DNA of 64,000 nt from Ignavibacteria bacterium (GTDB lineage Bacteria; Bacteroidota; Ignavibacteria; Kapaibacteriales; UBA4661). The notes under the pieces were generated by a model. The model had not been told where the DNA came from. It did no database searches and was given only the letters and a program-made list of their open reading frames with translations. A program made the position numbers and the translations under genes. Where the stretch lies: the NCBI GenBank assembly GCA_013298775.1, contig JAAFIV010000004.1, positions 62,001 to 126,000 of the forward strand. Reading direction: 5' to 3'. This document shows, one piece after another, positions 1 through 64,000 of this stretch (positions are counted from its first letter, which is position 1; each line of letters starts with the position of its first letter).

Positions 1-1569
1 GTCGGGATTGCCCACCATTTCGTGCATCATTGCCAAATACGGCTTCCAATACGGTGGAATGGTCTGCATGAAGGTAAATAAATTGCTTACGCCAACGTAA
101 TCCACGCCGCACGCATACAATTCTGGCGTGAACGCCAAACCCGCCAGCACCGCATAACCACCGTAGCTGCCGCCGTAAATCGCCACGCGCTTGGGGTCGG
201 CGATGCCTTCCTCGATGAGCCATTGTACGCCGTCGCTGATGTCGTTTTGCATGGCGCGTCCCCACTGCTTGAAACCGTGTTCCCAGAAGGTGCGTCCGTA
301 GCCCGTCGAGCCGCGATAATTCACCTGCAAGACCGCATATCCGCGATTGGCGAGGAATTGAATTTCAGGATTGTAGCCCCATGCGTCGCGCACCCAGGGT
401 CCGCCATGTGGATTGATAACGACGGGCAAATGCCGTGCTTGCTGGTGTCTGGGCAATTTCGGCAGCGTCAAATAGCCATGCAGCGTGAGTCCATCGCGGC
501 TGTGGAATTTTACAGGTTTCATTTCCGCGAGGTCTTTTTCATTCAGCCAAGGGCTGATGTCGCTGAGTTTTGTGAGGCGGTCTTTGTTCAAATCGAAGAG
601 ATAATACGCGCCCAGCGAGCGGTCGCTGTACGTGCGGACAATCATCATATCTTCGTTTTTGTTCATGTCGTGAATCGTTACCTCGTAGCCGTGCAAGCGA
701 GCCGCGACGCGCTGATAGAGCGATTTTGCAATTTTATCCAAAAATACTCGCTCGCGCTTCCACGTTGTGTACGCAATGGCTGTTAAAACCTTGCGTTTGC
801 GGGAATACGAGAGCGTTGTGGCATCCACGTCGTCATGCTCGAACAGCACATCATTTTCTTTTGCGTTTTCAAGGCTGAATCGCACAATCGCACTTTTGTC
901 GCGTCCCAGATTTGATGCGGCATACAGGTCATTGTTATCAAAGCTAAAAAACATTGGGTCAATGCTTTCTTTGAAATTCGTGGTCAGCACGGGCGCGAAC
1001 TCATCTTGCTCGGTTTTGCGGTGCAGAAGTGTTGTTTCTACGCCATCAGTCGCCATTGCGATGCGGAGTTTGCCGTCGTGGTCGGTCATCCAACCCGTGA
1101 TATTTCCTGGGTTTTCGGCAATCATTTGTAATTCGCCGCTTGGCAAATGCAAACGATAGACATCGAACAGCTCTGGATTGCGCTTGTTCAGGCTGATGAG
1201 CATGAAATCATCGTGGTCTTCGAGCGCGTCAATGATTTGCGCTCGTACACCGTCGAAGGGCGTGAGGTCGCGCAGATTATCACCACTGAGATTCACCGCC
1301 ACAACGTGATAGTTTTCATCGCCACCAAAATCTTTCACATAAACAATGCAATTATCGGTTTTCCAAAAATAGCCCGCGATATCGCGCTCGGTTTCCTGCG
1401 TGAGGCGAAAGGTGCGCTCATCGCGGCGGTCTTGAACAACAATGTTCATGCGGTTTTCAAAGGGCTGCAACCACGAAATAAACATCCCGCTTGGCGAGAT
1501 TTGGTAATTTGCTTTCTCAGGATTACGAAAAAAATCACGAAGAGGAATAAGCGGTGATGCGGTGTTCAT
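1..1569 (-). CDS. S9 family (prolyl oligopeptidase-like) serine peptidase, 3' end beyond window
   Basis: The reading frame is open from the ATG at 1569 to the window edge (523 codons seen, no stop), so the gene is partial at its C-terminus. The first ~300 residues look like the beta-propeller half of S9 peptidases. The second half is an alpha/beta hydrolase with an oxyanion HGGP motif near residue 389 and the nucleophile elbow GGSYGG with Ser at about 468. The Asp and His of the triad would lie outside the window. No signal peptide is visible, so it is probably cytoplasmic and hydrolyses short peptides or acyl-peptides. The family call is solid; exact substrate (dipeptidyl peptidase IV, acylaminoacyl peptidase or oligopeptidase) is not resolvable. 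Confidence 0.9.
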   Translation of the reverse strand, partial: MNTASPLIPLRDFFRNPEKANYQISPSGMFISWLQPFENRMNIVVQDRRDERTFRLTQETERDIAGYFWKTDNCIVYVKDFGGDENYHVVAVNLSGDNLRDLTPFDGVRAQIIDALEDHDDFMLISLNKRNPELFDVYRLHLPSGELQMIAENPGNITGWMTDHDGKLRIAMATDGVETTLLHRKTEQDEFAPVLTTNFKESIDPMFFSFDNNDLYAASNLGRDKSAIVRFSLENAKENDVLFEHDDVDATTLSYSRKRKVLTAIAYTTWKRERVFLDKIAKSLYQRVAARLHGYEVTIHDMNKNEDMMIVRTYSDRSLGAYYLFDLNKDRLTKLSDISPWLNEKDLAEMKPVKFHSRDGLTLHGYLTLPKLPRHQQARHLPVVINPHGGPWVRDAWGYNPEIQFLANRGYAVLQVNYRGSTGYGRTFWEHGFKQWGRAMQNDISDGVQWLIEEGIADPKRVAIYGGSYGGYAVLAGLAFTPELYACGVDYVGVSNLFTFMQTIPPYWKPYLAMMHEMVGNPD

Positions 1570-1613
1570 GGGAAAGAGTGAAATTTGAGGGAGGAGAGAT
1601 AAAGAGAAATGCA

Positions 1614-1646
1614 AAGGGGCGAAAAACCTCGTGTTCTTCGCCCCTT
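1614..1646 (-). terminator. Hairpin between two minus-strand genes
   Basis: AAGGGGCGAA at 1614-1623 pairs with TTCGCCCCTT at 1637-1646, just past the stop of the T9SS cargo gene (1655). No long T-run follows on the minus strand, so termination is inferred from stem strength and position. Confidence 0.45.
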
Positions 1647-1654
1647 GTGGATGT

Positions 1655-2872
1655 TTACTGATGTAAAACTGGCGTGATGCTGCGTTTACCTAAATGTTCA
1701 ATCACGAGGAAATACGCGCCTTGTGGCAATTCTTTCAGGGAAAGAAGTTCACTTGCGTTCTCTGCAATCCAGCGCACACGTTCTTGCCCTACGCTTGTAA
1801 TGATGCGGCATTCAGCGCGTGGTGGAATGCCATTTACGAGCAGTACATCCTGTGCGGGATTTGGCGAACAGACCACAGAAGCAAGATTGGATGAGGCGTT
1901 GCGGTTATTCACCGACGTTGCTGTTTGCTGTGCGGCAACTTGCACATTGACATCGAAAAAGGTTGTTGCAGCGCGGCGTTTATCATCCACTGCCACGACC
2001 ATAATGCTGGCTTTGCCTGTGCTGACGGCGGTGAGACGCAATCCGCTGAGATTATTCGGTCGCGCTTGTGCTGGAACGACTTCCGCACGAACAATATCGG
2101 GATTCAGCGAAGCAGTTGAATAGGTTAGAGGCGAACCGTTTTCATTCACAAAAACGCGCTCTGGAAAGCCGTCGCCACGAAAGCCAGGCGATTCAAGTTC
2201 CAAGAGCGTAACCGAGCCATTCGTCATGGAAGTATTCTGCACCGCATTCAGCAAAAATGGCTGCGACGAGCCACTTTGGTTATCCCGCAAAGTGAGCGTA
2301 ACGGTACTCAGTGTCGCAGCAATAGTGTACGGTTGCCCAAAACCACGCCGAGAAGGAAGGATGCTGACGGTCAAAATACGGTCTTCATTTTTTTGGAAAT
2401 TGACACGCGTTGGGTAAAAAACCAAGTACCCAAGCGTTTGCCCGGGTTCAAAGAAAAGCACATTCGAGGCAAGCCCTGTGTTGTCGAGCGAAAGCTGGTT
2501 TGCGCCTAAATCCATTTGCAATTGAGCATTGGTGAGCAAGGTGCCAGATGTCGTGCGATAATCTGCCGAAAATAACACGACGGCTGCACCCGTAGCATTG
2601 GTGCGCTGTACGGTGATGTAGGTTGGCGGCGGAACAGTCATAGGAAACGCATTGGAGAAGCTGCGCCGCTCCATGATGACGTTAGAAGGATTGAGCGAAA
2701 CAACGCTCGTCGCGCCTTGAATGCTGGCATTGGTACTCATTTGTGCAAATATTGGCACATGAAATGCAGCACAGAAAAGTCCGAACATGCTACACCATAT
2801 CAGCACAAAACGGCACAGTTTGCGGGATTGAGTCAAGGATTGAGACAATGTGAACATCGTAAAAAGATTCAT
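1655..2872 (-). CDS. Secreted protein with T9SS-type C-terminal sorting domain
   Basis: 405 aa from the ATG at 2872. The frame extends upstream to 2947, but the start at 2872 gives a coherent signal peptide: basic and polar head, hydrophobic stretch ending FHVPIFAQ. The mature part is beta-rich and contains Calx-beta-like phrasing (FEPGQTLGYLVFYP near the middle). The last ~75 residues have the layout of a Por/T9SS type A sorting tail: SPNPAQD, then a short beta-sandwich ending in LPQGAYFLVIE and a basic tail. It is therefore probably exported through the outer membrane and surface-anchored or released. The function of the mature domain is unknown. Confidence 0.75.
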   Translation of the reverse strand: MNLFTMFTLSQSLTQSRKLCRFVLIWCSMFGLFCAAFHVPIFAQMSTNASIQGATSVVSLNPSNVIMERRSFSNAFPMTVPPPTYITVQRTNATGAAVVLFSADYRTTSGTLLTNAQLQMDLGANQLSLDNTGLASNVLFFEPGQTLGYLVFYPTRVNFQKNEDRILTVSILPSRRGFGQPYTIAATLSTVTLTLRDNQSGSSQPFLLNAVQNTSMTNGSVTLLELESPGFRGDGFPERVFVNENGSPLTYSTASLNPDIVRAEVVPAQARPNNLSGLRLTAVSTGKASIMVVAVDDKRRAATTFFDVNVQVAAQQTATSVNNRNASSNLASVVCSPNPAQDVLLVNGIPPRAECRIITSVGQERVRWIAENASELLSLKELPQGAYFLVIEHLGKRSITPVLHQ

Positions 2873-3200
2873 ACAAACAAAAACAGATGGGCAAAAGCAA
2901 TTGAAGAACAATAATTGAAGAACAACAATGATGCAAACACTCAGCATGAATTACAAAAGCAAGATGTTTTCACTGCTTGAGGTGGAGCAGAGTGCATAAC
3001 GATAGCACGAAAACAAATTACCCGCAAAAATACAGAGCTTTCGGGAGGTGTGCAAGTACGAAGGCAGAAAAAGCGCAGCAGGAAGGTAATGCACTTTGTT
3101 GTATTTTTATCCGTCGTCATTGCTGAGATTTGCTAAAACTATGCTGGCAATGACAAATTCGACAACAACGACATCCAATCATCACTATTCAACAACAACA
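2873..3200. other. Intergenic region between divergent genes
   Basis: About 330 bases between the T9SS cargo gene (minus) and an SDR gene (plus). It is AT-rich. An ATG-containing frame joins the SDR frame from 3096, but its translation is a low-complexity run of Thr, Ser, Asn and His and is probably leader. No clear TAnnTTTG promoter, hairpin or RNA gene was seen. Confidence 0.4.
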
Positions 3201-4025
3201 ATGGCACCTATCTTCGATAATGCAGTTATTTGGATAACGGGCGCGAGTTCTGGTATTGGCGAGGCACTCGCACATACGCTTGCACAGCGTGGCGCGAACA
3301 AGAATTACAAACTCATTCTTTCCTCTCGGCGCATTGCAGAACTGGAGCGCGTGAAAGCTGATTGTATGCGGCGTTGGGGTATTCTCGGCGAAAATATTTT
3401 GCTCCTGCCGCTTGATTTGGAGCAAGCAGATACACTCCCAAGTAAGGTAAAATCAGCCTTGCAGAATTTTGGAGCAGTTGATGTTATGTTTCACAACGGC
3501 GGTATCAGCCAACGCTCGCTTGCGCACGATACCGCGCTTGCTGTGGATAGGCGTGTTATGGAGATAGATTTTTTCGGAACGGTCGCGCTCACAAAAGCTC
3601 TGTTGCCATCCATGCTTCAGCGCGAGCGTGGTCATTTTGTTGTGATTTCAAGCCTTGTTGGGAAGTTCGGAACGCCAATGCGCTCTGGGTATTCTGCCGC
3701 AAAACACGCACTGCACGGCTTTTTCGATGCCCTTCGAGCGGAAATTTGGCGAAAAAATATCGGTGTTACAATGGTGTGTCCGGGCTTTGTTCGCACGAAT
3801 GTTTCGGTGAATGCAGTTACGGGAAATGGCTCTGCGCAAGGCAGTATGGACGAAGCACAAGCGAAAGGAATGAGTGCGGAAGAGTGTGCAAGGCGCATTG
3901 TGCGGGCTGTTGAGGCAGGAAAACTGGAGGTGTATATCGGAGGACGCGAGCGACTGGGAGTATATTTGAAGCGGTTTGTACCGAATTTATTTGCACGAAT
4001 TTTGCAAAACGCAAAAGTAACGTAA
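3201..4025 (+). CDS. Short-chain dehydrogenase/reductase (SDR)
   Basis: 274 aa from the ATG at 3201. The open frame begins at 3096, but residues before MAPIF are low-complexity and upstream of the Rossmann core. TGASSGIG (13-20) is the dinucleotide-binding loop, Ser150/151 and Tyr164-x3-Lys168 (YSAAK) are the catalytic residues, and the usual NNAG is replaced by HNGG at 98-101. The loop PGFVRT follows. It resembles classical NAD(P)H SDRs of the DHRS7-like type that reduce carbonyls or sterol/retinoid-like alcohols; the substrate is unknown. It converges with the merC-like gene, leaving 54 bases between stops. Confidence 0.88.
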   Translation: MAPIFDNAVIWITGASSGIGEALAHTLAQRGANKNYKLILSSRRIAELERVKADCMRRWGILGENILLLPLDLEQADTLPSKVKSALQNFGAVDVMFHNGGISQRSLAHDTALAVDRRVMEIDFFGTVALTKALLPSMLQRERGHFVVISSLVGKFGTPMRSGYSAAKHALHGFFDALRAEIWRKNIGVTMVCPGFVRTNVSVNAVTGNGSAQGSMDEAQAKGMSAEECARRIVRAVEAGKLEVYIGGRERLGVYLKRFVPNLFARILQNAKVT

Positions 4026-4079
4026 AATGTAGCACAAACTATTTCGATACTCTATATTCGCAAACTGCATCCATCTTCC

Positions 4080-4556
4080 TTAGTGTTTATGCGGTATTCC
4101 GCTTGCACACATTTTGCAATGTTTATGATTTTGCCAATGCCCAGCGATAAGCAAAATACTCCCAAGCGTGGTCATTCCTGCTTCGAGAGGCTCATTGGAA
4201 AAATGTTCGCCCGCAAAAAGTGCCGCAAGCACAGCAAATAAGCCGCTTACTAGCAAATACACCACAATACTTTGCCCATGTTTCGCATACCCACGCCAAG
4301 CGGCAAAGATAACCGTCGGCAAAATAAGTGCGGCGAGAATAACATGTGTCCATTCTGAATCAGCAAAAGCGGCAAGTGTTGTAAGAAACGGCACGAGCAA
4401 GGGCAGTACCAAACAATGCACGACACACAAGCCAGAAAGCGCGATACCAATGCGGTCGAGCAAACGCGAGAACGATGGCGATGAAGAAAACGAAAAAGGC
4501 ATGCGCAACGAGGAAACAAGCGGTGATGATGATTCTGACGAAGGTAAATGCTGCAT
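4080..4556 (-). CDS. MerC-domain inner membrane protein
   Basis: 158 aa with four predicted membrane segments (about 36-62, 69-88, 96-115 and 126-140). Cys44-x3-His47-Cys48 sits in the first helix, as in MerC mercury-uptake proteins, and the C-terminal tail HKHCKMCASGIPHKH adds Cys147, Cys150 and several His. It lies 81 bp downstream of a Fur-family regulator on the same strand, so the two are probably one operon. MerC proteins move Hg(II), but chromosomal MerC-domain proteins beside Fur regulators in Bacteroidota are more likely to handle zinc or another housekeeping metal. No merA or merT is nearby. Metal identity is inference. Confidence 0.8.
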   Translation of the reverse strand: MQHLPSSESSSPLVSSLRMPFSFSSSPSFSRLLDRIGIALSGLCVVHCLVLPLLVPFLTTLAAFADSEWTHVILAALILPTVIFAAWRGYAKHGQSIVVYLLVSGLFAVLAALFAGEHFSNEPLEAGMTTLGSILLIAGHWQNHKHCKMCASGIPHKH

Positions 4557-4637
4557 GGTAAGGGTAAAAAATGAAATGACGACCTGCTAAACGTATTCTT
4601 GACATTCTGATTATACTTTTTCTGGCTATACTGCTGG

Positions 4638-5099
4638 CTATACTGTACATTCTGGGCAAGCTCCCGTGAACTGCACAACATGATGGATATTCTGAAAGCC
4701 CGTGCGTTCGGCAATAATTTTATCAACTTCCGACAGCACACACGCACCAATGGCAAGCTGTTTGCCACAAGAAACGCATGAAATGGTGTGGGAATGATGC
4801 CGCTCGGTATGCGTACCAGTCAGGCAATATCGCCAACTTCCGTGCGAATGCTCCATTTTACAAACAATTCCGAGCTTCTCAAGCTGCTCAAGATTGCGGT
4901 AAATCGTTACAAGGTCAATATCCTGAAGGTGTGGAAGCTCGCTCTGGTCGTGCTTTCGTTCTTCCCAAGAAGAATAGATTTCTTGCGCTGTCATGGAATG
5001 TTCTGCGGCAAAGAGAATTTCCACCACTGCCTTTTTTCCTTTGGTAAGGCGCGGTACACGCTCTCGTACACGTTCCAGAAGATGTTCAATTGATTCCAT
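4638..5099 (-). CDS. Fur-family metalloregulator (Zur/Fur-like)
   Basis: 153 aa from the ATG at 5099. A TTG two codons upstream is less likely, because the -7 element at 5103-5110 would then overlap the start. The winged helix is at 15-85 with recognition helix DLVTIYRNLEQL (62-73). The metal region HHSHTISCVSC (101-111) and the distant CPEC (148-151) give four cysteines of a structural zinc site. Length and layout fit Fur, Zur or PerR. A near-perfect palindrome overlaps the -33 box of its own promoter, suggesting autorepression, and the merC-like gene follows. Zinc is the likeliest signal given the partner, but this is inference. Confidence 0.9.
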   Translation of the reverse strand: MESIEHLLERVRERVPRLTKGKKAVVEILFAAEHSMTAQEIYSSWEERKHDQSELPHLQDIDLVTIYRNLEQLEKLGIVCKMEHSHGSWRYCLTGTHTERHHSHTISCVSCGKQLAIGACVLSEVDKIIAERTGFQNIHHVVQFTGACPECTV

Positions 5100-5102
5100 G
5101 CA

Positions 5103-5132
5103 CAAAAATACGGAAAAGTTTTCTTATTGCAA
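5103..5132 (-). promoter_or_regulatory. Bacteroidota-type promoter of the fur-type gene
   Basis: Read on the minus strand, TTTTG with TTG at 5132-5130, a 19-nt spacer, then TATTTTTG at 5110-5103. This matches the TTG-N19/20-TAnnTTTG consensus. The -7 box ends only 3 nt before the ATG, so the transcript would start at or very near the start codon. Confidence 0.65.
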
Positions 5133-5145
5133 AATATTTGCAGTA
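5125..5145. promoter_or_regulatory. Candidate Fur/Zur operator
   Basis: Core palindrome TGCAAA-ATA-TTTGCA at 5128-5142, extended to 21 bp with one mismatched pair. It overlaps the -33 element of the fur promoter, the expected position for an autorepressor site. Confidence 0.6.
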
Positions 5146-5195
5146 AGCTGTGTCGGAAAATTATTGCTGAAGTACATTTGTGGAAATTATTACAA

Positions 5196-5286
5196 TAGAG
5201 TTTATCTCGAATAAGGTTTTTAGAGTTTTGGAGCAAGGCAGCATGCTGCCTTGTTTAGTAAAAAAGTCTATTCGGAATAAAGTCTA
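5196..5286 (+). repeat. 91-bp palindromic mini-element, copy 1
   Basis: The ends TAGAGTTTAT and ATAAAGTCTA are imperfect inverted repeats (the similarity extends ~20 bp inwards), and the centre is a perfect 20-bp palindrome at 5234-5253. An identical copy (91 of 91 bases) lies in the opposite orientation at 27633-27723. It has TA at both ends and no coding capacity, as expected of a non-autonomous MITE. Confidence 0.8.
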
Positions 5287-5380
5287 ATGATTTCAACAGG
5301 ACGAGCAAGAAGTTCAGCAGAAGGTTTCAGATGGTCTGCGGCTTGAGATTGTTTAAGAATCAAGCAAAAGAGGACATACA

Positions 5381-5414
5381 AAAATGGCGTAGCATCAAAT
5401 GACTACGCCGTTTT
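5381..5414 (-). terminator. Rho-independent terminator after SDR gene
   Basis: GGCGTAG (5386-5392) pairs with CTACGCC (5403-5409) with A/T runs on both sides, 12 bp past the SDR stop. Its stem GGCGTAG/CTACGCC recurs in the terminators at 7057 and 8690. Confidence 0.75.
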
Positions 5415-5425
5415 CTCTCAGCTTC

Positions 5426-6337
5426 TCAATGTGTTCTCTTCCTTGGTTGCAGAACGTTGAGTTTGTCCGTATTTGAACCCATGAGCCATCGTGCAAAGGC
5501 AGCTTCCGAACTGCTGACGGGCTGCATAATGCTTCTAATCTGAACGTTCTGAAATATTCGCTCAGGGAGCATTTTTTTGAGGAATGCAAAAAGTTTTGCA
5601 TCACCACCGGAAATGATGTGTAACTGCCCGTTGTGCGTTTGTGCGGCTTTCCATATTTCGTTGGCAATATTTGTGGGCGATGTAACTTCAGGAATGGATG
5701 CCTGTGCAGACGTAAAATTCTCGTAGTTCGCTTGATATTCCTGAAAGACACGTGCTTCACCCGTACCATCGTCAAGTTTTGTAAAAATTTTGGTTGCGTG
5801 AGTTCCGGGATAGATAGCTTTAACACTGATGTTGAAGGGTGCCAATTCTATTCCTAAACTTTCTGTGAGTCCACGTACTGCCCATTTACTGCTTCCGTAA
5901 GCGGCTATGTACGGATAATTAAACTGCGCACTCGACGAGGCGATATTGATAAACATACCGTTTTGCTTTGCTCTAAAATGTGGGATAAATGCTTTGATGA
6001 CCGCAAACACCCCAAAAACATTCGTTTCGTACTGCTCCTTAATCTGTTCGAGCGTTGATGTTTCCGTCGGTCCCATGAGGCAATATCCTGCGTTATTGAC
6101 AACAATATCAATGGTCGGAAACTGCGCTATGACTGCACTTGCAACTTCGGCAACCTGCTCAAAATTGGTAACGTCAAGTTCGTACAACCTTACATTCGAG
6201 TATTGTGCGAATAAATCGTGGTGGGCAGCAAGATTGCGGACGGTTGCCGCGACGTTCCATCCGCGCTCTGCGAAGAGTTCGACGGTGGCTTTGCCAATAC
6301 CGGAACTTGCTCCGGTAATAAACAGTGTCTTTTTCAT
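5426..6337 (-). CDS. SDR oxidoreductase under TetR control (module 1)
   Basis: 303 aa from the ATG at 6337. GASSGIG at 9-15, NNAG at 81-84, the Ser134-136 region and Tyr147-x3-Lys151 (YGSSK) give a complete classical SDR active site. The extended C-terminus (about 50 residues past the core) fits the common NAD(P)-dependent ketoreductase type; substrate unknown. It follows its tetR by 49 bp on the same strand, and the palindrome TGACTAATCAGTCA is centred ~23 bp before its start, with a second copy before tetR. It is therefore probably repressed by that TetR and induced by a small hydrophobic or reactive compound. Confidence 0.9.
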   Translation of the reverse strand: MKKTLFITGASSGIGKATVELFAERGWNVAATVRNLAAHHDLFAQYSNVRLYELDVTNFEQVAEVASAVIAQFPTIDIVVNNAGYCLMGPTETSTLEQIKEQYETNVFGVFAVIKAFIPHFRAKQNGMFINIASSSAQFNYPYIAAYGSSKWAVRGLTESLGIELAPFNISVKAIYPGTHATKIFTKLDDGTGEARVFQEYQANYENFTSAQASIPEVTSPTNIANEIWKAAQTHNGQLHIISGGDAKLFAFLKKMLPERIFQNVQIRSIMQPVSSSEAAFARWLMGSNTDKLNVLQPRKRTH

Positions 6338-6353
6338 AATGGGAAAAATTGAT

Positions 6354-6367
6354 TGACTAATCAGTCA
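6354..6367. promoter_or_regulatory. TetR operator, module 1, SDR side
   Basis: TGACTAATCAGTCA: 5-bp arms TGACT/AGTCA around a 4-bp centre, 17 bp upstream of the SDR start. The same arms recur before the tetR gene at 6980-6993. Confidence 0.7.
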
Positions 6368-6386
6368 TTTTGATAAAAAGAACAAG

Positions 6387-6947
6387 CTACTCAAGCATTT
6401 TCTTGAGAAGCTCGTAGGACGTTTCAATGAGTTTATGCTGCTCGGCTTTGGATAGTTTTTTGGATTGGAGATACTGAAACACGCCAAAAGTATGGCTATT
6501 GACAAGGGAAATGATGAAATCAACAGGGAGATTTCTCAGCATTTTTTGTTTAATTCCAGCGCGAATTATTTTTGTGTGATATGCCGTCTGCTCCGCATCA
6601 ACACTTGCATTGGGCATGGACGAATACGGAGAAGTGTGGAATTGTTGAATAAAGTGGAATTTCAAGGGGTTATCCAACGCCCAAAAAAGTGAAGTCAAAA
6701 ATTGCGAGCGCATGAAATCACGGATGTCCTCTGCGTTTCCGGTGTGAATACGGACATACTCAGTCAATTCTTGTTTGATGGCAGCGTACAAGCCAAGAAC
6801 TAACTCATCTTTTGTGGGAAAGTAATTGAAAAGCGTTCCATTCGCAACGCCAGCTTCTTTCGCAATCAGACTGGTGGCTGTTCCATGAAACCCATGTTCT
6901 ACGAAAAGACGCAAGGCTGCCTCAAAAATAGCGGATTTTTTATCCAT
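6387..6947 (-). CDS. TetR/AcrR-family repressor (module 1)
   Basis: 186 aa. N-terminal helix-turn-helix at about 10-50 with the typical phrases FVEHGFHGTATSLIAKEAG and GTLFNYFPTKDEL. The rest is an all-helical ligand-binding and dimerisation domain of normal length. It has its own Bacteroidota-type promoter, whose -7 box abuts the operator at 6980-6993, and the same operator precedes the downstream SDR gene, so self-repression plus SDR repression is the natural reading. The ligand is unknown. Confidence 0.92.
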   Translation of the reverse strand: MDKKSAIFEAALRLFVEHGFHGTATSLIAKEAGVANGTLFNYFPTKDELVLGLYAAIKQELTEYVRIHTGNAEDIRDFMRSQFLTSLFWALDNPLKFHFIQQFHTSPYSSMPNASVDAEQTAYHTKIIRAGIKQKMLRNLPVDFIISLVNSHTFGVFQYLQSKKLSKAEQHKLIETSYELLKKMLE

Positions 6948-6979
6948 TGCTTGAAATGAATTTTATCAACAAAACAGAC

Positions 6980-6993
6980 TGACTGAACAGTCA
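6980..6993. promoter_or_regulatory. TetR operator, module 1, tetR side
   Basis: TGACTGAACAGTCA, the same TGACT/AGTCA arms and spacing as at 6354-6367. It touches the downstream edge of the -7 box, so a bound repressor would cover the transcription start. Confidence 0.7.
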
Positions 6994-7022
6994 AAATTAA
7001 GCAAACGCTATTACACTTCCAA
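6992..7022 (-). promoter_or_regulatory. Bacteroidota-type promoter of tetR module 1
   Basis: On the minus strand: TTG at 7022-7020, 20-nt spacer, TAATTTTG at 6999-6992. It matches TTG-N19/20-TAnnTTTG. Confidence 0.65.
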
Positions 7023-7056
7023 AACAAAATTTCTGAGAGCAGGAAATACAAAAGAG

Positions 7057-7094
7057 AAAAACGGCGTAGAAGCACGTATTTACGCCGTTTTTTC
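7057..7094 (-). terminator. Rho-independent terminator after SDR gene (module 2)
   Basis: ACGGCGTA (7061-7068) pairs with TACGCCGT (7081-7088), with an A-run on one side and a T-run on the other, so it could act from either strand. It lies 24 bp past the SDR stop at 7118 and is nearly identical to the hairpin at 8690. Confidence 0.8.
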
Positions 7095-7117
7095 TTTTTG
7101 CTTACTGATGCCGCCTA

Positions 7118-7960
7118 TTATTGCAATCCGAACTGAGATTTCATCATTGTATCAAACATTCTATCAGAAACAGTACGGCGAATAAGTGGTAGTATTTTTG
7201 CTGTCATTCCCACACGATAGCGAGTACGAGGTTTTGTGGCAACCGCAGCATAAAAAATTACTTTAGCGACTTCTTCAGGTGTCAAAACCCCATAGCTACC
7301 TTTCTCATAAACATTTTTCAGCATAGTTGTAAATTTTGCTCGAAATTCTGAATATGGATCGCCTGCAATAGGCTCAGAGAGAGGGCTATTGTCTATAAAC
7401 GGCGTTTTTACTCCGCCTGGCTTGATAAGCAGAACATCAATGCCAAATTGAGCAAGTTCCATTCGTAAGCCATCGGTAATAGCTTCAAGAGCATATTTTG
7501 TGGCTTGGTACGCGCTAGACCCAGGTGTTGTAAATTCGCCTCCCGCAGACCCGATATTGATGATGCGACCTGATTTCTTACGGCGCATATTCGGCAGCAC
7601 AAGCTGGCACATTCGCACCAAGCCGAAGACATTGGTATCAAATTGCTTACGCAGTTCATCGGGAGTCAATTCTTCAACCACGCCATTTTGACAAAAGCCC
7701 GCATTGTTGATAAGAATATCCACCGTGCCGTACTCTTTCTCAATCGTGCTGACGGTATTGTGCATAGATTCTTCACTCGTAACATCGAGCGCGAGCGTCT
7801 TGCAGCCTTTTCCGGCAAGTTCCGTGAGTGCCGAAGCACTCCGAGCAGTAACAACCGTGATAAATTCTTGCGGTTGTGCGGCGAACAATTCTGCGGCTGC
7901 TTTACCAATGCCACTGGACGCGCCCGTGATAAGCACAACTTTTTTTGATAAAGTTTTCAT
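7118..7960 (-). CDS. SDR oxidoreductase under TetR control (module 2)
   Basis: 280 aa from the ATG at 7960. An upstream GTG at 7987 would start inside the operator and is rejected. TGASSGIG at 12-19, NNAG at 85-88, Ser138 and Tyr151-x3-Lys155 (YQATK) complete the classical SDR site. Similar in layout to the module-1 enzyme but clearly diverged. It follows its tetR on the same strand, with the 16-bp operator placed 16 bp before the start. The substrate is unknown; such TetR-linked SDRs often detoxify or modify carbonyl or aromatic compounds. Confidence 0.9.
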   Translation of the reverse strand: MKTLSKKVVLITGASSGIGKAAAELFAAQPQEFITVVTARSASALTELAGKGCKTLALDVTSEESMHNTVSTIEKEYGTVDILINNAGFCQNGVVEELTPDELRKQFDTNVFGLVRMCQLVLPNMRRKKSGRIINIGSAGGEFTTPGSSAYQATKYALEAITDGLRMELAQFGIDVLLIKPGGVKTPFIDNSPLSEPIAGDPYSEFRAKFTTMLKNVYEKGSYGVLTPEEVAKVIFYAAVATKPRTRYRVGMTAKILPLIRRTVSDRMFDTMMKSQFGLQ

Positions 7961-7975
7961 AATATAAAGCTGTTT

Positions 7976-7991
7976 GTGAGTAATCACTTAC
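7976..7991. promoter_or_regulatory. TetR operator, module 2, SDR side
   Basis: GTGAGTAATCACTTAC, differing by one base from the site at 8600-8615. Near-palindromic with arms GTrAGTAA/TtACTyAC. Confidence 0.7.
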
Positions 7992-8010
7992 TCTTTGGGT
8001 AAAAAAAGAA

Positions 8011-8583
8011 TTATACTTTTTGAAGTTGAGTTTTTTTGCTGCTTTGCGCTTGAACCAAATCGTATTTTACCTTGACAAAGCGAACCAAGCTGTTCACCTG
8101 AATATCTTGCGTGAGCATCGCACTACTCAAGCCTTCTAGGAAAATCATTAAAAATTCGGTTTCTTTATCGGGATAATCATAGCCCAGTGTGTCGAATGCT
8201 TGATACAAAGCCTTTGTTAGGGCAATAACCGAGGTGTCTTGCTGTTTTGAAGGAAGAATTTTCTGGGAATATTTCAACGCGAATTGCAAGCCCCAAAACT
8301 CACGTTCTTGCTCAATAAGCTGCACAGGAAGGTCAATAACACGAGTAATGATGCGTCTTGGGTCGGTTTCTTCAGCAATGCTGTTCACCATCGCTTGAAC
8401 ACGCGCTTGCCCTTCTTCCAAAATTGCTTGGAGTAATCCTTCTTTACTCCCGAAATGGCGAAAAATCAAGCCCTCTGAGACCTGCGCTTCTTTTGCAATC
8501 TGGCTTGTCGGTGTTGCCGCAAATCCCTGCTTCGCGAAGAGATTGAGTGCAACCGAAAGAATGAGTTCTTGTTTTTCAGTCAT
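8011..8583 (-). CDS. TetR/AcrR-family repressor (module 2)
   Basis: 190 aa. N-terminal HTH at 10-50 with AKQGFAATPTSQIAKEAQVS and the LIFRHFGSKEGLL turn typical of the family; the remainder is a helical effector domain. A consensus Bacteroidota promoter lies just upstream and the operator GTGAGTAATTACTTAC sits immediately downstream of its -7 box. A one-base variant of the operator precedes the SDR gene 50 bp downstream. Self-repression with co-control of the SDR is inferred. Its operator differs from that of module 1, so the two circuits are insulated. Confidence 0.92.
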   Translation of the reverse strand: MTEKQELILSVALNLFAKQGFAATPTSQIAKEAQVSEGLIFRHFGSKEGLLQAILEEGQARVQAMVNSIAEETDPRRIITRVIDLPVQLIEQEREFWGLQFALKYSQKILPSKQQDTSVIALTKALYQAFDTLGYDYPDKETEFLMIFLEGLSSAMLTQDIQVNSLVRFVKVKYDLVQAQSSKKTQLQKV

Positions 8584-8599
8584 GGCTCTTGTCTAAAAA

Positions 8600-8615
8600 G
8601 TGAGTAATTACTTAC
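8600..8615. promoter_or_regulatory. TetR operator, module 2, tetR side
   Basis: GTGAGTAATTACTTAC, a 16-bp palindrome with one mismatched pair, 17 bp before the tetR start and 4 bp downstream of the -7 box. Confidence 0.72.
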
Positions 8616-8618
8616 TTG

Positions 8619-8649
8619 CAAATGTATTGCTATTTACAGAATAAATCAA
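8619..8649 (-). promoter_or_regulatory. Bacteroidota-type promoter of tetR module 2
   Basis: On the minus strand: TTG at 8649-8647, 20-nt spacer, TACATTTG at 8626-8619. Full match to TTG-N19/20-TAnnTTTG. Confidence 0.7.
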
Positions 8650-8689
8650 GGGAAAATTTTGAGGCTTAAAAAAAGAATACAGCAACTCT

Positions 8690-8730
8690 CAAAAAAAACG
8701 GCGTAGAAGCATGTATCTACGCCGTTTTTG
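8690..8730 (-). terminator. Rho-independent terminator after aldo/keto reductase
   Basis: ACGGCGTAGA (8698-8707) pairs with TCTACGCCGT (8716-8725), flanked by an 8-A run that becomes a T-run on the minus strand. It lies 22 bp past the stop at 8752. Confidence 0.82.
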
Positions 8731-8751
8731 TTCATTTCTTACTTCCAATAC

Positions 8752-9774
8752 TTAAAAAACCTTCGCATCTTTTAGCACTTGGTCGTGAAGATTCGTAAAC
8801 GTCTTCGGATAACGCATAGCTGGTGCAGTGAGGTCGTCTAAAACCTTGATTTCATCGGCGGTCAGCGTGATTGTAAGGCTATCAAAATTTGCTTGCAACT
8901 GTTCGAGTTTGCTCACGCCGATAAGAATCGTAGAAGCATACGGCTTGGTAAGAAGCCATGCAAGCGATACCGCCGTCAGCGAGGTTTTGTGCGCCTCTGC
9001 GATGCTTTTCACTGCATCAACGACATCATAACCCCAGTTTCTATCGAAAAGCCCTAAATCAAACGAATTGAGTCGCGCTGATTCCGGCTCAGGGTTTTCG
9101 CGGGTGTATTTACCCGTCAAAAAGCCGCTACTAAGCGGACTCCAGACCATCATACCCACGCCGTGATGCTGCGCCATCGGGATAAATTCTGCATCAAGTT
9201 CGCGGTTCAAAAGGGAATAGTGCATTTGCGAGGCGATAAACGGCGAATAGCCTTTCTCGCGCTGCATTTGCAGGGCAGTTGCGGCTTTCCACGCTTGCCA
9301 GTTGCTGAAGCCCGAATATCGAATTTTGCCTTGTTGTTGTAGTATTTCCAATGCTTTCAGCGTTTCTTCGATTGGCGTAATCGGGTCGTCGTTGTGGAGC
9401 ATGAGAATATCAATGTAGTCCGTTCCAAGATTTTTCAAGCTACGCTCTGCCGTGTCAATGATATTTTTGAAGCTGATTCCCGCATTGAACGCCGCATTGC
9501 CCGTGCGAAAAGCAATTTTGGTGGTGATAACGGCTTCATTCCTGCGTTGTCCGAGAGCTTTGCCGAGCATCTGCTCGCTGACACCGTTGTTGTATGCGGC
9601 TGCGGTGTCGAAAAGATTGATTCCCGCATCGAAGGAGCGGTTGATAAGTTCGTTTGCCTTCGCTTGGTCGAAGGTGTATTGCAGCCCGAAATAATCACCT
9701 TCGCCAAAAAGCATCGTTCCCATTGCAAGGCGGGAAACGACCAAGCCGGATTTGCCTAATTGTGTGTAGAGCAT
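8752..9774 (-). CDS. Aldo/keto reductase
   Basis: 340 aa, full length for the NADPH-dependent AKR family. The catalytic tetrad is visible: Asp56 and Tyr61 in LFDTAAAYNNG, Lys86 in VITTKIAF, His127 in DILMLHNDDP. The C-terminal NADP-binding loop is present (SILIGVSKLEQLQANF). It reduces aldehydes or ketones; family subgroup resembles YdjG/Tas-like general AKRs. It has its own terminator and is separated by a gap from the TetR-SDR modules, but sits next to them, making a 4.3-kb block of three carbonyl-handling enzymes. Shared regulation is not shown by the sequence: no TetR operator was found in front of it. Confidence 0.92.
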   Translation of the reverse strand: MLYTQLGKSGLVVSRLAMGTMLFGEGDYFGLQYTFDQAKANELINRSFDAGINLFDTAAAYNNGVSEQMLGKALGQRRNEAVITTKIAFRTGNAAFNAGISFKNIIDTAERSLKNLGTDYIDILMLHNDDPITPIEETLKALEILQQQGKIRYSGFSNWQAWKAATALQMQREKGYSPFIASQMHYSLLNRELDAEFIPMAQHHGVGMMVWSPLSSGFLTGKYTRENPEPESARLNSFDLGLFDRNWGYDVVDAVKSIAEAHKTSLTAVSLAWLLTKPYASTILIGVSKLEQLQANFDSLTITLTADEIKVLDDLTAPAMRYPKTFTNLHDQVLKDAKVF

Positions 9775-9852
9775 TTGAGCAGAAAAAATGAAAATGAAAA
9801 ATTCGTTGTTTGAGAAAATACCGTAGAAAAGACCGTAGCAAAGACTGTCGCG

Positions 9853-10794
9853 CTACGCGTAGGCTACCTGCAAAGCCCTGAATGTAAGCCAGTCAGAGGC
9901 TTGTCGTTCATTAGAAAACGTCATCGTTTCTACGCCCTGCACATTTTCCATGACGTTCCGAACCGACATTTGCGCAACAACTTTTTCCGGCATCACAACT
10001 GCCATGCGCTTCAGCCCTGCCTTGACCGCACGAGGCATCCAGTCCGCGTAAAACCACTCTTGGTCAGCTTTGTCGGTGGGTGCAAATTCGCGCAGGTTGG
10101 GCAAATACAAGCGGGCGTTTTTTGTCCGAATCAAATTCAAGACGTGGTCTAAGCCATTTCGCAGTTTTTCTCCTTTCGCAAAACCCGTAAAATCCGCATG
10201 AACAGTGCGTTTTTCCTCGTCCCACCAGACTTTGAGATGTGGTTCCAAAACGAAATACTGGATAACCGAAGCAGATGGACTACTTGACGAGAATGATTTC
10301 GTCGGTAATGATTTCGTCGGTAATGGCGCAAACACTTGATGTGGTGCGGGATTGGGAACCGTTCTTGTCGTTCGAGGCGTGATTTCTGCGCTTGGCGTTG
10401 CAATGTGTTGATTCGTCATTTTAAGCCACTGCCGCGCCTCGTCAATACTGGGAAAGGCTGCTGATTCGTAGGTGCTTTTTTTGAAATACTCTTTGGAATT
10501 AATACGAGAAAGTGCTGTTCCGGGCTGGACGGTTGCGAGTTTCTTCAAGCCTATTGCGATTGCTTGCGGTGTCCAGACGTTCAAGCCCCATTCTTGGTCA
10601 TCAATTTCAATCAGTTTGAAATGCGTGAGGTCGGTCAGCCAGAACTGCCCACGTTTCATGCGAAGAAGCTCCAAACCCGCCGACAACGCCGTGCGCAATG
10701 CTTCCGATGAAGGATTTTGTAGCCAAACAAGTTCAACCGCAGAAATTTCTGTATTCCATGCGATGGTCGCGTATTCTGATGAAAAGTACAACAT
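9853..10794 (-). CDS. Two-domain protein with an internal ~120-residue duplication
   Basis: 313 aa, no signal peptide or membrane segment. Residues 1-125 and ~185-305 are diverged repeats of one domain: each begins with strands around W(N/D)xE, has a helix, then LxLTDLTHF or LYLPNLREF, then DQEW, a W(T/M)P(Q/R)A helix, (A/G)LK(K/R)(L/M)A and a final SxxEA or SNERQ helix ending DWL/QWL. This resembles STAS/SpoIIAA-like folds found in Bacteroidota, but that is a guess. The linker (about 125-180) is low complexity and contains a 15-bp tandem duplication (LPTKS twice). Role unknown; a signalling or scaffold role would fit the fold. Confidence 0.75.
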   Translation of the reverse strand: MLYFSSEYATIAWNTEISAVELVWLQNPSSEALRTALSAGLELLRMKRGQFWLTDLTHFKLIEIDDQEWGLNVWTPQAIAIGLKKLATVQPGTALSRINSKEYFKKSTYESAAFPSIDEARQWLKMTNQHIATPSAEITPRTTRTVPNPAPHQVFAPLPTKSLPTKSFSSSSPSASVIQYFVLEPHLKVWWDEEKRTVHADFTGFAKGEKLRNGLDHVLNLIRTKNARLYLPNLREFAPTDKADQEWFYADWMPRAVKAGLKRMAVVMPEKVVAQMSVRNVMENVQGVETMTFSNERQASDWLTFRALQVAYA

Positions 10795-10875
10795 AGCATT
10801 TACCTTGATTGGTGATGAAAAATTGATGATGAAAAATTGTTTGGGGTATTTTGAGATGTCAAATTGAGAAGACGT

Positions 10876-11325
10876 TTACACCAGTCTCCATGCGGTAATC
10901 AAGCCATTTGCCACAGTAAAGTAATAGTCCGCACGGCTCGTGGCATTGCCGTTTCTGCCCCAGCGTCCTTGTATGCGAACGACGTTCCCGTCCTGCGTTG
11001 CTGTTTCGATTTGAATAACGGCGCGTGGTGCAAAAAGGTCGCTTTCAAGCCAGTTACGGAAGGAGGTTCCCGTATTCAAGCTACCCGTAAGGCTGTACGC
11101 ATAGCCGGCATTGTCAGAAACAAGTGCCAGTGCCGCATTGCGGTCGTTAGCATTGATAGCATTGATGAAATTTTGAACGGTGCGAAATTCTGCTGTTGTC
11201 AGTGTCTGTGCGGTTGGTGTGGATGGCGTAGATGGCGCATTGGGGCTGACATTGCTGCAAGAAACAAGAGCAAACATTGCCAAAGCAACGAAAGGAAGCA
11301 TGAGCGTTTTCATAAGCGTTTTCAT
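10876..11325 (-). CDS. Small lipoprotein with NTF2/SnoaL-like domain
   Basis: 149 aa. Signal peptide with lipobox LVSC, Cys23 as the lipidated residue, then a Pro/Thr/Ser-rich spacer and a compact ~100-residue domain reminiscent of SnoaL/NTF2 folds (TTAEFRTVQNFINAINAND, later RIQGRWGRN and a closing ITAWRLV). It probably sits in the periplasm on the inner or outer membrane. The first eight residues are MKTLMKTL, from a 12-bp tandem duplication that creates two possible start codons. No function can be assigned. Confidence 0.75.
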   Translation of the reverse strand: MKTLMKTLMLPFVALAMFALVSCSNVSPNAPSTPSTPTAQTLTTAEFRTVQNFINAINANDRNAALALVSDNAGYAYSLTGSLNTGTSFRNWLESDLFAPRAVIQIETATQDGNVVRIQGRWGRNGNATSRADYYFTVANGLITAWRLV

Positions 11326-11508
11326 AGTGGTGTGGGAATAAAAATAAAAAGTGATGAATTGTTGGTGCGAATTCGTTTGTTGAATTTCACACTACAAAAA
11401 TACATCACTCTTCAAGGCTGGCACTGACAGCATTCAAAGCAAAAATGACGAAAATCAAAGGAGAAGGAGAAAAAGAAAACGAAGTGAAGGTTGGAGCTTT
11501 TGAATGCT

Positions 11509-12411
11509 TTAATTTACCAGCGAATATCCTGTTGCCGATAGCACAAACTGTGTTCCTGCGCCTTTGTGGGAGCGGCAAGTCAGTACAAACGACATCGCCT
11601 CAGCGTACCTTTTTGCAATAGAAAGCCCGATTCCGTGTGATTCTTCGCCACTTGTCGGTATGGTGGAAATATTTGCATTTGGCTGAAACACCCGCAGTAC
11701 CTCGTCCGCGCTCATTCCTTCGCCGCTATCTTCTACAATGAGGCGTAAAATCTGCTCTCCGAATACGCCGACACGCTCTGAAAGCCGCACCAATACTGCA
11801 CTTCCCGGCTCGGAATACTTGATTGCATTGGAAAGCAGGTTTTCAATGATTTCTGTCGTAGCACACCTGTCGGCGTGTATCCATGCGTGTTTCGTCAAGT
11901 TCTCTTCGTACTTCAGCGTGATATTTTTCTGCCCTGCTCGCAAACGATATTCTTCTACCATGAGGCGCACAAGTGGCGCGAACTCGACAGCTTGCATTTT
12001 GAGCGAAAGCTGCTTAGAAGCACGTTCGGGGTCGGTTTTGAAACGCATAGCTTCGGTCTCTGCAAAAAGTCGCCGCGCATCTAAAAGTCGTGATAAAATC
12101 TCGCTCATCCGCTCTGCAATAGACAAGATGCTGGAGAGATAGCGTTTTGCATGAATTTGAAGCGTTTCCGGCAACATACCTTCCACCAGACGCTTTTGCA
12201 GCATCGAGGCGGAAAGAATAATGCTGGTAAGCGGATTTTTCAGATTATGCGCAGCGTCGGCAATGGTGTTGTTCTGTGCCTCGACAAGTCTGCGAAGCCG
12301 CTTGTTCTCTTGCGTTAAACGCCCGCACTCAGCACTGATAAATTCCATGTATTCATCGTTTGGGCATGGTGCCGTGTTGCCGCCGCTCGGAGGTTCTTTT
12401 CGTGTACTCAT
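11509..12411 (-). CDS. Soluble histidine kinase coupled to the chemoreceptor
   Basis: 300 aa without membrane segments. Residues ~22-50 form a coiled coil, followed by a HisKA domain with phospho-acceptor His55 in AAHNLKNP, then HATPase_c with N-box IIENLLSNAIKYS, DSGEGMS and GIGLSIAKRYAEAM. The H-box has Asn instead of the usual Asp after His, unlike all the other kinases in this window. Its start codon overlaps the stop of the upstream MCP-like gene by one base (TAATG), so the two are translationally coupled and probably work together. No receiver or DNA-binding regulator follows. Confidence 0.9.
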   Translation of the reverse strand: MSTRKEPPSGGNTAPCPNDEYMEFISAECGRLTQENKRLRRLVEAQNNTIADAAHNLKNPLTSIILSASMLQKRLVEGMLPETLQIHAKRYLSSILSIAERMSEILSRLLDARRLFAETEAMRFKTDPERASKQLSLKMQAVEFAPLVRLMVEEYRLRAGQKNITLKYEENLTKHAWIHADRCATTEIIENLLSNAIKYSEPGSAVLVRLSERVGVFGEQILRLIVEDSGEGMSADEVLRVFQPNANISTIPTSGEESHGIGLSIAKRYAEAMSFVLTCRSHKGAGTQFVLSATGYSLVN

Positions 12412-14312
12412 TATGCCACCTCAAATGATGCGGTTCTTGCTTGCAAGCCTGATAAACGCTTGCTTACAGGCAGTGCTTGTTTTTGGGGTAATTGTTGGAA
12501 GCGGTTTTGTGGAGCAAAATTTGTGCTTGGCAATAATGCTGCCGACTCAGGATTTATCACACTTGTAAGGCGAAATTCATCGGCTGCCTCACTCAGATTT
12601 TCCGTTAATTCGCGCAATCCGTTCAGACATTGCGAAGTTTCTTTCGCCGCACTTGCGGTTTGCTGTGTGGTAACGCTTATTTGCTCAATCGTTCCCGCAA
12701 TTTCACTCATCGCACCTGATTGTTCCTCACTTGCAGAGGCTATCTGCCCAATAATTTCGCTCACCTTGCGCACACGCTCACTTACACCAAGAAGTCCGTG
12801 CTGCGTGGTGCGATAGCTCTCGGAGCCGCGCTGAACCTGCATTTTACAGCCTTCCATATCGTCAGCCGCTTGCACAGTGCGGGTTTGAATTGCTTTTACG
12901 GTGCGGGCAATTTCTTTTGTTGCCGCTTGTGTACGCTCGGCAAGTTTGCGCACTTCGTCGGCAACAACCGCAAAGCCGCGCCCGTGTTCACCTGCGCGAG
13001 CCGCTTCAATGGCTGCGTTCAGGGCGAGAAGGTTTGTTTGGTCGGCGATGTCGTCAATGGCGGTGGCAATTTCCTGAATTTCTGCGCTGCTTTGGCTAAA
13101 ATCGTGAATAGCATCGGCAGCGCGATTGACTGTGTTCAAGACCGATGCAATCACTTCTTGCGTATCGGCTGCTGCCGTGCTGATGCCGCGTGTCTCGCGC
13201 TCGGTTTCTTCGGCATTCATCGCCACAAGGCTGATTTGGCGTGTTGTTTCGGCGATGGTAACGTGAATCTGTTCCACTGCCGCCATAATTTGCGAGGTTT
13301 GGCTTGCTTGCGAAATTGTTCCGCCCGAAACCTGTTCAGTCATAGCAGCAATGCGGCTTGCCTCAGATGCCGTACGCTCCGCCATCGTGCTGATGTGGCT
13401 TACAAGACCATTCATCCGCGAAATCGTAGCATTGAAGCCATTGATGAGCAATTCCATTCGGCGGCGCGACTCCTGCAAGACCGGATGTTCGCGTAACAAC
13501 TGGCTTTCCTCCGTGTCCCGCATCTGCACTTCGAGCGATAAATCGCCCTCCGAAACCTGCTCCATTGCGTGCAAAAGTCCCTTGATATTTTGCCCAACAA
13601 ATTCATTCATTGCCTCAGAAACCCGCATTGCTGCTGCATCCTTGAGGCGTGTTGCTTCCTGCTCTTCGGAGAGTTTCTGTACGGCTTCCTCAACTTTTTG
13701 CTCAGTTGCCGCTTGTGCCGCCTCTAAGCCGCGCTGTTTCTGGCTTCGCTGGGCATCAAAGACTTGTGTAAAGACTACGATTGCAGACACAACACTAAGC
13801 ATTCCCGCACCTGTCAGTAAAACCTCAAAGTGCGCATCATAACTCAGCTCAAGCGGAATAAAATGCTGCATATCGTTGAGTAAAAATGCGGTTGTTGCAA
13901 GAATTTGCGACGCAAATACCATCCAGCCAGCTTTGCGTCCCAAGAGCAAAATCGCTGCAATTGTGGCAACGGTCATGCCCGGAATCGAAGGAGCGTGAAT
14001 GCCGCCTGTGGTAATGCTCCAATGAATAGTCGCAGCAAACAAGCTCGCCACGTACACATACCCGCCCATGCGAGCAGAACCTGAAAGCCGCATGACGACT
14101 GCTGCTAAGAAGGTGAGGAGCATCGGAACAACATAGCTAAAAATAAGCGGCACACTTTGAATCACAAACACAACATTTGGCACATTGGTAGCGAGAATAA
14201 ACGACGTTACAAGGCTGATAATAGCGGTCAAACGGGCATGATTGTATTCATCCGAACCTAGAATGAGGTTTTGCGGAATAAATGCACGGACGATATTTTG
14301 GAGCGGGTTCAT
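12411..14312 (-). CDS. Methyl-accepting chemotaxis-like receptor with multi-pass sensor
   Basis: 633 aa from the ATG at 14312. The open frame extends to 14402 but the extra residues are Cys/His-rich and unlike a domain. Residues ~20-200 contain about six hydrophobic helices without a large periplasmic loop, then a coiled coil and the MCP signalling domain with hairpin tip [20 protein letters not shown] and the conserved [17 protein letters not shown]. The layout is unlike classical two-TM receptors. No cheA, cheW or other che gene is in the window, whereas the next gene is a histidine kinase overlapping by one base, so this receptor may signal to that kinase. Confidence 0.9.
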
Positions 14313-14350
14313 GGCAAGAGCCTTTCGGATAGTACAAGAAAAATTGTTAC

Positions 14351-14387
14351 GTGAACATGAAGAAAAATGCTTATGGTGAATGTTCAC
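14351..14387. promoter_or_regulatory. Possible operator upstream of the MCP gene
   Basis: GTGAACAT at 14351-14358 is an inverted repeat of ATGTTCAC at 14380-14387. The right half also forms its own small palindrome GTGAATGTTCAC. Position suggests regulation of the MCP-kinase pair; no binding protein is known. Confidence 0.35.
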
Positions 14388-14490
14388 ACAACAAAAATAC
14401 AATACCTGTATCTATGCGGGTTAGGACGCTTTTCTGCAAGATTGGTACTTTTTTCCGACGTTTTGCCTTGCAGATGAAAATATTGCAATA

Positions 14491-14526
14491 AAAAAAGCCT
14501 CAAGGCAAGATTCTATGAGGCTTTTG
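14491..14526 (-). terminator. Rho-independent terminator after AraC-type gene
   Basis: AAAAGCCTCA (14493-14502) pairs with TGAGGCTTTT (14516-14525). It lies downstream of the AraC gene ending at 14585 and reads as stem plus T-run on the minus strand. Confidence 0.75.
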
Positions 14527-14584
14527 GGGCTAGTTAGCACTTTCTTCGGGAAAATCAGGACAATTTTCTGGGAGTGTCGTTGCG

Positions 14585-15577
14585 CTACTCAATCACACAA
14601 TTTGTTTGGCGAAATTCGGTCGGTGTTTGCAAGGTGTGTTTGCGGAAAAATCGTGTAAAGTAGGATTGGTCTTCAAAGTTCAGTGTTAATGCGATTTCCG
14701 CGACGGTCATGGAAGTTCGGCAGAGGTAATATTTTGCTTGAAGAATGATGCGACTTTGAATAATATCGCTCGGCGTACAGCCTAGATACCGCTTCACGGC
14801 TTCACTCAGGTATTTTGGCGAAACAAATAGCTGCTCGGCAAGTTCAGCAACTGAAATATGGCGTGAATACTGGCTTTCAAGAGCTTTCTTGAACCGACGA
14901 ATAAGGTCAGAATCATTCGTTTGACGCTCGGTAAAAGACTCAGCAAGAGCCAAATAGCGGCGGTTTGCGATAATCAGAATTTGGTTAATGATGAGGCGAA
15001 TCATCGTTGCACGTTGCCACGCAAGCGAGTGATACTCTTTGTCCATCGCTAAAAAGAGCGCGTGAATCTGCTGAAATTCTACTTCCTCCAAGGAAAAAAC
15101 TTGCGGATTACCAAACTCAAAAAATGGATATTGAGCAGGATGGCGATTGCACGGCGCGTCGGTCATCAAGAACTCATCGGTAAAGTTGATGTACATGAAC
15201 TCCGCATCAGGACTGGTGTTTAGGTATTCGTTGATGTCGCCCGGAGCAACGAAGTTGATGGAATATTTATGGAGAATAATACTCTCTAAGCCGCGCCGTT
15301 TCTCGATTTCACCTTCTAATTGAATGCAAATAGAGTAAAATGTCGCACGATGCGGAGCAACCGACCCAATAAAACCATCAGAACCATACGCCTGAAAGCC
15401 CTCCAGCGCGTATTTGCTATCGTGCCGAGAATTCATGCCAAAGCGAACCACGCCGTCGTACTTCAAATCACGATGAAACACTTCGTATTCTGTTCCCAGA
15501 GATAGCGGCGCAATTAAGCCGTCTGACGGGATATGTATTTCGCTTCGTAGAGCCGATAATTGCTTGGTTTGTGGCAT
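14585..15577 (-). CDS. AraC-family transcriptional regulator (A)
   Basis: 330 aa. N-terminal ~200 residues resemble a cupin-type sensor, and the C-terminal ~95 residues carry the double HTH of AraC/XylS: ISVAELAEQLFVSPKYLSE and MTVAEIALTLNFEDQSYFTRFFRKH followed by PTEFR. A stand-alone regulator at the head of the AraC island, ended by its own terminator. The first 55 codons and the upstream region are duplicated at 19379-19545, so this promoter exists twice. Ligand and targets unknown. Confidence 0.9.
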   Translation of the reverse strand: MPQTKQLSALRSEIHIPSDGLIAPLSLGTEYEVFHRDLKYDGVVRFGMNSRHDSKYALEGFQAYGSDGFIGSVAPHRATFYSICIQLEGEIEKRRGLESIILHKYSINFVAPGDINEYLNTSPDAEFMYINFTDEFLMTDAPCNRHPAQYPFFEFGNPQVFSLEEVEFQQIHALFLAMDKEYHSLAWQRATMIRLIINQILIIANRRYLALAESFTERQTNDSDLIRRFKKALESQYSRHISVAELAEQLFVSPKYLSEAVKRYLGCTPSDIIQSRIILQAKYYLCRTSMTVAEIALTLNFEDQSYFTRFFRKHTLQTPTEFRQTNCVIE

Positions 15578-16589
15578 AATAGTAGTAGTACAACAATCAA
15601 CAATCTGATTTTTTCAACAAGACGTTTGTAAAACAAAAATAATGTTCAATCAAGAAAGCCGAAATGTATGAAAAAAAATCGGTCTATGCACGATTATCCC
15701 TGAATTGCTGCGGTGTTTGACCCGTTTGCTTTTTGAAAAACGCAGTAAAATGGGTGGGTTCGGAGAAGTGCAACCGAAAGGCGATTTCTTTGGTGGAAAG
15801 TTCTGTCTGCGTGAGAAGCGACTTTGCAAGCAATAGCAAATGCTCCTGAATGTGATAGGATGCGGTGTTGCCGGTAATGCGCTTAACAACGGCGTTCAGA
15901 TGGTTCGGGTGAACATTCAGCAAGTCCGCATAAAACGACGCTTGGCGGACTTCTGCGTGGTCGCCGAAAGCGTCTTCGGTTGCAGAGTGAGATTCAATCA
16001 GGCTTTGAAAGCGCGAAACCAGCACGGTATCTGCTGTGCGAGTATGTTCCGGCGTGGTAGATTCGGGTGAGCATTTGTCGAAAAAGCGTTTGGTAATCAC
16101 CAGCAAAAGTTGGGTGTATGCTTGGATAAAGCTGAATTTATCAGGGCTTTCGGAATGATATTCTTCAAAAATTCGCTTGAAGCAAGCATCAGCGCGAAGT
16201 CTTTCATCGGGCGGAAGGTCGAAAGCAAGAGTTTTATCCAAACGAAAGAAAGGAAAATCAAGAATAAAGCGGCTCCAGGCGGGGTTCATGCTGATAAATT
16301 CTTTTCCAAAGATGATATACCAACCCTTCCAATCGGGCGCAATATCCCACGTCACAACCTGATACGGCGAATTAAAAAACAAACTCGCGCGAAGCGGCTT
16401 GCCCATCACTTCCGTGTTCGTACCTTCATGCCGCAGTGCCACAGCGTAGAATTCATGCCGGAAAGAAGGCTGTTGCGCATTCACGGTGTGCATATTGTCC
16501 TCAAAGCGGCGAATATCGAAAAATGTGTGCTTCGGCGGAGGGATATTGACTGCCGAGCAGTATTCATGCAGTGTTGTGATGTGGCGCAT
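15411..16589. repeat. 1,179-bp direct repeat, copy 1
   Basis: Matches 19379-20557 at a constant offset of 3,968 bp with only scattered substitutions. It carries the 5' end of AraC (A), the intergenic space and all of AraC (B1). The match stops exactly at the ATG of B1/B2 on one side and inside AraC (A) on the other. Confidence 0.9.
15684..16589 (-). CDS. AraC-family transcriptional regulator (B1)
   Basis: 301 aa from the ATG at 16589; an upstream TTG at 16607 is not shared with the duplicate copy. N-terminal cupin-like sensor domain (FRHEFYAVALRHEG) and C-terminal AraC double HTH: VRQASFYADLLNVHPNHLNA and LSTKEIAFRLHFSEPTHFTAFFKKQ, closing with TPQQFRDN. Nearly identical to B2 at 19652-20557; the few differences are mostly silent or conservative, so both copies are likely to be functional and to share ligand and sites. 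Confidence 0.92.
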   Translation of the reverse strand: MRHITTLHEYCSAVNIPPPKHTFFDIRRFEDNMHTVNAQQPSFRHEFYAVALRHEGTNTEVMGKPLRASLFFNSPYQVVTWDIAPDWKGWYIIFGKEFISMNPAWSRFILDFPFFRLDKTLAFDLPPDERLRADACFKRIFEEYHSESPDKFSFIQAYTQLLLVITKRFFDKCSPESTTPEHTRTADTVLVSRFQSLIESHSATEDAFGDHAEVRQASFYADLLNVHPNHLNAVVKRITGNTASYHIQEHLLLLAKSLLTQTELSTKEIAFRLHFSEPTHFTAFFKKQTGQTPQQFRDNRA

Positions 16590-16681
16590 TGATATTTTGG
16601 GATGCAATAAAAAAGCTCAATTCACCAGAAAAAACGCCTATGAACGCAGATTATTGGAATGCGGGTGGTTGAAAATGAAAA

Positions 16682-16713
16682 ACGCCGATAAACCCAGGCG
16701 GTATCGGCGTTTT
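16682..16713 (-). terminator. Rho-independent terminator after DUF1349-like gene
   Basis: ACGCCGATA (16682-16690) pairs with TATCGGCGT (16702-16710) with A and T runs outside, 23 bp past the stop of the gene ending at 16736. Confidence 0.78.
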
Positions 16714-16735
16714 GTTTGAGTATCATTCATAAAAA

Positions 16736-17629
16736 TTAGTTCGTAAAATCCGCCCAAAACGCAGCACTAATCGGCTGTGCAATTGGTAAATCTTTTTTGA
16801 CATTCGGTCTGCGAATGCTGAAGGAATCAAACGTTGCAGTGAGGTCGGCTTGGTCTTTGGGCGCACCGTTTTTGTTATAGCTTGCATAATCGGGATACAC
16901 GGCGGCAACAGAATTCCAATCAGCATACGCGGTAATTCCGACCTGAAGAGTCATCGGAAAATCAGGGCGAATAAATTGGTCGAGAAGCGTCCATTCTGCG
17001 CCATCGTACCGATACAACAGACTAAAAATCTCACCAAGCCGCACGATGCGCAAATCCATCCAGCCTTGTTTGGAAGGAAAAATTTTCAACGTCGAAGTGC
17101 TTTGATAGGTGCTTTTAATCTCAAACTGCGGCTTGCCTGATTCGGTTGCGCATCCCGTCGAGAAAAACAGCCAATTTTCCTGTCCTGGTCGCCATGATTC
17201 TGCCGAGAAATCACGCGGTTTGCGAATAAATAATCCGGCTAAGGAAAATGACGTTTCGGGTGTCGGAACGCCGTTCCCTTCAACTTTGATTCGGGTGCTG
17301 ACAATAAAATCTCCCGTTACTTCATGGTAGAGAAATCCACCGTAATTATCTTCAAACCAGCCGCTTGATTTTGGTTGAATAACAAAATTACCGTTGGAAA
17401 TCTTAGCAGTACGCCACTTTGAAGCCCATCCGCTAATTTCTAATGATTTCCATTGTTCCAAAGATTTTTCGCTCTCAAATTTATCTTGAACAAGGATTGA
17501 TGAGGTTTTTGGAGTTTGTGCCGATACGCTTGAGTTCATAAAAAATACAAGGCAAAAAGTGAAACAAAGACTGGAAATCAGTGAGCGGCTATGCCCATAT
17601 TTGATGCGGGTTTTGAGGTACTTATTCAT
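16736..17629 (-). CDS. Exported protein with DUF1349/concanavalin-like domain
   Basis: 297 aa from the ATG at 17629, which gives a signal peptide (basic head, hydrophobic stretch, NSSVSAQ cleavage region). The open frame reaches 17746 but then overlaps the preceding gene. The mature protein is one beta-sandwich of the regulation of enolase/beta-xylosidase C-terminal type: FLYHEVTGDFIVSTRIKVEG, AGLFIRKP, QENWLFFSTG, IFPSKQGWMDLRIVRLGE, QVGITAYADW. Such domains bind or process carbohydrates. It follows the P460-type lipoprotein by 31 bp, so the two are probably co-transcribed. Confidence 0.75.
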   Translation of the reverse strand: MNKYLKTRIKYGHSRSLISSLCFTFCLVFFMNSSVSAQTPKTSSILVQDKFESEKSLEQWKSLEISGWASKWRTAKISNGNFVIQPKSSGWFEDNYGGFLYHEVTGDFIVSTRIKVEGNGVPTPETSFSLAGLFIRKPRDFSAESWRPGQENWLFFSTGCATESGKPQFEIKSTYQSTSTLKIFPSKQGWMDLRIVRLGEIFSLLYRYDGAEWTLLDQFIRPDFPMTLQVGITAYADWNSVAAVYPDYASYNKNGAPKDQADLTATFDSFSIRRPNVKKDLPIAQPISAAFWADFTN

Positions 17630-17660
17630 ACGAAATACATATTGACAAGTGAAAAAAATA

Positions 17661-18236
17661 TTATCTTCCTTGATAGACCGATAAATCGCACGGCGTTGTT
17701 GGACCTTGATTGCATTCAATTCGCTGTATCGCTCCACCCGAAGCAACGCGGCGCAAAAGCGGAAGAGTGAAGGTGTTATCCGTTATTCGTGCGGCTTCAT
17801 GGCAAGAATTACAACCGGAAATTGTGCCGAGAGTAAAATTGGGTATAGATGGCGCAAAAGCAGCATTTTCCCAGCCTCGTAACGTTTTCTGGCGAATAAA
17901 GACCGTGCTTTGTGAAGTTTCGCTGCCCCATGTTTCCATAACGAGGAGTGCGCCAATCGGCACAGAATCAATTCGTGAAGAGGCATGACGGCGCATTTGG
18001 GCAAATGAAGCCGAATCAATAAACATTCGCCGAAAATACTCGCCTGCTTTATCCACTTGAGCAAAAAATACAAGCGGACGACCATAGCGCGTATTCACGG
18101 GAAAACCATTTGTTGAAGCGGCTCCTCGTGAGGAGTCTGAACCTGAGGGATTGTTAGGGTTTGGCGGTAGCGGAGGCGCACCGATACAGCTACAAAAAAC
18201 GATAGAGGCAGCAAGGAAAAACGAAAAAGATTTCAT
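17661..18236 (-). CDS. Cytochrome P460-like c-type heme lipoprotein
   Basis: 191 aa. Signal peptide with a lipobox-like FCSC (Cys15 or Cys17), a Pro/Asn/Ser-rich linker, then a ~140-residue domain with a single heme motif CNSCH (Cys142, Cys145, His146) preceded by GWENAAF. Order and length fit the cytochrome P460 family, whose members oxidise hydroxylamine or bind NO with an unusual cross-linked heme. The cross-linking lysine cannot be confirmed by eye. It would sit in the periplasm anchored by a lipid. A detoxification role is inferred. Confidence 0.65.
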   Translation of the reverse strand: MKSFSFFLAASIVFCSCIGAPPLPPNPNNPSGSDSSRGAASTNGFPVNTRYGRPLVFFAQVDKAGEYFRRMFIDSASFAQMRRHASSRIDSVPIGALLVMETWGSETSQSTVFIRQKTLRGWENAAFAPSIPNFTLGTISGCNSCHEAARITDNTFTLPLLRRVASGGAIQRIECNQGPTTPCDLSVYQGR

Positions 18237-18321
18237 GCAAAAAGCAGTTAAAAAAAGCAGTTGGTGAAGAAGGTTGTTTGCGTGTGCAAATTACTTCTCA
18301 ACTGCTTTTGCTTGGTTTTCT

Positions 18322-19227
18322 TTAGCGTTCAAAAGATTGTTGCGAGGAGGTCAATTTGAGGTGTGTGGGAGAATAGCCGAAGTATTTTTTGAACGAAGCA
18401 GAAAAATGCGATACATTCTCAAAACCCGCTTCATAGCAGGCTTCGCTTACATTGTATTTGTCTTGTGCGAGTAGTTTTTTCGCATAGTTGAGCCTGCGTT
18501 CTTTCAGCCATTGCGCTGGTGTGGTAGCATAGATTTCAGCAAAATCACGCTTGAAAGTGGACAAACTACGCCCAGAAAGCACCGCAAATTCTTCGATTGG
18601 TAAATTTTTATGAAAGGTCTCTTCCATAACCCTCACCAAATCATCTTTGGCAAGAGTTGGTGCTTCCGAGAAGACCGACAGCGTTGCGGGAAAAAGTACT
18701 TGCAGATTCAGAAGAAATTCCAAGGTTTTGATACGCAATAATTCATGATTTCCCTCCAAAGCACTTCCAAAATACGGCATCAGAGAGCGCATGAATCCTT
18801 GCAAAAGTGGATGTTGCGGAAGGCAAATAATCGTCTTCAAGGCAGCAATATTGCTTGCGCCATCGTGAGTTTTCTGCACGTGAGAATGCTGATACTGTTT
18901 CCGCAGAAATTCATTGATAAAATCTTGTTTGAGAAAAAACAAAATGCTCTGATAATTCGGCGCGTCGGCGGTACTTTTTTTGGTAAAATCGAAATACGTT
19001 CCTTTCCGCACGATTGCCGTCCCCCCTGCCTGAATGTGATGAACTTGCTTGTTTTGTTCGATAGAGAGCATTCCCGAAACGATATGAATAATCTCAAACT
19101 CCGTCGTGTACGCTGAATCGGTCATCAACTCTTGATACAAACACGATTCAACAACTGAGCAACCGCGCAAAATTATGGTACGGTGCTGTTCGGTATGGTC
19201 AAAGAAATGTTGAGGAAGAAAAAACAT
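18322..19227 (-). CDS. AraC-family transcriptional regulator (C)
   Basis: 301 aa, distinct in sequence from regulators A and B. Cupin-like N-terminus (HIVSGMLSIEQNKQVHHI) and a C-terminal double HTH: LPIEEFAVLSGRSLSTFKRDF and NVSEACYEAGFENVSHFSASF, ending in PTHLK. It is immediately upstream of the P460-DUF1349 pair on the same strand (85-bp gap), so it is the likeliest regulator of that pair. The 1,179-bp repeats bracket these three genes. Confidence 0.9.
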   Translation of the reverse strand: MFFLPQHFFDHTEQHRTIILRGCSVVESCLYQELMTDSAYTTEFEIIHIVSGMLSIEQNKQVHHIQAGGTAIVRKGTYFDFTKKSTADAPNYQSILFFLKQDFINEFLRKQYQHSHVQKTHDGASNIAALKTIICLPQHPLLQGFMRSLMPYFGSALEGNHELLRIKTLEFLLNLQVLFPATLSVFSEAPTLAKDDLVRVMEETFHKNLPIEEFAVLSGRSLSTFKRDFAEIYATTPAQWLKERRLNYAKKLLAQDKYNVSEACYEAGFENVSHFSASFKKYFGYSPTHLKLTSSQQSFER

Positions 19228-19341
19228 ACTTCAGTTTCATGGGTAAAAACTTGTTTCTTGATTTGCCCACTAAACGTATAGTGCTAAAAACTATTGTGTC
19301 GGATTTGTGGCTACCCCGCCATGTCAATAGATTTTCATGTA

Positions 19342-19545
19342 TCAACGGCAGCAAAACGCATGAATGCTACACTGCATGTATTTGCTATCGTGCCGAGAAT
19401 TCATGCCAAAGCGAACCACGCCGTCATACTTCAAATCACGATGAAACACTTCGTATTCTGTTCCCAGTGATAGCGGCGCGATTAAGCCGTCTGACGGGAG
19501 ATGTACTTCGCTTCGTAGAGCCGATAATTGCTTGGTTTGTGGCAT
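19342..19545 (-). pseudogene. Truncated 5' copy of AraC regulator (A)
   Basis: Codons 1-55 match AraC (A) with a few substitutions, then the frame leaves the duplicated segment at 19378 and reads 12 unrelated codons to a stop. Sensor and HTH domains are missing. It marks the junction of the duplication. Transcription may still start here, because the upstream region of A is copied intact. Confidence 0.88.
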
Positions 19546-20557
19546 AATAGTAGTAGTACAACAATCAACAATCTGATTTTTTCAACAAGACGTTTGTAAA
19601 ACAAAAATAATGTTCAATCAAGAAAGCCGAAATGTATGAAAAAAAATCGGTCTATGCACGATTATCCCTGAATTGCTGCGGTGTTTGACCCGTTTGCTTT
19701 TTGAAAAACGCAGTAAAATGGGTGGGTTCGGAGAAGTGCAACCGGAAGGCGATTTCTTTGGTGGAAAGTTCTGTCTGCGTGAGAAGCGACTTTGCAAGCA
19801 ACAGCAAATGCTCCTGAATGTGATAGGATGCGGTGTTGCCAGTAATGCGCTTAACAACGGCGTTGAGATGGTTCGGGTGAACATTCAGCAAGTCCGCATA
19901 AAACGACGCTTGGCGGACTTCTGCGTGGTCGCCGAAGGCATCTTCGGTTGCAGAGTGAGATTCAATCAGGCTTTGAAAGCGCGAAACCAGCACGGTATCT
20001 GCTGTGCGAGTATGTTCCGGCGTGGTAGATTCGGGTGAACATTTGTCGAAAAAGCGTTTGGTAATCACCAGCAAAAGTTGGGTGTATGCTTGGATAAAGC
20101 TGAATTTATCAGGGCTTTCGGAATGATATTCTTCAAAAATTCGCTTGAAGCAAGTATCAGCGCGAAGTCTTTCATCGGGCGGAAGGTCGAAAGCAAGAGT
20201 TTTATCCAAACGAAAGAAGGGAAAATCAAGAATGAAGCGGCTCCATGCGGGGTTCATACTGATAAATTCTTTTCCAAAGATGATATACCAACCCTTCCAA
20301 TCGGGCGCAATATCCCACGTCACAACCTGATATGGCGAATTAAAAAACAAACTCGCGCGAAGCGGCTTGCCCATCACTTCCGTGTTCGTGCCTTCATGCC
20401 GCAGTGCCACAGCGTAGAATTCATGCCGGAAAGGAGGCTGTTGTGCGTTCACGGTGTTCATATTGTCCTCAAAACGGCGAATATCGAAAAATGTGTGCTT
20501 CGGCGTGGGGATATTGATTGCCGAGCAGTATTCATGCAGTGTTGTGATATGGCGCAT
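19379..20557. repeat. 1,179-bp direct repeat, copy 2
   Basis: Second copy of 15411-16589 (offset 3,968). Same orientation, scattered point differences, no indel needed to align it. Confidence 0.9.
19652..20557 (-). CDS. AraC-family transcriptional regulator (B2)
   Basis: 301 aa from the ATG at 20557, the start shared with B1. The frame continues upstream to 20686, but that part lies outside the duplicated block and is divergent. The protein differs from B1 at only a few residues and keeps both HTH motifs. Upstream DNA differs completely from that of B1, so the two copies are under different control. B2 faces away from the giant T9SS protein gene at 20721. Confidence 0.9.
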   Translation of the reverse strand: MRHITTLHEYCSAINIPTPKHTFFDIRRFEDNMNTVNAQQPPFRHEFYAVALRHEGTNTEVMGKPLRASLFFNSPYQVVTWDIAPDWKGWYIIFGKEFISMNPAWSRFILDFPFFRLDKTLAFDLPPDERLRADTCFKRIFEEYHSESPDKFSFIQAYTQLLLVITKRFFDKCSPESTTPEHTRTADTVLVSRFQSLIESHSATEDAFGDHAEVRQASFYADLLNVHPNHLNAVVKRITGNTASYHIQEHLLLLAKSLLTQTELSTKEIAFRLHFSEPTHFTAFFKKQTGQTPQQFRDNRA

Positions 20558-20720
20558 AGCAAGAACTCCAATATGTGATGAAGGTAAGATTGCAAAATAG
20601 TATTTTGAGCTGAATCCTCGCATAATGAGATGTAACGATTCCAATAATACCACGCTCTTTTCGTCAGAAAAATAGCACCATACCACAATCTTTCGTCCAC
20701 CATCAAATTTCCATCACGCA

Positions 20721-23700
20721 ATGAACCAGTGTACATCTTCGTACCGTTTTTCTTTTGGTAATGTCTCCCTCGGCAATCGCCTTTGTGTGTGGATAGTGTG
20801 TACCTGTTTGATGATACAACTCGCTGTGCCGAATGGAACACTACACGCCCAGGCTTCATGCGCACTTCAGCGATTCTCTTCGCCATCGGGACGCATTGCA
20901 GACCGCACGAACGCTGCGCCAACATACGCCCCAAACCAAGACTGTTTGTGGCTCATAGAGCCGATGAATGCTCGTGTCATTCGCCTGAGCGTTGCACAAT
21001 TTTCAACCGAAATCAACGCAGATATTTTGACCGTCTATGCTGGACGCGACACCACCGCGCCTGTGGTGGCAAGACTAAGCGGGCAATCGCTTCCTGCGCC
21101 GATAGTGGTGTCGAGCGGGGCGGTGCTTCTGCGATTTCAAACGAATGCTTCTGCTGAGGAAAGCGGCTGGCAATTAGATTACCTCTCCAGTAGCAGTGCC
21201 GCACAGATTCTCGTTTCGCAGCCCGCGCCCGCCTTCGCGCCGATTCTTTTCGGAACGTCCACCGAAACGCGTATCAGCATTACACCTTCCGACACCGCAT
21301 TCCCACTTGTTTTGACGACTTCTTCACCATTTCAACTTGCCCTCAGCAACGCCAACACTCCGTTTTCCGATACCCTGCGCATTCCCGCATCCGTGCTTCA
21401 AGCAAGCAGTAATCAAGCGGGAAGCGGCGCGATTCCTGTGCAAATACGCTTCCAGCCGAATGTCGTAGGAAAAGTTTCGGGGCAAATTCGCGTGAGCAAC
21501 GGCGCACGGGAATTCACCTTTCCCGTCAGCGCACAAGCTACTCCGGCGGTGTTTTGGCGACCTGCAAACGGTCCCTTTAGCGCACAAGTCCGCAGTCTAA
21601 CCTTCGCGCCAAACAATACGATTCTTGCCGGAACGCTGACGGGCGTATATCGCAGCAATGCCTCTGGTGCCGCATGGTTACAGGCTGCGGCGGGACTAAA
21701 TGCAAATAGCGAACTTGTTATTCAAACGCTCGCTTCGTCCAATCGTACCTCGTTTGCGGGAACGGCGCAAGGCTTTTTTGCTTCCAAAGATGGCGGGCGA
21801 ACATGGTTCAAAAGCGCACCAGCACTTGCAAACGCCTCGGTTGAAAGTATTTCCGTTCGCCGCGATACCGTGTTTGTGGTCTCGAATGGGCAAATGTTTC
21901 GCTCGGCAAACGACGGCGAGGCATGGGAACGTGTGCAATCAAGCCGCTTTGACAGCCTTCGCCTCACAACAGTTTTTGCTTCGCCCGTGAGCCGACGAAT
22001 CTTTGCGGCAGGAAATCGAAACACCTCCACAACCGCACAAATACTTGTTTCTGAGAATAATGGCATAACGTGGCAACTTGAACAAACCTTCCAAGCGGAC
22101 ACGGCAAAAGTAACCTCCATCACAGAATGGGCTGCAAGCCGCACCGATACGAGTATTTTTGTGGCAACAGCAGGAAATGGTCTCTTTCGCAAACAAAACG
22201 CTCAGGCGTGGGAACGAGTGCAAAAAACACTCCGCGATAACGATTTGGTGCGCGATACAGTAACACAACTTGCTGCAAGCCGCGCTGGGATTTTTGCCGC
22301 CACCAACGACGGCGTGTTTCGCTCAACCGACGGCGGCACGACGTGGAAGCAGACAGTACGCGGCTTGGCGGATGCAAAAATTTCGTCGCTCATTGCAAAC
22401 GATGTGGAACTCTACGCTGGTACAAGCGTTGGCGTGTATCGCTCGACCACAGGCGGCGAAGTGTGGCAGCCTGTTTCGACGGGGCTGACGGGCGGCGTAG
22501 TAACGGCAATCAAGGAAATACGTGGCTTTCTGCTTGCTGGAACGCTGGGAAGCGGAATTTTTCGCTCTTCCGACAACGGCTTTACGTGGCAATTAGCAAA
22601 CAATGGCTTAACGGCGCGGTCTCTGTTCAATTTTGTTTCTCGCGCTGGCATTGTTTTCACAACGTCGTTTGATGGCTATGAGCCAGAAAGCGGCATTATT
22701 CCTGGCGTGTATCGCTCGGCTGACAACGGGCTGACCTGGACGCAAGTATTGACCGACAGTGTCGGCTTTTTACGCAATGCCGCTCTGAACCGCAATTCCT
22801 TTTATGGACTTTTGCAAACCGAACGCGCCCTCTACGCGGGTAGCGGCAACGGACACGTCTGGGTTTCGCAAACGGGCTTTAATTGGCGGTTGGCGGCAAT
22901 TCCAGGCGTGGTAGCTCCCGTAACTGCGATTGCTGAAGGCGTAGGCGAAAGTATCTTTGCCGCAACACTTGGCAATGGCGTGTATCGTTCCGACGATAAC
23001 GGCTCAACATGGCGTAAAATGATGCTTGCCATGAATAATGCGAATGGAGAAGGTGCATATTCAATGATTGCGAACGCATCGGGGACAATTTTTGTTGGAA
23101 CCACCGACGGGCTGTATCGCAGTCGCAATAACGGTTCGAGCTGGGAACGCTTGGGCAATTTCCCCACTCTCGTCGGCAAACCCTTAACATCCATGCAGAT
23201 TGTGGGCGATATGTTGTACGTGGCAACCGACGGCAAGGGCATTTGGCGCACTGTGGACAACGGCGATTCGTGGGAAGAAGCAAATGACGGCATTGCGGGC
23301 AGCGAAGCGCAGGTGTATTCGATTTTCTCCGCCAACGGCACAGAACTGTATGCGGGCTTGCGCGGCGGAGCCGTGATTACATCGTCCTTGCAGCTTCCTT
23401 CCACCGCGCCGCGTGCTGTGTTGGAAATCCCCGATACGCTCCAAGCTCGCGTGGGTGATACGGTTGAAGTGCCGATTATCCTGCGTTCGCTCTCGGGTGA
23501 ACTGCGCGGAACCAAGACCGTAAGCGGCTTCCTGCGCTTCAACGCCTCAATGCTCATGCCGCTTACCGAGCAGGAACGCCAAAGTTCCATCGTGGCAAAC
23601 GGTGAACGGCAAATGCCGATTCGTTTTTCGCTCACAAATTCAGGTGGAAATTCCGTTGGAAATCTCGTGGGAATGCCGCTTGCGCGAATTCGTCTCCGAG

Positions 23701-24116
23701 CAGTTTTGGGTAATAGTGCCGCCACGCCGCTTATTCTCACAAATATTCAAACAACACCGTCGGATGCAATTGTGATTATGCCATCAAGCGGAGTTTTTAA
23801 TACACGCGGCTTATTTACTGGCGATGGCACGCGGTTATATCGCTCGGAACGCGCACCAGTGCTTGCGTCTGTTGCGCCAAATCCCGCTTCTGGCAATGCT
23901 GCCATTTCCTACGAAATTTTTGGCAAAACAACAGTCAGCATCAGCCTTCTGAACATTTTTGGGCAAACAATCCAAACGATGGTCAATGCGGAAACACTGC
24001 CCGAAGGCAGATACGACGCGCTCTTGAATACATCGGGCGTTCCCACAGGAACGTATTTTGTGCGCTTGCAAACGCCGGAACACAGCACGGTGCGGGTGGT
24101 TTCGGTTGTGCGGTAG
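20721..24116 (+). CDS. Giant secreted CUB / beta-propeller protein with T9SS sorting tail
   Basis: 1131 aa. Signal peptide at 1-44 (ends GTLHAQ). A CUB-like domain follows at ~46-155 (NQDCLWLIEP, LRFQTNAS). A choice-of-anchor type beta domain is at ~160-275. Then at least ten BNR/Ycf48-like propeller repeats (~280-890) carry recurring GVYRS, SxDxGxTW and LYAGT phrases (GVFRSTDGGTTWKQT, GVYRSDDNGSTWRKM). A cohesin-like sandwich (~900-1020) starts at VLEIPDTLQARVGD. The last ~80 residues are a sorting tail with VAPNPASGNAAISYE and GTYFVRLQT. It is probably displayed on the cell surface by the type IX system and may bind glycans or proteins. Confidence 0.88.
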   Translation: MNQCTSSYRFSFGNVSLGNRLCVWIVCTCLMIQLAVPNGTLHAQASCALQRFSSPSGRIADRTNAAPTYAPNQDCLWLIEPMNARVIRLSVAQFSTEINADILTVYAGRDTTAPVVARLSGQSLPAPIVVSSGAVLLRFQTNASAEESGWQLDYLSSSSAAQILVSQPAPAFAPILFGTSTETRISITPSDTAFPLVLTTSSPFQLALSNANTPFSDTLRIPASVLQASSNQAGSGAIPVQIRFQPNVVGKVSGQIRVSNGAREFTFPVSAQATPAVFWRPANGPFSAQVRSLTFAPNNTILAGTLTGVYRSNASGAAWLQAAAGLNANSELVIQTLASSNRTSFAGTAQGFFASKDGGRTWFKSAPALANASVESISVRRDTVFVVSNGQMFRSANDGEAWERVQSSRFDSLRLTTVFASPVSRRIFAAGNRNTSTTAQILVSENNGITWQLEQTFQADTAKVTSITEWAASRTDTSIFVATAGNGLFRKQNAQAWERVQKTLRDNDLVRDTVTQLAASRAGIFAATNDGVFRSTDGGTTWKQTVRGLADAKISSLIANDVELYAGTSVGVYRSTTGGEVWQPVSTGLTGGVVTAIKEIRGFLLAGTLGSGIFRSSDNGFTWQLANNGLTARSLFNFVSRAGIVFTTSFDGYEPESGIIPGVYRSADNGLTWTQVLTDSVGFLRNAALNRNSFYGLLQTERALYAGSGNGHVWVSQTGFNWRLAAIPGVVAPVTAIAEGVGESIFAATLGNGVYRSDDNGSTWRKMMLAMNNANGEGAYSMIANASGTIFVGTTDGLYRSRNNGSSWERLGNFPTLVGKPLTSMQIVGDMLYVATDGKGIWRTVDNGDSWEEANDGIAGSEAQVYSIFSANGTELYAGLRGGAVITSSLQLPSTAPRAVLEIPDTLQARVGDTVEVPIILRSLSGELRGTKTVSGFLRFNASMLMPLTEQERQSSIVANGERQMPIRFSLTNSGGNSVGNLVGMPLARIRLRAVLGNSAATPLILTNIQTTPSDAIVIMPSSGVFNTRGLFTGDGTRLYRSERAPVLASVAPNPASGNAAISYEIFGKTTVSISLLNIFGQTIQTMVNAETLPEGRYDALLNTSGVPTGTYFVRLQTPEHSTVRVVSVVR

Positions 24117-24162
24117 TTTTGTATTCATTGTTCATAAAAGTTTTCATAATCGGCAAACCCGC

Positions 24163-24822
24163 ATGAAATCTATTTCCATAGGCGATTCCACCCTCCATTT
24201 TCAAATGCTTCCAAAAGGGTATTTGACCTACGAAATAGATTGGAGTAAAAAGCCGCATAGAAATCAGTTCGTCAAAAAAGGCAAGTCATTGGTAGAAATA
24301 GACATTCGGAAAGATATTTGGCTTGGCGAAACGCTCGTTACTCAACGTGTATGGACGGAAATTATGGCGGCAAATCCGTCGAAATTTCGAGGCGACAACA
24401 AGCCTGTTGAAAGCGTCAGTTACAACGAAATAGAGGTGTTTATGGACAAACTCAACACGGCGACAGGACAGCAATTTCGATTGCCGACGGAGTCTGAATT
24501 TCTCTATGTTTGTGTGTTGAATTACGACGACGCTTTTTTTGATACCATAGAAGATTTCGTATGGTTTGAAAAAAACAGCAACAAGCAGACGCAGCCCGTG
24601 AAAACAAAAAACGTGGGAAATCTTCATTTCTCCGATGTCTTGGGTAATCTTTATCACATTCTCGCGGCGGACATGACCACTGTGCGAGCCGATACCTGTG
24701 TGTACAGAGGCGCGTGTTGGGCGACGCACAAACTCTGGGTTGATAAAGATTATGCTATGACCATGAGCAAGGAGCGGAAAGATAACACTATCGGATTTAG
24801 GCTGGTACTTGCCTCGGAATAA
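24163..24822 (+). CDS. Formylglycine-generating-enzyme (SUMF1)-like protein
   Basis: 219 aa from the ATG at 24163; the upstream extension to 24058 overlaps the previous gene. The order of motifs follows the FGE-sulfatase family: LGETLVTQRVWTEIMAANPSKF, PVESVSYNE, FRLPTESEFLYV, GNLYHI, YRGACW and a closing IGFRLVLA. It is shorter than true sulfatase-activating enzymes, and the region normally holding the active-site cysteine pair has only one candidate Cys near the end (RGACW). It may act as a binding fold rather than an oxidase. It starts 46 bp after the giant T9SS protein and may be co-transcribed with it. Confidence 0.75.
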   Translation: MKSISIGDSTLHFQMLPKGYLTYEIDWSKKPHRNQFVKKGKSLVEIDIRKDIWLGETLVTQRVWTEIMAANPSKFRGDNKPVESVSYNEIEVFMDKLNTATGQQFRLPTESEFLYVCVLNYDDAFFDTIEDFVWFEKNSNKQTQPVKTKNVGNLHFSDVLGNLYHILAADMTTVRADTCVYRGACWATHKLWVDKDYAMTMSKERKDNTIGFRLVLASE

Positions 24823-24880
24823 ATTTCTCAAGTGCTGATACAATCAGGTTTCCGCGATGTACGATTTCTTCTGCATTTAT

Positions 24881-25052
24881 TAGACATTATGCAGATTAAG
24901 CTCTGAAGGGCTGGGAATGGCGTAAATACTGGCTTCAGTGGCTTGAGACTTCTTGTCTGTGTTTGTCGCCTGAACCCCGCACCAATGCTCACAGACAAGA
25001 AGTCTCAAGCCACTATTTGAAGAGCAAAAACAGCTAATCTGTATAATGTCTA
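24881..25052 (+). repeat. ~170-bp inverted-terminal-repeat element, copy 1
   Basis: Terminal inverted repeats of 18 bp (24881-24898 and 25035-25052, one mismatch), reading TAGACATTATrCAGATTA inward. Between them is a long hairpin: GTGGCTTGAGACTTCTTGTC pairs with GACAAGAAGTCTCAAGCCAC. A second, inverted copy lies at 27467-27730 and a decayed one at the window end. No coding capacity. Confidence 0.75.
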
Positions 25053-25087
25053 TTGGCTGAATCCCTCATCAAACCTCAATCAAACCT

Positions 25088-26233
25088 ATGCTGCCGTTGT
25101 CTTCCAAACTCCCAAACGTGGGAACTACAATTTTTACCGTCATGTCGGAACTTGCCGCAAAGCATGATGCAATCAACCTTGCGCAGGGATTCCCGAATTT
25201 TTTGCCATCGGAAAAACTTATTCAATACGCACACGAAGCCATGCAGCGCGGGCAGAATCAATACGCTCCCATGGCAGGTTTGATGACGCTTCGAGAGAGA
25301 ATTGCTGCAAAAATTGCTACCGATTACGGTGCAAATGTTCATGCTGCTGATGAAATCACCATCACGCCAGGCGGCACGGCTGCTCTCTTTGCGGCAATGA
25401 TGGCAATTGTTCACAAAGGCGATGAAGTGATTGTTCTTGAACCCTGCTACGATTCGTATTTGCCAACCTTGGAACTATGCGGTGCGGATGTGCGCCGTAT
25501 TCCTTTGAAATTTCCAGAATATGCTGTTGATTGGGAAGCCATTCGCCAAGCATTTACGCCACGTACACGGCTCTTGGTCTTGAATACGCCCCATAACCCG
25601 ACGGGGAGCGTGTGGTCTGAGGAGGATATGGCGCAGCTTGCCACACTCACGCGGGATTCCAACTGCATTGTCCTCAGCGATGAGGTATATGAGCATATCA
25701 TTTTCGACGGGAAGCGGCATGAAAGCGTGCTACGCACACCAGAACTTGCGGAGCGGAGTATGGTGATTTCTTCTTTTGGGAAAACCTTCCACGTAACGGG
25801 TTGGAAAACAGGATATTGTGTGGCTCCGGCGGCACTAACGAAGGAGTTTCGTAAGGTGTATCAGTTTATGAATTTTGCAGGATTCACTCCCGCGCAGGTA
25901 GCGTTTGCGGAAATGCTCCAAACACCGCAGCATTACAAGGAATTACCAGCATTGTATGAACAAAAACGCAACACTTTTCAACGCCTTATGGAAGGCTCGC
26001 GTTTTCAGCTTTTGCGCTCAGAAGGCTCGTATTTTCAATGCGCCCGCTTCGATGCCATCTCTCCTCTCCCGGATACTGAGTTTGCGCAATGGCTCACCCG
26101 TACACACGGCGTGGCGGCTATCCCCGTTTCTGCTTTCTACGCCGATGCCAATGACCACCACGTTATTCGCTTTTGTTTTGCGAAAACCGATGAAACATTG
26201 GAACGCGCAGCCGAGATTTTACGCGCTGTGTAG
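25088..26233 (+). CDS. Class I/II PLP aminotransferase, methionine/aromatic type
   Basis: 381 aa. Complete fold-type I enzyme: Tyr59 in NQYAPMAG, NTPHNPTG (166-173), Asp198 and Tyr201 in LSDEVYEH, Schiff-base Lys232 in SSFGKTFHVTGWKTGY, and the C-terminal Arg in HHVIRFCFAK. The sequence style matches the YbdL/kynurenine aminotransferase group, which transaminates methionine, glutamine and aromatic residues, often in methionine salvage. Cytoplasmic. A stand-alone gene beginning 36 bp after the repeat element, so its promoter may lie in or before that repeat. Confidence 0.92.
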   Translation: MLPLSSKLPNVGTTIFTVMSELAAKHDAINLAQGFPNFLPSEKLIQYAHEAMQRGQNQYAPMAGLMTLRERIAAKIATDYGANVHAADEITITPGGTAALFAAMMAIVHKGDEVIVLEPCYDSYLPTLELCGADVRRIPLKFPEYAVDWEAIRQAFTPRTRLLVLNTPHNPTGSVWSEEDMAQLATLTRDSNCIVLSDEVYEHIIFDGKRHESVLRTPELAERSMVISSFGKTFHVTGWKTGYCVAPAALTKEFRKVYQFMNFAGFTPAQVAFAEMLQTPQHYKELPALYEQKRNTFQRLMEGSRFQLLRSEGSYFQCARFDAISPLPDTEFAQWLTRTHGVAAIPVSAFYADANDHHVIRFCFAKTDETLERAAEILRAV

Positions 26234-26256
26234 GCTTGTGTGTTGATGATAAATTC

Positions 26257-26973
26257 TCATTCACCTTTTGGCTGCCGAACATTTTGCTTGGATAATTTTT
26301 CTGCAAGGTCGTAGCTGAAAAGCGTCTGCAAGCCTGTTTTGATGTCGTTTTCCTGCGCCATGAGTTCGTACAAGGTCGCTTTTTTCCACGCGATGAGCCG
26401 CATATTGCTTGCTGCCTTGACCGTTGCCGAGGCAGGATTTCCCGTCAGGAAACTCATTTCTCCAATAAAGCTATTCTCCCGCACGTAGGTGATGGGCTTG
26501 TGTTCGAGATGCACCGTTGCTGTGCCGTCGTAAATGAGCATCAGCGTATCCACTTCGTCGTGTTCGCTGATGATGGTGTCGCCTTTGTTCACATTGCGCC
26601 ACTCGGCAATTTCCATGAGCTTTTTGAAGGTCTCATTGGGCAAGGCGCGAAAGGCGGTGGATTGCAAATAGCGTTCTTCCTCGCTCCATTCGGAAAGATT
26701 TTTCGCCCGCACAAGACGCACTGTTTGAAATAAATTGACAAGCAGCAGCGTAAAGACTCCGCCAACATGGATGAAATCAAGCTCTGGCGGCACATACAGC
26801 CAGTACACCAATTCCAATGCAAAGCCCACTAGCAAGCCGATACGCAGCCAAAACACCTGTGGTAGCGCGAGAGCCAGTATTTGTGCGCAATAGGGAAGGA
26901 TAGTTAAAATCTGAGAAACAATACCCATAATGAAAAATGGAAAGTCAAGTGGAACCTGAAGAACAGTGAACAT
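26257..26973 (-). CDS. Popeye-like membrane protein with cyclic-nucleotide-binding domain
   Basis: 238 aa from the ATG at 26973 (the extension to 27069 overlaps nothing recognisable). Three hydrophobic helices at ~8-28, 38-55 and 64-82 are followed by a linker and a cNMP-binding fold at ~105-225 with NKGDTIISEHDEVDTLMLI, DGTATVH and NSFIGEMSFLTGNPASATVKA. The last part is a phosphate-binding-cassette-like segment (GEMSFLTGNPASAT) in which the usual Arg is replaced. Three membrane spans plus one cNMP domain is the plan of Popeye proteins, well known in animals. Converges with the aminotransferase gene (23-bp gap). Ligand binding is unproven. Confidence 0.7.
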   Translation of the reverse strand: MFTVLQVPLDFPFFIMGIVSQILTILPYCAQILALALPQVFWLRIGLLVGFALELVYWLYVPPELDFIHVGGVFTLLLVNLFQTVRLVRAKNLSEWSEEERYLQSTAFRALPNETFKKLMEIAEWRNVNKGDTIISEHDEVDTLMLIYDGTATVHLEHKPITYVRENSFIGEMSFLTGNPASATVKAASNMRLIAWKKATLYELMAQENDIKTGLQTLFSYDLAEKLSKQNVRQPKGE

Positions 26974-27224
26974 GATTACTGGCGGCAAATATACTTCTTT
27001 CTCACCCCAGAAGCCGCATCGCAACAGCCTGAACAGCATTGCAATAGCATTGTAATAGCATTTCAACAACTTCTATTTTTTTGCCAAACTCCGCTCAGTT
27101 ATCGTGCGTGCAGTCTAAATTCTGAAAAAAATACACAGTAGCAAATGAAAAACGACACAATGCCCTCCCAAGGCGCATAAAACCTATTGCAAGAGCTTCA
27201 ACAATTTCACTTTTTTGTAACTCG

Positions 27225-27356
27225 TCAGGTATCTTCTCGCCTAGGCGGCTGAGGAGTGCGTAAACACTGCCGTCCGGCGGGTGTGTCGTTTGTGAGCCAC
27301 TCGCCGGACGGCTCTACGGTCCTTGTGATAACAGCCGCTTGGGCGAGAAGACCTGA
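27225..27356. repeat. GC-rich nested palindrome, copy 1
   Basis: Outer arms TCAGGT/ACCTGA and TTCTCGCC/GGCGAGAA, inner arms CCGTCCGGCG/CGCCGGACGG. Same family as 38126-38269 and 62163-62317. Confidence 0.75.
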
Positions 27357-27384
27357 ATAGTGACCTTTTTTGCTGTGAGCAAAA

Positions 27385-27430
27385 AGTGTCTGTGCTACCG
27401 ATAAATGCTGGCTTCGGTAGAACAGACACT
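27385..27430. repeat. Dispersed TGTCTGT hairpin
   Basis: AGTGTCTGTGCTACCG (27385-27400) pairs with CGGTAGAACAGACACT (27415-27430), with one mismatch. Confidence 0.7.
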
Positions 27431-27466
27431 GTTGTCTGTTTGTGATTCTATGAACGATATAGCTAT

Positions 27467-27730
27467 TAGACATTATACAGATTAGCTGTTTTTGCTCTTC
27501 AGATAGTGGCTTGAGACTTCTTGTCTGTGAGTGTTGGTGCGGGGTTCGGGCGACAAACACAGACAAGAATGTCTGTGCCACTGAAGCCAGTATTTATGCT
27601 ACTCCCAGCCCCTCAACGCTTAATCTGTATAATAGACTTTATTCCGAATAGACTTTTTTACTAAACAAGGCAGCATGCTGCCTTGCTCCAAAACTCTAAA
27701 AACCTTATTCGAGATAAACTCTAATGTCTA
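27467..27730 (-). repeat. ~170-bp inverted-terminal-repeat element, copy 2, interrupted
   Basis: Reverse-complement relative of 24881-25052 (roughly 85-90% by eye). The left 18-bp terminal repeat is intact at 27467-27484. The right one is split: TAATCTGTATAA ends at 27632, the 91-bp element occupies 27633-27723, and ATGTCTA completes it at 27724-27730. Confidence 0.75.
27633..27723 (-). repeat. 91-bp palindromic mini-element, copy 2
   Basis: Identical over 91 bases to the reverse complement of 5196-5286. The perfect 20-bp palindrome is at 27666-27685. Inserted in the terminal repeat of the 170-bp element; removing it restores that repeat apart from one extra A. Confidence 0.82.
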
Positions 27731-27749
27731 TTTAAGAAGAGCAATTTCC

Positions 27750-28466
27750 CTAAATTGCCTGATGATTAAAGGGCTGCAAGACCATCTCCGAAACCACGCC
27801 ACTACTGGGCTGCTGGCATAAAAACCAAATTGCTTTTGCCGCTTCTTCTGCGCTGACAAATTTATCGCGTTGGACGCGCATGTCAATTGTGTCCCAGAAC
27901 GCAGTATCTGTGCCGCCGAGATAGATATTGGTGATGCGAATATCCGTGCGCTTCAATTCTTCGCGCACTGATTTGAGCATGCCATTCAAACCATATTTCG
28001 AGGCAGAATATGCCGCCGCGCCCGCCATGGGTGTTTTGCCCAGTACGCCCGGAAGGTTGATAATCAAGCCTTTTTTTGCCTCTTTCATCGGCGGAAGAAA
28101 TGCTTTCAAAAGATTAAACGTGCCAACAAGATTTACCTGCAAACTCTGCATGAAATCGTCGTGCGTGAGCTGTTCAAGAGGTTTGATAATGCCAATTCCT
28201 GCGGCATTGACAAGAATATCAATGTGTCCAACTTCCGCATGGATACTTGCCGCAACAGCGTTTACCTGCTCCGGCGCACTCACATCAAGCGCGAAACGGT
28301 GTTGCTGCGGAACGCCGAGCGCGTCTGCGCTTGCGTGAAGATTGGTCATATTGCGCCCAGTACAAAACAAATTCGCGCCAGATTGTTTCAGGAGTTTTGC
28401 GGTCTCGCGACCAATACCGCCGCTCGCGCCAACGATAAGAACATTTTTGTTCGTTAGTTTTTCCAT
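27750..28466 (-). CDS. SDR oxidoreductase (KR-like)
   Basis: 238 aa. Glycine loop GASGGIG (13-19), NAAG in place of NNAG (VNAAGIG), catalytic YSASK and the PG region rewritten as IYLGGTDT. Length and motifs fit FabG-like NADP(H) ketoreductases. It lies alone between blocks of repeats, without a TetR partner or operator like those of the other two SDRs. The leader contains a 13-bp near-tandem repeat (GAAAAATATGGTG). Substrate unknown. Confidence 0.9.
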   Translation of the reverse strand: MEKLTNKNVLIVGASGGIGRETAKLLKQSGANLFCTGRNMTNLHASADALGVPQQHRFALDVSAPEQVNAVAASIHAEVGHIDILVNAAGIGIIKPLEQLTHDDFMQSLQVNLVGTFNLLKAFLPPMKEAKKGLIINLPGVLGKTPMAGAAAYSASKYGLNGMLKSVREELKRTDIRITNIYLGGTDTAFWDTIDMRVQRDKFVSAEEAAKAIWFLCQQPSSGVVSEMVLQPFNHQAI

Positions 28467-28513
28467 CTGTGCTGAAAAATATGGTGAAAAATATGGTGAA
28501 AGATATAGTTAGA

Positions 28514-28628
28514 GCTTTCGCAAATGACACAGACAGGAGTGTCTGCGCTACCATCCCAAGCCAGATTTTATGCGGCTTTGGTAGAACAGACACTCTTGTC
28601 TGTTCCATACAATGAGCATTGTGCGAAA
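28514..28628. repeat. Dispersed TGTCTGT hairpin with extended arms
   Basis: Inner arms ACAGACAGGAGTGTCTG and GGTAGAACAGACACTC; outer arms CTTTCGCAAATG and CATTGTGCGAAAG bracket the element. It fills most of the leader of the SDR gene at 27750-28466. Confidence 0.65.
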
Positions 28629-28765
28629 GTCTGCATAGTGAAAGATTGTGGTGAAAATCCTAAAAATGCTTCAAACGAAGATAGAGACGGCAAGGCAGGA
28701 ATGCTATTGTGTACGGCGGGTGTTTTGGGAGGGAGATTTCTGGAAGGCAGACGATATGTTCCTCG

Positions 28766-28809
28766 CAGCACCCGTCCGAGACGTATCGCCAGTATCGGAC
28801 GGGGTGTTG
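28766..28809 (-). terminator. Strong hairpin downstream of unknown gene
   Basis: CAGCACCCGTCCGA pairs with TCGGACGGGGTGTTG. It starts about 20 nt past the stop at 28829 on the minus strand. No T-run follows, so it may be a transcript-end stabiliser rather than an intrinsic terminator. Confidence 0.45.
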
Positions 28810-28828
28810 CGAAAGAAAACGTATTGGC

Positions 28829-29716
28829 TTAAATTTCCGCCACAGCGCGTTCAATGAGGCGGCGTGCAACGGTTTGTGTGCCAGTGTAGTCGAAGTAGTT
28901 CGTGGTGGTGTCGAGGAATGCTGCAACGTAGTCCAATTTATCATCGGAAACGTCAATGAAATTCTTCAAACTGCCTACTACGCCTTGCGGGGTCAAGCCT
29001 TTGGAAGAAACAAAATTCCCCATCCAGCCTTTGATGCTGTTGAAACCTTGCTGAATAAAACCAAGCTGTCCGTCCACACCACCGCCAGGAATTGCCGATG
29101 CAACGGCGGTAAATGCTGGGTGCGAGGTTAAATCTGCTGGAGCAAGTCCGCCGATGAACTGCTCCATTTTTTGTAAGAAGTCTGGACCAAGGGGAATCAA
29201 GCCATCGAAGCAGGTAAGAGCTGCCAAACGCATGATAGATTCTTTGCCGTAATCGCCCACTGCGCCCATAAATTCTGCAACGCCATCGCCTGGAATACCA
29301 TTGGTTTTTGCGTAGGCAATGATTTCCGCCGATACTTTTATGCCGAAGTCAATGGCTTGTGCTTTGTCCGCTTTTGGAGTGATTTTTTCCAAGAAGCTAA
29401 GGAACGACACGCTTTCGCCGATTTTATTTGCCAATGCTGCCGCGCCTAATTTCCCACCAACGCTGCTTGCAGTCTGATAGAGCCACACTGCGCGTTGGTA
29501 CCCTTCGGCAGGGTCGTTGTAGAGCGTAATAGCGCGTTCACCGATTTGCTGAATCATGCTTTGGTCGCTTTCGCCCGTTACGAGCGTAATCATATTTTCA
29601 AAGCCAGAGATATTCTGCCATTCGCCCGGAACGACGTAATCAAGGGCTTTCAAGGACATGACCGTCGCGCCACTGGTGGGCAATTCATTGACGAGTTCAA
29701 AGATTGGTTTACTCAT
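28829..29716 (-). CDS. Unrecognised soluble protein
   Basis: 295 aa, no signal peptide or clear membrane segment, acidic, rich in helices and in Gly/Ala-rich loops (GGKLGAAALANKIGES, AIPGGGVDGQLG). It starts MSKPIFELVNELP and ends in a helical region (TQTVARRLIERAVAEI). Codon use and composition match neighbours, so it is a genuine gene. I do not recognise the family. The gene stands alone with a ~100-bp gap to the next upstream gene, a lipoprotein. Confidence 0.7.
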   Translation of the reverse strand: MSKPIFELVNELPTSGATVMSLKALDYVVPGEWQNISGFENMITLVTGESDQSMIQQIGERAITLYNDPAEGYQRAVWLYQTASSVGGKLGAAALANKIGESVSFLSFLEKITPKADKAQAIDFGIKVSAEIIAYAKTNGIPGDGVAEFMGAVGDYGKESIMRLAALTCFDGLIPLGPDFLQKMEQFIGGLAPADLTSHPAFTAVASAIPGGGVDGQLGFIQQGFNSIKGWMGNFVSSKGLTPQGVVGSLKNFIDVSDDKLDYVAAFLDTTTNYFDYTGTQTVARRLIERAVAEI

Positions 29717-29815
29717 GGTTGTAGTGTTTAGTTGTAAGTGTTGAATGTTGAGTTATGTTGTTGCTTCGTAAAAAACAATTGCAAAAGCGCATGAATACAC
29801 GCTACAATGATAAAA

Positions 29816-30289
29816 TCAAAAATTCGGAATCTCAATTTCTCTGGAGTCCCACGTGGTGAGGATATTGTTAATGCGAAATGCTTCAACCGAGTAATCGCCG
29901 ACGCGATTTGCAGGAACAATTTTCACATTGAGCGTCGCAACGGTGCGCCCGCGCCACTCCAACGTAAAATCATTGACTGCCTTATCGCGAGCAATCGGTA
30001 CAATTCCAAAGAGCATGAGGCGTACTCTGTTGTTTTCTGGAATTATCATAAGTTCATGTGAACCATTTGCATCTTTCTTCTTGAATGTCTGTGTTTGTCC
30101 TTTTACAATGTATTTGACTTCAAGCGAATCTACCTCTACTGCAAGCGAGGTACTATCACGCACGGAGCGAATAGTTACTGTTACAAAATCGGGACCTTGA
30201 ACACAGCCACAAACCAGCGTACACGAGTTTATACCTACCACGATTGTAGCAAGTATCAGCACGGTGGCGAAAAAAAGAGGATTCTTCAT
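29816..30289 (-). CDS. Hypothetical lipoprotein
   Basis: 157 aa. Signal peptide MKNPLFFATVLILAT with lipobox GINSC (Cys23), followed by two further Cys in CTLVCGC. The remainder is beta-rich (FVTVTIRSVRD, VEVKYIVKG-like strands, RTVATLNVKIVP) and about 120 residues long. Probably a periplasmic or outer-membrane lipoprotein; no family recognised. It follows the next lipoprotein gene by 24 bp, so these two may be one transcript. Confidence 0.7.
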   Translation of the reverse strand: MKNPLFFATVLILATIVVGINSCTLVCGCVQGPDFVTVTIRSVRDSTSLAVEVDSLEVKYIVKGQTQTFKKKDANGSHELMIIPENNRVRLMLFGIVPIARDKAVNDFTLEWRGRTVATLNVKIVPANRVGDYSVEAFRINNILTTWDSREIEIPNF

Positions 30290-30313
30290 TATTGAGCCTA
30301 GTATTGCAAGGTA

Positions 30314-30859
30314 TTACTTCGTTGCTTGAAACGCCGCCAAGCCAGCAAGATTCACCTTACTAAGCCATGCTTCGCGGTCTGCTTTGGTGAATTCTGGTGC
30401 GCGAGAAAGCACTTTCACTTGATAGCGTCCGCCGACGAGCAGCGCGGTTGCGGTGCTGCCTTGGTCCACTGCTGGAAAGCCGCCAATTTTCTTGGTTGCG
30501 GTCTTGAATTTATCGGCAGCTTGCGGATTATTTGCCACATCGGAAATAGCAATCATTGCCAAATCTTTGCCGTCTTTTTTCAATTTATACTCTGCAAAGC
30601 CCGTCTTTTCTTGGCTTGCGGTGATGTCAAATCCTGCAACATCTTTCGGGAAAAACTTATTGAACGAGCCGCCTTCTTCCGGCTTCGGCAATGCGCCCGA
30701 TTCCTGCGCTTCTTTTTTTGCTTCAATAGCTTCTTTGCTTTTTTTATCGGCTTCCGACCAGCGCGGGTCTTCTTTTTTACACGCAACAAGGCTCGCACTC
30801 AGCAATACGGCGACCAAGAGTGCGCGGCGCACATCCAAAAATGAGGGGAAAAACTTCAT
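30314..30859 (-). CDS. Hypothetical lipoprotein with charged linker
   Basis: 181 aa from the ATG at 30859, giving a signal peptide ending in lipobox LVAC (Cys27). A Lys/Glu-rich helix (SEADKKSKEAIEAKKEAQE) leads to a ~125-residue domain containing FFPKDVAGF, EYKLKKDGKDLAMIAISD and GRYQVKVLSRAP. This could be a periplasmic sensor-like or substrate-binding domain. Function unknown. PAP2 phosphatase lies upstream by 59 bp on the same strand. Confidence 0.7.
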   Translation of the reverse strand: MKFFPSFLDVRRALLVAVLLSASLVACKKEDPRWSEADKKSKEAIEAKKEAQESGALPKPEEGGSFNKFFPKDVAGFDITASQEKTGFAEYKLKKDGKDLAMIAISDVANNPQAADKFKTATKKIGGFPAVDQGSTATALLVGGRYQVKVLSRAPEFTKADREAWLSKVNLAGLAAFQATK

Positions 30860-30918
30860 AAAAGTTGGGGAAATAAATTGAAAAAAAACAATACCGTTAT
30901 GACCAGAAATGAACATGC

Positions 30919-31665
30919 TCAGTGTCCAACAGACACTTTCAGCACACTCTTCAACACACCAAAAAGTCCAGAAAATTTTACGGCAAAATCAGAAATAACG
31001 AGAAAACCAAGAAGATACATCGGCACCGGATATTGCTCAAAGGCATCCACAATGCGGTACAGCCAGGTTTGAAGAAAGGAAATGCGGTCGAGCAGGTAAA
31101 ATGCGAGAAGGGTAAATCCGATACCGAGTGCGCTACCAGCAAGAATATCGCTTGCCCAGTGGTAGCCAGTTCCCATGCGGAAAAAACAGAGCATTGCGGC
31201 GATAACCAGCCCCAGAATACCTGCTGTACGCTGCAACAGGAACATGCCCATTGCAACGGTGAACCACATGACCGCATGGTCGCTAGGGAAGGAGCCTTGC
31301 TCGGAGATATTTACCTTCATTTTTGCCCACAGTGCAGGGTCGAAGGGAACAAGCATTGGTGCGGCAACCATAGGACGGGGCTGCTCGAAAAAATGTTGTA
31401 GCACACGCGCCGCCACAAAGCCAGCAACCATCACGGCAAAGAGAATAATCACCCGCCCGCGAATGGAGCGTTGCTGCTTGCCGTGTTCGCTCAAGCTCCC
31501 GATGTAGCTTTGCTGCGAATACGTAGAAATACCAGAAAACCATAACCCAACTAACGCCAATGCTGCCAGTTTCCATGAGGCTTCTGCACTATCTACCGCA
31601 AAGAAAAAAAGCCGTGCTGATTGTGCAACAAATTGGTTCGTCAGTTGAAAAAAATATATATCCAT
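30919..31665 (-). CDS. PAP2-family phosphatase, BcrC-like
   Basis: 248 aa from the ATG at 31665 (a TTG at 31686 is possible). Five or six membrane helices. PAP2 signature 2 is SFPSDH (Ser-Pro-Ser-Asp-His) and signature 3 is RMGTGYHWASD with the catalytic His. Signature 1 is the weak point: EQPRP is present but the usual upstream Lys is replaced. Family members dephosphorylate undecaprenyl diphosphate (cell-wall carrier recycling) or phosphatidic acid. It follows a REC-kinase gene by 29 bp on the same strand and may be transcribed with it. Confidence 0.85.
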   Translation of the reverse strand: MDIYFFQLTNQFVAQSARLFFFAVDSAEASWKLAALALVGLWFSGISTYSQQSYIGSLSEHGKQQRSIRGRVIILFAVMVAGFVAARVLQHFFEQPRPMVAAPMLVPFDPALWAKMKVNISEQGSFPSDHAVMWFTVAMGMFLLQRTAGILGLVIAAMLCFFRMGTGYHWASDILAGSALGIGFTLLAFYLLDRISFLQTWLYRIVDAFEQYPVPMYLLGFLVISDFAVKFSGLFGVLKSVLKVSVGH

Positions 31666-31694
31666 GCCGGAGAACCCCGAAAGCAAACAATGAT

Positions 31695-32849
31695 TTAATC
31701 CGAAACCGCCGTATCGCTAGGAATGGTGCTGGCATCGGGGAATTCGAGAATAAAGGTTGCGCCTTTGCCAAGCTCGGATTCACACCAAATATTCGCGCCC
31801 ATTGCCTCTGTCAAACGCTTGACAATGGACAAACCCAAACCTGTGGAATGCTCACCACCAGTGGGTTTTGCCGACAAGCGAGCAAATTTCCCAAAGAGTT
31901 TCTTTTTATCTTCGTCGCTGAAACCCGGACCTTCATCCTTCACTTCCACGCGAATACGTTTTTTTGCGGTATCTTCTTTCAAGCTCACCCACACTTGTTT
32001 GTCGGTTGGCGAGTATTTAACGGCATTCGAGACGATATTATCTAAAATTTGAATGGTCAAGGTTGGGTCGCCGTAGATTTGCGGCGCGTCGGCATCGGTA
32101 TCAAAATTCAGCGTGATATTTTTCTTTGATGCAGCAAGCTGATAGCGGCTTACGACGTTATCAAGCGACATTAAAATTTCTACGGGCATCATTTGAAGCG
32201 TGAGTTTGCCATTTTCAATTTTATTGACATCGAGCAAATTCGTGATAATTTCAAACATGAAATTCGACTGCGTTTCGATTTGATGCGACATTTCATCCAA
32301 TTCTTCCTCCGCCAATTCTACCTGTTTGCGCTTGACTATCATTTGCGCCATGCCGCGAATAGAACTGAGCGGATTCTTCAAATCATGCGCCGCGATGCCT
32401 AAGAACTCGTTCTTTTCATCGTTCAGGCGTTGGAGCTTTTCGTTTTGATGCTCTAAGGTTTCCAGAGCTTGCCGAAGCGCAATGTGAACACGCACCCGCG
32501 CCAGTAATTCCGCCTTTTTGAAGGGTTTGGTGAGATAATCCACCGCGCCAACATCGAAGGCTTTGGTAATGGATTCTGCGTCGGCATGAACGGTCAAAAA
32601 CACGACGGGAATATCCGCAATGGACTCGTGTTCTTTGAAGTATTTACACACCTCGTAGCCATTCATTTCGGGCATGTTGATGTCGAGAAGCATGAGGTCG
32701 GGATGGTGCTGCTCGGCAAGTATAATCGCCTGTTTCCCCGAATTAGCAACAATCGGTGTGTAGCCGTTACTTTTCAAAATTGTTGAGACGATGTAGGTAT
32801 TTTCCTCAACGTCGTCCACAACCATAATGCGCTTGTTTGCGATTTCCAT
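31695..32849 (-). CDS. Receiver-histidine kinase (REC-HK) 1
   Basis: 384 aa, cytoplasmic. The receiver comes first (1-120): acidic pocket VVDD, phospho-acceptor Asp56 in MLLDINMP, Thr in FLTVHAD and Lys in YLTKPF. A coiled coil (125-148) joins it to HisKA (His155 in AAHDLKNPLSS) and HATPase_c with DNIVSNAVKYSP, DEGPGFS and STGLGLSIVKRL. The receiver-first order means it can accept phosphate from another kinase and then change its own kinase activity. No output domain. One of three such proteins in the cluster. Confidence 0.93.
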   Translation of the reverse strand: MEIANKRIMVVDDVEENTYIVSTILKSNGYTPIVANSGKQAIILAEQHHPDLMLLDINMPEMNGYEVCKYFKEHESIADIPVVFLTVHADAESITKAFDVGAVDYLTKPFKKAELLARVRVHIALRQALETLEHQNEKLQRLNDEKNEFLGIAAHDLKNPLSSIRGMAQMIVKRKQVELAEEELDEMSHQIETQSNFMFEIITNLLDVNKIENGKLTLQMMPVEILMSLDNVVSRYQLAASKKNITLNFDTDADAPQIYGDPTLTIQILDNIVSNAVKYSPTDKQVWVSLKEDTAKKRIRVEVKDEGPGFSDEDKKKLFGKFARLSAKPTGGEHSTGLGLSIVKRLTEAMGANIWCESELGKGATFILEFPDASTIPSDTAVSD

Positions 32850-32946
32850 AGACGTTACAAGTAGATAATGTGCGAGAAAAACTCACAATGAAAAATGCTC
32901 TCGAAAAGGATAGCTCGAAAGATTTTATCTCTCTTGCCTTACGCAA

Positions 32947-33078
32947 CATTCGCACTGCCCTCACCCCTCGCTCCGAAGACGGTGCGAGGCCCTCTCTCAC
33001 GCGAAGTGCGGGGCGAGGGTTTATGAGAACTCGCTCTGAAGCCCTCTCCCTCTGGGAGAGGGTTGGGTGAGGGCGGTG
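32947..33078. repeat. CCCTCACCC inverted repeat
   Basis: CACTGCCCTCACCC at the left end pairs with GGGTGAGGGCGGTG at the right, with smaller CCCTCTCCC/GGGAGAGGG stems inside. It fills most of the space between two kinase genes. Similar repeats are common in many bacterial genomes. One copy seen here. Confidence 0.65.
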
Positions 33079-33114
33079 TGTGTAAGGTGAAGTTATCCCT
33101 TATTTCTGTTTCCT

Positions 33115-35235
33115 TTATCCTTTTCTCTGCGCTGCTTGAGGCAATTCGACAATAAAACTTGCTCCTTGCCCGCGCTCCGATTCGCACCACACGCGCCCAT
33201 TCATGGCATCGGTGAGGTGTTTTACAATCGCCAAACCCAAACCCGTAGAATGCTCTCCGTTGGTAGGTTGTGCCGAAAGTTTTGCAAATTTAGTAAAAAG
33301 ATGGATTTTATCCTCTTCTGTTAAGCCTGGACCTTCATCTTTTATTTCAATCCGCGTACAGCTCTCCATTTCAAGCTCGGCGGTGCCATTCTGCATCTTT
33401 TCCCATTCCTCACGTGTCCAGATATGATTTGTGCGCAGCACCTCTGCTTCCGAAAGCCGCACAACAACACGCTTTCCTTTGGGAGAATACTTTATCGCAT
33501 TGGAAAGTAAATTTTCAATAATTTCTATCGTTGCCGTTTGGTCGGCATACGCGAGGATTGGTGTGGAGGGAACGTCTGTGGTGATGCGAATATCCTTGAG
33601 AAGAGCCATCTGCTCGAATCTATCAACGACGCTCGTAACAATGAAATTTGCTTGAAAGGTACTCGTGTCGAAGCTGAATTTCCCCGTTTCCAGCGCGTCG
33701 GCACTAATAATTTTCACAATCATTTCAAACATGCGCTTGGCGGTGTCCAAGATGACACCCGACATCGTATGTACAAGCGTTGCTGGGACAAGCGTGTCAT
33801 CGTGGGATTCGTTATGCAATGCCTCCGCAACGCCTTGAATAGCGGACAGCGGATTTTGCAAATCGTGAGCGGTAAGCGCGAGAAGCTGTGTTTTTTCTTT
33901 ATCCATTTCGCGCAAACGGCGGTTCTGCTCGGCAATTTCAAGCTGGGCAGTGCGAAGTTTGGTATTTGCTTCGGCAAGTTCTTCTGCGCGGCGTGCCAGC
34001 ATCATTTCCGAGCGTTGTTTCAAGCGAAAACGATTCGCAAAGAGCAAGAGCGCGATAACAAGCAATACCGCCATGCCAATAAGCATATTCCGCACAAATG
34101 CTTGCTGTTGGACATCTTTTTCGAGCGAAACAATCCGTTGCTCGCGCTGCCCGTACTCGTACTGCGCGTTGTAGAGCGCGGATTGTTTTGCAGATTCTTC
34201 ATTGAAGAGCGAATCGGACATGTTTTTGAACACGCGGTAATATTCCAGCGATTGCTTGTAATTGCCTAAGCGCGAGGAGGTTTCGGCGAGAATCCACAAG
34301 GATTCTTTCATCTGCACGCGGAGCTGCATGGATTGAGCGATATTGTAGGCTTGTTCAGCATTCAAGCGGGCTGGCGTGATTTGTTCGAGTGCGAGATAAA
34401 TGACCCCAATGCGATTTTTCGTTGTGCTGATGTCGGATTCTTGATGCAATTCCTCAAACAGCGCAAGGGCTTTGGAGTAGTATTCAAGCGCAGTTTGGTA
34501 GTTTGCCAATTCTTTGAATTGTAATCCTAAATCTAAATACGTTGCTGCAATGTTGGATTTCGCGCCAATTTTTTCCCACATTTTCAGCGCACGAAGCCCG
34601 TACCCAAGCGACTCCGAGTAGTTTCCCTGCAAATGGCGCACCTGCATCATATTCAGCAAACAATACGCTAAAAGCCGCTCGTCGTTCACCTTCTGCGCAA
34701 GCTGGAATGCGCGTTCCAAGTAATTCGAGGCTTCTTGCGCTTTTTGCTGCGAAATAAAAATACGACCAATCGTATTCAATGAATGCCCGATTTCACGCTC
34801 ATCGCCAGACTTTTCGTCTAATTCCAGTGCTTTAAAAATATGCTCGGTTGCTTTGGGATAATTACCAATATTCCGGTACGCCACGCCGACAAAACGGTGC
34901 GTTCGCGACACATCCGCGAGAATGCCGTATTTCTGCGCCACTTGCAAGGCTTCCTCGCCATAGGTGATAGATGCGAGCGGATCCACTGCGCGTGATTCCC
35001 AGCACAGCGAAAGCAAAATACGATAACGTGAAGAATCGGTGTACTGCGTCAGAATGGCGCGGAGAGAGTCCAGAAGCCGCGTTTGAGCGAGGACAGGCAA
35101 GGAGGATGGCAGGAAGACAAGCAGCAAACAACACACCCATATCACAGGTGTATGCCTCAGCGAGAACCCTGCAACAGCGCGTCTGTGCGAGGATTCTGCG
35201 TGTGAATGGCGTACATGGTGAGAGTAGTGGAGCAT
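33115..35235 (-). CDS. TPR-containing membrane histidine kinase 1
   Basis: 706 aa from the ATG at 35235 (a TTG at 35259 is not preferred). Signal peptide region ends SLPVLAQ, then about eight tetratricopeptide repeats (~60-350), a coiled coil, one membrane helix (~383-401), another coiled coil, HisKA with His457 in TAHDLQNPLSA, and HATPase_c (IENLLSNAIKYSP, DEGPGLT, STGLGLAIVKHL). The H-box has Gln where the others have Lys. By topology the TPRs face outside the cytoplasmic membrane. They probably sense a peptide or protein. No receiver domain is attached. Confidence 0.92.
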   Translation of the reverse strand: MLHYSHHVRHSHAESSHRRAVAGFSLRHTPVIWVCCLLLVFLPSSLPVLAQTRLLDSLRAILTQYTDSSRYRILLSLCWESRAVDPLASITYGEEALQVAQKYGILADVSRTHRFVGVAYRNIGNYPKATEHIFKALELDEKSGDEREIGHSLNTIGRIFISQQKAQEASNYLERAFQLAQKVNDERLLAYCLLNMMQVRHLQGNYSESLGYGLRALKMWEKIGAKSNIAATYLDLGLQFKELANYQTALEYYSKALALFEELHQESDISTTKNRIGVIYLALEQITPARLNAEQAYNIAQSMQLRVQMKESLWILAETSSRLGNYKQSLEYYRVFKNMSDSLFNEESAKQSALYNAQYEYGQREQRIVSLEKDVQQQAFVRNMLIGMAVLLVIALLLFANRFRLKQRSEMMLARRAEELAEANTKLRTAQLEIAEQNRRLREMDKEKTQLLALTAHDLQNPLSAIQGVAEALHNESHDDTLVPATLVHTMSGVILDTAKRMFEMIVKIISADALETGKFSFDTSTFQANFIVTSVVDRFEQMALLKDIRITTDVPSTPILAYADQTATIEIIENLLSNAIKYSPKGKRVVVRLSEAEVLRTNHIWTREEWEKMQNGTAELEMESCTRIEIKDEGPGLTEEDKIHLFTKFAKLSAQPTNGEHSTGLGLAIVKHLTDAMNGRVWCESERGQGASFIVELPQAAQRKG

Positions 35236-35288
35236 AAAAAGAACGATTTTGACGGGCAAAATTCGTAGTGAGTGCGTTGTGTTCGCCC

Positions 35289-36539
35289 TTATTCTTTGGT
35301 GGTTTCTTGGAGAGTTTCTCGGAGAGTTTCTTTGATAATTTCTTGACTAGGCTCTTTGGTGGCTTCGTCCGCAGCCGTCAGTACGGCAGAGCATGGAAAA
35401 TCAACAATAAAATTCGCACCTTCGCCCGCCGTGCTTTCTACGCGAATAGAAGCCCCCATCAGGTCAATGAGCTTTTTGGTGATGGACAAGCCTAAGCCCG
35501 TAGAATGCTCGCCGCCAGTGGGACGGGCAGTGAGTTTTGTAAACTTTTGGAATAAATATTTTTTATCTTCTTCGGTGAAGCCAGGACCTTCATCTTTTAC
35601 GGAAACCCGCACGATATCTTGCTCTGGTGCTTCTTGTGCAATTTTCGCGATAGAAATGCTTACAGCTTTTCCATGCGGCGAGTATTTCACGGCATTCGAG
35701 AAGATATTATCCAGCACTTGTGTCGCCGCAATCGAATCGGTGAAGACCGCAAATTCAGTTTCGTTTTCAGGCACAGATAACGAGAGGCGAATTGATTTAC
35801 TTGTTGCCGCGTGTTCGTAGCGAGAGACAAGGATATCACAGGTTTCGTAGATATTGTGCTTATCTAAATTTAGCGTCATGTTTCCTTCTTCAATGCGGTT
35901 CACATCCAGCAGATTTGCAACAATTTCAAACATGAACTGCGACGACTGCTTGATTTGTTGAGCCATATCGGTAACATCCTGCTCTGAAACCGTAATGTCG
36001 GAGCGCGTCGCGATAAGCTCAGCTAAACCCGTGATGCCGCTAAGAGGATTTTTCAAATCATGTGCTGCAATGCCGAGAAACTCACTCTTTTCGCGATTGA
36101 GAGCTTCCAAGTAATCATTTTGCTGGCGCAATTTTGCTTGCGAACGTTGCAATTCCACGTGAACGTTCACCCGTGCAAGCAATTCTGGTGCGCGGAAAGG
36201 TTTAACGATGTAGTCCATGCCACCCACTTGAAATGCGCGTTGGATATGGGCAGAATCGGAAATGGCGGTAAGAAAAATAACGGGAATCTGCTCCACCGAC
36301 GGCTCTTTTTTCAAGAGTTCACACGTTTCTAGCCCGTTCATTCCGGGCATATTGATATCCAACAAAATCAGGTCTGGTTTCAAGTCCACCGCCAATTTTA
36401 TGCACTCTGGACCAGATTTTGCCGTTGAATGTTTGTAGCCAGCCTTCTTGATAATAGCCGAAGCAATCATCAAGTTTTCATCAACATCATCCACAATCAG
36501 AACATGACCTTTCGTGGCATCCGTAGAAACAACACTCAT
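35289..36539 (-). CDS. Receiver-histidine kinase (REC-HK) 2
   Basis: 416 aa from the ATG at 36539 (the TTG at 36551 is less likely). Receiver at 1-125 with VDD, Asp61 in LLDINMP, Lys in IVKPF; HisKA with His160 in AAHDLKNPLSG; HATPase_c with DNIFSNAVKYSP, DEGPGFT and STGLGLSITKK. The C-terminus ends in a Lys/Glu/Thr-rich tail (about 25 residues) that includes a 12-bp tandem duplication. Same plan as REC-HK 1 but the sequence has diverged, so this is an older paralogue. No output domain. Confidence 0.93.
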   Translation of the reverse strand: MSVVSTDATKGHVLIVDDVDENLMIASAIIKKAGYKHSTAKSGPECIKLAVDLKPDLILLDINMPGMNGLETCELLKKEPSVEQIPVIFLTAISDSAHIQRAFQVGGMDYIVKPFRAPELLARVNVHVELQRSQAKLRQQNDYLEALNREKSEFLGIAAHDLKNPLSGITGLAELIATRSDITVSEQDVTDMAQQIKQSSQFMFEIVANLLDVNRIEEGNMTLNLDKHNIYETCDILVSRYEHAATSKSIRLSLSVPENETEFAVFTDSIAATQVLDNIFSNAVKYSPHGKAVSISIAKIAQEAPEQDIVRVSVKDEGPGFTEEDKKYLFQKFTKLTARPTGGEHSTGLGLSITKKLIDLMGASIRVESTAGEGANFIVDFPCSAVLTAADEATKEPSQEIIKETLRETLQETTKE

Positions 36540-36714
36540 AACAATTTCCAATAAATTCGAGAACCAACAAAATCATAGTTTAGGACGGCATCCGCAGCTC
36601 TTTAGCACGAGGTACTCTCAAGGAACGTTGAGAATTGTGTGTAATCTAACTTTCTGGTAGCACAGACACTTGTACACGCTAAAATCCCTGGGAAGCTGGT
36701 AAAATCAGGCTTTA

Positions 36715-36790
36715 GTGGCACAGACATTCTTGTCTGTGTTTTCCACCTGAACCCCGCACTAACACTCACAGATAAGAATGTCTGTGCCAC
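36715..36790. repeat. Dispersed TGTCTGTGCCAC hairpin
   Basis: Arms at 36715-36738 and 36767-36790 are 24-nt inverted repeats with one mismatch. Half-copies with the same sequence precede it at 36656-36675. Sits between two REC-kinase genes. Confidence 0.8.
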
Positions 36791-36876
36791 CACTGAAGAA
36801 ATTTTTGTTGTGTACAAAGAATGCAAAACACCCTTGTTTGCATCATACAACGCAGAAAACGTATTTGGCAAAGATG

Positions 36877-38097
36877 TTACTTGCGCGAACGAGGGAACTG
36901 CACAATAAAGCGCAATGCTGTTGCTGTTCCACTGGCTGCATTGCTAGAGATATTTTCTGCCGTTTCGTGCCACACCGTGCCTTGCATCGCCTCAACCAGA
37001 CGCTTGACAATAAACAATCCTAAGCCCGTCGAGCTTTCGCCCCCCGTCGGGCGATTAGAGAGCTTTCCGAATTTACTAAAAAGTTTTTGTTTTTCTTGCT
37101 CCGAGAGAAAACTTGTTTGATTTTGGATGGAAATTTGTACCATTTCGTCGTTGTTTTCGTCGTCGGTGTCGGTCGTGGAATTACGAAGTTGCTTGCGTTG
37201 TACGCGCTCAAGGACAACATGCACGGATTGTTCTGGGGGCGAAAATTTGACAGCATTGGAAATAAGATTGTCAAAAATTTGGCGCAACATGACTGTATCG
37301 GCATCAATAGCAAATGTTCCTTCGGGGCGCGTCATTTCTAGGCGTATCAGCTTTTCCTTTGCACGGTCGTCGTACTCTTGTATTACTTTTGCAAGCGTTT
37401 CATTCACATCAATGCACATGATATTCGGCATAATTTCACCGGATTCAATTTTATTGATGTCCAGCAAGTTACCGATAATATCTGTCATACGCCGAGCAGT
37501 ATCGTAAATTGCACCAACATTTTTCAAAATATTATCTGCCGTCATTTTTGCAAAGTGTTTTTTGATAATCACACTTGCCGTCATGATAGACGCAATCGGG
37601 TTCTTGAGGTCGTGTGCTGCAATCGAAAGCAAATTATTTTTCTCTTCGTTCAATTGAATAAGCTGCTCGTTATTAAACGCAAGCTCATTGCGCATATCAG
37701 CGAGCGACAAGTGAACGTGGACGCGCGAACACATTTCCTGTGCGTGAAAAGGCTTGGTGATATAGTCCACGCCGCCAGCATCGAAGCCCTTTGTCATAGA
37801 GCGGACATCGGCAATAGCGGTAATGAAAATGACAGGGATATTTTCTGTTGCGGGATTTTCCTTCAGGACTTTGCAGAACGTGAAACCGTCCATCATCGGC
37901 ATCATTACGTCGGAGAGAATCAAGTTCGGAAGCGGCTTTTGCGCTTGTGGGCGGGCTTTGCAAAATTCCAATGCTTCCTCGCCTGAATGCACTGTTGCTG
38001 TTTGGTAGCCTTCACCGCGCAAGATTTCACTCGCAATAAGCAAGTTTTCTTCGTGGTCATCAACAATCAAAATAAGCTGGTCGAATGGATTCATCAT
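36877..38097 (-). CDS. Receiver-histidine kinase (REC-HK) 3
   Basis: 406 aa. Receiver at 1-130 with VDDHEEN, Asp63 in LSDVMMP, Lys in YITKPF; a coiled coil; HisKA with His162 in AAHDLKNPIAS; HATPase_c with DNLISNAVKFSP and a G-box STGLGLFIVKRL. The loop between the N- and G-boxes contains an acidic insert (TTDTDDENND). Start is ATG at 38097 or 38094. Same receiver-first plan as the two downstream REC-HKs but the most diverged of the three. No output domain. A GC-rich palindrome lies 29 bp upstream. Confidence 0.92.
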   Translation of the reverse strand: MMNPFDQLILIVDDHEENLLIASEILRGEGYQTATVHSGEEALEFCKARPQAQKPLPNLILSDVMMPMMDGFTFCKVLKENPATENIPVIFITAIADVRSMTKGFDAGGVDYITKPFHAQEMCSRVHVHLSLADMRNELAFNNEQLIQLNEEKNNLLSIAAHDLKNPIASIMTASVIIKKHFAKMTADNILKNVGAIYDTARRMTDIIGNLLDINKIESGEIMPNIMCIDVNETLAKVIQEYDDRAKEKLIRLEMTRPEGTFAIDADTVMLRQIFDNLISNAVKFSPPEQSVHVVLERVQRKQLRNSTTDTDDENNDEMVQISIQNQTSFLSEQEKQKLFSKFGKLSNRPTGGESSTGLGLFIVKRLVEAMQGTVWHETAENISSNAASGTATALRFIVQFPRSRK

Positions 38098-38125
38098 AGC
38101 AGTACGGGCAATGGTATGAGTAAGG

Positions 38126-38269
38126 TAACTGGTCAGTATTATCCCGTCGGGCGGTTTCTTGACCGTCCGGCGGGTGCTTCTATCGGACTAAAGTGTCGCA
38201 TATACACTCGCCGGACGGCTACTACACTTGTGATAACAGCCGCCCGACGAGAAGACACCTGACCAGTTA
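38126..38269. repeat. GC-rich nested palindrome, copy 2
   Basis: Outer arms TAACTGGTCAG (38126-38136) and CTGACCAGTTA (38259-38269) are perfect. Inside are CCCGTCGGGCGG, GCCGTCCGGCG-type and mirror blocks. Same family as 27225 and 62163. Confidence 0.82.
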
Positions 38270-38443
38270 CTGAGTAAGAACAATGCGGCGAGTGAGGAAG
38301 AGAGGCAATTGGTAAGGTTGTGATGTTTGAACACAGACGAAGCCGAGATTGAAAGGATTTTTATCCTCAACATCCTCTGTGAATCCTCACATCCGCGTCC
38401 CCACATCACAACCTGAGCAGCCGCGAATGGTGATTACATTGTC

Positions 38444-40873
38444 TTACAACTCCTTCGCCAAAGGCACGGTAAAGGCAAAGATTGTACCTTGTCCTTGCAC
38501 ACTTTCTACACGGATTTTACCTTTATTTTTCTCAACTAACTCTTTACAAAGAATCAGTCCTAAGCCGCTTCCTGTCTCGTCTTCAGTGCCTTTTGTTGTG
38601 TGAACAACGTCAATGCGGAAGAGTTTTTTTGCATCCTCCGCGCTCATGCCCACACCCGTATCGCGCACTTGGACTTCAATCATTTTTGCATTGGTGGCAA
38701 TGGGAACGGCTTCAATGCTGACTGTGCCGCCAGAAGGGGTGAATTTAAGCGCATTCGACACAAGATTCTGCACCACCGAGCGAATCATATTTTCATCAAT
38801 AAAGACCGCAACCTCTGGTAAAACCTTGTTTTCCAAGGTCAAGCCTTTTGCCGTCGCAGCCTCGCGCATCAGCATTTCTACCGAACCAGAAATTTCGGTG
38901 AGCTGCATCACGTTTGGCTTGTACTCCATGCGTCCAGTGTGTGCCTGCGCCCACTTGAGGAGATTTTCCATGAAGTCGTACACGTTTTGCGTTTGCTGGT
39001 GCATTGCGCTGGCAAGTTCGACTAAATCTTCACTCGAAAGGTCTTGAATGCCTTCGGAAATGAGCTTGGAAATACCGATAAGCGACGAAAAAGGACTACG
39101 CAAGTCGTGAGAAATAATCGAAAAGAATTTATCTTTGCTTCGGTTGATGTCTTCCAATTCACGCTGCTTCTGCATCATTTCACCGTTCAATTGCAACAGC
39201 AAGTCCGATTGCCGCTCCAATGCTTCTCGATGCTCGGCAACAAGCGTCGTGTAATGCGTCATGTTTGCTTCAGCATTCTTGCGCTCGGAAATATCTTCCA
39301 ACATCCGAATTACGAAAAGAGGGCGTTGTTGCTTGTCGCGCACGACCGACGAGGTAAGATTTATCCAAATCGGCGTGTTATCTTTGCGGATATACTGCAA
39401 TTCCAGCGACAAAGAATCTATCGCGCCTGTGAGCAATTCGTAAAACAATTCTTCACTGCGGTCGCGGAAATCGGGGTGAACGCAACTGAGGAAATCCAAC
39501 GTTGTCAGCTCTTCAGACGAGTAGCCAAGCAGCTTTGCAAGGCGTTCATTGTGGCTGAGGAGTTTTCCTTGCGGGTTCAAAACCGAGATAGCAAGCGGCG
39601 CACGGTCAAAAATTGTGCGAAAGCGTGCCTCGCTCTGACGCAAGGTTTGCTCGGCAAGTTGGCGTTCAAAGGCAGAGACGAGGATTTCCGCATTCAAGCG
39701 CAGCATACGCACTTCTTCTTTTGTCCACACGCGTTCTTCGCGCACCGCACTCATTCCCAGCATTCCCACAACGTTTCCGCTAATGTGAAGCGGCACTGCC
39801 AAAAGCGATTGTGTCCCGACGCTCTCCAGCGCATGGCGCAAACGCTCGGCTTCGGGCGGAAGCGTGTCTATTCGAGCGATTTGGATGGAACGAAGTTGGT
39901 TCAAGCGTTCAAAGCCCCACGCAAGCTCATTGGTGTCAATATGAGAAACCGCAAACTGCGGCACGTTGGGCGAACACCAATCGTAGCTGCGGTGCAAGAC
40001 TTCTGCTGTATGCTCAAAATGCGGCGCGAGAAACACATACACGCGGTCGGTGTTGGTTGTTTGCCCGATAAGTGCTAATGCGTTATTGATGGCACTATCA
40101 ATGTCGCGGACGCTGGCTTTGGCGAAATCACGGGAGATATTGGCGGTTACTTTATCCAGACTGGTGCGATATTCCAACAAATTCTGCAAATCGCGCACGG
40201 ACTGAAGGTCGTGGAGATAGCCTAAAATCGTGCTTGGCAGCCCCTGTTCGTTTCGCTCCAAAACGTAGCGTCGGTCGTGAATCCAGCGATACGAGCCGTC
40301 GGCGCACTGCATACGGCATTGCACTTCAAAGAATGGTGAAAATGCTTCATTCGCGAGAGGAGTTCCTTGCGAAACCCGCTCCATTGCTTGCTCGAATTGT
40401 TCCATAACGCTTGCACGCTCGTCTGGATGGAGCAAGGAATTTACAACGCTTGTGCCGCCTTGTGTAAAACGCTCTACGGAAAAGCCGTATCGTGTAACAG
40501 CTTGATTTGCATATACATAGCGGCGTTCTTGAACGTCGTATAGATACACCACATCGGGCAGCACGTCGTCAATCAAGCGTGCAAGCCATTGGTCTTGTGC
40601 AATACGCGCTGCGAGGTCGCCGTGCGCACGAGGTTTTCCCGCGCCAAACGGCACGTGAATTCCAGAAGGCATGGGGGTTCCTATCCCGCCTGCGCTCAAA
40701 AATTCCTGCAAGCGTTCAAAGGATTCATCATCCTTGCAAAATTGACGTAATTGCTGAACATAAGAAGTGGTCATACTATCTATCCATCGGCGTTGTGTTG
40801 GCGCGATGTTCGTAAGCGGAAGAGAAAAATTGTTTCCGCGCGTCGTAACGCCGGATTGTGTTTGGGAGCGCAT
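38444..40873 (-). CDS. PAS-GAF-PAS sensor histidine kinase
   Basis: 809 aa from the ATG at 40873; a GTG at 40909 and a later ATG at 40774 are alternatives. Domains: N-terminal PAS (~100-240, PDVVYLYDVQ...WIHDRRYV), GAF (~260-410, LLAVPLHISGNVVG), second PAS (~430-545, FRTIFDRAPLAISVLNPQ) with PAC-like WINLTSSVVRD, coiled coil, HisKA with His589 in SHDLRSPFSS, HATPase_c with QNLVSNALKFTP and SGLGLILCKELV. Cytoplasmic and with no membrane segment; it would sense a small molecule, redox or light cue. The H-box HDLRSP differs from the HDLKNP type of its neighbours. No receiver domain. Confidence 0.92.
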   Translation of the reverse strand: MRSQTQSGVTTRGNNFSLPLTNIAPTQRRWIDSMTTSYVQQLRQFCKDDESFERLQEFLSAGGIGTPMPSGIHVPFGAGKPRAHGDLAARIAQDQWLARLIDDVLPDVVYLYDVQERRYVYANQAVTRYGFSVERFTQGGTSVVNSLLHPDERASVMEQFEQAMERVSQGTPLANEAFSPFFEVQCRMQCADGSYRWIHDRRYVLERNEQGLPSTILGYLHDLQSVRDLQNLLEYRTSLDKVTANISRDFAKASVRDIDSAINNALALIGQTTNTDRVYVFLAPHFEHTAEVLHRSYDWCSPNVPQFAVSHIDTNELAWGFERLNQLRSIQIARIDTLPPEAERLRHALESVGTQSLLAVPLHISGNVVGMLGMSAVREERVWTKEEVRMLRLNAEILVSAFERQLAEQTLRQSEARFRTIFDRAPLAISVLNPQGKLLSHNERLAKLLGYSSEELTTLDFLSCVHPDFRDRSEELFYELLTGAIDSLSLELQYIRKDNTPIWINLTSSVVRDKQQRPLFVIRMLEDISERKNAEANMTHYTTLVAEHREALERQSDLLLQLNGEMMQKQRELEDINRSKDKFFSIISHDLRSPFSSLIGISKLISEGIQDLSSEDLVELASAMHQQTQNVYDFMENLLKWAQAHTGRMEYKPNVMQLTEISGSVEMLMREAATAKGLTLENKVLPEVAVFIDENMIRSVVQNLVSNALKFTPSGGTVSIEAVPIATNAKMIEVQVRDTGVGMSAEDAKKLFRIDVVHTTKGTEDETGSGLGLILCKELVEKNKGKIRVESVQGQGTIFAFTVPLAKEL

Positions 40874-41304
40874 AGTTTCGTCGAAAAATCTAACAAGAGT
40901 TGATGACACTCCGCTAGAGAGTGTTCAGAGAAGGTATTTGAAGACTTGATACTTGTGCATCTGGCGTACACACTGCTTTGTACGTCAAATGCGAACAGAG
41001 CAAGGGAGAATTGTGCGTTCAAGATGTACAAATATACACATTCTGTGAACAATTCGACGAAAAAAACTCAGATTTAGTGTAGAATCAAAATGTGTGAAGA
41101 GAAAAATGTACCGAAGGACATGATTTTGACATTACGTTGTACATTACGCAGTGATAGCGAAAAATGTGGGCAAAGAACGTGGCTGTGACAATGGAAAGGA
41201 TATTGAGAATGGAAAAAAGTCCTCAACATCCTGAGAGTCTGGGCTTCATTCGCGTTCCGCATCATTATTTGCTTGATTCAAGAGCTATATATTTCATTCT
41301 TCTG
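40874..41304. other. Intergenic region upstream of the PAS-GAF kinase
   Basis: About 430 bases between the DnaJ stop and the kinase start, both on the minus strand. AT-rich with no repeat family, clear promoter consensus, hairpin of note or RNA gene recognised. Confidence 0.4.
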
Positions 41305-42519
41305 CTACAACAAACGCATTTTGGAAAGCTGCCGGAACAGCTCACGTTCTTTTTCGGTGAGTGATTTTGGTATATTTACCAGTAGTCGGGCGTATAAGTC
41401 GCCGCGTTGGTCTTGCATTGCGTAGCGCGGCATTCCCAAGCCTTTTAAGCGAAGTTTTGTTCCCGTTTGCGACTCCGGTGCGACTTTCAGTTTTACTTTG
41501 CCAGAGAAGGTCTGTATTTCTACCTCTCCGCCCAAAATTGCCGTATAGAGCGGCACATTTACTTCCGTTTCTAAATCATCTCCCCTGCGCGTATAGCGGA
41601 CATCAGCTTGGATATTGATTTGAACATGAATATCAGAGAGTTTATCGGAGAGTTTTCCCGTATTTTTTGTTTCTGTTTGCGAAGAATCATTTGCTGTTGA
41701 AGTGTTTGCTGTTGAAGTGTTTGCTGTTGAAGTGTTTGCTGTTGAAGCGTTTGCTGTTGAAGCGTTTGCTGCTGAAGCGTCTTTTGATGCGCTTTGGAGA
41801 TTCGGATTCGGGATTTTCAGTTTTTTCCCATGCTCAATACCAGGCTTGATATTGAGTTGGACCTTTTTTCCTTGCACAGTAATCGTTTTTTGTGTGCCTA
41901 CATACGCTTCCTGCAAGCTAATATCCAGCATGATGGTGTTATCTGACTGATTATTTTTTCCGAACACGGAGCCAAAAATATCGGAAAATCCGCCATTGCC
42001 AGAAAAGTTAGGATTGTTCTTGGTTTTGCTGAAGACATCGCCGAAATCAAATTTGCTGCCGCTCGCGCCACTTCCATTTCCACCGAAACCGCTTCCTTGC
42101 GCACTTCCCGAAGCATTGCTTCCAAAATTACTGGATGCTCCAGCTCCAGCACCATTGCCAGAAGAAGCATTTCCCCCAAACCCGCTTCCAAAGCCACTTC
42201 CCGCACCTGTTGGGCGCGATGAAAACCCACTTGCTCCCGTCGGGCGCGTGGTGCTACGGCGTTGGCTTGCTGCGCCAAATCCTGTCCCAGAATAGCGTTG
42301 CCAATTCGCGCCGTAGCGGTCGTATTGGCGGCGTTTATCCACGTCGCCAAGCACTTCGTAGGCTTCGTTTATTTCTTTGAATTTTCGCTCTGCATTGTTG
42401 TCGTTGGGATGCGTATCGGGGTGATATTGCCGAGCAAGACCACGAAAGGCTTTTTTTATTTCTTCCGCCGTGGCATAGCGCGGCACACCAAGTGTTTGGT
42501 AGTAATCTTTGGAATCCAT
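41305..42519 (-). CDS. DnaJ/CbpA-type J-domain co-chaperone with repeat linker
   Basis: 404 aa from the ATG at 42519. J domain at 1-70 with HPD at 33-35, a Gly/Ser/Ala-rich linker (~75-165), then the beta-sheet substrate-binding domains of DnaJ/CbpA ([47 protein letters not shown]). It lacks the CxxCxGxG zinc fingers, so it is CbpA-type. It works with an Hsp70 (DnaK) not in this window. A second, unusual linker (~245-275) is made by six 15-bp repeats encoding (A-N-A/T-S-T)n. The position amid the kinases may be incidental. Confidence 0.9.
41691..41780. repeat. 15-bp coding tandem repeat in the DnaJ gene
   Basis: Six consecutive copies of a 15-bp unit (TTGCTGTTGAAGTGT and variants) give a 30-residue Ala/Asn/Ser/Thr tract. 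A likely variable-number locus that keeps frame. Confidence 0.85.
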
Positions 42520-42953
42520 CAAAACCTCTTTATGCTACAAAATCTTTGCTACAAATCTTTGTTACAAATCTTTGCTACAAGCTGCTCCTACAAGCGAGGT
42601 GCTGCAACTTCTGGAAAAATAAGGACAAACGGATAATGCTTGGAATGACTGCTGCGCGTACAATTTACTTCCGTTTTTGATATTGTGAAAGCATTTTATC
42701 GTGGAAATTCCGACAAAACAAAAAGTGCAACAACAAGCAAAAAACGCCCGTACAATCTCATATCAATCTCATAATACACTGCTCAAAAAACGCGCCAATA
42801 AACTGGTAAAATCAAGCGGATATTTGTTGGAATGCTCTTTGGGTTGTAAATTAGCCATCTTAGCCGCCACACCTTCTTACGGAACATTCTTACAGAATTT
42901 TTTGACGGAATTTTTACGAAACTTCGACCAACGTATTTTTTACTCTTTACTCT
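42520..42953. other. Divergent intergenic region (DnaJ / RND adaptor)
   Basis: 434 bases between genes on opposite strands. At 42534-42573 a 13-14-bp unit, GCTACAAATCTTT with variants, occurs three times in tandem with a fourth partial, directly in the DnaJ leader. The remaining part shows no hairpin, consensus promoter or RNA gene I can support. Confidence 0.5.
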
Positions 42954-44078
42954 ATGAAAAAGCGCATTATTACTCTTCTGGCAGTGCTTGGCGTTATCGG
43001 CGTTTTGGCGGTGCCGAAACTCTTACAACAATCAAAAGCATCGGGCGGACAAGAGACAACAACAAGCGGCGGAGCCAGTAAACAAGCTGCTTCTGGGGGA
43101 AAACAATCCGTGCAAAATGGCGGCAAACCAAGTCTTCCACCCATGACCGTACAAGGCGTGGTGGTGCATGGAGAGAATATTGAGAGTAATATCAATGTAA
43201 CAGGTTCACTCTTGGCGGGAGAAGAAGTCGAGCTGCGAAGCGAGCTTTCGGGTATTGTTACCAAACTCGTTTTGCGTGAAGGGCAATCGGTACAAAAAGG
43301 CAATGTGTTATTGAAACTGAACGATGCGGAATTGCAAGCGCAACTCAGGAAATTACTTTCACGAAAAAAACTCTTGGAAGAGCAGGAATTCCGCCAACGT
43401 TCGCTCTTGGAAATAAAAGGCATCAGCCAAAATGAGTACGATATTGCCTTAAATGAACTCACCTCGAACAAAGCAGAAATAGACCTCGCACAGGCGCAGA
43501 TTGCCCGCACAGAGCTGCGTGCGCCCTTTAGCGGGAGCGTGGGGCTGCGCTACGTGAGCGAGGGAGCGTACATCACGCCGCAAAGCCGCATTGCTACCTT
43601 GACAAATCTTTCTATGCTGCGTTTGGATTTTGCCATTCCCGGACAATACGCACCACTGGTGCGGCTTGGCGATATGGTTTCCTTTACTTTACAAGGCACG
43701 GATAATCGTTACGAAGCGCGTATTTCCGCCATTGAGCCACGTATTGACCCCATGACGCGCACCGTGCAGATTCGCGCACTCTTTAGCAATAACCGCACGC
43801 CAAAGCTCTTTCCGGGCGCATTTGCTGAGGTGGCTGTCCACTTGCAAGATATTCGCAACGCGCTGATGATTCCGAGTGAAGCACTTATTCCTGAAATCAA
43901 AGGACAACGTGTCTTTGTCGCAAAAAATAAAATAGCAATGCCCGTTGATGTAGAAACAGGTATTCGCACCGAGCGTAAACTCCAGATTGTAAGCGGTATT
44001 CAGGAAGGCGATACGATTATCACAACGGGACTTTTGCAAATCAAAGGTGGCGCGAATGTGAATGTGGAAGTACAGTGA
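42954..44078 (+). CDS. RND-type efflux periplasmic adaptor (HlyD/MFP family), orphan
   Basis: 374 aa. Signal-anchor MKKRIITLLAVLGVIGVLAV, a Ser/Gly-rich linker (to ~60), then lipoyl/barrel-sandwich halves (VTGSLLAGEEVELRSELSGIV...TELRAPFSGSVGLRYVSEG) around a short alpha-hairpin, a beta-barrel (MLRLDFAIPGQYAPLV) and a membrane-proximal domain (MIPSEALIPEIKGQRVFV). A full adaptor of tripartite pumps of the AcrA/MdtA type. The inner-membrane pump and outer-membrane channel genes are absent: the next gene is a quinone oxidoreductase and the previous one a DnaJ protein on the other strand. It must borrow a pump encoded elsewhere or act differently. Confidence 0.9.
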   Translation: MKKRIITLLAVLGVIGVLAVPKLLQQSKASGGQETTTSGGASKQAASGGKQSVQNGGKPSLPPMTVQGVVVHGENIESNINVTGSLLAGEEVELRSELSGIVTKLVLREGQSVQKGNVLLKLNDAELQAQLRKLLSRKKLLEEQEFRQRSLLEIKGISQNEYDIALNELTSNKAEIDLAQAQIARTELRAPFSGSVGLRYVSEGAYITPQSRIATLTNLSMLRLDFAIPGQYAPLVRLGDMVSFTLQGTDNRYEARISAIEPRIDPMTRTVQIRALFSNNRTPKLFPGAFAEVAVHLQDIRNALMIPSEALIPEIKGQRVFVAKNKIAMPVDVETGIRTERKLQIVSGIQEGDTIITTGLLQIKGGANVNVEVQ

Positions 44079-44125
44079 TAGACGATGAGATTAAGACGAG
44101 TAGTCCGTCAAATGTATTTGAAGAG

Positions 44126-44153
44126 GCTTGAGACACTCTTGTCTGCGCCACGA
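44126..44153. repeat. Half-copy of the dispersed TGTCTGTGCCAC hairpin
   Basis: Contains GACACTCTTGTCTGCGCCAC without a matching partner arm. Downstream of the RND adaptor stop. Confidence 0.5.
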
Positions 44154-44186
44154 GATGCCAAGTTATTGTGTCCAAAACTTTACCGT

Positions 44187-44200
44187 GTATAATTTTATAC
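44187..44200. promoter_or_regulatory. Possible operator upstream of quinone oxidoreductase
   Basis: GTATAATTTTATAC is an imperfect 14-bp inverted repeat with 6-bp arms, 61 bp before the start at 44261. AT-rich, so it may equally be a promoter element. Confidence 0.3.
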
Positions 44201-44260
44201 CCGTTTTCAGTGTAGAACCTTCTTAACCCGTACAATCTCCCCCTTTATTTTCAAACAACT

Positions 44261-45220
44261 ATGCACGCTCTCACCTTTTCGCGCTTTGGCGCAAGCGATG
44301 TTTTGGAGTATATCGAAATCCCCAATCCAACCCCCAAGCCAGATGAAATCGTGCTGGAGATGCGGGCAATTGGGCTGAATTTTGCAGATGTGTATCGCCG
44401 TCGTGGGGATTATCATTTGAAAGGAACACCGCCGTATATTGCTGGGTACGAGGGTGCAGGAGTCGTCAAAGCCAGTAATACTGCCGAGTTTGCAATCGGC
44501 GACCGTGTTGTTTTTACTGATGTTCCTTTTGCCAACGCGGAACTCGTGGCGGTGCCGCTCGCACACGCTATTCCACTACCCGATGATATTTCCTTCGAGA
44601 CCGCATCGGCACTGATTTTGCAAGGCTTAACTGCGCAATATCTCGCAAGCGACAGCCACCTTACGAAGCAAGGGGAAACAGCCCTCGTGCATGCGGCGGC
44701 AGGTGGCGTGGGACAATTGCTTGTACAAATTGCTCGGTTGCAAGGCGCACGGGTGCTGGGGTTAGTGTCATCAGCAGAGAAGAAAAAAGCTGCTTTGGAA
44801 GCTGGCGCGGAAGATGTATTTTTGTACAGCGAAAATTGGGTGGAGCGTGCAAAGCAAGCAACGGCGGGATGTGGTGTGGATGTGGTCTATGAAAGTATTG
44901 GCTCGACACTCATGGAAAGTTTTGCGGCGACGCGCGATTGCGGTCATGTCGTCTTCTACGGTTTTGCTGGTGGCAATCCTCCCCACATTGACCCGCGATT
45001 TCTGATGGATTCCTCGAAAACTCTGTCGGGAGGCGACCTCTGGAGCTATATCACCACCAAAGAAGAGCGTGTGCGGCGGGCAAATCTGCTGTTTCAATGG
45101 TTCCGCGAAGGCAAACTCCGCCTTGCTGCGCCGACAACATTTGCACTGAAAGATGGCGCGAAGGCGCATGATTTCTTGGAGAGCAGGAAAAGCACGGGGA
45201 AAATTGTTCTTATTCCGTAA
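44261..45220 (+). CDS. NADPH:quinone reductase / zinc-independent MDR enzyme
   Basis: 319 aa, medium-chain dehydrogenase fold. N-terminal GroES-like domain (GLNFADVYRRRGDY, PPYIAGYEGAGVV) and Rossmann domain with nucleotide loop HAAAGGVGQLLVQIA, followed by VFYGFAGG and C-terminal AHDFLESRKSTGKIVL. It lacks the Cys/His ligands of zinc alcohol dehydrogenases, matching quinone oxidoreductase (QOR) proteins that reduce quinones or alpha,beta-unsaturated carbonyls with NADPH. Stand-alone gene; the nearest upstream sequence holds a half-copy of the dispersed hairpin and a small palindrome. Confidence 0.9.
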   Translation: MHALTFSRFGASDVLEYIEIPNPTPKPDEIVLEMRAIGLNFADVYRRRGDYHLKGTPPYIAGYEGAGVVKASNTAEFAIGDRVVFTDVPFANAELVAVPLAHAIPLPDDISFETASALILQGLTAQYLASDSHLTKQGETALVHAAAGGVGQLLVQIARLQGARVLGLVSSAEKKKAALEAGAEDVFLYSENWVERAKQATAGCGVDVVYESIGSTLMESFAATRDCGHVVFYGFAGGNPPHIDPRFLMDSSKTLSGGDLWSYITTKEERVRRANLLFQWFREGKLRLAAPTTFALKDGAKAHDFLESRKSTGKIVLIP

Positions 45221-45323
45221 CACGATTGCTCGTCAGTAAATTTTTCAATCATTCATTGGATTTTATCTGCGTCAGGAAAACTACAAACGAAATTACGCTG
45301 AAAGCTCATAAAATCTGCCTTTC

Positions 45324-45395
45324 GTGGCACAGACATTCTTGTCTGTGATTCTTCAAACCCGCATAAAGACTCACAAACAAGAATGTCTGTGCCAC
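45324..45395. repeat. Dispersed TGTCTGTGCCAC hairpin
   Basis: Arms at 45324-45347 and 45372-45395 are 24-nt inverted repeats with one mismatch; ACGCT/AGCGT can extend the stem outward. Confidence 0.82.
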
Positions 45396-45483
45396 TGAGA
45401 ATTAGCGTAGATAATATCCATTCAATACCTCTGTTCAATATTTCTGTTTAACACCTCTGTTCACCGCATTATTGCTTGTCTCT

Positions 45484-46470
45484 ATGCTTACACCTCATGC
45501 GTATCAATCTGCCGAAGCCGATGTTTATCAATCGGAAGTTTCTATTGCCAATGAAGCGGAACAAAACATACAAGGCGCATCAAATCTCACGTTGGAGGAT
45601 TGGCAACGAGAATATACCGCACTTGCAAAGCACTATGCAAATTTGCTGAATGAAACCATGAAAATCACGCGTATCAGCGATTCGATGCAGGTAGAAATGC
45701 GCCGCTTACAGCAAGATTTGAAGCGGTCTCTGGACGTTTCTGAAGAATTGCGTGCAGCAGCAGAAAACGCCAACGACCGTAAAACCGAGCTTCTCAGCAT
45801 TGTTTCGCACGATTTGAAAAATCCAATTGGTGCAATTATGGGCTTGGCGGAAATTCTGCTCTCTGCCTTGCCAGACGAAGATTCACCACGAATCTATGCT
45901 GCGCAAATTATGAAAACAAGCGAGCGCACAATTACGCTTATCAAGGATTTGCTGGATTCGGCGGCGTTGGATTTGGGAAAAATTGCACCAGAATTTTCCG
46001 CAACGCGTCTTTCCTTACTTCTGACCAATGTTGGCGAAGCGAATCACGTCCAAGCGGAGAAAAAAGGACAAACAATGGTGTTCGACATTCAGTCTGGCGT
46101 AAGTATTGAAGCGGATTCTGAGCGATTGCGACAGGCACTGGATAATTTGGTCTCAAATGCCGTGAAATATTCCCCGCACGGTAAAACGATTTATTTGCGT
46201 CTCAAAAAGGCGGAAAAGCGCGTCCGTATTGAGGTTCAGGACGAAGGGCAAGGATTCACCGACGACGACAAAGAAAAGCTCTTTGGCTTTTTCCAACGTT
46301 TATCCGCTATGCCAACTGGCGGAGAAAGCTCTAATGGCGTGGGTTTGGCGATTACAAAGAAAATTATAGACCTGCACAATGGCGTGATTTCTTGCGTTTC
46401 CGAGTATGGAAAAGGAACAACCTTCGTTATTGAGCTGCCAATAGAGCAGAAAAGTGTGCGCTCAATGTAA
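45484..46470 (+). CDS. Soluble histidine kinase
   Basis: 328 aa from the ATG at 45484 (a TTG at 45472 is less likely). No membrane segment or sensor domain: ~100 residues of helical/coiled-coil sequence (EYTALAKHYANLLNETMKIT), HisKA with His109 in VSHDLKNPIGA, HATPase_c with DNLVSNAVKYSP, DEGQGFT and SNGVGLAITKK. With no sensor of its own it would work by joining a partner. Runs toward the TPR kinase at 46513; the stops are 42 bp apart. The only plus-strand kinase in the cluster. Confidence 0.9.
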   Translation: MLTPHAYQSAEADVYQSEVSIANEAEQNIQGASNLTLEDWQREYTALAKHYANLLNETMKITRISDSMQVEMRRLQQDLKRSLDVSEELRAAAENANDRKTELLSIVSHDLKNPIGAIMGLAEILLSALPDEDSPRIYAAQIMKTSERTITLIKDLLDSAALDLGKIAPEFSATRLSLLLTNVGEANHVQAEKKGQTMVFDIQSGVSIEADSERLRQALDNLVSNAVKYSPHGKTIYLRLKKAEKRVRIEVQDEGQGFTDDDKEKLFGFFQRLSAMPTGGESSNGVGLAITKKIIDLHNGVISCVSEYGKGTTFVIELPIEQKSVRSM

Positions 46471-46512
46471 AAATCACCTTTAGCACTGCGTGAATACAAG
46501 CATTTGTTGGAT

Positions 46513-48801
46513 TCAAATACTTTGCGGCAATTCCACAATAAACGTCGCACCTGTCGGATGTTCATTCCCTGTTCTTGATTCGCACCACACCCTGCCGTTC
46601 ATTGCTTCTACCATTTTCTTAACAATACTCAAACCCAGACCAGTGCTGTGTTCGCCTCCTGTCGGGCGCGTGGAAAGACGGGCAAATTTCCCAAATAATT
46701 TTTTCATATCTTCAGGAGAAATACCCGCGCCCTCATCTTGTACTTCCACACGAACCGCATCGCCGCTTGCTTTTACGCGAATAAAGACGTTCTTTCCCTG
46801 TGGCGAATACTTCACCGCATTCGAGATGATATTGTCCAGAACCTGCACCGTTGCTTGTTCATCGGCGAGAATGGTGAGTGAAGAAGGTGCTTCAAGATGG
46901 AGTGCTATATTTTTCTCTTTTGCTGGCGCGGCGTACATCTCAGTCGTGGCGCGGACTTTGGGAATAACATCGAAAGATGTTTCTGTAAAGCGCATCCCAC
47001 CTTGTTCTATCGCATTGACATCCAAGAGATTCGAGATGATTTCCGTCATACGAGCCGCAACTTTATTCAGCGAGCGTATTTGGTCGAGAATATCTGCATC
47101 CGTCATGCGCTCATAGTAGCGTTCTATCGTGCCAGAAGCCATGATTATATGCGTGAGTGGATTTTTGAGGTCGTGTGCGGCAATGCCCAAAAACTCGTTT
47201 TTTTCTGCATTCAATTGTTCGAGCGTGAGATTTTTTTCCTGCAAAGCGGAATTTGCAATTTCAATTTCCCGCGCTTGTTCTTCCAGAATATTTTGCTGAT
47301 GTTCCAGCACTAAATTTTTCTCCTGCAATGCGGTATTTGCCGTTTCGATGTCCGCCGCTTGCAATTCCAACAGCTCTTGCTGGCGTAAAATCTCGGTATT
47401 GTGTTCTTGCAATACTTTCTCCGACGATGCTTTCAGGCGATACCGACTATACAACGCCGCTAAACCTGCACACAAGACCACGCCGAGGACAAGGAGCATT
47501 CGCCGCGTGGATTCTTGCAGTTCACGCTCTTTTGTGAGAAGGATGATTTGCTGGTCTTTTTTCACCGATTCGTATTCCGCTTGAAGCTGAAGACTTTTCT
47601 TTTGCGATTCTTCACTCATTAAAGAATCCCGTAATTCCGCCATCATGCGGTATGTTTGTAGCGCACGTTTGTGTTGCCCGAGTGAATCGTACACTGTTAC
47701 CAATATGCCCAATGCGTCGCGCAAATACGCCTTTGCGCCCATTGCCTGTGCGCTGTCCACCGCACGCTGGGCATATGGGAGAGCCTCTGCACCCCGCCCA
47801 GATGCAGCAAACGCGAGAGCAATGCTTTGTAATGAATTCACGATATACGTTGATTCGCCGATGGCTTCTTTGATGCGTAAGGATTCAAAAAGTGCCTTCA
47901 ATGCCGCATCGTACTTGCCTTGCGCTTGCAGCAATTCGCCAATATCGTTCAGGCGGGCAGCGATAGAGTGCTTGTCGTCAATTTCTTTGGCAATAGTATA
48001 TGAGGCTTGCAAATACACAAAGGCAGAATCCATGCGCTTTTCAAGGTAGTGTAATTGCCCGATATTTCCCTGTGCGACGAGAATAGATTTTTTATCATCC
48101 GCTTTTTGTGCAATGGCGTAGGAAAGCTGATAATACCGCATTGCTTCCTTGAAATGGTTCATTTGCTGGTGCAGAATGGCGATATTATTGACCGCACGAG
48201 CAGTATTGGTGGTGTCGCGCAGTGCTTCATACACCGTGAGAGAACGCAAATAGCTCTGCAAGGCTGATTGATACTCGCCTTTATCCCAATACACAATACC
48301 TAAACCATTCAGTCCTCGCGCCATAATGGAGGAATCGCCGATAGATTCAGCAATCGCAATGCCTTGCAGATGCGATTCCTGTGCGGTTTTGTACTGTCCC
48401 TTTGTTTCGTTGATATTCCCAATGTTGATGCACGCCCGCGCCAATCCTCGCTTGTCGCCGATTTGCTCTGCGATGCTAAAAGCGCGTTTTGCAAGAATGA
48501 GTGCGCTATCGGTCTTGATGCCGTCGTAGCGATAGGCGAGCTGGTTCAAAACCCTCACCAATACTGTGTCGGGAGCAGATTGCTCCAGAGTTCGTGATAG
48601 AGAAAGCAGCGAATCTACTTGTGATTGCCCCTGCGCTTGCCCATACATACTACCGACTCCAGCACATACGGCACAGAGAAGACAAGCACCCCAGAAAATC
48701 GCATCTGAGCCGTACCACGTCTGCCTTTGAAGGTATTTCTTCAATAATAATAATGGTAAAGAAAAAGCAACGCGCAAACGATGAAAAAAAAGTAAAAACA
48801 C
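46513..48801 (-). CDS. TPR-containing membrane histidine kinase 2
   Basis: 762 aa in the open frame; the furthest start is GTG at 48801 and there is no ATG before residue 52. A TTG at 48744 would give a tidy signal peptide beginning KKYLQRQTWYGSDAIFWG and is equally likely. Then about nine TPRs (~75-390), a coiled coil, a membrane helix near 434-452, a long coiled coil with a heptad-like LEHQQNILEEQARE pattern that is partly duplicated (NTALQEKNLVLE, NSALQEKNLTLE), HisKA with His543 in AAHDLKNPLTH, and HATPase_c ending GEHSTGLGLSIVKKM. The TPRs face the periplasm by topology. Confidence 0.9.
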   Translation of the reverse strand: MFLLFFHRLRVAFSLPLLLLKKYLQRQTWYGSDAIFWGACLLCAVCAGVGSMYGQAQGQSQVDSLLSLSRTLEQSAPDTVLVRVLNQLAYRYDGIKTDSALILAKRAFSIAEQIGDKRGLARACINIGNINETKGQYKTAQESHLQGIAIAESIGDSSIMARGLNGLGIVYWDKGEYQSALQSYLRSLTVYEALRDTTNTARAVNNIAILHQQMNHFKEAMRYYQLSYAIAQKADDKKSILVAQGNIGQLHYLEKRMDSAFVYLQASYTIAKEIDDKHSIAARLNDIGELLQAQGKYDAALKALFESLRIKEAIGESTYIVNSLQSIALAFAASGRGAEALPYAQRAVDSAQAMGAKAYLRDALGILVTVYDSLGQHKRALQTYRMMAELRDSLMSEESQKKSLQLQAEYESVKKDQQIILLTKERELQESTRRMLLVLGVVLCAGLAALYSRYRLKASSEKVLQEHNTEILRQQELLELQAADIETANTALQEKNLVLEHQQNILEEQAREIEIANSALQEKNLTLEQLNAEKNEFLGIAAHDLKNPLTHIIMASGTIERYYERMTDADILDQIRSLNKVAARMTEIISNLLDVNAIEQGGMRFTETSFDVIPKVRATTEMYAAPAKEKNIALHLEAPSSLTILADEQATVQVLDNIISNAVKYSPQGKNVFIRVKASGDAVRVEVQDEGAGISPEDMKKLFGKFARLSTRPTGGEHSTGLGLSIVKKMVEAMNGRVWCESRTGNEHPTGATFIVELPQSI

Positions 48802-48969
48802 GGGGAAAGGAGAAACAGTGAGATGAAAATTTTTTATGGTGAAATGAACAACGGCGCAAGCGTGAATGCGCCAGAAGAAGAATATTCCGGAATTGGTAGC
48901 ACGCTTTCAAGATACACAAATTTTTTCGGATAGCTCGCAGGAAAGCATTACCGTACGCAAAGCGGATAT

Positions 48970-51057
48970 TTACTGGGTAATTCCTTCTTTCGCGGCTGGC
49001 AATTCCACGATAAAGGCGGCTCCCGTCGTCAGGCTTTCAGCAGATGTTGATTCGCACCATACTTTGCCGTTCATTGCATCTACCATCTTCTTGACAATGC
49101 TCAAACCCAGACCGGTACTGTGTTCGCCGCCTGTCGGACGTGCAGAAAGGCGAGCAAATTTTCCAAAGAGTTTTTTCCTATCTTCTTCCGAAATGCCTTC
49201 GCCTTCGTCGTGAACTTCCACACGAACCGCATTCTTGCTTGGCTGTAAGCGTACAAAAACATTTTTCCCGTGCGGCGAGTATTTTACGGCATTCGAGATG
49301 ATATTGTCCAAAACCTGCATGACTGCTTGTTCGTCGGCAAAAATATCGGGTGTGGCGGGTTCTGCGTGAAAATCGAACTGAATGCCTTTTTGCTGCGCGG
49401 CGGCTTCGTATTGCCACAAGGTTGATTCCAGAAGCGGCTGAAGATTGAAGACCACAGGATGAAACTGCATCCCGCCTGATTCCAAGCGGTTTACATCCAA
49501 AAGATTCTTCACAAGGTCGAGCATTCTATCCGCCGTATGGACAATCTGCTCGGAAATGATGGGGATTTGCTCGGCTTCGGCAATTCCTGTATGAAGCATA
49601 TCAGCAAGACCACGCACCGCACTAATAGGGTTCTTCAGGTCGTGCGCAACGATGCCCATGATTTCGTTCTTTTCCGTATTCAATGTTGCAAGGCTTGTAT
49701 TGGTGCGCTCTAGCTCAACATTTTTTTCTGAAAGCGCGGTATTGGAAAGCTGAATCTCGACCGCTTGCTCCTCGACAATGCGCTGCTGGCGCAGGATTTC
49801 CTCATTGGTGGCGCGAAGTTGCTGATTAGAGCGGCGTTTATTGCGATAGGCAATGGCACTCACCCCAAGCAGCACGGCGAGCAGAAGGAAACCAGCAATG
49901 AAGCCATTTCTCACAAATGTTTGTAATTCCCGTTCTTTGGTAAGAAGTTCAATTTGCGCACGCTGGCGGTCAATTTCGTAGTTTGTTTGCAGGGCAGCGA
50001 GGCGGCGCGTGCTACTTTCGCCAAAGAGCGAATCACGCAAGGAAATGAAGCGTTGATAATGCTCCAGAGCTTGTTTGTGCTGATTGCTGCGGCTTTCCAA
50101 TCGCGCAAGAATTTCACAGCCATTTTGCTGGAGCAGAGCGGAATGTAATTCCTCTGCAAGCGTCATACTTTCTTGCACGTGGCGTATCGCCGTTGGAATA
50201 TCGTTGCGTTCTTCGTACAGCGCGGCGAGGTCGAGCAGAATCATTGCGCGAACCTGCTTCGAGAGACTTGGCATGCGGAGTGCTTCGCGGAAGGTCTGCT
50301 CGGCTTCATTGCTGCGTTGCAAACGAATATACACGCGCCCAATGTTGCGCATAGTGGAAGCAATACCAACATTATCGCCCAAACTCCGCTTCAATTCTAT
50401 GGAACGACGGTGATAGGTGAGCGCAGAATCGAAATAATTCAAATTTTCGTAGGTAACGCCGATGTTGTTCAAATTCCGCACGTAGAACACTCTGTTTTTC
50501 AGGGAATCGTTGATGTGCAGTGCGCGAAAGTAGTAACTGAGCGCGGTAGAGTATTCCTTGCGGTCGCGATAGACCATGCCAACGTTGTTCAACGTGCCAG
50601 CAACGCCTTTCATATCGCCAATTTTTTCTCGTAGCGACAAGGCGTTCAGGTAGTATTCAAGGGCTTTTTCGTAATTATTTTGGATGAAATACGACACGCC
50701 GATACAATTCAAACTTTGCGCTTTCCCTTTCCAATCTTGCAGCGAGTCGGCAATTTTTAAGGCTCTTCCGGCAAAAGAGCGCGTACTATCGGGGTAGGTT
50801 TCGTGGATAATCATGCTGTATTCGTTCAGCGCACTTACCATGCTTTTATCATTCGCGCCTCGTGCGATGATTGCCCGCAAACTGTCTGATGGCGAGGCTT
50901 GCAGAGGATGCGAAGCAATAAGTAATATAGCGGCGGCGGACAATATCCCGCATAGAAGCAATCGCACACACAACAGAAAGCGTGCTGTGTGGTGCGATTT
51001 CGATGGTGTCTTCGATGGTGTCTTCGATGGTATTTTGTGGAAACGTTGTATTGACAT
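48970..51057 (-). CDS. TPR-containing membrane histidine kinase 3
   Basis: 695 aa from the ATG at 51057 (TTG at 51078 less likely). After a basic head with KTPSKTPSKS from a 12-bp triple repeat, a signal/anchor helix ends near PLQAS. About eight TPRs follow (~70-350), then coiled coil, membrane helix (~380-400), coiled coil, HisKA with His472 in VAHDLKNPISA, and HATPase_c with DNIISNAVKYSP, DEGEGIS and STGLGLSIVKKM. No receiver. Close in design to TPR kinases 2 and 4, so these three form a tandem paralogue set on one strand with 25-170 bp gaps. Confidence 0.92.
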   Translation of the reverse strand: MSIQRFHKIPSKTPSKTPSKSHHTARFLLCVRLLLCGILSAAAILLIASHPLQASPSDSLRAIIARGANDKSMVSALNEYSMIIHETYPDSTRSFAGRALKIADSLQDWKGKAQSLNCIGVSYFIQNNYEKALEYYLNALSLREKIGDMKGVAGTLNNVGMVYRDRKEYSTALSYYFRALHINDSLKNRVFYVRNLNNIGVTYENLNYFDSALTYHRRSIELKRSLGDNVGIASTMRNIGRVYIRLQRSNEAEQTFREALRMPSLSKQVRAMILLDLAALYEERNDIPTAIRHVQESMTLAEELHSALLQQNGCEILARLESRSNQHKQALEHYQRFISLRDSLFGESSTRRLAALQTNYEIDRQRAQIELLTKERELQTFVRNGFIAGFLLLAVLLGVSAIAYRNKRRSNQQLRATNEEILRQQRIVEEQAVEIQLSNTALSEKNVELERTNTSLATLNTEKNEIMGIVAHDLKNPISAVRGLADMLHTGIAEAEQIPIISEQIVHTADRMLDLVKNLLDVNRLESGGMQFHPVVFNLQPLLESTLWQYEAAAQQKGIQFDFHAEPATPDIFADEQAVMQVLDNIISNAVKYSPHGKNVFVRLQPSKNAVRVEVHDEGEGISEEDRKKLFGKFARLSARPTGGEHSTGLGLSIVKKMVDAMNGKVWCESTSAESLTTGAAFIVELPAAKEGITQ
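50999..51034. repeat. 12-bp triple repeat at the start of TPR kinase 3
   Basis: TTCGATGGTGTC occurs twice followed by the variant TTCGATGGTATT; on the coding strand this encodes (K-T-P-S)-type repeats just ahead of the signal anchor. Confidence 0.75.
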
Positions 51058-51081
51058 GTGTACAATTGCTCCCCTCAAAAA

Positions 51082-53151
51082 TTATGTGGTCGCGTGATAC
51101 GTTGGCGATGTATGATGAAGGTCATGTTTTTCTGGATGCGCTGGTAATTCTACGAAAAACGTCGCGCCCATTGGGTGTTCTTTGCCAAATTCTGATTCGC
51201 ACCAAACCCGCCCGTGCATTGATTCAACGAGCTTTTTGACAATGCTTAAACCCAAGCCGATAGATTGCTCGCCATCGGTAGGCTGCGCCGAAAGTCGAGC
51301 AAATTTCCCAAACAATTTTGCCTTATCCTCTGCCGACAAGCCCGGTCCTTCGTCCTGCACTTCAAGGCGAATAAAGGGTGAAATGTGCGTGCTAACGCCT
51401 ACAACAGGCTCTTGTTGTATTTTTTCTTCCACGCGTTTCAATCGCACAACAATATTTTTTCCGTGCGGCGAGTATTTGAGCGCATTATCCAACAGATTTT
51501 CAAATACTTCTGCACTGGCATCGGCATCAGCGTAGGCGTAGAGCGGCGCGGAGGGTGTTTCTACATGCAGCGTAATTTCCTTCGAGAGCGCGTGCGGCAC
51601 GTGTTCGTCGGCAATGCTGCGCACGAGCGCGGTGAGGTCGAACGGTTGGACGTTCAATTGTACCGCGCCTTCTTCCAGAACATTGCTGCGTAAGAGTTTC
51701 GTGATAATGTTCATCATGCGCTCGGACGATAAACCGATACGCTGCGTGAGCGTTTGAACACGCGAAGCGGCAATGCTGGGGCTACGCTCGGCTTCTTTGT
51801 GCAGTCCCGACGAGGCGAGAATAATACCTGTCAGCGGATTTTTGAGGTCGTGTGCAACAATTCCTAATAGCTCATCTTTTTCGTGATTTAGCCCTGCAAG
51901 CCGTTTATTTGCTTGCTCTAATCCAGTATGACTTTCTTGCAATTGCGCTTGCTGCTGCATGACGACAACGTGATAACTGCGCAATTCCTTCTCTGCCCGC
52001 GCCACATAGCGATACCGATGCACCGCAAGGAGCAGCAGCGCAATACTCACGACAATACCAGCAATGAGGCTGTTGCGCGTCCATTCCAAGCGTTTTTGCT
52101 CAGTTTCACTTTTGAGTAATTCTTTTTGTGTTTTTTCGGAAGAGCGCATCATATCAAGCACTTTCATTCGTTGCTCAATATTTTGCGAACTGAGGGAATC
52201 CCGCAATGAAGTCGTTTCGCGGAAATACCGCAAGGCTTCGGTAGGCTTTCCCACGCGTTCATACAGCGCAGAAAGCCGTTCTTTCATCAATACTAATTCC
52301 AACGAAACGCGGAAACTGTCTGCTAAAACATGCCCGCGCTCTGCGTAGGCAAAGGCTTCAGGGAATCGCCCCTCAGCAGCGCAGATTGCCGACAGATTGT
52401 CGAGGGAACGAATTGCGTAGGATTTATTGCCATCATTCAAAAAAAGCTGTACGGCGCGTTGCTGGTAGTGTTGAGCGGAATCGTATTGCTGAGTGGCAGA
52501 GAAAATCGTGCCGATGTGGTACAGCGCAACGCCCGCAAGGTAGGATTCATTCTCTTGTTGCGCGAGCGCGAGTGCTTTTCGCTCCATTTCAAGAGCTTCT
52601 TGTGGTGTGGAAACTTTCAGCGCAATATCGCCCAAATTTCCATAGACTAAGGCTAATCCAGGCGTGTAGTGGCGTTTGCGAAAAAGTGCCTCTGAGCGCA
52701 CAAAATAATCCTTTGCAATCGCATATTTTCCTTGCGCTTTGTACAAATAGCCAATGTTATTCAGCACAAAACCTTGCTGGACGGAATCATTGAGCGAAAC
52801 AAAGAGGTCGAAGCATTGCAAATGCAGGTCGAGTGCTGCATTGTAATGACCTTCGTAAATAGCCACAATGCCTTGTGTAAGAAGTGAACTCGCTTGCCCT
52901 CGCACAAAACGTGCGTTCTGAGAGCGGCGGTATGCCTCGTGTGCGTATATCAGCGCGGAATCGTGATGGTTATTGCGCATGCTGTATGCAATTTCATTCA
53001 GGCAGGAAATCACGATGGTATCCTGCAAAGAATGGCGTTGTTGCAGGACAGCGAGGCGTTGTTTCAGAGAGTCTGCTTCCGGAATCTGCGCAGAAAGCGT
53101 AGGGAAGAGACCAACAACTAGCAAAAAAACAACAAAGAGAGTTTTTTTCAT
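51082..53151 (-). CDS. TPR-containing membrane histidine kinase 4
   Basis: 689 aa with a clear signal peptide (MKKTLFVVFLLVVGLFPTLSAQ). About eight TPRs (~30-320), coiled coil, membrane helix (~362-382), coiled coil, HisKA with His434 in VAHDLKNPLTG, and HATPase_c with ENLLDNALKYSP, DEGPGLS and SIGLGLSIVKKL. The N-box has Asp for the usual Ser (LLDNA rather than LLSNA). The TPRs would be periplasmic. Probably the first gene of the minus-strand kinase run; the next kinase begins 24 bp after its stop. A tandem palindrome lies ~110 bp upstream. Confidence 0.92.
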   Translation of the reverse strand: MKKTLFVVFLLVVGLFPTLSAQIPEADSLKQRLAVLQQRHSLQDTIVISCLNEIAYSMRNNHHDSALIYAHEAYRRSQNARFVRGQASSLLTQGIVAIYEGHYNAALDLHLQCFDLFVSLNDSVQQGFVLNNIGYLYKAQGKYAIAKDYFVRSEALFRKRHYTPGLALVYGNLGDIALKVSTPQEALEMERKALALAQQENESYLAGVALYHIGTIFSATQQYDSAQHYQQRAVQLFLNDGNKSYAIRSLDNLSAICAAEGRFPEAFAYAERGHVLADSFRVSLELVLMKERLSALYERVGKPTEALRYFRETTSLRDSLSSQNIEQRMKVLDMMRSSEKTQKELLKSETEQKRLEWTRNSLIAGIVVSIALLLLAVHRYRYVARAEKELRSYHVVVMQQQAQLQESHTGLEQANKRLAGLNHEKDELLGIVAHDLKNPLTGIILASSGLHKEAERSPSIAASRVQTLTQRIGLSSERMMNIITKLLRSNVLEEGAVQLNVQPFDLTALVRSIADEHVPHALSKEITLHVETPSAPLYAYADADASAEVFENLLDNALKYSPHGKNIVVRLKRVEEKIQQEPVVGVSTHISPFIRLEVQDEGPGLSAEDKAKLFGKFARLSAQPTDGEQSIGLGLSIVKKLVESMHGRVWCESEFGKEHPMGATFFVELPAHPEKHDLHHTSPTYHATT

Positions 53152-53458
53152 GGTAAAAAATCTCGTGAATAAAGTCGTACAATAAAGCAGAAATGCTGTG
53201 AGCCTTGCTCTGAACCCCTTGTTCCATCAGCATTCTGTATCGCAGTGCTATGAAATACTGTACAGTTACTGTACAGGTATGGTGGTATCTCGTTATGAAG
53301 AAAAAGTATCGCAAAAAATACAAAAACTCTTGGATTCACGCTATGTCTATCGTCGAATAGTCAAAAATTTGTACTCTTCGGCTTTGGAGCATACAAAAAA
53401 ATCTTTGGTACTACATGATTTCAGTTGGCAATCAGGTACGGTCTTGAGTTGAAAAGGT
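53152..53458. other. Intergenic region upstream of TPR kinase 4
   Basis: About 300 bases with a tandem palindrome (ACTGTACAGT at 53259-53268 and a near copy ACTGTACAGG at 53270-53279, 11-bp period). A weak open frame on the plus strand (53198-53452) has no recognisable features and is not called. Confidence 0.45.
53259..53279. promoter_or_regulatory. Tandem CTGTACAG palindromes
   Basis: Two palindromes repeat with an 11-bp period, about one helical turn, ~108-128 bp upstream of TPR kinase 4. Cooperative repressor binding would fit; the protein is unknown. Confidence 0.35.
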
Positions 53459-53471
53459 AAAAAGACAGATA

Positions 53472-53547
53472 GTGGCACAGACATTCTTGTCTGTGTTTTC
53501 CGCCTGAATCTCGCACTAACACTCACAGACAAGAATGTCTGTGCCAC
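53472..53547. repeat. Dispersed TGTCTGTGCCAC hairpin
   Basis: Arms 53472-53495 and 53524-53547 are a perfect 24-nt inverted repeat, the cleanest copy in the window. Confidence 0.85.
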
Positions 53548-53600
53548 TAATGAGGTAGGGATTCTTTCCAACTGAAATCATGTAGTCCAAAATCTTCATC

Positions 53601-53676
53601 GGTAGCGCAGACACTCTTGTCTGCGAGTTTTTATGCGGTGTTGAAGAGGGGCAGACAAGAGTGTCTCTGCCCTACC
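53601..53676. repeat. Dispersed TGTCTGC variant hairpin
   Basis: GGTAGCGCAGACACTCTTGT at 53601 pairs with the region ending CTCTGCCCTACC at 53676, with small bulges. Second hairpin of this family within 130 bp. Confidence 0.75.
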
Positions 53677-53729
53677 AAAGCCTGATAATGTGAGAACATA
53701 CTTCGCTCGCGTCCCATATCCATAGGTTC

Positions 53730-54788
53730 TCAGGATGCTTTTGCCGTTTTGCGTGTACGAGATTTTTTTCGCGAAGGTTTCGGATGACGTTTGGTAGAAT
53801 CCGATGCCGCCTCGCTGAGAGAATCCGCCGCATTTACAGAAAGAGGTTTTGTGAGAAGAGCGCGTTCTTTTGCAAACCAAGCATTATCCAGAGTATGCGC
53901 AAAAAAATCTCGCGGAGAGCGCGTAAAACCTGCCGCAATGGTGGATGGATACTCCTGCGGAGCAACGAGCGAATCACGATTGCCAACGCTATAACCGCCC
54001 GGACGCAGCTGATACCAGCGCGGAATGTAGAGCGAAAACTGTTGTTCGGCAATACGTTTCCCGTTATACAACAGCTCTAAACGTTCATTCATCAGCTTTC
54101 CACGCGATTTTGTTCGCGAACCGAGAAGATATGCGCGTGTGGTGTCGAAGGCAAAACGTGACGTATCAGCAAAGGCAAGAATTCTGGCGGGAATGGTATC
54201 GTACACGATTACGGGGTCGCCAAGTTCGACCACATCGTACAGTTTTTTTACATCTTCGCGCCCTGTACGCACGCAACCATGAGAGCTTGGGCGTACACCC
54301 AAGTATTTGTAGTAACTATCTCGTTCCAAGCCATGAAACCCAACGTTGTAATTAAAACCAATCCACCACAGCATTTTCGTATTGTCGAACTGGCGCGACA
54401 AGGCTTCTGGGGTCTTGCTTTGAATGGAAAAAATACCCGTTGGTGTAGCGATAGCGTCCGTAATTTTCACATTTCCGGTCGAGATGGGAATACGCAGAGA
54501 ATCGCCATTTCGGAAGCGCACGGTAACATGCTGGGTTTGCAAATTTACTTCCAAGAAACGATTACCCAACACATAGACCGTATCGCAAATGCGCGAAAAC
54601 TCTAAATGATTCGCCAAGGCGCGTAAACGCTGGCGTTGGAGCATTGTGTCTTTTTCAATATTGAGCGTTTCCCTTGCGGAGTTTTCCGCCGAAAGAGTAA
54701 ACCGCGACACCGCAAAAAGAAGCGTACAGACCGCACCAACAGACGCAAGTAGGCGAAAAGGAATCATGTTTACAATCAAGCTGTTCAT
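53730..54788 (-). CDS. L,D-transpeptidase (YkuD domain)
   Basis: 352 aa from the ATG at 54788; the earlier ATG at 54857 would overlap the upstream gene by 50 bp. Signal anchor at ~8-34, then a YkuD domain with the catalytic block VGFHGLERDS and SSHGCVRTG (His152, His170, Cys172). It forms 3-3 cross-links in peptidoglycan or ties proteins to it, and acts in the periplasm. The C-terminal ~120 residues end in a very basic tail (KRHPKPSRKKSRTRK), perhaps for wall or membrane binding. Follows the FAD oxidase gene by 19 bp. Confidence 0.9.
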   Translation of the reverse strand: MNSLIVNMIPFRLLASVGAVCTLLFAVSRFTLSAENSARETLNIEKDTMLQRQRLRALANHLEFSRICDTVYVLGNRFLEVNLQTQHVTVRFRNGDSLRIPISTGNVKITDAIATPTGIFSIQSKTPEALSRQFDNTKMLWWIGFNYNVGFHGLERDSYYKYLGVRPSSHGCVRTGREDVKKLYDVVELGDPVIVYDTIPARILAFADTSRFAFDTTRAYLLGSRTKSRGKLMNERLELLYNGKRIAEQQFSLYIPRWYQLRPGGYSVGNRDSLVAPQEYPSTIAAGFTRSPRDFFAHTLDNAWFAKERALLTKPLSVNAADSLSEAASDSTKRHPKPSRKKSRTRKTAKAS

Positions 54789-54807
54789 TGTATGAGGACA
54801 ATTTTTC

Positions 54808-56325
54808 TCAATTTTCTGCTTCAAACATTGTGCCGACACCCAACAAATTTTTCGCATCGAAAATGCGCTTCAGCTCTGCAAACTGCTTCATTGCTTCATT
54901 TCCATACATGTCGCGCAGGTACGGTGCTTTAATTTTCCCAACACCATGCTCGGCGGAAATCGTGCCACCCAGCTCTAATGCTTTCATCACGCAGCGATGA
55001 TACACGGTTTTTGCATGGGTAAATTCTTCAGGTGAATTTGTAAAAATATTTGCATGAACGTGGCTATTACCAATGTGTCCGAAGATAATGTAGTTCAGTT
55101 TTTCTTTCGTAAACTCCTCTACATAAAAGTCGTAGAGAGTGCGAAAATGCTTGTCTGGAACAGCCATATCGGTACCAATTTTACGCTGGTTCAATTCCCG
55201 GATGCGCTCGTAGGTTTTTGCTGGAACGGCGTGGCGGAATTCGCGCAATTCTTCTTGGTCTTTTTCGGTGATAGCAAACCAGCATTCATCCATCAGCGTC
55301 GTGGTGCGGGAAATGAGGTCGTACCAGAGTTCCAGCAAGCGTTCTTCAGTGTGGTCGTTTACCTCTTGCTCGAACCAAACCGCCGCTACCGCACTCGTGG
55401 GAATGCGGGGATATTCTTCATGGACGAACTCCAGTGCATGTTTATCAAAATACTCCAGCGCACGAGATTCTATGCCAAGTGTGGCAAGGTCAATTTCACC
55501 AGAAGCCGCGCCGATATTGATATTTTTGGCGCGTTCTTCCTGCGAGCGTTGGCGTGCTTCTTCCACAAAGGTCATTACGCCATCAAGCGAATCAAAAAAG
55601 ACCACACCAGCAATGATGCGCTCTGGCATGGGAAGAAGACGCACCGTAATTTCAGCAATCGCACCCAACGTGCCTTCCGAGCCGATAAAGAGGTCAATTG
55701 CATCCATATCGGGCTTGATAAAATAGCCCGCCGCATGCTTCATCTCTGGCATGGAAATCGCGGGCAGTGCAATCGTTAATTCTTTTCCGCTTTCTGTTCG
55801 CACGGTTAATTTTCCATCGCGAGCAAGAGTTGTACCGCGTTCTAAGCGCAAGCATTCTCCATCTGGCAAGAATACTCGTAAACCTTCGACAAACGCCCGT
55901 GTTGCGCCGTATTTGAAGGTTCGTGCGCCAGAGGAATTACACGCCACCGTGCCGCCCATTGCTGCTGCACGCTCGGTGGGGTCGGGCGGGTAGAGGCAGC
56001 CGTGTTCTTCGCATGCTGTTTGAAATTCCGAAAGGCGTACGCCTGGCTCTACGACTGCGCGGAGCGTGTTTGCATCAATTGAGCAAATTTTGTTCAATCG
56101 TTCGGTAGAAATCACCGCGCCACCAAAGGGAACACGCGCTCCTGCAAGCCCTGTCCCGCTTCCCGCGATAGTGATGCGCTTTCCCGCTTCGGAACAGCGT
56201 ACAAGAGCCTCGCGCAATTCGTCTTGCGATTCTGGAATGTAGATTTCATCGGCACTTCCGCCCGGCATATTGGAAGCATCGGTGAGATAGGTGAAAATGA
56301 CATCGGGGTCAGTTTTATGAAGCAT
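54808..56325 (-). CDS. FAD-linked oxidase, GlcD / D-lactate dehydrogenase family
   Basis: 505 aa from the ATG at 56325 (TTG at 56355 less likely). FAD-binding PCMH domain with ITIAGSGTGLAGARVPFGG and PTERAAAMGGTVACNSSG, YGATRAFVEGLRVFLPDG, and the FAD-oxidase C-terminal domain (IFGHIGNSHVHANI, GGTISAEHGVGKIKA). It oxidises a 2-hydroxy acid such as D-lactate or glycolate and feeds electrons to a quinone or partner subunit. No Fe-S subunit (GlcF) is visible nearby, so it is probably the single-chain type. Confidence 0.92.
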   Translation of the reverse strand: MLHKTDPDVIFTYLTDASNMPGGSADEIYIPESQDELREALVRCSEAGKRITIAGSGTGLAGARVPFGGAVISTERLNKICSIDANTLRAVVEPGVRLSEFQTACEEHGCLYPPDPTERAAAMGGTVACNSSGARTFKYGATRAFVEGLRVFLPDGECLRLERGTTLARDGKLTVRTESGKELTIALPAISMPEMKHAAGYFIKPDMDAIDLFIGSEGTLGAIAEITVRLLPMPERIIAGVVFFDSLDGVMTFVEEARQRSQEERAKNINIGAASGEIDLATLGIESRALEYFDKHALEFVHEEYPRIPTSAVAAVWFEQEVNDHTEERLLELWYDLISRTTTLMDECWFAITEKDQEELREFRHAVPAKTYERIRELNQRKIGTDMAVPDKHFRTLYDFYVEEFTKEKLNYIIFGHIGNSHVHANIFTNSPEEFTHAKTVYHRCVMKALELGGTISAEHGVGKIKAPYLRDMYGNEAMKQFAELKRIFDAKNLLGVGTMFEAEN

Positions 56326-56518
56326 AGCCGTATAAAAGCAGAATGGTGAAGGCAAATAACAAAAATTGTAAACGTAGCTACAAATGTAGCTATTCTCCCG
56401 CTTTCAGACAAATTCTTGTGTGCCACTATACTTGCCATACACGCAGAAAAGAGCTATATCGTCTTTGTTTGGACAATTCACCTCATATTTTTTTACGCCA
56501 TTTTTTGAGGAACAACTG

Positions 56519-57313
56519 ATGAGTACCGCCGTAAATTCAAAAACACAGAATACCCTTTTGCAACCAATTCTCATTGCACTTGCAACGCTTATCACGCTTG
56601 TCATGAATACGCTTGCTGTGGTGCTTCCCCTCAACAACCGCTCTACTGGAGCCATTTCCGATAGCTTTCGTGTGTATTTTACTCCGGCGGGCTATGTGTT
56701 TTCGATTTGGAGCGTGATTTACACCGCGCTTATTGCTTTTGTTGTCTATTCTTTCTTGCCGCGAAACCGCACAAATGCTACGATTCAGGCTATTTTCCCT
56801 TGGTTCATGCTCAATTGTGCAATGAATAGCGGCTGGATTTTTCTCTGGCACTACGGCTATTATCCTCTCACTATGCTCGTGATGCTGGGTTTGCTTTTTT
56901 CGCTCGTGATGATATATATTCGCTTGGGCGTTGGCGAAACCAGCTATACTGGTGGTGCTTTCTGGTGTTTGCGTTTCACGTTCAGCGTGTATTTGGGGTG
57001 GATTTGTGTGGCAACGATTGCAAACGCAACTGCCCTCCTCTACGACATGCAATGGAGCGGCTTTGGCGTTTCCCCAGCAACGTGGACAAGTATTATGCTC
57101 ATTGTTGCTGTTACGCTGGGAGCAATTATCACAGAAACAAGAAATGATGCGCTTTTGGTGGGTGTTTTGCTCTGGGCGTTTATTGGCATTGGTGTAAAGC
57201 ATTCCGCCGTACCGACCGTAGGCGTAAGCGCGTGGACGGCGGTAGCTTGTACGGCAGCGTTGGTGCTGCGCTGCGTGTGGCTCTCGCGTGGGAAGCGTTT
57301 GCAGGGAGCGTAA
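56519..57313 (+). CDS. TspO/MBR-related tryptophan-rich membrane protein
   Basis: 264 aa from the ATG at 56519 (the frame opens at 56420). At least seven membrane helices and the hallmark segment FTPAGYVFSIWSVIYTALI near 55-75, with WFMLNCAMNSGWIFLWH later; these match the Trp-rich TspO-like proteins of Bacteroidota, which are longer than classical 5-TM TspO. TspO binds porphyrins and sterols in other species; here the function is unknown. The gene diverges from the FAD oxidase and is isolated by a 179-bp gap from the next gene. Confidence 0.8.
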   Translation: MSTAVNSKTQNTLLQPILIALATLITLVMNTLAVVLPLNNRSTGAISDSFRVYFTPAGYVFSIWSVIYTALIAFVVYSFLPRNRTNATIQAIFPWFMLNCAMNSGWIFLWHYGYYPLTMLVMLGLLFSLVMIYIRLGVGETSYTGGAFWCLRFTFSVYLGWICVATIANATALLYDMQWSGFGVSPATWTSIMLIVAVTLGAIITETRNDALLVGVLLWAFIGIGVKHSAVPTVGVSAWTAVACTAALVLRCVWLSRGKRLQGA

Positions 57314-57424
57314 TTGTTCGATAATCAAGATTAGGACGTAGGATAAAAACGAGAGCAATGGGCTGCAGTCCACTATTTACGTCGTTGTTCTGCTCATTTT
57401 TTTAGCGTACATTAGTATTCGCTG

Positions 57425-57466
57425 TTGATACAGTTTCATTGATACAGTTCCATTGATACAGTTCCA
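57425..57466. repeat. Three 14-bp direct repeats upstream of lipoprotein gene
   Basis: TTGATACAGTTYCA occurs three times head to tail (57425-57438, 57439-57452, 57453-57466), 27 bp before the start at 57493. Iteron-like; no binding protein known. Confidence 0.7.
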
Positions 57467-57492
57467 TTTCTCATAATCACAAAGGTACTACC

Positions 57493-58524
57493 ATGCACTA
57501 CCTCCTGTTTTTAAGCGCGATTTGGCAATATTTTTCGCAAAACTTTTTGCAATATTTTTCGCGTCGTGTGGCGCAGACAAGAGTGTCCGCGCTACGGAAG
57601 AAGATAGGCTTTGGTAGCACGGACACTCCTGTCTGTGCCTCTTCTGCAACGATTATTTACGGATTCGTAGCCCTGTGCCTGGCGTGTTTGCTCACAAGTT
57701 GCGTCACGAATTCTCAGTACACGTTTGATATTGTCATCAATAAAACACTCGTAGATTCTGCCAAGCAAGTAATTGTGCGCTATTCCACCGATACGTTTCA
57801 GGATTCTATCGTCGTCGCGCCTGTTGTTTCAGGTTCGGTAATTTCGAGTCGAAACCTAGCATTTGAGAGGGTTCGTAGTAACTATCTAGATTATCCACTC
57901 GGTATTCCAATACCGAGTTTTCCCCTTAGCTCACCACAGCTCCTCTTGGAAGAGTTCAATATTCCTGCTGGAAACAGTAAGGAAGCCACGTTGTACTTAG
58001 GCGAGCGTGTGCGAAGTTTGGAGGTGCGCATTGATGGCATGATGACCTATCAAGCAAATTATGTCCGCGAGCCAGAACGTCGTAAAGACTGGTATTCCAT
58101 TGATTATGTTCCCAAAAAATCTGCCACGCGCTACTGGGATTCCAAACTTTTTCTCGGTTTTTCGGATGTCAGTACGCAAATCATGCTGGCGAATGAGACC
58201 ACATCTACCTTTCGCGTGGAGTACTCCGCCATTCATCCTGTGCGCGGTGCGTTCGATTCTAGCTTCACGTTGTCCCCCAGACAGAGTGCGATGCTGTTGC
58301 AATTCAACACGGACGTTGATTCTGGCGATAAAAACTTCATTCAAGATATGCACCGCTACATCACGTTGTTACAAGTGTTCAACACTTCTACCAATGAAAA
58401 AATCATTGAACGCTCCCGCGCCACAACGCCCTTTGGAAGCGGTGAATGGCAGTATTTTTACCGTCCGCCGCCCTATCAAACAGCGCAATATCTTCGCGCT
58501 ATTCGGCGAAGCGATAAGCAATGA
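57493..58524 (+). CDS. Hypothetical lipoprotein with repeat-filled N-terminus
   Basis: 343 aa from the ATG at 57493. The first ~60 codons include the dispersed hairpin repeat (57567-57640) translated in frame (RRVAQTRVSALRKKIGFGST), after which comes a normal lipobox region CLACLLTSC (Cys near 73). No ATG occurs between the repeat and the lipobox, so the present N-terminus was probably created by a repeat insertion or the true start is non-standard. The body is beta-rich, ~270 residues, unrecognised. It and the following lipoprotein have related overall plans. Confidence 0.65.
   Translation: MHYLLFLSAIWQYFSQNFLQYFSRRVAQTRVSALRKKIGFGSTDTPVCASSATIIYGFVALCLACLLTSCVTNSQYTFDIVINKTLVDSAKQVIVRYSTDTFQDSIVVAPVVSGSVISSRNLAFERVRSNYLDYPLGIPIPSFPLSSPQLLLEEFNIPAGNSKEATLYLGERVRSLEVRIDGMMTYQANYVREPERRKDWYSIDYVPKKSATRYWDSKLFLGFSDVSTQIMLANETTSTFRVEYSAIHPVRGAFDSSFTLSPRQSAMLLQFNTDVDSGDKNFIQDMHRYITLLQVFNTSTNEKIIERSRATTPFGSGEWQYFYRPPPYQTAQYLRAIRRSDKQ
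57567..57640. repeat. Dispersed TGTCTGTGCC hairpin inside a coding region
   Basis: GTGGCGCAGACAAGAGTGTC on the left and GACACTCCTGTCTGTGCC on the right form the arms, joined by GCTAC/GTAGC. This copy lies within the reading frame of the lipoprotein gene. Confidence 0.75.
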
Positions 58525-58578
58525 CGAGCCTTCCAAGCATTTTCTACTGATATTTTCTCTCATTCTTTTTTGATTGCT

Positions 58579-59400
58579 ATGAATCTTTCCCTGCTCTTTC
58601 TTCATAGAGCCACGTACTGGTGCGGCTTCCAAAGTAAAAAACGTATGCTCTTGTGCGCAATGTTTGTCTGTTTGCTCTGCTTTTGTTCTTGCCAGCAGCG
58701 CACTGTTGTTGCGACCTATACGGTGAATCTTGACCAACAACAAGCTCCGCCACTTGGCAAATACGAACTTGCTTTTGTCAAGAATGGTCGTCAGGAAATT
58801 TTGTATTTTGGTCAGCGTGAAGGATTTTTCGTTGTTGATACAATGAAAACAAGCTATGTGGAGTTTTGGGGTTCGGGCGATAACCTCCCACCACCGCGTA
58901 TTCCCTCGCTTCGCGTGATGTGGAATGATATTGTCGCCTATCACGCCATTTACGAGCAAACCCCTCAGCGTTGGAATGATTGGAAATTGGGCGAAACACG
59001 GCTGGACACGGCATCAGGCATTACGTTTCGGGATTATCAACTGAATTTTCGCTACACACCCGCGCAAGCATGGTTCATCATTGAAAACCTTGATTCTACG
59101 CGCTCCTACGAGGCTCGCTTTCGCGGGAGCGGTGTGCGCGATTCCGTTCTGAGCATTCCGCGTGGCATCAGCGCACGGGTGCTGCATCGCATCAGCTATC
59201 CGTTTTTTCAAGAGAATCGTTTTCAAGTTACCCAAGACGTTTTAAACAGAAATCTTGTAGCGGAAATCACCTTGCGACAAGGACTGACGCGGCTTGATTC
59301 GGCAAAGTGGATTCAAGAAACCAATTTTCTGAATAATCGCAACGGCTTCCCCACGCAATACTGCCGCTTCCGCATTCCAGCACAAGGTTTGGTGCAATAA
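58579..59400 (+). CDS. Hypothetical lipoprotein
   Basis: 273 aa from the ATG at 58579; a downstream ATG at 58645 (LLCAMFVCLLCFCSC) gives a more typical lipoprotein signal and is as plausible. Lipobox FCSC, then ~235 residues of beta-rich sequence (YTVNLDQQQAPPLGKYELAF, TMKTSYVEFWG, WIQETNFLNNRNG). Family not recognised. It follows the previous lipoprotein by 54 bp on the same strand; a shared transcript is likely. Confidence 0.7.
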   Translation: MNLSLLFLHRATYWCGFQSKKRMLLCAMFVCLLCFCSCQQRTVVATYTVNLDQQQAPPLGKYELAFVKNGRQEILYFGQREGFFVVDTMKTSYVEFWGSGDNLPPPRIPSLRVMWNDIVAYHAIYEQTPQRWNDWKLGETRLDTASGITFRDYQLNFRYTPAQAWFIIENLDSTRSYEARFRGSGVRDSVLSIPRGISARVLHRISYPFFQENRFQVTQDVLNRNLVAEITLRQGLTRLDSAKWIQETNFLNNRNGFPTQYCRFRIPAQGLVQ

Positions 59401-59488
59401 TTTTCAGGCACAAAAGGCAATACACCGCACCAATCCTCGTCTCTACACAAAAGCAAACAACAAAAACATCAACAAAAAACCAATAACC

Positions 59489-60406
59489 ATGAATGTAACT
59501 ATTGATGCCAATTCTGGCTTTTGCTGGGGCGTTGTCCGCACGGTACAAATTGCGGAGCAATACCTTGAGAAGTATGATTCTGTCTATGTTTTGGGGCATA
59601 TCATCCACAACCCGAAGGAAATTGAACGCCTCCAGAACAAGGGTTTGCAAACAATTCACGTAGAAGATTTCGAGCGCATTTCTGCCGATGCCGCTACAAG
59701 TGGCTCTATGCCTCGTGTTCTCATCCGTGCGCATGGCGAGCCGCCGCACACGTATCGCAAAGCATTCGAGCTTGGCATTGAGTTGATTGATGCTACTTGT
59801 CCCGTCGTTACGAAGCTGCAAGAGCGTGTGCGGAAGTTCTACGACCAAGGCTATCAAGTTGTGGTATTTGGCAAAAAAGACCACGCTGAGGTGATTGGTG
59901 TGCGCGGCGTGTGCAACGATGAATGTATTGTGGTGAAATCGGTGGAGGAAGGTTTGTCGAACGTGAATGTTGAGCGAAAAACCGTGCTATTTTCACAAAC
60001 GACCATGGACCGACCCACATTTTACGCGCTCCGCGATGCCTTGCAAGGTCGCGTGAAAGAACTGATTGTTGATACCATGCAAAATATCGCCGTCGAATTT
60101 CACGCCAAAGACACGATTTGCGGACAAGTTTCTGGACGCGAAGACAAACTTGCTGCCTTCGCCGCAACACAAGATATTATGCTGTTTATCGCTGGACACG
60201 AATCATCGAATGGCAAAGTGTTGTACAACGTCGCAAAAGCCTCAAACCCGCGCACGTACTTCATCGAAGACGTTCAGGAAGTGCAGGATGAATGGCTGGA
60301 CGGCGTGAAAACAGTGGGCATTAGCGGCGCGACCAGCACTCCGCAGTGGCTTATGGAGAAATTAAAAAAGTACGTGGAAGAGCGGTATGCGCTGGAAGTG
60401 GCGTAA
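59489..60406 (+). CDS. ispH: 4-hydroxy-3-methylbut-2-enyl diphosphate reductase
   Basis: 305 aa, full length. The last enzyme of the MEP pathway: it reduces HMBPP to IPP and DMAPP using a [4Fe-4S] cluster. The three cluster cysteines are Cys12 (SGFCWGV), Cys104 (DATCPVV) and Cys211 (DTICGQV); His40 in GHIIHN, His82 in RAHGEP, Glu134 in HAEVIG and Thr171/172 in SQTTMD are the conserved substrate residues. Ends SGATSTPQWLMEKL as expected. Stand-alone gene between a lipoprotein and a nuclease-like gene; no other isoprenoid gene is in the window. Confidence 0.97.
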   Translation: MNVTIDANSGFCWGVVRTVQIAEQYLEKYDSVYVLGHIIHNPKEIERLQNKGLQTIHVEDFERISADAATSGSMPRVLIRAHGEPPHTYRKAFELGIELIDATCPVVTKLQERVRKFYDQGYQVVVFGKKDHAEVIGVRGVCNDECIVVKSVEEGLSNVNVERKTVLFSQTTMDRPTFYALRDALQGRVKELIVDTMQNIAVEFHAKDTICGQVSGREDKLAAFAATQDIMLFIAGHESSNGKVLYNVAKASNPRTYFIEDVQEVQDEWLDGVKTVGISGATSTPQWLMEKLKKYVEERYALEVA

Positions 60407-60463
60407 AATCACGCTTCAGCAAAGAATTTTCTAAAACTGGTATGGAAATCAAGGAAACAGTCT

Positions 60464-61060
60464 ATGTCGTATCGTAAATTCACCCTGACGAGTTTTGAAA
60501 AAGCCTTTGGGATTACGGCTACTTCAACGACACTCTTTGTCAATGTGAAACCTTGTGAGGCTGATAATCTCTTGAGTGCAGAACTCGCGGAAAATATCAT
60601 CTATCCAATGTTCACAGAAAAAGCACGTTCAGAATATCTGATTTCTCCTATTCTACGATTTATCCGTCGCAAAAATTCTGAAAATCTCACTCTGTTTTCG
60701 GGGTATGAATTAAAAGTAGATAAGCAACGGGGCTTGGTAGGATATTGCGATTTTCTCTTTTCACGCAGCAGTGTTCCTATTGAAGTGAAAGCACCGATTA
60801 TTTGTTTGGTTGAAGCAAAGCGTGAAAATTTGGATGCAGGTGTTGGGCAGTGCGCCGCAGAAATGCTTGCTGCGCGGCTCTTTAATCAAGAGGCAGACAA
60901 TAACATTGAAATTGTTCACGGAGCAATTACAAGCGGCACAGAATGGCTCTTTCTGCGTCTCGAAGGCGAGACATTGCTTATAGATTCCCGCCGCTACGCG
61001 CTTGCGAACTTGCCCGAACTTTTGGGCGCATTGCAAGCAGTGATTGATGTGTATATCTGA
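60464..61060 (+). CDS. PD-(D/E)XK nuclease-like protein of unknown role
   Basis: 198 aa, no signal peptide. Core motif: Asp96 in LVGYCDFLFS, then Glu117-Ala-Lys119 in CLVEAKREN, then Gln129 in GQCAAEML, which is the order of a PD-(D/E)XK active site. The N-terminal ~80 residues (YPMFTEKARSEYLISPIL) are unfamiliar. It overlaps by 17 bases the open frame of the next gene but not its likely start at 61113. Such proteins are often called restriction-endonuclease-like; no methyltransferase or toxin-antitoxin partner is adjacent. Confidence 0.6.
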   Translation: MSYRKFTLTSFEKAFGITATSTTLFVNVKPCEADNLLSAELAENIIYPMFTEKARSEYLISPILRFIRRKNSENLTLFSGYELKVDKQRGLVGYCDFLFSRSSVPIEVKAPIICLVEAKRENLDAGVGQCAAEMLAARLFNQEADNNIEIVHGAITSGTEWLFLRLEGETLLIDSRRYALANLPELLGALQAVIDVYI

Positions 61061-61112
61061 CAAGCCGCATCATTCCTTGTTCCCAGAACTTTTCTCCATA
61101 ACAAACAACACA

Positions 61113-62075
61113 ATGCACACTTCCACCACAGCACCAACATTTGCCGACATCGAAACCGCTCACGAGCGCGTAAAACCGTACATTCATCGTACTCCGATTC
61201 TCACGAGCGGCATTTTGAATGAGCGCACAGGCGCGGAGCTTTTTTTTAAGTGCGAAAACTTCCAAAAAGTTGGCGCATTCAAGGCACGAGGTGCGTTTAA
61301 TGCTGTTTTTTCGCTCTCCGATGAAGCGGCTGCAAACGGTGTAGTCACGCACTCTTCAGGCAATCACGCGGCTGCTCTCGCGCTTGCGGCGCGTACTCGC
61401 GGGATTCCTGCGCATATCGTCATGCCAGACAATTCGCCCGACATCAAAAAAGCAGCGGTGAAGAGTTATGGCGCGAATATCATTTTTTGCGGACCAACCC
61501 AGCACGACCGCGAAACGGCAGCAAATGAGGTTCTCCAGCGCACCAATGCTGCCTTTGTGCATCCTTACGACGATGCCCGCATTATCGCAGGACAAGGCAC
61601 GTGCGCAAAAGAAACGCTGGAAGACGCACCAAATCTTGATTTTATCATGGCTCCCGTGAGCGGCGGCGGCTTGCTTGGTGGCACTGCGCTCGCTGCTACG
61701 TCCATGAGCAAAACAATCAAGGTGATTGGCTGCGAGCCAGAAGAAGCCGACGATGCCTTTCGCTCCTTCCGCGACGGTGTGCGCTATCCCGCCATTACGC
61801 CGCCGCGCACCATTGCCGACGGGCTTCGTACCTCGCTTGGCGAGCTGAATTTCCTGATTATCCGCGAGTGCGTTTCCGAAATTCATACAGTCTCGGAGCA
61901 AGCAATTATCGGGGCTATGCGCACGGTGTGGGAAATTTTGAAAATAATTATTGAGCCGTCTTGCGCAGTGCCGTTAGCGGTTATTTTGGAACAAAAACTG
62001 GATGTACGCGGGAAACGTGTTGGTATCATCCTTTCGGGCGGCAATGTGGATTTGAACAAGCTCCCTTGGCAGTGA
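61113..62075 (+). CDS. Threonine dehydratase / serine racemase-like PLP enzyme
   Basis: 320 aa from the ATG at 61113 (the frame opens at 61044). Fold-type II PLP enzyme: Schiff-base Lys57 in FQKVGAFKARGA, SSGNHAAALA (81-90), phosphate-binding GGGLLGGT and C-terminal ILSGGNVDL. It lacks the ACT regulatory domain of IlvA, so it is the catabolic TdcB or serine-racemase type: it deaminates threonine/serine or racemises serine. Which reaction dominates cannot be told by eye. Confidence 0.9.
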   Translation: MHTSTTAPTFADIETAHERVKPYIHRTPILTSGILNERTGAELFFKCENFQKVGAFKARGAFNAVFSLSDEAAANGVVTHSSGNHAAALALAARTRGIPAHIVMPDNSPDIKKAAVKSYGANIIFCGPTQHDRETAANEVLQRTNAAFVHPYDDARIIAGQGTCAKETLEDAPNLDFIMAPVSGGGLLGGTALAATSMSKTIKVIGCEPEEADDAFRSFRDGVRYPAITPPRTIADGLRTSLGELNFLIIRECVSEIHTVSEQAIIGAMRTVWEILKIIIEPSCAVPLAVILEQKLDVRGKRVGIILSGGNVDLNKLPWQ

Positions 62076-62162
62076 ATCCATTGTTGTAATATTTCTGAAA
62101 TCCCCGATTTTTCCGTAATTTTGTCATCTCGTTTGACGATACACTTTTTTGTAATTGGCGAT

Positions 62163-62317
62163 GGTATTATCCCGTCGGGCGGCTGTTATCACAAGAGCAG
62201 TAGCCGTCCGGCGGGTGTACACGGGACAACTTCCACACGACCCCCAAAGAACTCGCCGGACGGCTACGGTGCTTGTGATAGCAGCCGCCCGACGAGAGAA
62301 TTACCTGACCGAATACC
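62163..62317. repeat. GC-rich nested palindrome, copy 3
   Basis: GGTATT (62163-62168) and AATACC (62312-62317) are the outer arms. CCCGTCGGGCGG, GCCGTCCGGCG and mirror copies form the inner stems. It shares long stretches with 38126-38269 and fills the leader of the nucleotide-sugar dehydrogenase gene, whose open frame runs through it from 62121. Confidence 0.82.
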
Positions 62318-62363
62318 TCTTTTTGCAGATTCATTCTCTGCGATAATTTCCCTCATTTCAACT

Positions 62364-63881
62364 ATGCTCTCACGCTCACCTTTCGGCGAACAGTACGAAT
62401 ACCGCATCAACGCTACACAGGAACAAGTACGCCTTCAAGAATTTACCGCAAACCCGCGCAAAACCGTCGTTATTCAAGGGTTGGGATTTGTGGGAACTGC
62501 TATGGCTGCCGCCGTTGCAAATGCCAAAGATGCAAGCGGTACTGCGCTCTACAACGTTATCGGTGTGGATTTGCCGACCGAAGAACATTACTGGAAAATT
62601 GCACGAGTAAATGCGGGATTGGCATCCGTCGTTTCCACCGATGCTAGTCTGGATGCGGCGTACAAGACGGCTCATGCGCAAGGAAATCTCACGGCAACTT
62701 ACTCGCCCTTTGCCTACACGCTCGCCGATATTGTCGTGATTGATATTCACCTCGACATCAAGAAAAAGCAGCTTGGCAATGCCCGCGACTACGATTTTAG
62801 CTTCGACCGCTACAAAGAAGCAATCATGCCGATTGCGCAGCGCATTCGCAACAACACGCTTGTTCTCGTGGAGACGACCGTTCCGCCTGGCACGACAGAG
62901 AAAATTTTGTACCCAATGTTCGAGCGCATTGGGCGTGAACGCGGCTTAAATACAAGCACCGTCCACCTTGCGCACTCCTACGAACGCGTGATGCCGGGCA
63001 AAGAATACCTGAGTTCGATTACCAATTTTTTTCGTGTCTATTCTGCGATAACTCCAGAAGGCAAGCGGGTTGTACGGGATTTTCTTAGTTCATTTATCAA
63101 CACCAACGATTTCCCGCTCACCGAACTTCATTCCACAACGGCAAGCGAAATGTCGAAGGTGTTGGAAAATTCCTTCCGCGCCATGAACATAGCATTTATG
63201 CAGGAATGGACGGAGTTTGCGCAGGATGCGGGTGTGAATATGTTCGATGTGATTCAAGCAATTCGCGTCCGCCCAACGCACCGAAATATCATGGCTCCAG
63301 GCTTTGGCGTAGGTGGGTACTGCCTTACCAAAGATTCGCTCTTGGCGGACTGGTCGTATTCCACGCTCTTTGAATCCGATAAACGGCTTGAAATGTCGCT
63401 TGCAGCCATTAACACCAACGACCTCATGCCAAATGCAACGGTGGATTTGCTGAAATCCGCGCTGCCCGACGATTGGAAAAGCCTCGCTGGAAAGCACGTA
63501 ACCGTGCTGGGTGTGTCGTATTTGAACGATGTTGCCGATACGCGCTATTCTCCCACCGAACTTTTTTTCGATGCTTGCACAAAAGAAGGCGCGACAATGC
63601 AACTCCACGACCCGCTTGTTTCCTATTGGGTGGAAAAGAAACTCCCCGTAGAAACCAGTCTGGACGCGCTCTCCACGCTGAAGCATGACGTAGCCGTTTT
63701 TGCCGTGCGCCACAGCGAGTATCTCAAAATGGATGCAAACCAGATTCTATCAGTCTTGCAGGGCGTTCGCGTCGTTGTCGATACGTTCAATATCATTTCC
63801 GATACCACCGCCGAAGCCTTGCGCAAAGCGGGCGTGCGGGTTGTAGGGGTGGGAAAAGGGCATTGGATGGAATTGGTGTAG
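62364..63881 (+). CDS. Nucleotide-sugar dehydrogenase (UDP-ManNAc / UDP-Glc dehydrogenase family)
   Basis: 505 aa from the ATG at 62364. The open frame begins at 62121, but its first 81 codons are the translated GC-rich palindrome and are not protein-like. NAD-binding GLGFVG at 39-44; catalytic Cys320 in FGVGGYCLTKD; a second Rossmann half starting VTVLGVSYLNDVADTRYSP; ends VVDTFNII. It oxidises a UDP- or GDP-sugar to a uronic acid, supplying capsule, O-antigen or exopolysaccharide. It is slightly longer than typical WecC/Ugd. No glycosyltransferase lies in the window; the rest of the locus may lie beyond it. Confidence 0.9.
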   Translation: MLSRSPFGEQYEYRINATQEQVRLQEFTANPRKTVVIQGLGFVGTAMAAAVANAKDASGTALYNVIGVDLPTEEHYWKIARVNAGLASVVSTDASLDAAYKTAHAQGNLTATYSPFAYTLADIVVIDIHLDIKKKQLGNARDYDFSFDRYKEAIMPIAQRIRNNTLVLVETTVPPGTTEKILYPMFERIGRERGLNTSTVHLAHSYERVMPGKEYLSSITNFFRVYSAITPEGKRVVRDFLSSFINTNDFPLTELHSTTASEMSKVLENSFRAMNIAFMQEWTEFAQDAGVNMFDVIQAIRVRPTHRNIMAPGFGVGGYCLTKDSLLADWSYSTLFESDKRLEMSLAAINTNDLMPNATVDLLKSALPDDWKSLAGKHVTVLGVSYLNDVADTRYSPTELFFDACTKEGATMQLHDPLVSYWVEKKLPVETSLDALSTLKHDVAVFAVRHSEYLKMDANQILSVLQGVRVVVDTFNIISDTTAEALRKAGVRVVGVGKGHWMELV

Positions 63882-63898
63882 GGGAGAGCAATTGGCAA

Positions 63899-64000
63899 TA
63901 GACGCTATGCAGATGAGTGATTTTTGCTCTTCAAGAAGCGACTCAATCATCTTGTTCGCGAGCGTTGGTGCGAGATTCAGGCAAGGAACACCGACAAACT
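63899..64000. repeat. Decayed copy of the ~170-bp element, cut by window end
   Basis: Starts near TAGACGCTATGCAGATGA and continues TTTTTGCTCTTCAAGAAGCG, aligned with the 27467 copy at lower identity. The far end is outside the window. Confidence 0.55.

Follow-up and report, generated by a model that had tools for sequence, protein, structure and literature searches.

A probable non-autonomous IS5-type miniature element, dispersed in near-identical copies through an Ignavibacteria genome and built around a palindrome common to several MITE-like families

The window analysed here, a stretch of 64,000 nucleotides from an Ignavibacteria bacterium, contains two copies of a short repeat: positions 5196-5286 equal the reverse complement of positions 27633-27723 at all 91 positions, and direct comparison thus bears out the first-pass annotation, which had reported a 91-bp repeat at 100% identity and in opposite orientation. 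Also present, as the same annotation described, are inverted ends that match imperfectly and, in the centre, a perfect palindrome of 20 bp. Alignment of all 23 full-length sites in the genome defines the mobile unit as 89 bp (AGAG...GTCT), with imperfect terminal inverted repeats of 17-19 bp and the ends AGAGTTTATCTCGAATAAG / AGACTTTATTCCGAATA. The TA that had been described at both borders exists as letters, but it is half element and half target duplication, and the true element is 89 bp. Copy 1 of this element, referred to as family A, occupies 5197..5285 on the plus strand between AAT target duplications at 5194..5196 and 5286..5288; its left terminal inverted repeat lies at 5197..5215 (plus strand), its right one, in the minus-strand reading, at 5269..5285, and its central palindrome, CAAGGCAGCATGCTGCCTTG, at 5234..5253. 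The identical copy 2 occupies 27634..27722 on the minus strand, with AAT duplications at 27631..27633 and 27723..27725 and the palindrome at 27666..27685. The 89-bp element contains no gene of its own and no transposase gene. The gene of a FUR-family regulator (4638-5105, minus strand) has copy 1 some 100 bp upstream, and an effect on its expression is possible.

A search for the 91-mer across the whole genome (5.19 Mb in 95 contigs, 99.2% complete), as the first-pass annotation had proposed, returned 23 full-length copies, a count to be read as at least 23, of which 18 are exact over 91 bp and the others carry one or a few changes each. With this copy number, a repeat arising by chance is ruled out. 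Insertions occur in both orientations, and identical 3-bp direct repeats flank the element at 23/23 sites: ATT at 14, AAT (its reverse complement) at eight, and ATG at one. Because of the single ATG/ATG site, the length of the duplication is 3 bp and the duplicated word is not TA. With all sites turned to the same direction, the target approximates C-ATT-G, a preference that can be written (C)ATT(G). The hallmarks of a miniature inverted-repeat transposable element (MITE) that were found are short length, terminal inverted repeats, lack of a transposase gene, target duplication, dispersed copies, and empty sites.

One such empty site is provided by the surroundings of copy 2. In silico removal of copy 2 together with one triplet restores a 170-bp MITE of another family (family E) with matching ends and ATT/ATT flanks. 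The interrupted family E copy spans 27468..27729 on the plus strand, its right terminal repeat split by copy 2 and its own ATT target duplication preserved at 27465-27467 and 27730-27732, while an uninterrupted copy, also flanked by ATT/ATT, lies 2.4 kb away at 24882..25051 (plus strand) and represents a paralogous empty site for copy 2. Of the 23 copies of the 89-bp element, four are inserted at this position in the ends of family E. Family E itself has about 20 copies genome-wide, with AGACATTATACAGATTA ends and ATT duplications, and its ends match an IS5-type insertion sequence (IS), L293, of the congener G002. It resembles the 89-bp element in the ATT duplication, in its AGAC end and in having IS5-type ends, and differs from it in its interior, in its older and more diverged copies, and in serving as an insertion target. 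The window also contains an abundant hairpin repeat (CACAGACATTCTTGTCTGTG, with its partner), which occurs alone, and a hairpin unit related to it (36719-36786, 45328-45391, 53476-53543 and 27558-27577); this unit makes up the interior of family E (approximately positions 42-135) and is found elsewhere without E ends as well, a second instance of MITE ends enclosing a shared core.

An orthologous empty site was found when relatives were examined for unoccupied loci, another check suggested in the first-pass annotation: the congener G005 has a locus to which the joined flanks of L013 align without gaps (86% identity), and there the triplet stands once and the element is missing. By a crude reading of open frames, insertions lie mostly outside or at the edge of long ones; the L013 insertion is close to where a frame starts, and the one at L021 lies inside a fragment of a histidine kinase. 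Like many loci of G001, G002, G005, G006 and G007, L021 belongs to a histidine kinase C-terminal (HATPase) stretch, which has many paralogs per genome at approximately 75-90% DNA identity. The locations of the element are many, and a single conserved location was not found.

Copies are also present in related genomes. The sister species G005 carries about 30, nearly all with the same two differences from the copies of this genome, and most of them have matching triplets, which there also include AGT, AAC and TTT. G001 has five older copies with yet another consensus. A few copies in G005 and G001 are without matching triplets, as expected for truncated or old copies. The two fixed differences of G005 indicate that amplification in that species was separate from that in this genome, and the two bursts would, on comparison of their copies, be both separate and recent. 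In G009, from a different genus of the same family, loci L105-L111 showed many MITEs, 93-190 bp long, whose ends are related (e.g., TAGAGTTTATTCCGATTA); a DDE_Tnp_4 gene was looked for in that genome and not found.

Which transposase could have moved the element is suggested by full insertion sequences of the genus, with which its ends were compared as the first-pass annotation had recommended; they proved similar, not identical, to those of IS5-family members. The congener IS elements are 980-1020 bp long, encode DDE_Tnp_4 transposases (Pfam) and end in AGA(G/C)NTTAT..., and the flanks are ATT/ATT at L293 and AAT/AAT at L129. A related IS has AGAC ends and a 318-aa transposase, whose match to the NCBIfam IS5 model is weak and below the curated cut-off. 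In G005, contig C36 contains a decayed DDE_Tnp_4 gene followed directly by a right end, AGAGTTTATTCCGAATAAG, that is the same as that of the 89-bp element. Duplications of the form ANT are reported to be consistent with bacterial IS5 elements (PMC4482050); the 3-bp duplication here is ATT or AAT at 22 of 23 sites and ATG at the remaining one. Since terminal repeats, triplet and target all match the DDE_Tnp_4 insertion sequences of the genus, we assign the 89-bp repeat to IS5, and it is very probably a non-autonomous IS5-type MITE (DDE_Tnp_4 type) moved in trans. Its link to a parent is a putative one, drawn from one relic and from ends that are similar, not identical.

The genome itself yielded no DDE_Tnp_4 match, and an intact IS with exactly these ends was found neither here nor in the nine nearest genomes searched. 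Three DDE_Tnp_1 loci of the genome were considered as helpers and rejected, as they are without matching ends. Two G005 contigs, C24 and C87, share their first 97 bp, a stretch that closes with an IS5-type end, pointing to a multi-copy element that breaks the assembly; these contig ends were considered as a full IS or parent and dropped, their best relative in the genome under study being a MITE-like stretch of about 150 bp. We conclude that the helper transposase was lost, is unassembled, or is external to the assembly. Recent movement in trans, as the first-pass annotation had supposed, is supported by 23 near-identical copies bearing identical triplets, the orthologous empty site, the nested insertion, the species-specific consensus sequences and the ends of IS5 type.

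The same observations bear on two other explanations of the repeat. It could be a selected intergenic palindromic repeat, REP-like or a regulatory RNA hairpin, whose copies stay identical through selection or gene conversion; a strong hairpin is predicted for either strand (z from about -4.6 to -5.0) and the central palindrome is common to other families, both as such a repeat would have it, but perfect 3-bp duplications at every site, the orthologous empty site and the nested insertion make this reading very improbable. Nor was there any Rfam match up to E = 1 that would mark the repeat as part of a conserved RNA, and a scan for intrinsic terminators at copy 1 found no terminator-like site. 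The TA present at nearly all borders would suit a MITE moved by a Tc1/mariner or IS630-type transposase, with TA duplications. We consider this the least probable of the explanations, given that triplets at 23/23 sites are repeats of 3 bp and not of 2 bp, that TA is missing from the left border of the ATG/ATG copy, and that the related ends belong to DDE_Tnp_4 elements; the 2-bp TA duplication that characterizes IS630/Tc1 was seen at none of the sites. Carriage by phages or plasmids was also considered, and no matches were obtained.

The non-autonomous IS5-type MITE thus preferred has a centre that it shares with others. At least three further MITE-like families, whose ends differ, have this palindrome in the middle. 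Family B is about 99 bp long, with ends TACCGTTT and TNA duplications (TTA, TCA, TAA and TGA among them); the length is about 95 bp in family C (TAAGTT...AACTTA) and about 90 bp in family D (GGTAATGYTC...). Families A and B differ in duplication type as well as in their ends. A looser form of the core, with four loop bases free and one mismatch allowed, gave 33 matches in this genome, 131 in G005, 23 in G001 and seven in another genus of the family, with 0-2 matches for a reversed control pattern. Among the matches listed, the exact core occurs only in Ca. Kapaibacterium records, and it was found in no viral contig; a literature search for the core sequence returned nothing. It is possible, if somewhat doubtful, that the palindrome is an exchangeable module, families with unrelated ends and different duplication types having been built around, or having captured, the same 20-bp hairpin. 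If true, this would imply either that the hairpin has a selected function or that new MITE families arise by a swapping of ends at the palindrome.

An addition to the main reading is that the palindrome is functional, as a protein-binding site, a hairpin that aids copying or a transcription stop, and that its carriers spread better. Its central position in families A, B, C and D despite their differing ends, the unlike duplications of A and B, and its confinement, among the matches listed, to Ca. Kapaibacterium speak for such a role, as does its constancy in family A, where the core is unchanged among the consensus sequences of three species and the flanking spacers differ. We nevertheless think this addition unlikely: there is no terminator-like T run; for families B, C and D, most of the loci were picked up by an exact match to the core, which biases any estimate of core conservation there; and for family A, the chance that none of about nine differences would fall in 20 of 89 bp is near 0.1, so that the constancy of its core is only suggestive of conservation.

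Taking the 89-bp repeat as an IS5-type MITE, an IS5-type transposase supplied from elsewhere would bind the terminal repeats and mobilise the element, and the same enzyme would insert it at ATT, with three bases duplicated. The parent IS, if intact, would bear AGAGTTTATYYCGAATAAG at both ends. The lineage of this genome and that of G005 would each have seen a spread of their own, starting from source copies that were related but distinct. The central hairpin, not known to be a requirement of transposition, would most likely be a passenger inherited with each copy, or else be kept for folding or host tolerance. What emerges is one MITE with apparently separate, recent bursts in each of two sister species from an uncultured bacterial lineage, in one of which no helper transposase was detected, and MITE families with a common central hairpin and different ends make the origin of new MITE families testable by comparison.

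Among the closest known systems is the IS5 family, and within it the ISL2-like group (DDE_Tnp_4 / HTH_Tnp_4), which the element resembles in its AGA(G/C)..TTAT ends, 3-bp ATT/AAT duplication and AT-rich target; it differs in being 89 bp long, in having no transposase, and in ends that are identical to those of no intact IS found. This placement, as ISL2-like, is suggested by ends, duplication and transposase matches rather than by a tree. Correia, ERIC and similar intergenic repeats are also small and hairpin-forming, with TA at their borders, but for the 89-bp element a TA duplication is excluded by the 3-bp repeats. BrickBuilt and other MITEs of Porphyromonas gingivalis have IS5-family ends and no transposase remnant in a member of the Bacteroidota (PMC4596501), and share with our element the phylum of the host, the match of the ends to the IS5 family and the lack of a transposase remnant. 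BrickBuilt differs in its sequence, in its minisatellite, and in duplications that vary in length (PMC4596501). That the 89-bp element is a MITE is well supported, and as such it belongs to a known and ordinary kind of mobile element.
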